Shown one piece after another: positions 1 through 33,720 of a DNA stretch of 33,720 bases. The first letter of the stretch is position 1, and every line of letters starts with the position of its first letter. A program made the translations under genes and the position numbers. The stretch spans positions 1 to 33,720 of the forward strand of contig CAMRBQ010000017.1 in assembly GCA_947040495.1 (NCBI GenBank), given 5' to 3'. The notes beneath the pieces were generated by a model that did not search any database, was not told the DNA's origin, and was given only the letters and a program-made list of their open reading frames with translations. This DNA comes from an uncultured Spirochaetia bacterium. GTDB lineage: Bacteria > Spirochaetota > Brachyspiria > Brachyspirales > Brachyspiraceae.

Positions 1-1098
1 TTCATAAAGAATACCACTTAAAGAATTTTTCATATCATCTGTTGAGCGTGCTAAAAGCCCTACCTCATCTCTACGCTTCTTTGATTTCTCATCCAACTTT
101 ATTGCAAAATTACCATTACTCATCTCTTTCATATTATCACCCGCCTGTTTCAAAACCTTTGTTAAAGGAACAACAATAAGAGTTACTAATAAGTACTGGC
201 AAATAAATATAAACGATGTAGCAAAAACAAGTATCATAAACAATCTTTTTAATTGTCCAATTACAATATCATTTTTCCCAAAATCTAAAACATACCAACC
301 CGTTTTGAGTTTTTTCGATGAATAAAAATACTCATTACTATATTCAAAAAAATAATCCCGTCCAAGCATCTTTTGTTTTATGCTATCGTCTTTTATAGTA
401 TCAAAAACATTGTAGTCCTTATTCATAATATAATTGATATTTTTATGCGTCATATATTGACCATCACTATAAGCTATCATTAAATCCATAGTATTACCAG
501 AATTTTTATATCGTTCTAATATAGTATTTATTTCTGTAAGTACAATATCCGCACCAACTACGCCCAAGAGAGTGCCATTATCCTCCAAAACAGCCTTAGC
601 AACCGTTACAACTATATTACCAGAAACAATATCTACATATGGTTCTGTCATAACCACATCATCCGGATTTTTAATAGCATTCTTATACCATGGTCTTGTT
701 GTTTGATCAAAATCACTTGGTATTTCAAATGTAATTATCATCTCTCCACCATCTTTGTATGGAACAGTGCTTACAAAATATACATTTTTTATTGAATTGT
801 CAGTAGATTCTACATCCTTAAACATTTCAAATATCTTAGCACTATCATCTATATGCCTTACACTATCCGATATAACAGATACAACAAAAACAACGCTATC
901 AAGCCACATATTTACATCATTTGAAATATATTCCATTGCCTGCTGATTGCTATTTTGAAATCTTCTACTATACTGACCATTAAAAAGTATTGATACAGAA
1001 ATTATAATAATTAAAAGCATTATAATAGTTGGAATAAAAAATTGGCTCTTTATTCCATTTGTTTTAAATGTTAATTTTTTTCCAAGTATTTTTTTCAT
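1..1098 (-). CDS. Methyl-accepting chemotaxis protein, N-terminal part (cut by window edge)
   Basis: The reading frame is open from an ATG at 1098 to the window edge, giving 366 residues. Residues 1-19 are cytoplasmic and basic, and 20-39 form the first membrane helix. Residues 40-280 are an extracytoplasmic dCache-type sensor, 284-311 the second helix, and from about 312 a HAMP domain begins. The signalling domain lies outside the window. The sensor carries a motif close to the amino-acid-binding dCache_1AA signature: F130 (usually Tyr), R135, W137, Y138, Y154, D156 and D184. This predicts an amino-acid chemoreceptor acting through CheA/CheW on the flagellar motor, although a diguanylate cyclase or kinase output cannot be excluded from the visible part. 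A GGAGAT Shine-Dalgarno lies 10 nt before the ATG. The gene begins 25 bp after the VWA gene stop, so the two are probably co-transcribed. Confidence 0.85.
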   Translation of the reverse strand, partial: MKKILGKKLTFKTNGIKSQFFIPTIIMLLIIIISVSILFNGQYSRRFQNSNQQAMEYISNDVNMWLDSVVFVVSVISDSVRHIDDSAKIFEMFKDVESTDNSIKNVYFVSTVPYKDGGEMIITFEIPSDFDQTTRPWYKNAIKNPDDVVMTEPYVDIVSGNIVVTVAKAVLEDNGTLLGVVGADIVLTEINTILERYKNSGNTMDLMIAYSDGQYMTHKNINYIMNKDYNVFDTIKDDSIKQKMLGRDYFFEYSNEYFYSSKKLKTGWYVLDFGKNDIVIGQLKRLFMILVFATSFIFICQYLLVTLIVVPLTKVLKQAGDNMKEMSNGNFAIKLDEKSKKRRDEVGLLARSTDDMKNSLSGILYE

Positions 1099-1123
1099 AA
1101 TTAAAAATATCTCCATAAAATAA

Positions 1124-2683
1124 CTATTTCCTCGCATTAGCAAGAGATTCTGGTGTTGGCAACAATAAGTATTCTAGCTCAATATGCTTACTTTCTATCC
1201 TATTCATTATTGATTCTGGGGTAACATATATGCTTCTTTTCATAGGCGCATCTGTTACTACAAATATCATCTTATTTTCGGCATCAAAACTAAAATCAGT
1301 CAATGCCATGTCCAAAGCATCTAATATTGGCTCCTCAATATCACCACCACCATAGGCATTTAACCCATATATCATCTTTTTTATTTCATAGATATCGGTC
1401 ATATAATTGCTAGACTTCACAACAAAATCATCTGATATATCTTTAAACAATACAAAACCAACTCTAACATCCTCATGGTTAATATACATCTCTGTAAGAA
1501 TATCGTCAATAGACTTTTTTACATTATTTAGAGCATTTTGCATACTACCAGTTACATCAAATACAAATACTACATCTAAAGACTTCCCTTTTTTCTTTGA
1601 TATGCTTTCTATTATTTTTTTTGGGAAGCCGTTAAAATCGCCAACAGATATATACTGCTTATTAAAGATATCATTTTCTTTAATATTGACAACTTCTTCT
1701 TTTACAATAATTTCTTTTTCTTTCTTTTCCTCTTGTTTTACAGGCACCTCTTTAGGAATCTCCTGCTTTTTTATTATTATCGGTTCTTCTTTCTTTATCA
1801 CCTGAACAATAAAACTACTTGGTTCTTTTTTTTCGCTTATTTTTGAAAGTTTACTATTATCTTCTTTTATTTCTACACCATTTAATATTGCCTGAACAGG
1901 TATAGTTTCTGTTTGACCATTTTTATCAAATGCATTAAAAAACAAATGCCTGTCCATTTTGCTAGCTTCAAAATATGCTTGAATTAAAAACTCTTTACCT
2001 ATACCATTATTAAATGTATCTTTTAAAATAACAGATAAACCATCTTTTTGATTATACCCCGCTATAGGTTGTAATAAATTATATTCCCTACTGGCATAAC
2101 CATCACGATAATAAAAACTTACATCTTTATCTTCGCCACCTATATATTTCAACAAAACACTATAAACATTATTACCAGACAATTGAATATCTAAAATTTC
2201 CACTCTAGGGTCTATATACTCAGTTAATTTTATATTTAAGCCCACATTATTGTCAAGATATACATTATCATCATAAAAAGCTCTTATGATTAAATCATCC
2301 AAACTATTAATCTTAACACTTTTTTCATTTATACCATCATTCACAAAAATTATATTTGGTATAAGCAAAGGGAAAACACTGCCAAGGCTGCTATTTTCTT
2401 CTACAATGTCAGTTTGAAAATATTTCTTGCCTTCATTATCTTTAACATAGGCCTCTCTTATATTACCACTACTATCTTTGACATAAAGTGAAACATAATT
2501 TATATTTCCTTTTTTTCTAACATATAGATTAAGCAAATAATTATCTATACGGTCAAAAACAACATCTGAATCTTTTACAGATAAAGCATAAACTTTACCA
2601 TCATAGTAAACAGAATCGCCACTCCCTTGGGGATAAACGAAAAAAGATATTACCAAATATAAAAACAATATTAATCTTATCAT
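1124..2683 (-). CDS. Secreted von Willebrand factor A domain protein
   Basis: This 519-residue protein has an N-terminal signal peptide (hydrophobic residues 3-16, then YPQG). A large beta-rich region follows. Residues of about 300-340 are rich in Lys, Glu and Val and probably form a flexible or coiled linker. The C-terminal VWA domain (from about 365) shows the MIDAS metal-binding motif FVFDVTGSM (DxTxS form) and a downstream VTDAP strand that would supply another metal ligand. VWA domains of this kind mediate metal-dependent protein binding, here in the periplasm or at the surface. The start is supported by an AGAGG about 9 nt upstream. The chemoreceptor gene follows after 25 bp. The binding partner is unknown and I do not recognise the N-terminal region as a named family. 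Confidence 0.8.
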   Translation of the reverse strand: MIRLILFLYLVISFFVYPQGSGDSVYYDGKVYALSVKDSDVVFDRIDNYLLNLYVRKKGNINYVSLYVKDSSGNIREAYVKDNEGKKYFQTDIVEENSSLGSVFPLLIPNIIFVNDGINEKSVKINSLDDLIIRAFYDDNVYLDNNVGLNIKLTEYIDPRVEILDIQLSGNNVYSVLLKYIGGEDKDVSFYYRDGYASREYNLLQPIAGYNQKDGLSVILKDTFNNGIGKEFLIQAYFEASKMDRHLFFNAFDKNGQTETIPVQAILNGVEIKEDNSKLSKISEKKEPSSFIVQVIKKEEPIIIKKQEIPKEVPVKQEEKKEKEIIVKEEVVNIKENDIFNKQYISVGDFNGFPKKIIESISKKKGKSLDVVFVFDVTGSMQNALNNVKKSIDDILTEMYINHEDVRVGFVLFKDISDDFVVKSSNYMTDIYEIKKMIYGLNAYGGGDIEEPILDALDMALTDFSFDAENKMIFVVTDAPMKRSIYVTPESIMNRIESKHIELEYLLLPTPESLANARK

Positions 2684-2779
2684 AGTATCAACCTCTATAA
2701 TTATTAAATATATCGGTATAGAAACTATTAAAATACCATATTGTCTTTACATAATATATGAATACAAACTCAAAACAAA

Positions 2780-2823
2780 AAAAATGGTGCGATTATACTG
2801 TTTTGTACAACCCCACCATTTTT
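2780..2823 (-). terminator. Rho-independent terminator after ppdK
   Basis: Two 10-base arms (2780-2789 and 2814-2823, AAAAATGGTG pairing with CACCATTTTT) enclose a 24-nt loop. On the minus-strand transcript the second arm runs into a U-rich tract (TTTTTTTTGTTTTG). It lies just after the ppdK stop. The large loop contains its own small palindrome, TTGTACAA. It separates ppdK from the VWA gene. Confidence 0.65.
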
Positions 2824-2834
2824 ATTTTCAAAAA

Positions 2835-5795
2835 TTATTTACCTGTTTTCTTCGCCACTTTTTTCGATGTTTTTTTACCTGGCTTAGAATCAATTTTTTT
2901 CTTTACTACCTTTTTAGTAGTTGCAGTTTTCTTTGCAGGCTTTTTAGCCACACTAGATTTTTTGCTCTTAGTTTCATTTTTTTGTCTAATAACAGCTTGA
3001 GCTGCCGCCAACTTTGCAATAGGCACACGATATGGCGAACAACTTACATAATCAAGACCTATGTCATTACAGAACATAACAGTATTAGGCTCGCCTCCAT
3101 GCTCTCCACATATACCAATTTTTAATTTTTTATTAGCACCCCTACCATATTCGCAAGCAATCTTCATAAGCCTGCCAATTCCTTTCATATCAAGCACTTG
3201 AAATGGGTCTCTATCATATATATCTTTATCTACATATTCACTTAAAAACTTAGCAGCATCATCACGTGAAAATCCACTACCAAGCTGTGTCAAATCATTT
3301 GTACCGAACGAGAAAAAGTCTGAAACAGCACCTATCTCATCTGCAGTAATAGCAGCCCTTGGAACTTCAATCATAGTACCTATTTTATAATCTACTCTAA
3401 TATTACTCTGCTTAGACTCTTCTTCTATAATTTTTAATATTTTTTCTTTTATCAAAGTAAACTCAAGTACATTACCAACAAGAGGTATCATTATTTCAGG
3501 GATGGCACTGCCTGCATTTTTATTTACTTCTATAGCAGCCTCAACAATAGCTCTCACCTGCATATCATACATTTCCGGATATATAATACCAAGCCTACAA
3601 CCACGCAGTCCAAGCATGGGGTTAAATTCATGCAGACCATCTCTAATTGTTTTTAGCTTTTCAAAAGATATATTCATATCAGCAGCAAGGTTTTTTAATT
3701 GGCTATCTTCATGTGGAATGAACTCATGTAAAGGGGGGTCTAATAATCTTATAGTAACAGGATAACCATTCATCGCCCTGAATATACCAATAAAATCCTC
3801 TTTTTGCATAGGCATAATATTATTCAAAGCCTCATCATAAAGCCTCTTAGGCTCAAGCATTTTTTCTTCTAATTCTTTTATATCAACCTCATTTTCAATA
3901 CGATTAGCATATTCAAGTGCTTTTTCAATTTGTTTTAATTCATCTGCTACAAGTATAAATTGACGAACATTTTTAATTCTATCTTCTTTGAAGAACATAT
4001 GCTCTGTCCTACACAAACCAATACCTTCAGCCCCAAATCTACGCCCAACAGAAGCATCATCAGGAGTGTCAGCATTTGTATGTATACGTAATCTACGAAT
4101 GCTATCAGCCCAATTCATAAGTGTCTTAAAATCTTCAGACATTTCGGCAGGCTTTGTATCCACTCTGTCAAGCATAACTTCTCCAGTCCCACCATCTAAA
4201 GAAATATAATCACCCTCTTTTACAGTAATGTCATTTATTTGCATCCTAGATGATTTATAATCGATTTCTAAAGCAGTACATCCCGCAACGCAACATTTAC
4301 CCATACCACGAGCAACAACAGCAGCATGCGAAGTGCTACCTCCACGTGCTGTAAGTATACCCTCACTTGCGACCATCCCCGTAATATCCTCAGGGCTTGT
4401 TTCTATACGAACAAGTATAACACTCTCACCATTATTTTTCATTTCTTCAGCCCTATCAGCAGAAAAAACAACTTTTCCAACAGCAGCACCGGGTGAAGCA
4501 TTTAATCCCTTTGCGATAACACGGGCATGTTTTTTTGATTCAACATCAAACGTTGGATGAAGGAGTTGCTCTAAATCATTTGGATCTACTCGCATAAGAG
4601 CATCTTCTTTACTTATTCTCTTTTCATTTGCAAGGTCAACTGCAATTTTTACAGCCGCATGAGCAGTACGTTTACCATTACGTGTTTGAAGCATATAAAG
4701 TTTACCCTCTTGTATTGTAAACTCCATATCCTGCATATCTTTATAATACTTTTCTAGTTGATCCTTATATTGCACCAATTGTAAATATACATTTGGCATA
4801 ACCTCTTCAAGTGAAGGATGCGTGTTTTTTCTTTCCTCTTCGCTAATATTATTATTTAAAGCCCATTCTCTGCTAGCCTCTAATGTTATCTCTTGTGGCG
4901 TTCTAAGACCCGCAACAACATCTTCACCTTGTGCATTAAGTAAAAATTCCCCATAGAATTTATTTTCACCAGTAGCTGGATTTCTGGAAAAACATACCCC
5001 TGTTGCAGAGCTATTACCCATATTCCCAAATACCATAGCCTGAATATTAACAGCAGTACCCCATAGGTTTTTAATATTATTTAATTTACGATATGCTTCC
5101 GCACGAGGATTATCCCAACTTCTAAATACAGCCTCTATAGCACACCACATCTGTTCAATAGGGTCAGAAACAAAATCTTTACCCTTTATAGATTTATACA
5201 TTTCTTTATATTTTCTAACCACTTCTTTTAAATCATCAGTAGATAGATCTGTATCTTTTATTTCTTTTAAGGTTTTACCAAGCCTATCAGCAAGGCTTTG
5301 TTTTTCTTTGTTAAGTATTTCTTCAAAATGATGATGACTAACACCCATCGCAACATCACCAAACATCTGCATAAATCTTCTATAGGCATCCCAAGCAAAT
5401 CTTTCATTGCCTGTTTTTTTTATAAGCCCTAAAACTACTTCTTCATTTATACCAAGATTGAGTATTGTATCCATCATACCCGGCATTGATACCGAAGCAC
5501 CCGAACGTACAGAAACCAAAAGTGGCTTGTCAGGATTGCCAAATTGCATTCCCATAGCACTTTCTAATTTTTTTATATTCTTTGCAACTTCTTCTTTTAA
5601 ACCTTGTTGATGAGATTTGTGCTTAGAATAATAATTGCACATCTCTGTTGTTATAGTAAATCCAGCTGGCACAGGAACTTTACTCTCTGTCATTTGAGCA
5701 AGCCCTAGTCCCTTGCCTCCAAGTAGTATTCTAGTTTCTTTCGCACCTTCAGATTTTCCATTACCAAAAAAATAAACCATTTTTTTTGTCGCCAT
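2835..5795 (-). CDS. ppdK: Pyruvate, phosphate dikinase with lysine-rich C-terminal tail
   Basis: The 986-residue enzyme interconverts pyruvate, ATP and phosphate with PEP, AMP and pyrophosphate, a central step in PPi-linked glycolysis of anaerobes. The N-terminal nucleotide-binding region begins MATKKMVYFFGNG and contains GGKGLGLAQM. The swivelling phosphohistidine domain carries GGSTSHAAVVARGMG with catalytic H490. The C-terminal PEP/pyruvate barrel has GFGTNDLTQL-like FSFGTNDLTQ and the ICGEHGGEP motif with catalytic C896. The start is set by a strong AAAGGAGGAG 5 nt before the ATG at 5795; a longer frame opening at 5822 would put this site inside the gene. Family members usually end near residue 880-900. 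Here residues 939-986 form an extra tail rich in Lys, Ala, Thr and Ser. The gene has its own promoter and terminator, so it is monocistronic. Confidence 0.95.
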   Translation of the reverse strand: MATKKMVYFFGNGKSEGAKETRILLGGKGLGLAQMTESKVPVPAGFTITTEMCNYYSKHKSHQQGLKEEVAKNIKKLESAMGMQFGNPDKPLLVSVRSGASVSMPGMMDTILNLGINEEVVLGLIKKTGNERFAWDAYRRFMQMFGDVAMGVSHHHFEEILNKEKQSLADRLGKTLKEIKDTDLSTDDLKEVVRKYKEMYKSIKGKDFVSDPIEQMWCAIEAVFRSWDNPRAEAYRKLNNIKNLWGTAVNIQAMVFGNMGNSSATGVCFSRNPATGENKFYGEFLLNAQGEDVVAGLRTPQEITLEASREWALNNNISEEERKNTHPSLEEVMPNVYLQLVQYKDQLEKYYKDMQDMEFTIQEGKLYMLQTRNGKRTAHAAVKIAVDLANEKRISKEDALMRVDPNDLEQLLHPTFDVESKKHARVIAKGLNASPGAAVGKVVFSADRAEEMKNNGESVILVRIETSPEDITGMVASEGILTARGGSTSHAAVVARGMGKCCVAGCTALEIDYKSSRMQINDITVKEGDYISLDGGTGEVMLDRVDTKPAEMSEDFKTLMNWADSIRRLRIHTNADTPDDASVGRRFGAEGIGLCRTEHMFFKEDRIKNVRQFILVADELKQIEKALEYANRIENEVDIKELEEKMLEPKRLYDEALNNIMPMQKEDFIGIFRAMNGYPVTIRLLDPPLHEFIPHEDSQLKNLAADMNISFEKLKTIRDGLHEFNPMLGLRGCRLGIIYPEMYDMQVRAIVEAAIEVNKNAGSAIPEIMIPLVGNVLEFTLIKEKILKIIEEESKQSNIRVDYKIGTMIEVPRAAITADEIGAVSDFFSFGTNDLTQLGSGFSRDDAAKFLSEYVDKDIYDRDPFQVLDMKGIGRLMKIACEYGRGANKKLKIGICGEHGGEPNTVMFCNDIGLDYVSCSPYRVPIAKLAAAQAVIRQKNETKSKKSSVAKKPAKKTATTKKVVKKKIDSKPGKKTSKKVAKKTGK

Positions 5796-5800
5796 AAACT

Positions 5801-5810
5801 CTCCTCCTTT
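5801..5810 (-). promoter_or_regulatory. Ribosome binding site of ppdK, fixes the start
   Basis: The minus strand reads AAAGGAGGAG 5 nt before the ATG at 5795. It is the strongest Shine-Dalgarno in the window and rules out the upstream in-frame codon at 5822 as the start. Confidence 0.85.
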
Positions 5811-5827
5811 TATTATAAACAAAAATT

Positions 5828-5856
5828 ATAATATATAGTAATTACTCTTTTGTCAA
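5828..5856 (-). promoter_or_regulatory. Sigma-70 type promoter of ppdK
   Basis: On the minus strand a perfect -35 TTGACA (5851-5856) is followed by a 17-nt spacer and a -10 TATTAT (5828-5833). Predicted transcription starts near 5821, leaving a leader of about 26 nt that carries the ribosome binding site. Confidence 0.75.
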
Positions 5857-5913
5857 AGAATAATAGTATACTTCAAAATTAAAATATTATATTATATAAA
5901 TATTAATCGCTAA

Positions 5914-7584
5914 TTATTTTTTATTTTGCTTAGCACCAGCACTTTCAAGAAGTTTTATAATTTCTGTATAAGATGAACTGGAGCTATCTTCATAACTTTT
6001 TGTATAGGCAAAGTTTAATGCAGTATGCCCATTATAATTTTTAATATTAAGATCAGCCCCTGATAATATCAAAAATTTAGCTGCCTCTACATTGCCTTCA
6101 TAACAAGCTATCATTAATGCCGTCCCATGATAACCGCAGTTCTTATCAATATCAACATTATTTTTTATAAACAATTTTAAAAAAGAAATATTGCCATCAA
6201 AAGCCGCCCACTTCAAAGGTGTAAAGTTATAGTTATCTTCAACATCTATAACAGCATTGTTTTTTATAAGTAACTCAGCAATCTTTATAGAGCCACCATC
6301 ATAAGCCGCAATTAAAGCAGTATATTTATTTTCCCCTTTGATATTTACATCAGCACCATTATCTATTAAATAATGCACTATGCTCATATTTCCAATATAA
6401 GAGGCATGCATTAAAGCCGTTATTCCACCACTATCCATAGCATTAATATCCACTCTATCTCTAAGCAGACTGCGTACCTTTTGAAAATCTTCTGCCTTGA
6501 CAGCCTCTATCAAAGGGACTTTATCGCCATGTGGATAAATGATAAACTTGTTTCTAATGAGTAGCTTAGTAAGATTATAATGTCCTGTTTCAGAAGCTGC
6601 AAATAAAACATAATCAAATTTTTCTTCGCTTTCTACAGTAGTGCCAGCTTCTATAAGTAATTCTAAAATTTCAATATGTCCATAGGCAGCAGCTGTAGAC
6701 AAAATTTCAGCATTAGCAGTTATACCATTTTCAATTAATTCATTAACTCTATCTATGTCGCCATTTTCGACTGCTTGATCTAAGGTATAATCATCCTCAT
6801 AACCACAACCATCATAGTAGTCAGCATTAGCACCCGCTTCTATAAGTAGATTTACAATCTCTTCATTGGCAGCGACACTCATAGCAGTAACACCATCTTC
6901 ATCGCTATGATTAACATCTGCCCCAGCCTTAATAAGCAAACTCACTATCTCTATATGACCTTCCCTAGAAGCATATATCAAAGGTGTAGCATCGCCATAA
7001 AAAGGGCTATAGTCTTTATAATCTGTAATATCAACTATAGACCCTGCATCGAGAAGTATCTTTACTATTTTTGTATCACCAGTACGTGAAACCTCTATCA
7101 ACGGCAGCCAACCGCCATCATTCTCTTCATTAACGTCTACCCCATGTTTAATAAAAAGTGAAACTATATCTGTATAGCCGTCCATAACCGCCCAACTAAA
7201 ACCTGTGCCACCTTCAGATCCTTGCACATTAATATCGGCGCCATTTTTTATTAGAAATTCTGCAATGTCCACATGGTTTCCCCTTGTCGCTCTATATAAA
7301 GCCACATAGCCATTATTATCTTTTGTATTAATATCAGCATTGTTTTTAACTAAAAGTTTTACAACTTCGAGATGTCCATGCCTTGAGGCAAATATTAATG
7401 CTGTTTCTCCATCATCATCAGTAACATTAACATCTGCCCCTTTTTTTATTAAAGCTTGTACTTCTTTTATATCGCCATTGATAGAGGCTTCAAATAAATC
7501 GTCATCTATAGTTTGAACATAAAGCGGCATTGAAGTCATAACAACAGTCGCAACAATAAATAAAATCAAAATAACACTTCGCAT
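5914..7584 (-). CDS. Secreted ankyrin-repeat protein (about 16 repeats)
   Basis: The 556-residue protein has a signal peptide (MRSVILILFIVATVVMTSM) followed almost entirely by ankyrin repeats of about 33 residues. I count roughly 16, with the usual TALxxAxxxGHxxIVxLLIxxGADVN pattern. Repeats in the middle (about 230-350) are more diverged. The last repeat carries an insertion with a serine run (DSSSSSYTE). Ankyrin solenoids bind other proteins, and the signal peptide puts this one in the periplasm, outer membrane or outside. The start has AAAGGA 6 nt upstream. The gene lies 33 bp after the DUF4139 gene in the same direction and is probably co-transcribed with it. No enzymatic domain is visible and the partner is unknown. 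Confidence 0.85.
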   Translation of the reverse strand: MRSVILILFIVATVVMTSMPLYVQTIDDDLFEASINGDIKEVQALIKKGADVNVTDDDGETALIFASRHGHLEVVKLLVKNNADINTKDNNGYVALYRATRGNHVDIAEFLIKNGADINVQGSEGGTGFSWAVMDGYTDIVSLFIKHGVDVNEENDGGWLPLIEVSRTGDTKIVKILLDAGSIVDITDYKDYSPFYGDATPLIYASREGHIEIVSLLIKAGADVNHSDEDGVTAMSVAANEEIVNLLIEAGANADYYDGCGYEDDYTLDQAVENGDIDRVNELIENGITANAEILSTAAAYGHIEILELLIEAGTTVESEEKFDYVLFAASETGHYNLTKLLIRNKFIIYPHGDKVPLIEAVKAEDFQKVRSLLRDRVDINAMDSGGITALMHASYIGNMSIVHYLIDNGADVNIKGENKYTALIAAYDGGSIKIAELLIKNNAVIDVEDNYNFTPLKWAAFDGNISFLKLFIKNNVDIDKNCGYHGTALMIACYEGNVEAAKFLILSGADLNIKNYNGHTALNFAYTKSYEDSSSSSYTEIIKLLESAGAKQNKK

Positions 7585-7617
7585 GATTTTTCCTTTTGTA
7601 TATTCTATTTACTCTAT

Positions 7618-9234
7618 CTATTCTAATGAAACTTTTTTTCCTGTAGGATATGTTACAGTATATTTTAATTGTTTAGAGACGCTCTGCCCACTATCAATAG
7701 TTAAATCCCAAATAACTTCTCCAGTAGCAACATCAAGGCTAGCCCCAGATATTTCATCAATGGCGACCACAATAGTATTATCTGTAGATATAGGTATTTG
7801 GTCAATGACTTCTATATTGATAGCCTTATCTTTTAGATTTTTAATTGTTATATCAAAACCCCTGCTCTCTTTCACATTAGAACCAAATGTTGTTTTCTTT
7901 TTAAACTCGGTATTTTTCTCTCTTGTAACAATAATCTGTTTATCACGACCAAGTGAAATATCTAATTTATCTTTTATATCATTAGGGTTTATATAAGTTT
8001 TTCCAACGAAAGCTCCAGAAAGAAATACATTTACATCGGAGGCTAATAAATTAATATTTTCCCAACCTGTTAGAGAGGCAAGCAAAAATACATCCATATC
8101 AAGTTTACGAATACTATAATATTCAAACTCTACATCAAGCTCATAACTTGCAACATCTATAGTCTTGTCTAGCGATGAGGGTATATTTACTTTACCATTG
8201 AGTACAAATTCGACACTTGTTCTATTTTCTTGAACACGGCTTTTTTGTTTTTTACCAGATGTATTAGGCAATGACTCTACAATCTCCATTTCGACACTCT
8301 CTTCATAGTAAACATTATCTTCCATATATCTCTTTTCATTTAATACTTGATCTATTTCAAAGCTAAGTCTCCAAGGATAGAGTGTAGGCTCTTTCATCCC
8401 AATAGTTGGATTTGCTGTCGAAAGTATAAGCGATACATTTTCCCAATCTTCACCTGTATTTTGATTTATCTTAGCCTTTAAATTTATGCTAGCTTTATCG
8501 CTATCATCTTCCACACGTATATCATAAGTAGGCTTCCAACTAGAGCCACTTACATAATATTCCAAAACGATCTCATTCTCCCCCGATGTAGATGCAAACA
8601 ACTCAATAGTTATTTCACTAACAGCATTTTTAACACTCTCATTGCCTCTAAGTTCATTTACTAGAGATTTATATTTTTTTTCAAGTGTTTCTTTTTTCTT
8701 ATTTGCCTCAAGGCTTTTATCAGAAATTTCTGTCATATATTTTTTAAAAAAATCCATAGATTCTTTCATCTCATCTGGCGGCAAATATGATGTTTTATTA
8801 AACTCCTTATTTGCCATAATAATTTCCCATTCGGCTGAAAGTAAATTTATTTCAGATTCCACTATTTTTATTTCATCTATAGTTTCTTCTAATTGCTTTT
8901 GCAAATCATCCACTCTTTTTGGATTTGTGCTGGTTTCAAGATAATTTATTTTATGGTCTATTGATATAATTTTATAATTTACAGAGCCTGTAATTTGAAT
9001 ACTTTCTGGATTTATAGTTGCTGGAAGTTTTGTAAATACAAAAGTGTTTTCGCCTTCATTCATATTTATAGTTGATGTTTTTTTAATTTGTGCTCCATCT
9101 AAAAACAAAGTAACACTTTCTGTTTTACTATCAGAAATAATATTTTTATCTATATTTTCATTCATGCTCTCTTCTCCAAATGCTATATTTGTAATATAAA
9201 ATAACGTTATTAAAATCAAATAATACTTTTTCAT
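7618..9234 (-). CDS. DUF4140/DUF4139 envelope protein (MuiA-like)
   Basis: The 538-residue protein has a signal peptide (MKKYYLILITLFYITNIAFG). Residues of about 35-105 match the DUF4140 pattern (a beta-rich start with LFLDGAQIKKT). A charged coiled coil follows (about 105-195), then the beta-sheet DUF4139 domain to the C-terminus. Proteins of this layout are called mucoidy inhibitor A-like. They are extracytoplasmic and mostly uncharacterised. I chose the ATG at 9234 over a TTG four codons upstream, because GGAG lies 6 nt before the ATG and the TTG overlaps that site. The ankyrin gene follows after 33 bp. A good promoter lies 30 bp upstream. Confidence 0.8.
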   Translation of the reverse strand: MKKYYLILITLFYITNIAFGEESMNENIDKNIISDSKTESVTLFLDGAQIKKTSTINMNEGENTFVFTKLPATINPESIQITGSVNYKIISIDHKINYLETSTNPKRVDDLQKQLEETIDEIKIVESEINLLSAEWEIIMANKEFNKTSYLPPDEMKESMDFFKKYMTEISDKSLEANKKKETLEKKYKSLVNELRGNESVKNAVSEITIELFASTSGENEIVLEYYVSGSSWKPTYDIRVEDDSDKASINLKAKINQNTGEDWENVSLILSTANPTIGMKEPTLYPWRLSFEIDQVLNEKRYMEDNVYYEESVEMEIVESLPNTSGKKQKSRVQENRTSVEFVLNGKVNIPSSLDKTIDVASYELDVEFEYYSIRKLDMDVFLLASLTGWENINLLASDVNVFLSGAFVGKTYINPNDIKDKLDISLGRDKQIIVTREKNTEFKKKTTFGSNVKESRGFDITIKNLKDKAINIEVIDQIPISTDNTIVVAIDEISGASLDVATGEVIWDLTIDSGQSVSKQLKYTVTYPTGKKVSLE

Positions 9235-9263
9235 AGAATACTCCAATAAAAAATTCTAAAAGT

Positions 9264-9291
9264 ATGGTATAACTTATATAAATTTTGTCAA
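9264..9291 (-). promoter_or_regulatory. Promoter of the DUF4139-ankyrin unit
   Basis: The minus strand shows -35 TTGACA (9286-9291), a 16-nt spacer and -10 TACCAT (9264-9269). Predicted transcription begins near 9257, leaving a short leader with the GGAG site. Confidence 0.6.
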
Positions 9292-9349
9292 TTAGAATAT
9301 TGTATTATCTATTATGAATGTTTTATAGAATCGAATTTAGAATACTCGA

Positions 9350-10492
9350 CTACCAAATATCTGCCTCGATATTTCCAAGCCTTGTATAATCTACTATTCT
9401 GGTAAGTTTATAATAATGCCCAACTATGTTTTTATATTTTAATCCCTTATTCGCCATTCCATAAGCACCCCACTGGCACATACCAACTCCGTGCCCTTTG
9501 CCTTTACCTACGATATCAATCCCCTTTCCATTTGGTTTTATGCTAAAAGACAAAGAAGGTATAACGGTTGCCCCTAGTTTTGAACGGAATTCGCTGGCTT
9601 TGATATCAACTTTTTGTCCATCGCTAAATAGCAATATTTTAGACACTTTACCCTTTCCCGCAGTACCAGTAACTTTCACACGGATATTTTTACTGCTACT
9701 AAAACCAAAAGAATCTTTTATATTTTCATAACTTATATGTGTAGTCCAAATCTCAGTTTTCTCTTTACAATAATAACAAGCAGTACCCCTTAAATATGGC
9801 ACATCTTTACCAAAGAGATTTTTTGTACTATCTGTATATCCACCACAAAGGCTATGAAAAAATGCACCTATAACTTTATTTTTGAAAGTTAGCACCTGAT
9901 TTTTTGTATCAACAACCGCCTTTTCGACATTCGCATTTATTTTATTTTTCCCATGATAAACTTGATATTTTGTTGTATTATCTACATCAAATACACGCCC
10001 CACTTTTTTATTCAGTGTATGATGATAAACAGCATAGGTACGAGCTGCTAATGCTTGGGCTTTTAATGCTTCTAATGGCCAATCAGGAGACATCTCATAT
10101 GGCAAAACACCCATTACATAATTTTCAATACCCAAACTATTTATGACTATACCCTTATCCCCATCACGAGTAATTATAATATCATCATAATATGATTTCC
10201 CATTTATAGTAAATCCATTTTCTGTTTCTATAAAAACACCGTTCCCATATGTACCAGAACCAACAACCTTTATACCACTTGGATGATCATGTATCTCAAT
10301 AGAATTATCATTGCCTGATATTATTTTACTTTCATATTTATAATTAAATACAGTGTAGGCACCATCCACTTCAATTGTTACTGGTAAACTTATTTCTGTT
10401 ATATGAACTTTTATATTAAACTCTTCTTTTGAATATAGACTCAAAGTAAATAGATATAAAATAAAAATTGCTGTAAATAGTGATTTTCTCAT
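9350..10492 (-). CDS. SpoIID/LytB-domain lytic transglycosylase
   Basis: The 380-residue protein has a signal peptide (hydrophobic residues 6-20). The SpoIID domain shows the hallmark segment GVLPYEMSPDWPLEALKAQA, in which the Glu after PY corresponds to the catalytic acid of SpoIID. ARTYAVYH follows. Later conserved parts are GAFFHSLCGGYT, RGTACYYC and the C-terminal GHGVGMCQWGAYGMA. Characterised SpoIID cleaves glycan strands that lack stem peptides. In a non-sporulating spirochaete the role is probably peptidoglycan remodelling in the periplasm. No clear Shine-Dalgarno precedes the ATG. A possible promoter is TTTATT-17-TATAAT in the 91-bp gap upstream. It follows the YidC-sulfatase copy 1 gene in the same direction. 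Confidence 0.85.
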   Translation of the reverse strand: MRKSLFTAIFILYLFTLSLYSKEEFNIKVHITEISLPVTIEVDGAYTVFNYKYESKIISGNDNSIEIHDHPSGIKVVGSGTYGNGVFIETENGFTINGKSYYDDIIITRDGDKGIVINSLGIENYVMGVLPYEMSPDWPLEALKAQALAARTYAVYHHTLNKKVGRVFDVDNTTKYQVYHGKNKINANVEKAVVDTKNQVLTFKNKVIGAFFHSLCGGYTDSTKNLFGKDVPYLRGTACYYCKEKTEIWTTHISYENIKDSFGFSSSKNIRVKVTGTAGKGKVSKILLFSDGQKVDIKASEFRSKLGATVIPSLSFSIKPNGKGIDIVGKGKGHGVGMCQWGAYGMANKGLKYKNIVGHYYKLTRIVDYTRLGNIEADIW

Positions 10493-10577
10493 AGAAAAAA
10501 TATCGGATTATATATCATTAAAAATAAATTATATCTATCGCATTTAAGATAATAAAGTATAGTCAAATTTTATAATG

Positions 10578-13435
10578 TATATATTATTCATCAATTTTGA
10601 ACCAATTATTTGTATCATATATATTATCTTTAACATTGTAAACATTTCCTACATCATATTTATGAGTGAACTGAAATATTTCAGAGGTAAATACTTTTAT
10701 ACCATTATCTTTATAGTTGTTTGTAAAAACATTACCGGTAAATGGATTAGCAGGCTCTTCTAAATGACTGGTCGCTATGAAAGGAACATCAGCTATTGTC
10801 ATAAAATTACTACTATTTCCCAAAGGATGCTTGGAATTAAAATCCTTCACCAAAAGCAAAGAAGCAAATGCCCTATAATTCCACAACTCCTCTGTATTAT
10901 TCTCTACAGTAAGAAATCCTTCTCTACCATGATCAGATACTATGATAATTTTTGTATTATCATAGACATCATTTTCTTTTAGAAAGTTAAAATAATTCAC
11001 AAGAGTCTCTAACGAGGCAACATGAGCATAATAACTTCTCGCAGAAAACTCTGTTAGAAAATAATCCAAGTCGTCTTTTGGCACATCACTAATAACAGAA
11101 GAACTTCTATAATCACTATTAAAATTATCAGGGTCATGAGTTATATCAGAATGCATCATATTAAAATTATTACCCTCTTTCTTGGTATCTGTCATCGATT
11201 TCAAAGAAAGCATTAATGCATAGGTATGCATACTACTAATCTTAGATACTACTAAATTTTCTCCAGTTGCAATATACCAACCATCTCCATCATAAAAATC
11301 ATGCCTTAGAGGCAATGGCAGTATTCTAAATAATGAAAACCTCGAAAGTTTATATCGAAAATCGGTTATAATATTTGTACTTATATTTGTATTTTCAGTA
11401 TCAGAAATATTATATTGAAATATTTCATTCATACCCTCTTCTATAATTTCTACTGTAATATTATATGCTTTTATATTTGTATATTTATTAAAAATAGATA
11501 AATCTGGAACCCATGAGCCATTGGCATAGGTGGGCGCAAATGTAGCTGCAGAATAACCTATATCTGAAAACAGCTTAGGCATAACTAGTAATGCTTCATT
11601 ATGAATAGCCCAAGTATTAGCATTATCTCCCATTTTATCATTATTTTTATATATATCATATGGAGTATATTCATAACCACCATACAATGCTTGAATTCCA
11701 GGAAATGTATACATTGTAAAAGAAGTTGTATTTGTATAAAATATAAATCCTTCCATTTGTTCTTTAAGTTGAGGCATCCTTTTGAAAGCCTCTTCAAAAT
11801 AGATTGGACTACCTCTATCTAATATTATTATAAATATATTTTCACCATCTTTTGAATAATTAAATATACTAGATTTTTCCGAAACACTTATCTCACTACT
11901 CTTTGCAATATTTGATAATAATTTTTGCTCTCTATCGATATTAACAAATTCATATATAGATACTGCTGTCAAAGACAATGATATAATTGAAAATGCATAC
12001 TGTAAAAATATTATTTTTTTATGTTTAAATATTAAAAAAAGTATAACTAATAATAAAACCATCAAAAATATATTCAATATAGATTCTTGAATATCGGCCT
12101 TTAATCTATATGCAAAATCAAAAGAAAAATTTGGATTTATTGTTCCATAATTGCCCTGCAACAAAAATGTATGAATAATTGATATAAGAGCCAATAATGA
12201 TATAACAAAAACTACTATGTCTTTTAATTTATGAGAAAGCATCATATAGATACCAACAGGATAAATAAAAAATATACCAAAATAAATACAAAAATTAATT
12301 AGTACCAAATAAAATGGTTTTGCAAATTCCTGTGGCGAAGAACCTATTAATAACAATGGAATTAATAATCCAATCAATATAGTAAGAGATGATGAAGATA
12401 GCAGTAATAAATTAAATCTTTTTTTATCCTCTAATATTCTAATAGAATGCACAAAACGTTTAGTATAGCATTTTAACAGATATATAAAGAATAATAAAAA
12501 CCATACAATAGCCATATCAAAATAAGTTTTTTTATGAAGAAGCATTGGGCTATAAATATATAATATAGTCATAACCACTATTACTAGACTATAAATTAAC
12601 AAAACAAGTTTTATTATTAATTTAAAAATATTAAATGATTTTTTGTTCGAATGAAGTTTCGTCCATAAATAAATAATTTTATTCTTGTTATAGATAACAA
12701 TATTTTTCAACAATGAAAAGGCACAATTTATTGTCCAATACAATAACATCACTGCAGGGCTGTTATATAGCAATATTAAAAATATTATACTCATCGAATA
12801 TAATGACAATTGCTCTTTCAACATGAACTTATTATTTCTATCATCACACCATTTTTTGCTATCTATTTTTGTATACATATAACTTGAGAAAACACTAAAA
12901 AGTGTCATCACAAATGGTAAAACATTAATATTTATATTATTTATTTTTATTAGAGCATCACTGTTACTTAGGCTTGTAATACCCATGAAACTGACTAAAT
13001 TAAATCCTTCAACTGTTGAAAAAAAATTATATGCAGCAAAGAAAAAAGGGATTTGTATCAGAAGACCCATCGTTGATCTAAAAGCATATATCGCTTTGTA
13101 ACCATTGATTCGATGGCATGCTTTAATTAGCATATATCTTTTATCGCCTTTATATACAGATTTTATTACATCTATTTCTGGCTTCATCTTCCTTTGGATA
13201 ATATCTTCTTGTGCTTTCAACTTATCTGCTACAGCATAAATAGGTAATGCCAAGATATTTATTATAATACTTACAAAAAATAATGTGTTTATATAATTAG
13301 TTTTTGTATGTATAACAAAAAAATAAAATAATATTTCTATCAAATATCTTACTGGATATATGAAAACATGAAAAAATATATCAAAAATCACTTCCATCAA
13401 TTACTATCTCCCTGTCTCAAAAAAGCAGTTTAATC
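10578..13435. repeat. 2858-bp direct repeat, copy 1
   Basis: This unit matches 17845-20702 at a constant offset of 7267 bp. The only difference I find is base 10601 (A here, G at 17868 on the plus strand). The repeat spans one whole gene, its ribosome binding site and about 23 further bases, and ends abruptly on both sides. No terminal inverted repeats or transposase genes are seen. Confidence 0.95.
10584..13397 (-). CDS. YidC/Oxa1-like and sulfatase-like fusion membrane protein, copy 1
   Basis: The protein has 937 residues from the ATG; a TTG one codon upstream (13400) has better spacing from GGGAG (7 nt rather than 10) and remains possible. Residues 1-240 match the YidC/Oxa1 fold. There is a helix, an amphipathic cytoplasmic hairpin (KMKPEIDVIKSVYKGDKRYM), then MGLLIQIPFFFAAYNFF and a final helix with LLYWTINCAFSLLKN. 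The groove Arg of insertases (five residues before the Pro in TM1) is Asn here. Residues 260-487 hold about seven more helices. From about 520 an extracytoplasmic alkaline-phosphatase-superfamily domain follows: IIILDRG (metal Asp), a Thr-rich TTSFTMYTFPG likely to hold the nucleophile, THDP and IIIVSDHGRE (metal Asp and His). The sulfatase half resembles lipid head-group phosphotransferases such as LTA synthase. The substrate is unknown. Confidence 0.85.
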   Translation of the reverse strand: MEVIFDIFFHVFIYPVRYLIEILFYFFVIHTKTNYINTLFFVSIIINILALPIYAVADKLKAQEDIIQRKMKPEIDVIKSVYKGDKRYMLIKACHRINGYKAIYAFRSTMGLLIQIPFFFAAYNFFSTVEGFNLVSFMGITSLSNSDALIKINNININVLPFVMTLFSVFSSYMYTKIDSKKWCDDRNNKFMLKEQLSLYSMSIIFLILLYNSPAVMLLYWTINCAFSLLKNIVIYNKNKIIYLWTKLHSNKKSFNIFKLIIKLVLLIYSLVIVVMTILYIYSPMLLHKKTYFDMAIVWFLLFFIYLLKCYTKRFVHSIRILEDKKRFNLLLLSSSSLTILIGLLIPLLLIGSSPQEFAKPFYLVLINFCIYFGIFFIYPVGIYMMLSHKLKDIVVFVISLLALISIIHTFLLQGNYGTINPNFSFDFAYRLKADIQESILNIFLMVLLLVILFLIFKHKKIIFLQYAFSIISLSLTAVSIYEFVNIDREQKLLSNIAKSSEISVSEKSSIFNYSKDGENIFIIILDRGSPIYFEEAFKRMPQLKEQMEGFIFYTNTTSFTMYTFPGIQALYGGYEYTPYDIYKNNDKMGDNANTWAIHNEALLVMPKLFSDIGYSAATFAPTYANGSWVPDLSIFNKYTNIKAYNITVEIIEEGMNEIFQYNISDTENTNISTNIITDFRYKLSRFSLFRILPLPLRHDFYDGDGWYIATGENLVVSKISSMHTYALMLSLKSMTDTKKEGNNFNMMHSDITHDPDNFNSDYRSSSVISDVPKDDLDYFLTEFSARSYYAHVASLETLVNYFNFLKENDVYDNTKIIIVSDHGREGFLTVENNTEELWNYRAFASLLLVKDFNSKHPLGNSSNFMTIADVPFIATSHLEEPANPFTGNVFTNNYKDNGIKVFTSEIFQFTHKYDVGNVYNVKDNIYDTNNWFKIDE

Positions 13436-13440
13436 ATGTT

Positions 13441-13469
13441 ATATTATTATAGATAAATAAAAAAGTAAA
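13441..13469 (-). promoter_or_regulatory. Possible promoter for YidC-sulfatase copy 1
   Basis: The minus strand reads TTTACT (13464-13469), a 17-nt spacer and TAATAT (13441-13446). It lies just outside the large repeat, so copy 2 does not share it. The -35 match is moderate. Confidence 0.4.
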
Positions 13470-13478
13470 TATTTACGC

Positions 13479-14366
13479 TTATTGGAATTTATCGTATATC
13501 TCTAAGAATAAAACTATATTAGCTGTATTCATATTAATGTAGTTAATTAAATCATATATTTTTGGAGCCATATCTTGAGCCTGCTTTACTGTAAATGAGA
13601 CATTTGTTATCTGAGATGCCCCATGCTCTATTACTGAATTAATATTATCTTTATTCTCCATTAATATACTCATAAACTTTACAATATCATCAAACTCTAT
13701 ATTCATACTTTCTAAGTCGCGAAGCATTTCCATTAAATTAGAATCCAGAATTTCTATCAAATTTGTATCTGTAAGCATATTAAAAGAATCTTCTGTCATC
13801 GATACATTGGCATAAGATAAATATTGTTTAAATATTTGCATATATTTATTTAATGTTTCTTTATCTAAGCTAGACAATAATAATACGAAGTATTTACTCA
13901 TATCATCCAAATTAACATTAAGATTTTTCTTATGTTCATATTTATTTTTTAATATTGCCCCATATCTAGAATCTGATGTAAAAACAGTTGAGTTTTGATC
14001 CAATAATTTTTTTTTGTTATTACCTGGGTAAAATTTAATAGATGCTGTTTGAAGAAATACATTTCTATGGGGCACCAAAACACTATCATCTAATACTCTA
14101 TCTAAATATTTATTTTTAATAAAAAATTCAATCCGAATACTATTATTACTCAAAACATCAACAGAAGAAACACCTCCAACTTCAATACCGCTTATTGTAA
14201 TAGGGGTCCCATGTTTTATTGTAGAAATACCACTAAAATAAGCATAAAAATACGTCACTTGTCTAAATATTTTAATCCGACCAGATTTATATAAAAAAAC
14301 ACCTCCCACTAAAATAGCAAATAAAATAACAAAAAAAATATACTTATTTTTAAATTTTTTAAACAT
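13479..14366 (-). CDS. MCE-domain lipid-transport protein, third in operon
   Basis: The 295-residue protein has an N-terminal signal anchor (residues 10-26, FFVILFAILVGGVFLY), then an MCE domain at about 36-115 (ISTIKHGTPITISGIEVGGV and later LQTASIKFYPG). A helical C-terminal half follows. MCE proteins form hexameric rings in the periplasm that pass lipids between membranes and are anchored to the MlaE-type permease. The gene is last of three MCE genes in tandem and follows the second after 21 bp, with GGGGAT before the ATG. A run of nine A (around 14011-14019, minus strand) lies in the coding sequence near the end of the MCE domain. Confidence 0.8.
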   Translation of the reverse strand: MFKKFKNKYIFFVILFAILVGGVFLYKSGRIKIFRQVTYFYAYFSGISTIKHGTPITISGIEVGGVSSVDVLSNNSIRIEFFIKNKYLDRVLDDSVLVPHRNVFLQTASIKFYPGNNKKKLLDQNSTVFTSDSRYGAILKNKYEHKKNLNVNLDDMSKYFVLLLSSLDKETLNKYMQIFKQYLSYANVSMTEDSFNMLTDTNLIEILDSNLMEMLRDLESMNIEFDDIVKFMSILMENKDNINSVIEHGASQITNVSFTVKQAQDMAPKIYDLINYINMNTANIVLFLEIYDKFQ

Positions 14367-14387
14367 TTATATCCCCAAAACTAAAAT

Positions 14388-15242
14388 TTAATCTTTTATG
14401 CTATTTGTCAACATATCAATATATTTATCATATTCTTTAACCATATTTATAAAATACTTACTTTGATAATCTATAGTGTTTATATTTTTTCTTATTTTTT
14501 TAATTCTACGATTTTTTTGATCGTATAATTGCCCAATCTCTAACAAATCACTATATGATTTATTTAGGTTTAAATATAGACCATGTGAATATGAAAGAAT
14601 ATTAACAAAATCTTCCTTTGTTTCATCATTAAATATGGTATAAAATTTTTCAAAATCACTAGAGGCAAGTAAAGATGTTAATTCCAAAATATTCTCAGAA
14701 ATATCTTTTATACCATCATCTTTATTTAATAGTGATTGTAGTAGTATGTCTAAATTCAAAGATAATAAATTCACAGACAACAAATCACCCGATGCCTGAA
14801 TAATACTATGTGTATTTAAGTTATAAAAATCATCAATCACTATCTTCCCATTTTCTTTAATTAAAGGGCTACTACTACCTGCAACAGGATATAAAAATAA
14901 TTTCGAGCCGTCCAATAACAACTGTATAAAAATATCAGTATCTTCTCTCAAGGCATTAGAATAGTTATCATATAAAAAAAATTCTACATTAACTAAATCA
15001 TTCTGATTATTACTATCTACTAATTTTAAATCAACAACTTTGCCAATAACAATATCATTCATAATGACATCATTGCCTTTTTCTATGCCCCTAGAATTTG
15101 GAACTACCAAATTATAATAATTTCTACCCTGAAAAGCTTCTCTATGTTTTATAAAAAGGATAAGAGATAACATTAAAAACAAAACTAAAAAAGAAAAGAA
15201 TACAGTACCCCTTTTTTGCTTTGTAGTAAACACATAAGCCAT
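14388..15242 (-). CDS. MCE-domain lipid-transport protein, second in operon
   Basis: The 284-residue protein has a signal anchor at about 14-31, then an MCE domain at about 38-120 with NLVVPNSRGIEKGNDVIMND, IGKVVDLKLV and LDGSKLFLYPVAGSSSPL. The C-terminal region is helical and ends in a basic segment and a helix. It is the shortest of the three MCE proteins here. Its gene lies 7 bp after the first MCE gene, with AGGT before the ATG. The three paralogues differ enough that a mixed ring of distinct subunits is possible, as in mycobacterial Mce systems. That is inference from operon layout. Confidence 0.78.
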   Translation of the reverse strand: MAYVFTTKQKRGTVFFSFLVLFLMLSLILFIKHREAFQGRNYYNLVVPNSRGIEKGNDVIMNDIVIGKVVDLKLVDSNNQNDLVNVEFFLYDNYSNALREDTDIFIQLLLDGSKLFLYPVAGSSSPLIKENGKIVIDDFYNLNTHSIIQASGDLLSVNLLSLNLDILLQSLLNKDDGIKDISENILELTSLLASSDFEKFYTIFNDETKEDFVNILSYSHGLYLNLNKSYSDLLEIGQLYDQKNRRIKKIRKNINTIDYQSKYFINMVKEYDKYIDMLTNSIKD

Positions 15243-15249
15243 AAAATAG

Positions 15250-16164
15250 CTACCTAAACCTTTTATTAATATTTTTGATATCTTCTGATAGAGGGCTCAT
15301 ATTACTAGATATAAGTGCAGCATTGCTTATTAATATTTTCATATCAGGCATCATCTTATTAATTTCTTTTGTTGTAATTATAAGATCATCAGTAATAATA
15401 ACAGTATTGTCTATAATAGTTTCAAAATTATTTTTATTTTTTCTCAATAGCGAGGACAATTCTTTAACATCCTCACTAAGATAATAAATATTAGACAAAC
15501 TTTTTTCAAATATTTTAAATGAATTTGTAGCCACATTAATCACATTATCATCATTCAATAAATACCCTAATGTCCCTTTTGTCATCGACTTATTTAATTC
15601 AATCAAAATCGAGTTTACTTCTTTTAGAGTTGGCGATACCCCAATATATGGATCATTTAATGTTGACATTATCATATTGGCATTCAAAAGAGCATTGTCA
15701 ATATTAGCACTACTCGATATATTTCTCTCATATGCCGAGCGGTATCTAACGCCTTCTTCTGTATCCGAAGATAAAACTGTGGCATCTTCTTGAACAAGGG
15801 GGCTATCATCTGAGCCTGGATAAAGCACCAGTTCTGTAGTCCCTATAATCTGATTACGTAAGACAAGAACACTATTCTCTCTAACCCTATTTACATAACG
15901 GCTATATATTGTCAACCTAACTCTAATTGTGTTATCTTCTGTTAGAATAATTTCTTTTACTACACCGACAGGTATATTATGCAATGTTATAATAGTAGAC
16001 TTACTAATACCTTTGGCACTCTTGAAATCTGAAAAATATGTTTGCCCTATTCTAAACATACTCCTTTGACTTAAAAATAATGATAGTAATATTAGTGTCC
16101 CTATAAAACCTATAGTTAAAAATGTAATAACCATTTTCTCTGTTTTTTTGAAAGTATAAGCCAT
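15250..16164 (-). CDS. MCE-domain lipid-transport protein, first in operon
   Basis: The 304-residue protein has a signal anchor at about 11-30 (MVITFLTIGFIGTLILLSLF) and an MCE domain at about 38-120. The domain is clear: FSDFKSAKGISKSTIITLHN, IPVGVVKEIILTED, then RNQIIGTTELVLYPGSDDSP. The C-terminal 180 residues are predicted helical and would form the barrel or stalk seen in larger MCE assemblies. AAAGGT precedes the ATG, and the gap after the ATPase gene is 10 bp. Of the three this is closest to the MlaD type. No MlaB, MlaC or MlaA gene is present next to it. Confidence 0.82.
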   Translation of the reverse strand: MAYTFKKTEKMVITFLTIGFIGTLILLSLFLSQRSMFRIGQTYFSDFKSAKGISKSTIITLHNIPVGVVKEIILTEDNTIRVRLTIYSRYVNRVRENSVLVLRNQIIGTTELVLYPGSDDSPLVQEDATVLSSDTEEGVRYRSAYERNISSSANIDNALLNANMIMSTLNDPYIGVSPTLKEVNSILIELNKSMTKGTLGYLLNDDNVINVATNSFKIFEKSLSNIYYLSEDVKELSSLLRKNKNNFETIIDNTVIITDDLIITTKEINKMMPDMKILISNAALISSNMSPLSEDIKNINKRFR

Positions 16165-16174
16165 AGTAACCTTT

Positions 16175-16891
16175 TTACAAAAAACTTTTTATTATTCTAT
16201 CCTCTTCTGCTAAAGAATCAATAACAACTACATCTCCATCAAAATAAATACGCCCTTCATGCACAACTATAACACGCTTAATAAACCTTTTTAATTTTGT
16301 GATAGAAGAATGGCTCATAACCAATGCAACGGCATTTTCAGACACATAATTTTCTACAGCATCAAATAAAATATCTAGATTTAAAAAGCTCAAAATATCA
16401 TCCACAAAAAGCAAATCTGGGCTATGTATAATAGCTCTTATATAATTGATAAGTTTTTTTTCTGACGGCGTTAAATATATAGGAAATTTATCTATAGCTT
16501 CCCTATCAAAACCAAATTCATCAAGCTTTTCTAAGACGATATCCTCTATTTGTTGATCAGTCATATTTGTATTTATATAATAATAATATGTAAGATTATC
16601 ATATACACTCATACTATAAAGTAAAGCATTATGCTGAAAATAAAAACCATGTTTAGATTTATCTTTCATCAATTCATACTTTGATGTACTTACTGTATCA
16701 TGCCCACGTAAATATATATTTCCTTTAAGTGGAGATATCAGACCAGATGCTAATTTCAATATAGAGCTCATTCCTTCGCCACTTCTTGTAACTATACCGA
16801 CTTTTTCATTTTCACTAATACCAAATGATACATTATCTAAAATATTTTTTTCATTTGATGAATAAGATACATTTTCAAATTTTAATAACAT
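16175..16891 (-). CDS. MlaF-like ABC ATPase with degenerate catalytic motifs
   Basis: The 238-residue protein has the full length and layout of an ABC ATPase and sits where MlaF is expected, 9 bp after the permease gene. Several signatures are altered. The Walker A segment (35-43) reads TRSGEGMSS, so the first Gly and the Lys of GxxGxGK[S/T] are replaced (Lys to M41). The signature loop is LTPSEKK (140-146) instead of LSGGQ. The Walker B end is FVDDILSFL, with Asp165 in place of the catalytic Glu. The Q-loop Gln86 and the switch His194 (VMSHS) are kept. The frame is intact and other positions are conserved, so this looks like a maintained but slow or inactive ATPase, not a decaying gene. Aagga overlapping the permease stop is the ribosome binding site. 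Confidence 0.8.
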   Translation of the reverse strand: MLLKFENVSYSSNEKNILDNVSFGISENEKVGIVTRSGEGMSSILKLASGLISPLKGNIYLRGHDTVSTSKYELMKDKSKHGFYFQHNALLYSMSVYDNLTYYYYINTNMTDQQIEDIVLEKLDEFGFDREAIDKFPIYLTPSEKKLINYIRAIIHSPDLLFVDDILSFLNLDILFDAVENYVSENAVALVMSHSSITKLKRFIKRVIVVHEGRIYFDGDVVVIDSLAEEDRIIKSFL

Positions 16892-16900
16892 TTTTTTTCC

Positions 16901-17719
16901 TTATAGCGTATAAGTATAAAATAAAAACGTTATCAAACCATTCAAAAAAAACACCCATAGAAACCCCATAACACCACCTTTTTGTGTGGCTAATGCAATA
17001 CCATTTAATGACCCACCTGCCTTAAAGCCCGCATATGCTGACGTCACACTTATTATACCACCCAATACCATAGATTTTAAGAAAATAATAAATATATCCC
17101 AAAAAGAAAATGAAGCAAAAAGATTCGTTATAAATGAAACATAGTCTATTGAGGGATTTAATAATTTATTTGCAAATACACCACCAAATATACCAACACA
17201 ATCAAATATAATATTCAAAAATAACATGGAAACCATGATACCAATAAACCTAGGTAAAAGTATAAGCTGAAGTGTATTGCCCCCCATAGATTCCATTGCT
17301 TGCATCTCTTCATTTATAACCATAGTTGCAATCTCTGAACTCATAAAAGCACTACTTCTTGCAATAACAATTATAGATGTAAATAATGGACCAAATTCCC
17401 TTACTATAACTATAGAAAATATTAAGCCTGTTATATCTGATGTTATTAAATTTTCAAATTGCTGTAAATAAAATGTGGTTAAAAATCCAAGCAATAATGC
17501 TACCATTACTATAAGCACCACAGACTTTACGCCTGTATAGTATATCTGTTGTACTGTCTCTTTATAAAGTATACTCTTGCTTCTATTACGTAAATGTATC
17601 AATTCTACAAATGATTGAAAAAACAGTGCCAACATCCCACCTATTGTATCTATTTCTCTAAATATTAATGTAGATATTATTTTGTAGTATTTTAAAAAAT
17701 AAAATTTAATTGTTTTCAT
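16901..17719 (-). CDS. MlaE/YrbE-type permease of an MCE lipid transporter
   Basis: The 272-residue membrane protein has the MlaE fold. It begins with an amphipathic segment and five or so membrane helices follow from about 65. The conserved cytoplasmic coupling region MVINEEMQAMESMGGNTLQL is followed by LLPRFIGIMVSMLFLNIIFD and GIFGGVFAN, and the C-terminal part has GGIISVTSAYAGFKAGGS. Permeases of this family dimerise, bind the ATPase through the Glu-rich loop and feed lipid to the MCE ring. The gene starts the operon on the minus strand. No good Shine-Dalgarno precedes the ATG. Two weak promoter candidates lie in the gap before it, one of which seems to have lost its -35 to the upstream insertion. 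Confidence 0.85.
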   Translation of the reverse strand: MKTIKFYFLKYYKIISTLIFREIDTIGGMLALFFQSFVELIHLRNRSKSILYKETVQQIYYTGVKSVVLIVMVALLLGFLTTFYLQQFENLITSDITGLIFSIVIVREFGPLFTSIIVIARSSAFMSSEIATMVINEEMQAMESMGGNTLQLILLPRFIGIMVSMLFLNIIFDCVGIFGGVFANKLLNPSIDYVSFITNLFASFSFWDIFIIFLKSMVLGGIISVTSAYAGFKAGGSLNGIALATQKGGVMGFLWVFFLNGLITFLFYTYTL

Positions 17720-17735
17720 AATCGTATATATCTTT

Positions 17736-17764
17736 TTTATATTTGCCTATCAGTAATAGTTTAA
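17736..17764 (-). promoter_or_regulatory. Possible promoter for the MCE operon
   Basis: The minus strand shows TTAAAC (17759-17764), a 17-nt spacer and TATAAA (17736-17741), ending 17 bp before the permease ATG. The match is moderate. Read-through from the upstream copy 2 gene is an alternative source of transcripts. Confidence 0.3.
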
Positions 17765-17785
17765 TATATTTTTTAAATAAATCTA
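17758..17785. repeat. 28-bp direct repeat on the left of YidC-sulfatase copy 2
   Basis: This sequence is identical to 20724-20751. With a 3-base gap the match extends a few bases further left (the AATAGT before it). The pair brackets copy 2 of the large repeat and looks like a target duplication or recombination scar. It includes the -10-like TATATT (minus strand) at 17763-17768. Confidence 0.85.
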
Positions 17786-17843
17786 TAATTTATTTCTTTC
17801 TTGTATCATCTGCTTTTTTATCTTTAATCTATAATTTATTTCT
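17780..17843. repeat. Two 18-bp direct repeats, period 46 bp
   Basis: The 18-mer AATCTATAATTTATTTCT occurs at 17780-17797 and again at 17826-17843, in the gap between the copy 2 stop and the permease start. The second unit ends one base before the large repeat begins at 17845, so it may mark the junction. Confidence 0.8.
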
Positions 17844-17844
17844 A

Positions 17845-20702
17845 TATATATTATTCATCAATTTTGAGCCAATTATTTGTATCATATATATTATCTTTAA
17901 CATTGTAAACATTTCCTACATCATATTTATGAGTGAACTGAAATATTTCAGAGGTAAATACTTTTATACCATTATCTTTATAGTTGTTTGTAAAAACATT
18001 ACCGGTAAATGGATTAGCAGGCTCTTCTAAATGACTGGTCGCTATGAAAGGAACATCAGCTATTGTCATAAAATTACTACTATTTCCCAAAGGATGCTTG
18101 GAATTAAAATCCTTCACCAAAAGCAAAGAAGCAAATGCCCTATAATTCCACAACTCCTCTGTATTATTCTCTACAGTAAGAAATCCTTCTCTACCATGAT
18201 CAGATACTATGATAATTTTTGTATTATCATAGACATCATTTTCTTTTAGAAAGTTAAAATAATTCACAAGAGTCTCTAACGAGGCAACATGAGCATAATA
18301 ACTTCTCGCAGAAAACTCTGTTAGAAAATAATCCAAGTCGTCTTTTGGCACATCACTAATAACAGAAGAACTTCTATAATCACTATTAAAATTATCAGGG
18401 TCATGAGTTATATCAGAATGCATCATATTAAAATTATTACCCTCTTTCTTGGTATCTGTCATCGATTTCAAAGAAAGCATTAATGCATAGGTATGCATAC
18501 TACTAATCTTAGATACTACTAAATTTTCTCCAGTTGCAATATACCAACCATCTCCATCATAAAAATCATGCCTTAGAGGCAATGGCAGTATTCTAAATAA
18601 TGAAAACCTCGAAAGTTTATATCGAAAATCGGTTATAATATTTGTACTTATATTTGTATTTTCAGTATCAGAAATATTATATTGAAATATTTCATTCATA
18701 CCCTCTTCTATAATTTCTACTGTAATATTATATGCTTTTATATTTGTATATTTATTAAAAATAGATAAATCTGGAACCCATGAGCCATTGGCATAGGTGG
18801 GCGCAAATGTAGCTGCAGAATAACCTATATCTGAAAACAGCTTAGGCATAACTAGTAATGCTTCATTATGAATAGCCCAAGTATTAGCATTATCTCCCAT
18901 TTTATCATTATTTTTATATATATCATATGGAGTATATTCATAACCACCATACAATGCTTGAATTCCAGGAAATGTATACATTGTAAAAGAAGTTGTATTT
19001 GTATAAAATATAAATCCTTCCATTTGTTCTTTAAGTTGAGGCATCCTTTTGAAAGCCTCTTCAAAATAGATTGGACTACCTCTATCTAATATTATTATAA
19101 ATATATTTTCACCATCTTTTGAATAATTAAATATACTAGATTTTTCCGAAACACTTATCTCACTACTCTTTGCAATATTTGATAATAATTTTTGCTCTCT
19201 ATCGATATTAACAAATTCATATATAGATACTGCTGTCAAAGACAATGATATAATTGAAAATGCATACTGTAAAAATATTATTTTTTTATGTTTAAATATT
19301 AAAAAAAGTATAACTAATAATAAAACCATCAAAAATATATTCAATATAGATTCTTGAATATCGGCCTTTAATCTATATGCAAAATCAAAAGAAAAATTTG
19401 GATTTATTGTTCCATAATTGCCCTGCAACAAAAATGTATGAATAATTGATATAAGAGCCAATAATGATATAACAAAAACTACTATGTCTTTTAATTTATG
19501 AGAAAGCATCATATAGATACCAACAGGATAAATAAAAAATATACCAAAATAAATACAAAAATTAATTAGTACCAAATAAAATGGTTTTGCAAATTCCTGT
19601 GGCGAAGAACCTATTAATAACAATGGAATTAATAATCCAATCAATATAGTAAGAGATGATGAAGATAGCAGTAATAAATTAAATCTTTTTTTATCCTCTA
19701 ATATTCTAATAGAATGCACAAAACGTTTAGTATAGCATTTTAACAGATATATAAAGAATAATAAAAACCATACAATAGCCATATCAAAATAAGTTTTTTT
19801 ATGAAGAAGCATTGGGCTATAAATATATAATATAGTCATAACCACTATTACTAGACTATAAATTAACAAAACAAGTTTTATTATTAATTTAAAAATATTA
19901 AATGATTTTTTGTTCGAATGAAGTTTCGTCCATAAATAAATAATTTTATTCTTGTTATAGATAACAATATTTTTCAACAATGAAAAGGCACAATTTATTG
20001 TCCAATACAATAACATCACTGCAGGGCTGTTATATAGCAATATTAAAAATATTATACTCATCGAATATAATGACAATTGCTCTTTCAACATGAACTTATT
20101 ATTTCTATCATCACACCATTTTTTGCTATCTATTTTTGTATACATATAACTTGAGAAAACACTAAAAAGTGTCATCACAAATGGTAAAACATTAATATTT
20201 ATATTATTTATTTTTATTAGAGCATCACTGTTACTTAGGCTTGTAATACCCATGAAACTGACTAAATTAAATCCTTCAACTGTTGAAAAAAAATTATATG
20301 CAGCAAAGAAAAAAGGGATTTGTATCAGAAGACCCATCGTTGATCTAAAAGCATATATCGCTTTGTAACCATTGATTCGATGGCATGCTTTAATTAGCAT
20401 ATATCTTTTATCGCCTTTATATACAGATTTTATTACATCTATTTCTGGCTTCATCTTCCTTTGGATAATATCTTCTTGTGCTTTCAACTTATCTGCTACA
20501 GCATAAATAGGTAATGCCAAGATATTTATTATAATACTTACAAAAAATAATGTGTTTATATAATTAGTTTTTGTATGTATAACAAAAAAATAAAATAATA
20601 TTTCTATCAAATATCTTACTGGATATATGAAAACATGAAAAAATATATCAAAAATCACTTCCATCAATTACTATCTCCCTGTCTCAAAAAAGCAGTTTAA
20701 TC
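17845..20702. repeat. 2858-bp direct repeat, copy 2
   Basis: This unit matches 10578-13435 at a constant 7267-bp offset. Both ends break sharply: the base before 17845 and the base after 20702 differ from copy 1. The single internal difference found is at 17868, 24 bp inside the left end. Confidence 0.95.
17851..20664 (-). CDS. YidC/Oxa1-like and sulfatase-like fusion membrane protein, copy 2
   Basis: The 937-residue protein is identical to copy 1 except for Leu in place of Phe five residues before the C-terminus (NNWLKIDE against NNWFKIDE). The architecture is therefore the same: a YidC/Oxa1-like N-terminal part with the groove Arg replaced by Asn, about seven added helices, then an extracytoplasmic sulfatase-superfamily domain. 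The same start choice applies (ATG at 20664, or TTG at 20667). It lies directly upstream of the MCE operon in the same direction, 131 bp before the permease ATG. Its upstream DNA beyond 20702 differs from that of copy 1, so the two copies may be expressed differently. A promoter-like TTGTTG-17-TATATT lies at 20729-20757. Confidence 0.85.
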   Translation of the reverse strand: MEVIFDIFFHVFIYPVRYLIEILFYFFVIHTKTNYINTLFFVSIIINILALPIYAVADKLKAQEDIIQRKMKPEIDVIKSVYKGDKRYMLIKACHRINGYKAIYAFRSTMGLLIQIPFFFAAYNFFSTVEGFNLVSFMGITSLSNSDALIKINNININVLPFVMTLFSVFSSYMYTKIDSKKWCDDRNNKFMLKEQLSLYSMSIIFLILLYNSPAVMLLYWTINCAFSLLKNIVIYNKNKIIYLWTKLHSNKKSFNIFKLIIKLVLLIYSLVIVVMTILYIYSPMLLHKKTYFDMAIVWFLLFFIYLLKCYTKRFVHSIRILEDKKRFNLLLLSSSSLTILIGLLIPLLLIGSSPQEFAKPFYLVLINFCIYFGIFFIYPVGIYMMLSHKLKDIVVFVISLLALISIIHTFLLQGNYGTINPNFSFDFAYRLKADIQESILNIFLMVLLLVILFLIFKHKKIIFLQYAFSIISLSLTAVSIYEFVNIDREQKLLSNIAKSSEISVSEKSSIFNYSKDGENIFIIILDRGSPIYFEEAFKRMPQLKEQMEGFIFYTNTTSFTMYTFPGIQALYGGYEYTPYDIYKNNDKMGDNANTWAIHNEALLVMPKLFSDIGYSAATFAPTYANGSWVPDLSIFNKYTNIKAYNITVEIIEEGMNEIFQYNISDTENTNISTNIITDFRYKLSRFSLFRILPLPLRHDFYDGDGWYIATGENLVVSKISSMHTYALMLSLKSMTDTKKEGNNFNMMHSDITHDPDNFNSDYRSSSVISDVPKDDLDYFLTEFSARSYYAHVASLETLVNYFNFLKENDVYDNTKIIIVSDHGREGFLTVENNTEELWNYRAFASLLLVKDFNSKHPLGNSSNFMTIADVPFIATSHLEEPANPFTGNVFTNNYKDNGIKVFTSEIFQFTHKYDVGNVYNVKDNIYDTNNWLKIDE

Positions 20703-20723
20703 TTAATTTAATTTAGCAATAGT

Positions 20724-20751
20724 AGTTTAATATATTTTTTAAATAAATCTA
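20724..20751. repeat. 28-bp direct repeat on the right of YidC-sulfatase copy 2
   Basis: This sequence is identical to 17758-17785. It lies between the start of copy 2 and the end of the 267-residue gene. The base after it begins a -35-like TTGTTG that the left-hand repeat lacks. Confidence 0.85.
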
Positions 20752-20757
20752 CAACAA
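20729..20757 (-). promoter_or_regulatory. Possible promoter for YidC-sulfatase copy 2
   Basis: The minus strand reads TTGTTG (20752-20757), a 17-nt spacer and TATATT (20729-20734). The -10 is inside the 28-bp repeat and the -35 is immediately outside it. Before copy 2 arrived this could have been the MCE operon promoter. Confidence 0.45.
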
Positions 20758-20759
20758 GT

Positions 20760-21563
20760 TTATATTTTCTCTTGTTTTTTTATATCTTCATTCAACTTTT
20801 TCTTCCAAAGGTCACGTACCTTTTTCTGTTCACTCGACTGGTCTGCTTCACCCAAATAGGCATGTATGACACGCAAAGCATCAGATAAATTTATTGCAAA
20901 ACGCATGTCTTCTACATTTTTATCTTTAAGTTCATATCTTTTTCGATACTGTTCTGAGCTCTCTGCCAACAATCTTTTTGTAAGTTTCATATGATTAGAT
21001 CTCTCTACATAACCTACAGCACCAGGTTCTAAAAGGCGTATAAATGATTTAAAGTTTATCATGTTTTTTGTAAGAAGAGCAAAACGCCCCTCTAGTTCTA
21101 CAAAGTTCCATTTCCATTTTGAGTTCTCGCCATAAAAATATTTCACATAATCTATCATATATCCAAGTGAACATATAAAATTATATTTCCATTTATCATC
21201 AAACTTTCCTTCCAAGGCTTCATGCACCTCTTCATTATAAGACAAAGATTCATCTGTTGCATTTCCATAGACATCTTCACATAATACGATAACCTTGCTT
21301 ACAAGCTTTCTGGCCTCATTTAATTCACCTTCCATTTTTATAGCCAAAGTACCATATGATACAGAATTGATAGCATAATGATATGATGCTTGTATAAGAG
21401 ACATAAAAGCTATATCTATTTTTTGATCCAAATTAGCCTCTTCAGAATCTTTTATTTTCTTTTCAATATCTATAATTCTCTTTTCAAGACTTTCAATCTT
21501 ATCTTCGTACTCCCTCTGCTTTTCTTTACACTGCCCCCTCAATGCCTCTGTTACTTTAACCAT
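20760..21563 (-). CDS. Helical protein of unknown function
   Basis: I do not recognise this 267-residue protein. Residues of about 10-45 form a strongly charged coiled coil (KEKQREYEDKIESLEKRIID and on). The rest is predicted mostly helical, with aromatic-rich segments such as KWKYNFICSLGYMIDYVKYF and a charged C-terminus ending LWKKKLNEDIKKQEKI. There is no signal peptide and no membrane segment, so it is probably cytoplasmic. AGGAG lies 8 nt before the ATG and supports the start. It is divergent from mnmE, with 133 bp between the starts, and lies upstream of YidC-sulfatase copy 2 on the same strand. Confidence 0.7.
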   Translation of the reverse strand: MVKVTEALRGQCKEKQREYEDKIESLEKRIIDIEKKIKDSEEANLDQKIDIAFMSLIQASYHYAINSVSYGTLAIKMEGELNEARKLVSKVIVLCEDVYGNATDESLSYNEEVHEALEGKFDDKWKYNFICSLGYMIDYVKYFYGENSKWKWNFVELEGRFALLTKNMINFKSFIRLLEPGAVGYVERSNHMKLTKRLLAESSEQYRKRYELKDKNVEDMRFAINLSDALRVIHAYLGEADQSSEQKKVRDLWKKKLNEDIKKQEKI

Positions 21564-21660
21564 TATGAAAACTCCTAACTACATAGATGTTGAAATTATC
21601 GTCAATACATATGAGAACTTTTAATTTTACAATTGCAAAATATTATGTATAAAAATAATT

Positions 21661-21689
21661 TTGACTTTTTTCTCTTATTAAAATATAAA
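21661..21689 (+). promoter_or_regulatory. Sigma-70 type promoter of mnmE, predicted leaderless
   Basis: TTGACT (21661-21666), a 17-nt spacer and TATAAA (21684-21689) form a near-consensus promoter. The expected transcription start, about 7 nt after the -10, falls on or beside the ATG at 21697. No Shine-Dalgarno is present before the gene. Confidence 0.65.
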
Positions 21690-21696
21690 TGTGAAT

Positions 21697-23082
21697 ATGA
21701 ATTATTCATTAGATGACACAATTGTAGCATTATCAACACCATATGGTAAATCAGCCATAGCCGTTATACGCATATCTGGCAAAAATGCATTAAACATAGC
21801 ATATGATATATCTGAATCTGTAAAGTCGAAAAATAATATTAATAATTTTAAAAGCCATAAAACGTACCATGTAGATATAAAAGATGATAATACTATTATA
21901 GATAATATACTCATGCTTATTATGAAAAGCCCAAATACTTATACAACAGAAGATACTGTCGAATTATATATTCATGGCAGTATACCCATTATAGAGCGGG
22001 TTATAAATCTAATCATAAAAAAAGGGGCAAGGCTCGCATCAAAGGGTGAGTTTACATATAGAGCATATATAAATGGCAAAATAGACATAAGCGAGGCTAT
22101 GGCGATACATGATTTAATCTCATCGAATAATTATCTTGAGGCAGAAGCTAGTGTCTATAAAATGAAAGGTCGATTAAAAACAGAGGTTGATGCAATAAAA
22201 GAAGCACTAACAGATACACTTATAAGAATAGAGGGCGAGCTTGATTTTCCTGAAGATGAAACTATTGAATTCTCATATGACGATATTTATAAATCATTTA
22301 TAAATTTAAAAGATAAAATTAATTATATAATTAATGCCTCTAATGTTGTAAAGAAATTTATTAATGGAATACATATTGCAATCATTGGAAAAACTAATGT
22401 TGGAAAAAGCAGTATATTTAATATGCTACTTGGTATGGACAGATCAATTGTAAGCAACATAGCTGGCACAACAAGGGATAGCCTACATGAATGTATATAT
22501 ATTGATGGCATCCCATATTATTTAATGGATACGGCAGGGTTTCATAATGAAACCGAAAATGAAATTGAGCAAATGGGTATTGAAAGGGCGATAAAATGTT
22601 CTAACGAAGCTGATATTATAATTGCTGTATTTGACTATAATAAAAAATTCTCCGCCGATGATATTGCTATAATAGAATTTCTAAAAATAATAAAAAATAA
22701 AAAAATAATATTTGTATTAAACAAAAGTGATTTAGAAAAAACTATAGACTATTATTTTGAAAATAAAAAAACAATTTTACTTAGTGCAAAAAATAAATTA
22801 GGCAAAGATGAATTAATACAATCAATAAAAAGCATTATAGAAAAAGATGATATAGAATTATTAAAAAAAGAAACATATATAAATATTCAAGAGCAAAGAT
22901 ATCTTGAACAAAGTATCGAAGCATTAGATAACTGCCTTGTAAAAATTAGCGACAAAGAAAACCTTGATATAATCGCAGAAGAAGCTCGTACTATAACAAG
23001 ACTTATAAATAATATAAGCCACCCTACTACGGCAGATGATATTATTGATGAAATATTTTCTAAATTTTGTATAGGCAAATAA
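21697..23082 (+). CDS. mnmE: tRNA uridine-5-carboxymethylaminomethyl modification GTPase MnmE
   Basis: The 461-residue protein acts with MnmG to modify U34 of several tRNAs. The N-terminal folate-binding domain begins DDTIVALSTPYGKSAIAVIR. The central helical domain is interrupted by the G domain: IIGKTNVGKSS (G1), GTTRDS (G2), DTAGFH (G3) and NKSD (G4). The C-terminus ends FCIGK, carrying the conserved Cys of the CIGK motif. A GTG two codons upstream (21691) is the other possible start. I prefer the ATG because the promoter places transcription start there and no ribosome binding site supports either. Length is normal for the family. fmt follows after 129 bp with its own promoter. Confidence 0.95.
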   Translation: MNYSLDDTIVALSTPYGKSAIAVIRISGKNALNIAYDISESVKSKNNINNFKSHKTYHVDIKDDNTIIDNILMLIMKSPNTYTTEDTVELYIHGSIPIIERVINLIIKKGARLASKGEFTYRAYINGKIDISEAMAIHDLISSNNYLEAEASVYKMKGRLKTEVDAIKEALTDTLIRIEGELDFPEDETIEFSYDDIYKSFINLKDKINYIINASNVVKKFINGIHIAIIGKTNVGKSSIFNMLLGMDRSIVSNIAGTTRDSLHECIYIDGIPYYLMDTAGFHNETENEIEQMGIERAIKCSNEADIIIAVFDYNKKFSADDIAIIEFLKIIKNKKIIFVLNKSDLEKTIDYYFENKKTILLSAKNKLGKDELIQSIKSIIEKDDIELLKKETYINIQEQRYLEQSIEALDNCLVKISDKENLDIIAEEARTITRLINNISHPTTADDIIDEIFSKFCIGK

Positions 23083-23155
23083 TTTTTTTATTATATTTTT
23101 ATTATAAAAGAAAATAGTATCGCTAATTCATAAATATTTCTATTTTAAAAAAGTA

Positions 23156-23184
23156 TTGAAAATAAAAGAATTATGTATTAGAAT
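23156..23184 (+). promoter_or_regulatory. Sigma-70 type promoter of fmt
   Basis: TTGAAA (23156-23161), a 17-nt spacer and TAGAAT (23179-23184) precede fmt. Transcription would start near 23191, giving a leader of about 21 nt. Confidence 0.6.
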
Positions 23185-23211
23185 AATAGTAAAATAAAGG
23201 TTAGGTGATTA

Positions 23212-24153
23212 ATGTATAATATTCTCATCGCAGGCTCAACAGATTTTACAGTTGTTTGTATAAAAGAAGCATTGCAAAATATAAATATAAATCTTGCGGG
23301 CATTATAGCACCCGAGGATGTAAAAAAAGATAGAAGTGGTAAAATTACACTATCGCCTGTAAGCGAATTTGCAAAAGAAAAATGCATCCCTCTTTTTAGA
23401 CCAAATAATATAAATGACATTGAATTTATAGAAAAAATAAAAGAACTAAACATAGATTTATTTATAGTGGTTGCCTATGGACAGATATTATCTGAGGCTG
23501 CGCTTAACATCGCAAATATACAGTCTGTAAATATACATGCATCACTTCTACCTACATTTCGTGGGGCAAGCCCTATAGAAGCCGCTTTATTAAATGGCTT
23601 TACACAAACTGGTGTAACATTACAAAAGATGAGTATCCGACTTGATGAAGGTGATGTACTCTTACAAAAAGCGATAAAAATAAAATCTGACAGTGGATAT
23701 CAAGAGCTTTATGAAGATGTAAAAATTGCTGGCGGCTCATTGCTCGGTCAATTTTTAAACAATGTAGAAGGCTCTATGGAAAAAGCCCAAGTACAAGATA
23801 AAAGAAATGCAACATACTGTAAAAAAATAAAAAAAACAGAAGCCAAACTAGATTTTTCTAAAAAGGCTCGCGATTTAAATAATCAAATTAGAGCATATAG
23901 TCTATGGCCTGTCAGCTACTTTAATTACAATGATATTGTTATAAGGGTATATAAAGCCCGTGTCAAAGATGGCACGAAATCAGAAAATGATAAATATGGT
24001 GAAATAATAGAAATAAACAATGAAGGCATATATATACAAACATCAAATGGCATTCTAATAATTACAGAGCTACAAAAAAGTGGTAAAAAGCGTCAGAATG
24101 TAAAAGATTTTATAAATGGAACAAACATAAAAGTGGGCGATTATATATCGTAA
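23212..24153 (+). CDS. fmt: Methionyl-tRNA formyltransferase
   Basis: The 313-residue enzyme formylates Met on initiator tRNA using 10-formyltetrahydrofolate. The N-terminal Rossmann-like domain holds VVAYGQILS and the signature NIHASLLPTFRGASPIEAAL, with the catalytic Asn and His, followed by TGVTLQKMSIRLDEGDVL with the catalytic Asp. The C-terminal tRNA-binding domain runs from about 205, including RAYSLWPVSYF. Length is typical. A weak TTAGGTG lies about 4 nt before the ATG. The stop is at 24151-24153, so the last 13 bp overlap the converging 186-residue gene on the other strand, leaving no space for a terminator between them. Confidence 0.95.
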   Translation: MYNILIAGSTDFTVVCIKEALQNININLAGIIAPEDVKKDRSGKITLSPVSEFAKEKCIPLFRPNNINDIEFIEKIKELNIDLFIVVAYGQILSEAALNIANIQSVNIHASLLPTFRGASPIEAALLNGFTQTGVTLQKMSIRLDEGDVLLQKAIKIKSDSGYQELYEDVKIAGGSLLGQFLNNVEGSMEKAQVQDKRNATYCKKIKKTEAKLDFSKKARDLNNQIRAYSLWPVSYFNYNDIVIRVYKARVKDGTKSENDKYGEIIEINNEGIYIQTSNGILIITELQKSGKKRQNVKDFINGTNIKVGDYIS

Positions 24154-24701
24154 ATATTTGATTCTTTCTCTTCTTTATGGTCAATAAGATTCATAGCAAG
24201 TATGAGCTCTACCTCACCAATGGGCTTATTTAATTTATGAGCAATATCATCACTAGAAAAGCCAAGTTTATACAAATCTAATATAAAATTTTCCTTATTT
24301 GATGCATTCATCTTTTCTTCCAAAGGCTCATCAATTAAAGCTGAGTACATAGGCTGCTTTCTCATATTCAATTCTTGATTATAAGAAGAGTATTGATTTT
24401 CTATAGTCTCTTTATTTTTATTGCCATATTTTTTTATTTTAAGCCTTTTCTCTTTTTCATCAACCTCTCTAAGTATCTTTTTGGCTCTAATTGTCATATT
24501 TTCAAGTAAACTAATATTTGAAAGCGACAGATGATTAAACTCTTTCACAAGGGCATTAATTTCATCTCTAACTATAGAAATTGTCTCCTTTTCTAAACGC
24601 TCTCTTGCTCTAGACATTATATATATATAAAATAAAGGCAACACAACAACTAATACAACAAGTACACTCATAATAGAAAAAATTATATTCATAAATATCA
24701 T
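24141..24701 (-). CDS. Membrane-anchored coiled-coil protein, last gene of the flagellar operon
   Basis: The 186-residue protein starts with one membrane helix (about 5-28, ISMSVLVVLVVVLPLFYIYI-like). A charged helical or coiled-coil section follows to about 100, then a low-complexity linker. The C-terminal motif resembles a small helix-turn-helix (DLYKLGFSSDDIAHKLNKPI, then GEVELILAM). This layout resembles DUF6115-type proteins often found next to flagellar and chemotaxis genes, a tentative match. The start overlaps the upstream stop in an ATGA. A second ATG at 24692 has TTGGA upstream and is also possible. It converges with fmt and the two stops overlap by 13 bp. A role in flagellar assembly is inferred from position only. 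Confidence 0.65.
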   Translation of the reverse strand: MIFMNIIFSIMSVLVVLVVVLPLFYIYIMSRARERLEKETISIVRDEINALVKEFNHLSLSNISLLENMTIRAKKILREVDEKEKRLKIKKYGNKNKETIENQYSSYNQELNMRKQPMYSALIDEPLEEKMNASNKENFILDLYKLGFSSDDIAHKLNKPIGEVELILAMNLIDHKEEKESNIYDI

Positions 24702-25045
24702 CCAAACAAATCGATATGTTTTCCTTTTATATTTTCATCGTCATTATCATTATCAACGACTGTATCAAATATCTCATCATCATTATCTCTATATTTTTTT
24801 TTACGATAATGCATAAATCTTGTATCTTGATCTTTTTTATGTTCTTTTCTTTCTTTAACTAAATTAAGTTCGGTCGCTTCTTCATTTTTTACAACAGTAG
24901 AATCTTTTTCATATGAATCTTTACTTATATCTTTATCTTCCGATTGAACAGAAAGACTATAGGCAGCTACCTTCGCATGCTCTATTTTACCGATATGCCC
25001 TTGCTGCATATATAATTGCTTTAAATCAAGTGGAGCTACAGGCAT
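24698..25045 (-). CDS. Small charged protein of the flagellar operon, unknown function
   Basis: From the ATG at 25045 the protein has 115 residues. The start MPVAPLDLKQLYMQQGHIG, continuing KIEHAKVAA, looks like a conserved helical segment. The remainder is highly charged and low complexity, with basic (RKKKYRDND) and acidic (DNDNDDEN) patches and a short end HIDLFG. It is probably cytoplasmic and partly disordered. A TTG eight codons upstream (25069) would extend the frame, but AAGGG lies about 7 nt before the ATG. It lies 31 bp after the FapA-like gene, and its stop overlaps the next start (ATGA), so it is translated as part of this operon. I do not recognise the family. Confidence 0.6.
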   Translation of the reverse strand: MPVAPLDLKQLYMQQGHIGKIEHAKVAAYSLSVQSEDKDISKDSYEKDSTVVKNEEATELNLVKERKEHKKDQDTRFMHYRKKKYRDNDDEIFDTVVDNDNDDENIKGKHIDLFG

Positions 25046-25076
25046 AACAAAGCCCTTTTTTCCTTTCAATATTTAT

Positions 25077-27038
25077 TTATTTATTTTCGCTACTCTCTTT
25101 AGTATCAGTATATTTTTTCATTTCTATATTATCATCTACATTAAAAAATCTTACATTTTTGCAAGAATTTCTTATCTCAAACTCAGCGGCACCTACTAAT
25201 ATCTTTACACCAGAATGTACTTCTTTTGAAACAGCAATATTTGCATTTTCTGGTATATTCGCCATTTCAGAATTAAATTTTTCTAGCTCTCCATCTATAC
25301 TTTGCAAACGTGCTTTTATCTGCTCTAACTTTTCTCTATCTTCATTTAGAAGTTCTACCTTATCTTCCTCTAACTTCTTCGTTTTTTCTTGCGTCTCAAG
25401 TAATTTTACATTCTTTGATAACTCATCAATCTCTTCTACAATAGAATCTTTCTCTTGTAAGAGATCGTCCATTTTTTTTCTATCGCTTGGAAGTACCCCA
25501 ACTTCTACAATAGTCCGCACAGAAGTTAAAGAGCCTAATATTTTTGCATCTATTTCATTTAATGCCCTAAGACATCCACCACTAGCAGTAGCTTTTTTGC
25601 CTGCAAGTATAATTCTATCATCCGCATTTATATTTGAGTTCATTATAAGCTCAGTAACCAAAATATCACCTTTGGCATATACACTAGCATATTGGATAAA
25701 CTTAGATACAATATTACCACCAGCTATTAAAGTACCCTCTTCATGCCCTTGCATACCGAGCTTTATCATAATATTACCATCTGCTTCAAGGTAAGATTTG
25801 CCAACATTGCCATTAACTTCAATATTACCATTTGCTTTTATACGATAATTATCAAGTACACTACCTTTTACAATAACACTACCAATAAAGTTTATATTGC
25901 CCGTATGAGGCCCAACATCGCCCACAACTTCATATATAGGCGAAACAGAAAGTTTATCAGCAATATATTCAACCTGACCATCAATAGTAGACAGTATTTG
26001 AGTTCCATCAGATGACAATTCTGTATTAGTACCTGAATAACTTGAAATATCTATATCTTTAATAGATTTTGGCTCTATACGCTCTCCATATACATCATAA
26101 CCAGGCTTGCCTTCTACACCATCAACTTTTTCAGCCAATACTTGCCCTACCACGACATTTTCAATATTCATTAAATTTTTATAATCTATACTAATATTTT
26201 CTTTAATATCTTTTGGTATTATTTTTTTGTTTATATTTATATTGTAGCTAAGCTTCGCATTTTCTGCATCCACAACATAAGTACCCTCAGCAACAAGACT
26301 TGGAACATTAACAATATAATCTTCTATAACGTTTTCTAAAATGCCATCTTCTATACCATGCACTATTTTTTGTTCAGTTAGAAGCTCTTTTATATCTAGG
26401 ATACTTACTTCACGACAATTATTTTTTAATGGAGCAAGTTTAATAAATGCTTTCATTTTTTCAGGGCTCACCTCTAATGAAAACTGCCCATCTGAATATT
26501 TATTTTCATAATAGTCAGATATTTTTACATACTCATTCTTTTGTTTTTGTAAAGCATTTTTTGCCATATCAATATCATACTTAAGCACTTCTTTTTCGTT
26601 CAAAATGCGCTCAAGATAAGAAAAATCTTTTATGACTTTCCCCTTACCACTAGGAGGAACAACTTTTAACATAATGCCTTGTATTTGTATTCTTACAATT
26701 ATAGTTGTATCTCTATCTTTATTTTCTTTTGATTTACCATAACCTTCAATATCTAATTCATTATTATCATTATCGCCATATGACAATTTGTTTCCAGCCA
26801 AAGGGACATGTATATAACGAACATAATAAGGCTTTTTCGCAACCCCCAATATTCCATTATTACCCTGTTCGATAACTTCATATATAAGTTCATATAAAGG
26901 ACAATCAAGAACAGAAGAAGCTTCTTCCATCCCAGCCTCTATAGAAGAGACATGTAATTCAATAGACTTAGATGCTCTTTTTATTTTTATATTTTGGTAA
27001 AAATCACTCTCTAATATCCGTTTTTTTAGTTCATTCAT
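25077..27038 (-). CDS. FapA/DUF342-family protein with Jag-type N-terminal module
   Basis: The 653-residue protein belongs to the FapA (DUF342) family, large cytoplasmic proteins common in flagellar operons. Residues of about 20-75 form a Jag_N-like module (EASSVLDCPLYELIYEVIEQ, then GNNGILGVAKKPYYVRYI). The middle section has the DUF342 pattern: VVGQVLAEKVDGVEGKPGYD, YGERIEP, then repeated short beta strands (GNIEVNGNVGKSYLEADGNI) typical of a right-handed beta-helix. Residues of about 525-605 are a coiled coil rich in Glu, Lys and Leu. The exact function is not established; the family is linked to flagellar assembly by name and context. AAGG precedes the ATG by 9 nt. It follows the sigma factor gene by 40 bp. 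Confidence 0.8.
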   Translation of the reverse strand: MNELKKRILESDFYQNIKIKRASKSIELHVSSIEAGMEEASSVLDCPLYELIYEVIEQGNNGILGVAKKPYYVRYIHVPLAGNKLSYGDNDNNELDIEGYGKSKENKDRDTTIIVRIQIQGIMLKVVPPSGKGKVIKDFSYLERILNEKEVLKYDIDMAKNALQKQKNEYVKISDYYENKYSDGQFSLEVSPEKMKAFIKLAPLKNNCREVSILDIKELLTEQKIVHGIEDGILENVIEDYIVNVPSLVAEGTYVVDAENAKLSYNININKKIIPKDIKENISIDYKNLMNIENVVVGQVLAEKVDGVEGKPGYDVYGERIEPKSIKDIDISSYSGTNTELSSDGTQILSTIDGQVEYIADKLSVSPIYEVVGDVGPHTGNINFIGSVIVKGSVLDNYRIKANGNIEVNGNVGKSYLEADGNIMIKLGMQGHEEGTLIAGGNIVSKFIQYASVYAKGDILVTELIMNSNINADDRIILAGKKATASGGCLRALNEIDAKILGSLTSVRTIVEVGVLPSDRKKMDDLLQEKDSIVEEIDELSKNVKLLETQEKTKKLEEDKVELLNEDREKLEQIKARLQSIDGELEKFNSEMANIPENANIAVSKEVHSGVKILVGAAEFEIRNSCKNVRFFNVDDNIEMKKYTDTKESSENK

Positions 27039-27078
27039 AGCATTATACCTTAAAACAAAAAGTTAAAAAACAATATTC

Positions 27079-27894
27079 TCAAAGCAAATTTTTCTTGATT
27101 TCACTTAATCTATACCTTAATGCTTGAGTAGCTTTTGTATGTAATTGAGAAATACGGCTTTCAGACACATCTAATACGGCACCTATTTCTTTTAATGTTA
27201 AATCTTCATAATAATATAAAATTAATACCTGCTTCTCCTTGTCAGGCAGTTCATGCAAGGCACTCGCTATAATTTTTCTTATTTCTTCACGTTCTACTAT
27301 ATAATCAGGGGATACTTTTTCTGTAGATTTAACCATATCTTCAATAGATATCTCATCACTATCGTCAACATAACATACATAATTTAATGATATAGGTGAA
27401 GACTCGTAGACATATCTCACAACTTTTTTATAATCAGCTACTGTCATACCAGTGGCATCTACAATTTCTTGAGATGTAATATCACGACTTAGTCTAGTTT
27501 CTAATCTATGTCTAGTTTCTTCTATCAATTTTGCTTTTTGTCTTATAGTCCTAGACAGCGGATCTAAAGAACGAAGCTCATCATATATAGCCCCCCTAAT
27601 ACGTGTTACCGCATAGGTGTTAAATTTCACTCCCTTACTTGGGTCATATTTCTCAACAGCATCAATTAAGCCAAATTTACCATAAGCCACAAGATCGTCA
27701 AATTCTATAGTTTTATTGGTATGTACATTTATTGGTATTTTACCAGCAGCATACCTTACCAAAGGCAAATATTTTATAATAAGTGCTTCTCTTATATCAG
27801 CACCACCCGCTTCTCTATATTTAACCCAATATTCTTGTTCATTTTGATCTGTAATGATTACAGCATTTTTTCTTACTTTTTTTGTATTCTTCAT
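27079..27894 (-). CDS. whiG: FliA/WhiG-family RNA polymerase sigma factor
   Basis: The 271-residue sigma-28 family factor has region 2 with FDDLVAYGKFGLIDAVEKYD, then FNTYAVTRIRGAIYDELRSL, DPLSRTIRQKAK at region 3, and region 4 with LPDKEKQVLILYYYEDLTLK, then EIGAVLDVSESRISQLHTKA. All regions expected for the family are present. In other bacteria such factors transcribe late flagellar genes including flagellins, and in spirochaetes the gene sits in this same operon. It lies 5 bp after the 262-residue gene. No close Shine-Dalgarno precedes the ATG, so translation may be coupled to the gene before it. Confidence 0.92.
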   Translation of the reverse strand: MKNTKKVRKNAVIITDQNEQEYWVKYREAGGADIREALIIKYLPLVRYAAGKIPINVHTNKTIEFDDLVAYGKFGLIDAVEKYDPSKGVKFNTYAVTRIRGAIYDELRSLDPLSRTIRQKAKLIEETRHRLETRLSRDITSQEIVDATGMTVADYKKVVRYVYESSPISLNYVCYVDDSDEISIEDMVKSTEKVSPDYIVEREEIRKIIASALHELPDKEKQVLILYYYEDLTLKEIGAVLDVSESRISQLHTKATQALRYRLSEIKKNLL

Positions 27895-27899
27895 AACAA

Positions 27900-28688
27900 T
27901 TAAGTATTACCTTTCCCTTCATCTTTAGCACGCACTGTTCTTATAAGTTGTGCTGATAATTCGGGATTATTACTGAAATCTTCAAAATTACTACCTTTAT
28001 TAGAATTAGTACTTTTTAGATTACTTTCATCTACTAACTTATTAACATCCAGTATTTCCTCTCTATCATTTTTACTGGAATCACCCGTGTTGCTTGAAAA
28101 AATAATAGAATCAATACTTTCTACATCATAATCATGCGGCTCTTCGGCCTTAACAGCCGTTTCATGATACAATAGTTCATTAGAATTATCAACCTCTTTC
28201 TCTTCATTTAATGTACTTTTTTGATATGGTTCTTCCATACTAGAATTATTATCTGCTAGTAAATCAGCTATAATATCTTCTTTTGGGCTCTCATAAAAGC
28301 TTTCATCATTACTGATATCTAAATTTTGAGACTGCGTATTAAGGATATCATTCATATCTAAATTATCATCAGATATAGCTATTTCCGAATTAGAACTAGC
28401 GATACTATTATCTAATGCACTAGGAACATCCAGATTATTATTTTTTTTAATATTAGGGATAAATGGCCCTACTATATTATATATAACTATCCACATAATA
28501 ATAACTATTATAGTAGAGATAACTGTACCCGAAAATGCCCTTATTATAGATTCTAATATTGTATTATTTTGCACAACGGAAAGCAAAAATATTAATACTG
28601 CTATAAAAGCTATGGCAAAATATACATGCTTTATCTTAAATAAAGTAGCTATTTTTTTCAAAGACGCACCTAATATATTATTAAACAT
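27900..28688 (-). CDS. Membrane protein with acidic cytoplasmic tail, between flhG and the sigma gene
   Basis: The 262-residue protein has two membrane helices close to the start (about 21-41, VYFAIAFIAVLIFLLSVV; and about 52-75, GTVISTIIVIIMWIVIYNIV). After residue 80 the sequence is low complexity and acidic, rich in Ser, Asn, Asp and Glu (for example NSSMEEPYQK, SNELLYHETA), and ends SAQLIRTVRAKDEGKGNT. That last segment looks more ordered and may be a binding motif. I do not recognise a family. The 15-bp gap after flhG and the 5-bp gap before the sigma gene put it firmly in the flagellar operon. A GAG precedes the ATG at fair spacing. Confidence 0.65.
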   Translation of the reverse strand: MFNNILGASLKKIATLFKIKHVYFAIAFIAVLIFLLSVVQNNTILESIIRAFSGTVISTIIVIIMWIVIYNIVGPFIPNIKKNNNLDVPSALDNSIASSNSEIAISDDNLDMNDILNTQSQNLDISNDESFYESPKEDIIADLLADNNSSMEEPYQKSTLNEEKEVDNSNELLYHETAVKAEEPHDYDVESIDSIIFSSNTGDSSKNDREEILDVNKLVDESNLKSTNSNKGSNFEDFSNNPELSAQLIRTVRAKDEGKGNT

Positions 28689-28703
28689 ATTTAAACTCTT
28701 AAT

Positions 28704-29573
28704 TTATTGTTTACTGTACATATTCATAAATGTATCTACCAAACCACTTATTCCTTTTCTTTTTTGAAAATTCCTGTCATTAACATTTAAAATACGATTT
28801 GCTATATGGTCTAAGCATAAACTAGCCTTAGATCTATTATCATAAGCATAAAAAGGCACTTGATGTATAACAGAATATGGAACAATGCTATCTTCAAAAA
28901 TAAATCCTAGATATTCAACATCTATATCTAAAAATTGTTTCGCTATTGAAATTATCCTACTACTTACCTTTTTTGCCTCGACTGTACTTTTAACCCTATT
29001 AATTAGAAGTTTCACATCTATTTTATTTGGCTCCATAGATATAGCTTTTATAATACCATAAGCATCTGTTATAGATGTAGGCTCTGGTGTTGTAACGACA
29101 ATAGTCTCATCCGCACAAGCAGCAAATGAAATAACATTCCTAGCAATACCTGCCCCTGTATCTATTATAATAATATTTTCATCATTTAATTTTTCTATAC
29201 CATTAATAAAGTTTTTTCTATCACTATCTGCAATATTTGCAATCTGTGAAAACCCAGATGCACCAGAGATAATACGAATATTATATGGTGTATCCATTAC
29301 CACCTCATCCATAGTTTTCAAATCCTTTATAACATGAAAAATATTATAATCTGACACCTGTCCAACAAGTACATTAATATTAGCCAGCCCCAAGTCAGCA
29401 TCAATAACAAGAACTTTTTCTTTTAAATTAGATAATGCTATCCCAAGACTGACTGCAATATTACTTTTGCCAACACCACCCTTGCCGCTAGCAATTGTTA
29501 TTATTTTTTGATTTACAGTATTAGACTGTACCCCCATAAATTCCTTCCTTAAACCTTCGGCTTGATCCAACAT
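28704..29573 (-). CDS. flhG: FlhG/YlxH (MinD-like) ATPase, flagellar number control
   Basis: The 289-residue MinD/ParA-type ATPase has the deviant Walker A SGKGGVGKSN (after ITIA), then VIDADLGLANINVL, IIDTGAGIARNVI and the PEPTSITDAYG segment characteristic of FlhG. FlhG works with the GTPase FlhF to set number and place of flagella and assists C-ring assembly. The start chosen is the ATG at 29573, forming a TGATG overlap with the flhF stop. GGCGGAG lies 7 nt before it; the GTG one codon upstream is less likely. The gene follows flhF directly, as in most flagellated bacteria. Confidence 0.92.
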   Translation of the reverse strand: MLDQAEGLRKEFMGVQSNTVNQKIITIASGKGGVGKSNIAVSLGIALSNLKEKVLVIDADLGLANINVLVGQVSDYNIFHVIKDLKTMDEVVMDTPYNIRIISGASGFSQIANIADSDRKNFINGIEKLNDENIIIIDTGAGIARNVISFAACADETIVVTTPEPTSITDAYGIIKAISMEPNKIDVKLLINRVKSTVEAKKVSSRIISIAKQFLDIDVEYLGFIFEDSIVPYSVIHQVPFYAYDNRSKASLCLDHIANRILNVNDRNFQKRKGISGLVDTFMNMYSKQ

Positions 29574-31210
29574 CACATAACTCCGCCATAAAGTCCTTTA
29601 ATTATTCTATTTCTACCCTTAACAGCGTCGGATATATCACTCGGCACTGCTTGACCATAAGTGATATTACTAATTGCAACCTTGTTTTTTATTATAGCAC
29701 TCAAAACAGGGGCCAAATAAACAGTTTCATCTAATTTTGTTATAATAACACTTTTATAATTTGTCACTTTAAATGTATCTAATATATTCAAAGCATCATT
29801 ATATTTGGATGTTGCACTAATAAGAAGATTAATATCAATATCAAATCTACCTATAGATGAAAAATATTTTGACATATCAACAATATCTCTTGTTGCCTTA
29901 GGCGATCTCCCGATAGTGTCTATAAACAAAACACCATTTTGTCCCATCTTACGTACCTCCGTTCGTAAATCTTCAGGTGTTTTTATTGTCATAAATGGCA
30001 CTTTTATAATTGAGGCATATTTTTGAAGCTGTTCCTCTGCTGCTATTCTATAATTATCTATTGTAATAAAAGAGATATCACGTTTTGAACGTATATGTGT
30101 CGCTGCTAATTTTGGAATAGTTGTAGTTTTTCCAACACCTGTAGGACCAACAAGAATAATTATTTTTTTCCTACTAGACACCTGTATTCCACTTTTTAAT
30201 ATTAAATTTTCATTAAAAAATCTTTCTATCTCCTCACGTACTACTTTATCCGACTGTATGAATCTGGCATTACTTGAAGTAAGAAGATACTCTCTAATAT
30301 CCTCTAAGATTTCATCTGGAAATTCTTTCTTTCTTAGATTATCCAATGCTTTTTCTATTACAGCATTTTCATTATTTGACTTTGCTGACATGCCTATCTC
30401 TAAGCATGTATCACTTTTTTGTATATCATTATTAAATCTATTTAAAGCAATTTGTGCCATATTAGAATTTTCTAAATCATCGATATCCCTTTCTTCCTCT
30501 GTTTTCCTTCGTTGACTTACAGCCTTATTATATGAATTAAAATTATTTTGATTATTAGAATTATGCCCGTCTGTAATTTTTTTAGTATTATCATTCTGTA
30601 TAAATTCTGACAATACCAAACGCATTTTATCTTCAAGGCTCTCCATTTTTTTATCGATATAGCCATAAATATTTATATTATTTTTCACATAATTATCATT
30701 TTCACTACTTATTTTATTATCAGCTAATATATCAGAAATTTGCATACAATCTGTGTTGTCATCATCTCTATCAGAAATTATCCTATTTCTAGGAGAATTA
30801 TAAACTTTACCATAATTAGAATCATCATCAGTAACTATAGAAGCACTAACATTAATATCTTCTATATTGTTTAATCTACTAGCATAATGATTATCATTTC
30901 TAACATTAGCACTTTCTATGATGTTTTTTCTAATATCAAGGAGACGTTCTCCAATTTCTGTACCATCAATAGGCTCATGCTTTTTTATTTCTTTTTTATC
31001 ACTTTGAAATTTTTCATCAAAATTTGAAAGTTCACGCCTAGAATGTAGCATTATTCTTATTTCATACTCATTTTTTTGACCAAGCCCTAATATTCCACCT
31101 GTCTTTATAGATTTACCACTAAGTATAGTAAAATTATTACCATAATCAATTCGAGCAAATGCCATAGCCTCTTTTTCAGTCTTGCCTCTAACTAATTTTA
31201 TATCAACCAT
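29573..31210 (-). CDS. flhF: FlhF, SRP-type GTPase for flagellar placement
   Basis: The 545-residue protein has the three parts of FlhF. The N-terminal B domain begins MVDIKLVRGKTEKEAMAFAR, with YGNNFTILSGKSIKTGGILG. A long, poorly conserved and Asn/Asp-rich linker runs from about 60 to 260. The C-terminal NG domain has VGPTGVGKTTTIPKLAATHI (G1), DTIGRSPKA (G3) and ITKLDET (G4). FlhF recruits early flagellar parts to the pole with FlhG. The linker is longer than in many homologues. TTTTGGAG lies about 9 nt before the ATG. The stop overlaps the flhG start. A 57-residue relative of its own N-terminal module is encoded 78 bp upstream. Confidence 0.93.
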   Translation of the reverse strand: MVDIKLVRGKTEKEAMAFARIDYGNNFTILSGKSIKTGGILGLGQKNEYEIRIMLHSRRELSNFDEKFQSDKKEIKKHEPIDGTEIGERLLDIRKNIIESANVRNDNHYASRLNNIEDINVSASIVTDDDSNYGKVYNSPRNRIISDRDDDNTDCMQISDILADNKISSENDNYVKNNINIYGYIDKKMESLEDKMRLVLSEFIQNDNTKKITDGHNSNNQNNFNSYNKAVSQRRKTEEERDIDDLENSNMAQIALNRFNNDIQKSDTCLEIGMSAKSNNENAVIEKALDNLRKKEFPDEILEDIREYLLTSSNARFIQSDKVVREEIERFFNENLILKSGIQVSSRKKIIILVGPTGVGKTTTIPKLAATHIRSKRDISFITIDNYRIAAEEQLQKYASIIKVPFMTIKTPEDLRTEVRKMGQNGVLFIDTIGRSPKATRDIVDMSKYFSSIGRFDIDINLLISATSKYNDALNILDTFKVTNYKSVIITKLDETVYLAPVLSAIIKNKVAISNITYGQAVPSDISDAVKGRNRIIKGLYGGVM

Positions 31211-31288
31211 TTTATAACAACTCCAAAATAAATATAATTTTAAAAAACCCTATCAAAAAATTGTTTTTAATAAAAATATATATAGACG

Positions 31289-31462
31289 CTAGCCCTGCTC
31301 CAAAATACAAATGGAAACTTCAAAATTTTTTTTTGAAACACCAAATATATTTTTTTTAATTATTTCTTTTATATTGAGAATATAATACCTCTCCCCATAT
31401 TTACCCCCAACGACCTTTAATACATCATCTCTGTTTTTAACCAAAAGAACTACATTTTTCAT
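31289..31462 (-). CDS. Stand-alone FlhF N-terminal-type module (57 residues)
   Basis: A strong GGGAGG 5 nt before the ATG at 31462 sets a 57-residue protein; a longer frame from a GTG at 31540 would place this site inside the coding region. The protein runs MKNVVLLVKNRDDVLKVVGG, then KYGERYYILNIKEIIKKNIF, GVSKKNFEVSICILEQG. It aligns along its length with the FlhF N-terminal module next door (shared YG, ILxxKxI, FG or LG, KN and an alternating EVxI end). No membrane or signal segment is present. The position between flhA and flhF suggests a role with FlhF or the export apparatus, which is inference. Confidence 0.7.
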   Translation of the reverse strand: MKNVVLLVKNRDDVLKVVGGKYGERYYILNIKEIIKKNIFGVSKKNFEVSICILEQG

Positions 31463-31467
31463 GATAT

Positions 31468-31473
31468 CCTCCC
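31468..31473 (-). promoter_or_regulatory. Ribosome binding site of the 57-residue gene
   Basis: GGGAGG on the minus strand lies 5 nt before the ATG at 31462. It is the main evidence that the short gene is translated and that it starts at 31462. Confidence 0.75.
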
Positions 31474-31560
31474 ATAAATAGTTCACTTTACATATTATTA
31501 AATTTATCGACAGCAGCAAATAAATTCCCAGTATCTTCACTACTATCTTTAAATTATAAA

Positions 31561-33672
31561 CTAAGGTTGAATTACGACTATGGACTCAACTTTATAGCCA
31601 CTTGCCACCTCTGTTGTAGCAATAACATTATATTTACCAACATTTTTCATTACGAGCTGTTGCAAAACTTTCCTTATCAAAGGACTGACAAAAAATACTG
31701 GTTCATAACCTTTTTCATTAACAACACTTACAGAATCACGCAATTTTTTCACAAGTTTCTGTAATGCCTCATAACCCAAAGCTAATGTTACACCTGTTTG
31801 CATATCAGAACCATCAGACAAAGCATTAGCCATCTCTTCTTGCAAACCTTGAGAAAGCATTATTACATGTATAACCCTGTCACTACCAGATACCTGTTGA
31901 GATATCTGCGGTGCTAACCTTGTACGAACAAGCTCACTTGCTTGGTCACTACGCATAACTTTTATTGTATCTGCTATTGCCTCCAATATAGTAACAGTAT
32001 TTCTTACTGATACGCCCTCTTGTAAAAGATTTTGCATAACCTTTTGTACATATCCCAATGGACTTTCACCACCATGATCATTTGAAGACATAAGCACTTC
32101 ATTAACCAAAGCAGGATGAGTTTCTTTCAGCATATTAAGAATTTTTTGAACCTCTTCACGTCCAAGTAAAAGATTAGCATATTTACGAATTGTTTCGGTA
32201 AGATGTGTGGCAACTACAGCAGTCGGAGCAAATATCATAAATCCTGCCCTTTCAGCAATATCTCTATTTTCAACATTTATCCAATAAGCAGGCAAGCCAA
32301 AAGCAGGCTCTCTAGTTTGTTCAACATTTTCAATTGGAAGCGGTTCATTTTTTTGATTAAGTGCAAGTAGCATATTACCACGAACAAAACTTTTTGTCAT
32401 CTCAGTTCCATTTACACTTATAGTATACTCTTCTGGTTCGATTGTTGTATTATCTGTGATACGTACAGGCGGCACAATAATACCCATATCAAGTGCTAAT
32501 TCACGCCTTATATGTGTAACTCTATTTAAAAGGTCGCCACCCTCTGTCTCATCAACTAACGGTATAAGCATAGTACCTATTGAAAGTTCTATAGGCTCTA
32601 TCTTTAATAAATTAATTACATCAAGTGGAGTTTTGCCAGACTGCGACTGTATATCTGCCTCTTGCTCGCTTACACCACCAAGTTCCTTCTGCTGTTTTTG
32701 TAAAACATAACCCGCAAGACCCAATAGAGCAGAAATAATAAATAACATTACCTTTGGAAAGCCCGGTAAAAACATTAATAAAAATGAAAAACCTGCTCCA
32801 ATATATAAATTTTTAGGACTAGAAAATATCTGTGTTGTAACCTGACTAGAAAGGTCATCCTCACTACTACTTCTAGTTACAAGCAAGCCTGTAGCAAAAC
32901 TCATGAAAAATGAAGGTATCTGTGTTACAAGACCATCACCTATAGTGAATCGAAGATATGCCTGAGAGGCTTCCTGTAAACTTTCCCCACGCATAGCCAT
33001 ACCGATAACAAGTCCACCTAATATATTAAGTACAGTTATAATAAGACTAGCTATAACATCACCTTGTACAAACTTTGAAGCACCGTCCATAGTACCATAA
33101 AAATCACTCTCTTCTCTTATGGCTTTTCTTTTATCTTCAGCCTCTTTGTCTGTAATAGCACCTGCTTGCAATTCACTTTCAACGGCCATCATCTTTGAAG
33201 GCATACTATCCAAAGCAAAACGAGCAGCAACTTCAGCGACACGTGTTGCACCTTTTGTAATAACCACAAATTGGACTATGATTAAAATTATAAATATAAT
33301 AATACCTACAACGATATTACCTGATACTACAAACTCCGCAAATGATACGATAATTTTACTTTTAAAACCCGTACCTTGTGTTAGAATAAGTCTAGTAGAA
33401 GAAACATTTAATGCGAGTCTAAATGCTGTCATGAAAAGTAAAAGCGAAGGAAATACACTAAACTCTCTAGAGCTTTTTATATTTAATACCATAAGGAGTA
33501 TTAAAAGCGATAATACTATATCTATTATTAGAAGCAAATCTAATAACATTGTAGGCATCGGTATAATAAGCATCATTATAACTAAAACAGCTGCTACAGC
33601 AAACATTACATCAGAATGCCTTGTAAGATTTTTAGGGATTTTTACAAAATCAAGGAAAGATTTTTTAGCCAT
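31561..33672 (-). CDS. flhA: Flagellar type III export gate protein FlhA
   Basis: The 703-residue protein has about eight N-terminal membrane helices (about 22-330). It contains the FHIPEP-region cytoplasmic loop RVAEVAARFALDSMPSKMMA, followed by VESELQAGAITDKEAEDKRK and EESDFYGTMDGASKFVQGD. The C-terminal cytoplasmic domain (about 345-703) binds export chaperones, with PVRITDN, YEPVFFVSPLIRKVLQQLV and YKVESIVVIQP at the end. FlhA forms the nonameric ring of the export gate. GGGAGGAG lies about 7 nt before the ATG, inside the end of the preceding gene, and the two genes overlap by one base (TAATG). Length and motifs are typical. Confidence 0.96.
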   Translation of the reverse strand: MAKKSFLDFVKIPKNLTRHSDVMFAVAAVLVIMMLIIPMPTMLLDLLLIIDIVLSLLILLMVLNIKSSREFSVFPSLLLFMTAFRLALNVSSTRLILTQGTGFKSKIIVSFAEFVVSGNIVVGIIIFIILIIVQFVVITKGATRVAEVAARFALDSMPSKMMAVESELQAGAITDKEAEDKRKAIREESDFYGTMDGASKFVQGDVIASLIITVLNILGGLVIGMAMRGESLQEASQAYLRFTIGDGLVTQIPSFFMSFATGLLVTRSSSEDDLSSQVTTQIFSSPKNLYIGAGFSFLLMFLPGFPKVMLFIISALLGLAGYVLQKQQKELGGVSEQEADIQSQSGKTPLDVINLLKIEPIELSIGTMLIPLVDETEGGDLLNRVTHIRRELALDMGIIVPPVRITDNTTIEPEEYTISVNGTEMTKSFVRGNMLLALNQKNEPLPIENVEQTREPAFGLPAYWINVENRDIAERAGFMIFAPTAVVATHLTETIRKYANLLLGREEVQKILNMLKETHPALVNEVLMSSNDHGGESPLGYVQKVMQNLLQEGVSVRNTVTILEAIADTIKVMRSDQASELVRTRLAPQISQQVSGSDRVIHVIMLSQGLQEEMANALSDGSDMQTGVTLALGYEALQKLVKKLRDSVSVVNEKGYEPVFFVSPLIRKVLQQLVMKNVGKYNVIATTEVASGYKVESIVVIQP

Positions 33673-33720
33673 TAGGCGCTCCTCCCATTACGAAATTTCA
33701 TCCTACGCATACGATATACC
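33672..33720 (-). CDS. C-terminal end of the gene before flhA, probably flhB (cut by window edge)
   Basis: An open frame enters from the right edge and encodes at least VYRMRRMKFRNGRSA before a TAA that overlaps the flhA ATG by one base. The very basic C-terminus and the position directly before flhA fit FlhB, the export-switch protein. The visible part is too short to prove the identity. Confidence 0.5.
   Translation of the reverse strand, partial: VYRMRRMKFRNGRSA

Follow-up and report, generated by a model that had tools for sequence, protein, structure and literature searches.

Two copies of a YidC-like/LtaS-like fusion gene bracket an MCE lipid-transport operon in an uncultured member of the Brachyspiraceae

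In the 33,720-nucleotide stretch of DNA analysed here (the window), from an uncultured Brachyspiraceae species, two directly repeated copies of a putative envelope phosphotransferase gene lie on either side of an MCE lipid-transport operon. The reading that we favour, at a probability of about 0.6, is a real chromosomal duplication of this gene around the operon, either young or homogenised. One gene copy would close the MCE run, with co-transcription presumed; the other would have been inserted at the upstream region of the operon, a 29-bp piece of which (about 60 bp at 82%) now stands on both sides of that copy. The copies would be similar enough to form a single de Bruijn path, which the k=55 assembly would have printed twice. 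Their near-identity could come from youth or from homologous recombination (gene conversion), and the data favour neither. The gene product would span the membrane several times and act as a phosphotransferase of the LtaS/PbgA/MCR superfamily; its N-terminal part is a YidC/Oxa1-like domain without the insertase arginine. It probably serves to place phosphate-linked headgroups onto an envelope glycolipid or polymer, beside an inter-membrane lipid transporter.

The first-pass annotation had described two direct 2858-bp units that differ at one base, exchanging Phe for Leu, and script comparison reproduces this as printed (Table 1). The single mismatch, A/G on the plus strand, lies near the gene end (TTC in copy A, CTC in copy B), in a k=55 assembly whose repeat interior is not copy-resolved. 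Outside both repeat ends, identity in the same comparison falls to background, about 25–35%. Each copy holds one minus-strand open reading frame of 938 codons, in which codon 2 is ATG. The repeat comprises this gene, a 35-bp leader, and 6 bp past the stop, with unrelated sequence beyond. The earlier observation of an intact gene in each copy and no transposase also holds: no transposase was found among the scanned window ORFs or, where a composite transposon would carry it, in the flanking repeats. Elsewhere in the window's genome, we found no third repeat copy, and no further paralog of the fusion gene at E<=1e-20. At the locus, promoter and terminator scans performed no better than on shuffles, and there were no matches to Rfam families, tRNAs, or phage families. 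Elsewhere in the window, a 556-residue ankyrin-repeat protein is encoded at 5914–7584, adjoining the gene for a PPDK-like enzyme.

Table 1. Features of the repeat locus (positions in the window).
Feature	Position	Strand	Remarks
Neighbour, SpoIID-domain protein	9350..10492	-	domain match
Repeat copy A, 2858 bp	10578..13435	-	fusion gene 10584-13400 and 35-bp leader; closes MCE run
Fusion protein	10584..13400	-	YidC/Oxa1-like domain (aa 40-237), more membrane helices, LtaS/PbgA/MCR-like phosphotransferase domain
Sole mismatch between copies	10601 (partner 17868)		Phe in A, Leu in B; just outside shared 55-mer path
MCE-domain protein 3, 295 aa	13479..14366	-	PF02470; alignment
MCE-domain protein 2, 284 aa	14388..15242	-	PF02470; alignment
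MCE-domain protein 1, 304 aa	15250..16164	-	PF02470; alignment
MlaF-type ABC ATPase	16175..16891	-	PF00005; NCBIfam MlaF model matched below cut-off
MlaE-type permease	16901..17719	-	PF02405, E=8.4e-48
Partner 29-bp repeat	17757..17785	-	between copy B and mlaE, about 60 bp past copy B
Repeat copy B, 2858 bp	17845..20702	-	fusion gene 17851-20667 and same 35-bp leader; upstream of MCE operon
29-bp exact repeat	20723..20751	-	20 bp upstream of copy B; BLAST extension 20714-20775, 82%
Neighbour, 267-aa protein (orf267), no assigned function	20760..21563	-	present in 29/29 family genomes

How far the printed identity can be trusted depends on the assembly. The genome is a draft of 165 contigs, the smallest of which (2526 bp) suggests a binning cut-off at 2.5 kb. 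A sample of 40 of its small contigs, eight of them masked, gave three independent overlaps between contig ends and other places, each exactly 55 bp long. These exact overlaps identify the genome as a k=55 de Bruijn short-read assembly, very probably a metagenome bin; 55 is the final k of default metaSPAdes. The window contains a single run of repeated 55-mers (10602–13435, 2834 bp), and the mismatch falls directly outside it. Metagenome assembly from short reads merges small differences into a consensus and works with fragments below 1000 bp (PMC8021871), so that a 2.8-kb repeat cannot be spanned. Because a k=55 graph prints one shared path twice, copies that are 100% identical and copies a few percent diverged would print the same interior, and the printed identity alone says little about how alike the physical copies are. 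From the one shared path, we infer a real identity of at least roughly 97%. The earlier step from identity to a very recent duplication or to ongoing gene conversion is thus not supported as stated, since the assembly collapses the repeat. More generally, striking identity in a draft assembly of metagenome type can stem from the assembly graph, and two simple signs test for this: exact k-mer overlaps at contig ends, and the position of the surviving mismatch.

If the identity were true, with one difference in 2858 bp, the duplication would be very recent and the MCE operon would be a recombination-prone module, lost or amplified. The copies are direct and intact with no mobile element, all other paralogs are strongly diverged, and the flanking 29-bp repeat is exact (0/29 differences). 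This reading is nevertheless doubtful, given an interior that is not copy-resolved. Moreover, the chance that a single, uniformly placed mismatch lands no more than 24 bp from an edge is 1.7%, whereas such a position is what assembly would leave if it preserved differences at the edges alone. Nor does the genome show a deleted or amplified form, though the assembly would hardly reveal one. The arithmetic put forward at first pass is sound: recombination between the copies would remove 7267 bp and leave one intact fusion gene. Transporter instability is a fair prediction for homologous direct repeats, as a purely generic expectation. It is very improbable that the fusion pair serves as a recombination handle, with a 7267-bp circle or deletion coexisting with the integrated form and the MCE operon thereby reversible. 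Were this so, the cell would switch between envelopes with and without an MCE lipid-transport route, always keeping one fusion enzyme.

With the repeat as R and the unique segments as A, B, and C, the graph can be read linearly only as A-R-B-R-C, and the same contig would result from a chromosome A-R-C together with a circle R-B. The chromosome might then run from orf267 through one fusion gene to the SpoIID gene, while the MCE operon and its own copy would reside on a 7267-bp circle, or in some strains only. The identical graph, the k=55 draft with its bin-like contig cut-off, and the failure of relatives to keep an MCE operon beside the fusion gene all speak for such a join, but we judge it unlikely. 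What makes a circle less likely is that genes for replication, mobilisation, or integration are absent from the 7267-bp unit. Furthermore, a unique 29-bp repeat connects both sides of copy B: the exact sequence occurs at these two flanking positions and nowhere else in the genome. Its bases were assembled independently of the collapsed path, and it speaks for a genuine duplication at this site. Probably copy A, which closes the MCE run, is the older, and copy B is the newer, having been placed in the region upstream of the operon.

BLAST lengthens the 29-bp repeat to 62 bp at 82%, an extension past the core that is not significant under base-composition control (about 8–19% of matched windows score equally). 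If the small repeats arose in the same event as the gene copies, 82% beside a near-identical gene would favour gene conversion, subject to that same composition control. Concerted evolution, in which an old pair is held identical by frequent conversion, matched copies being useful, is decidedly unlikely. It would account for a repeat that stops 6 bp after the stop codon at one end and with the leader at the other, and for a small flanking repeat that looks diverged where the gene does not. However, the extension that suggests divergence is weak, and near-identity is absent in the 13 other multicopy genomes. The extension was also considered as a relic of orf267, and rejected: its score is matched by 0.6% of windows but by 8.5% of A-rich windows, and by 9–19% for the other flank. 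Within 17768–17844, between copy B and mlaE, there are two direct copies of an 18-bp sequence, AGAAATAAATTATAGATT, whose starts are 46 bp apart.

The favoured duplication is taken to be young or homogenised because within-genome paralogs elsewhere (the same 13 genomes) are 63–81% identical, none of them nearly so close, and an old unconverted pair would not collapse into one path. One apparent near-identical pair, in genome G347 (L188/L189), was set aside. Its two contigs (C13 and C18) share 19,397 identical bp and so do not record a local duplication; they are probably redundant assembly. A composite-transposon-like or phage-borne module, with the genes as its ends, scarcely deserves credence. 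The cargo is indeed bracketed by direct repeats, but there is no transposase, integrase, terminal inverted repeat, or phage-family match, and the repeat ends coincide with gene ends.

Between the copies lies a complete five-gene MCE set, as had been claimed: MlaE, an MlaF-type ATPase, and three MlaD/MCE-domain proteins, with PF02405, PF00005, and three PF02470 matches all above gathering scores. Like other MCE/Mla transporters, this one has its MlaE, MlaF, and MCE-domain proteins within one operon. It differs in having three diverged MCE proteins (21–24% identity to the first one), versus one in the nearest relatives, and in having fusion genes at both sides. The three proteins possibly form a mixed-subunit MCE ring. 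The nearest relatives of MlaE (42–43% identity) come from two genomes of the same order and another family, both lacking the fusion gene; within the window's own family, the other genomes retain just a distant MlaE. No other family member has an MCE operon adjoining the fusion gene, an adjacency seen only in the window genome. Where sampled genomes carry both genes on one contig (for example, G087, G270, G331, and G355), a distance of about 59 kb or more separates the fusion gene from MlaE. The window locus ties a fusion enzyme gene physically to an MCE lipid transporter.

The N-terminal domain of the fusion protein matches the YidC/Oxa1 family (PF02096, E=2.5e-16; TIGR03592 below cut-off), and its profile also matches solved YidC structures. 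The C-terminal half gives a weak sequence match to the sulfatase/alkaline phosphatase superfamily. A structure prediction built from 34 homologs (mean pLDDT 81, pTM 0.75) shows a multi-TM anchor joined to a sulfatase-fold domain, as in LtaS. Foldseek places PbgA, LtaP, LtaS, and MCR-1 among the top matches to this model, with E values of about 1e-7 for LtaP and PbgA and 3e-6 for LtaS. In a viral structure library, only giant-virus sulfatases matched.

Five residues are invariant in 34/34 homologs: Asp528, Thr565, His755, Asp823, and His824. These we take, by motif rather than by superposition, to be the Thr nucleophile and metal-binding Asp/His set of LtaS; by motif, the fusion protein thus has the conserved nucleophile and metal ligands of LtaS-like phosphotransferases. 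The column aligned with the groove arginine of YidC, which matters for YidC2-type insertases, holds Asn, Ser, or Thr in all 34. We therefore do not class the protein as an insertase. With this arginine replaced, the N-terminal part may be a YidC-like domain whose function has changed, perhaps to handling the lipid substrate.

Several known systems share parts of this architecture. LtaS and LtaP of Listeria, Staphylococcus, and Bacillus have membrane helices followed by an extracytoplasmic domain of the alkaline-phosphatase superfamily (Foldseek matches 4uop, 2w8d, 4uor, and 2w5r), and the candidate Thr, His, and Asp-His residues are conserved in the fusion family. The fusion protein differs in its preceding YidC/Oxa1-like domain of about 200 residues and in its spirochete host. 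PbgA/YejM and MCR-1, inner-membrane sulfatase-fold proteins, provide the best Foldseek match (6xlp; also 9nww) and a common context of envelope lipids. They lack the extra YidC-like domain, whereas the fusion family has it, is multicopy, and retains Thr565 throughout. YidC/Oxa1 insertases share the profile and structure matches but, unlike the fusion protein, are not joined to an enzyme and do not have Asn, Ser, or Thr in the arginine column.

Relatives of the fusion protein were found in 102 of the 393 genomes sampled across the phylum, with a single genome often carrying two or more, and in 16 of the 29 family genomes (window genome included). Our literature search found no description of a YidC-LtaS fusion in Treponema or spirochetes. 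The scan of genome contigs yielded no close relative, and no synteny around orf267 was found with Brachyspira or family genomes. These proteins (10584–13400; homologs L034-L055 and L152-L168) constitute a large, multicopy spirochete family that couples a YidC/Oxa1-like domain, with arginine changed to N/S/T, to an LtaS-like phosphotransferase.

Neighbouring genes may hint at the kind of headgroup involved. In Brachyspira, fusion genes lie near phosphocholine, aminoethylphosphonate, and teichoic-type genes, which encode PEP mutase, a TPP-dependent decarboxylase, an aminotransferase, cytidylyltransferases, a LicC-LicA-like fusion, EutH, and CDP-glycerol glycerophosphotransferase. The same gene make-up characterises the Pnt (aminoethylphosphonate) and Lic (phosphocholine) surface-tailoring clusters, and Treponema denticola PntC is a characterised aminoethylphosphonate cytidylyltransferase (PMC6697681). 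These neighbours suggest a route for decorating spirochete envelopes with phosphocholine, aminoethylphosphonate, or glycerophosphate. In the window genome, by contrast, the fusion genes adjoin the MCE operon instead; since they are not beside licCA or phosphonate genes, any headgroup named for them is a guess from relatives. That genome has one glycerophosphotransferase, on a contig other than that of the fusion genes, and a LicC-like cytidylyltransferase that adjoins a BCCT-type choline/betaine transporter (L235:3830-6004, contig C31 of G000). At three Brachyspira loci (L208:8692-14831, L209:5516-11819, and L202:5488-8293), fusion genes flank, or sit next to, operons that would activate aminoethylphosphonate or phosphocholine/ethanolamine, together with a glycerophosphotransferase.
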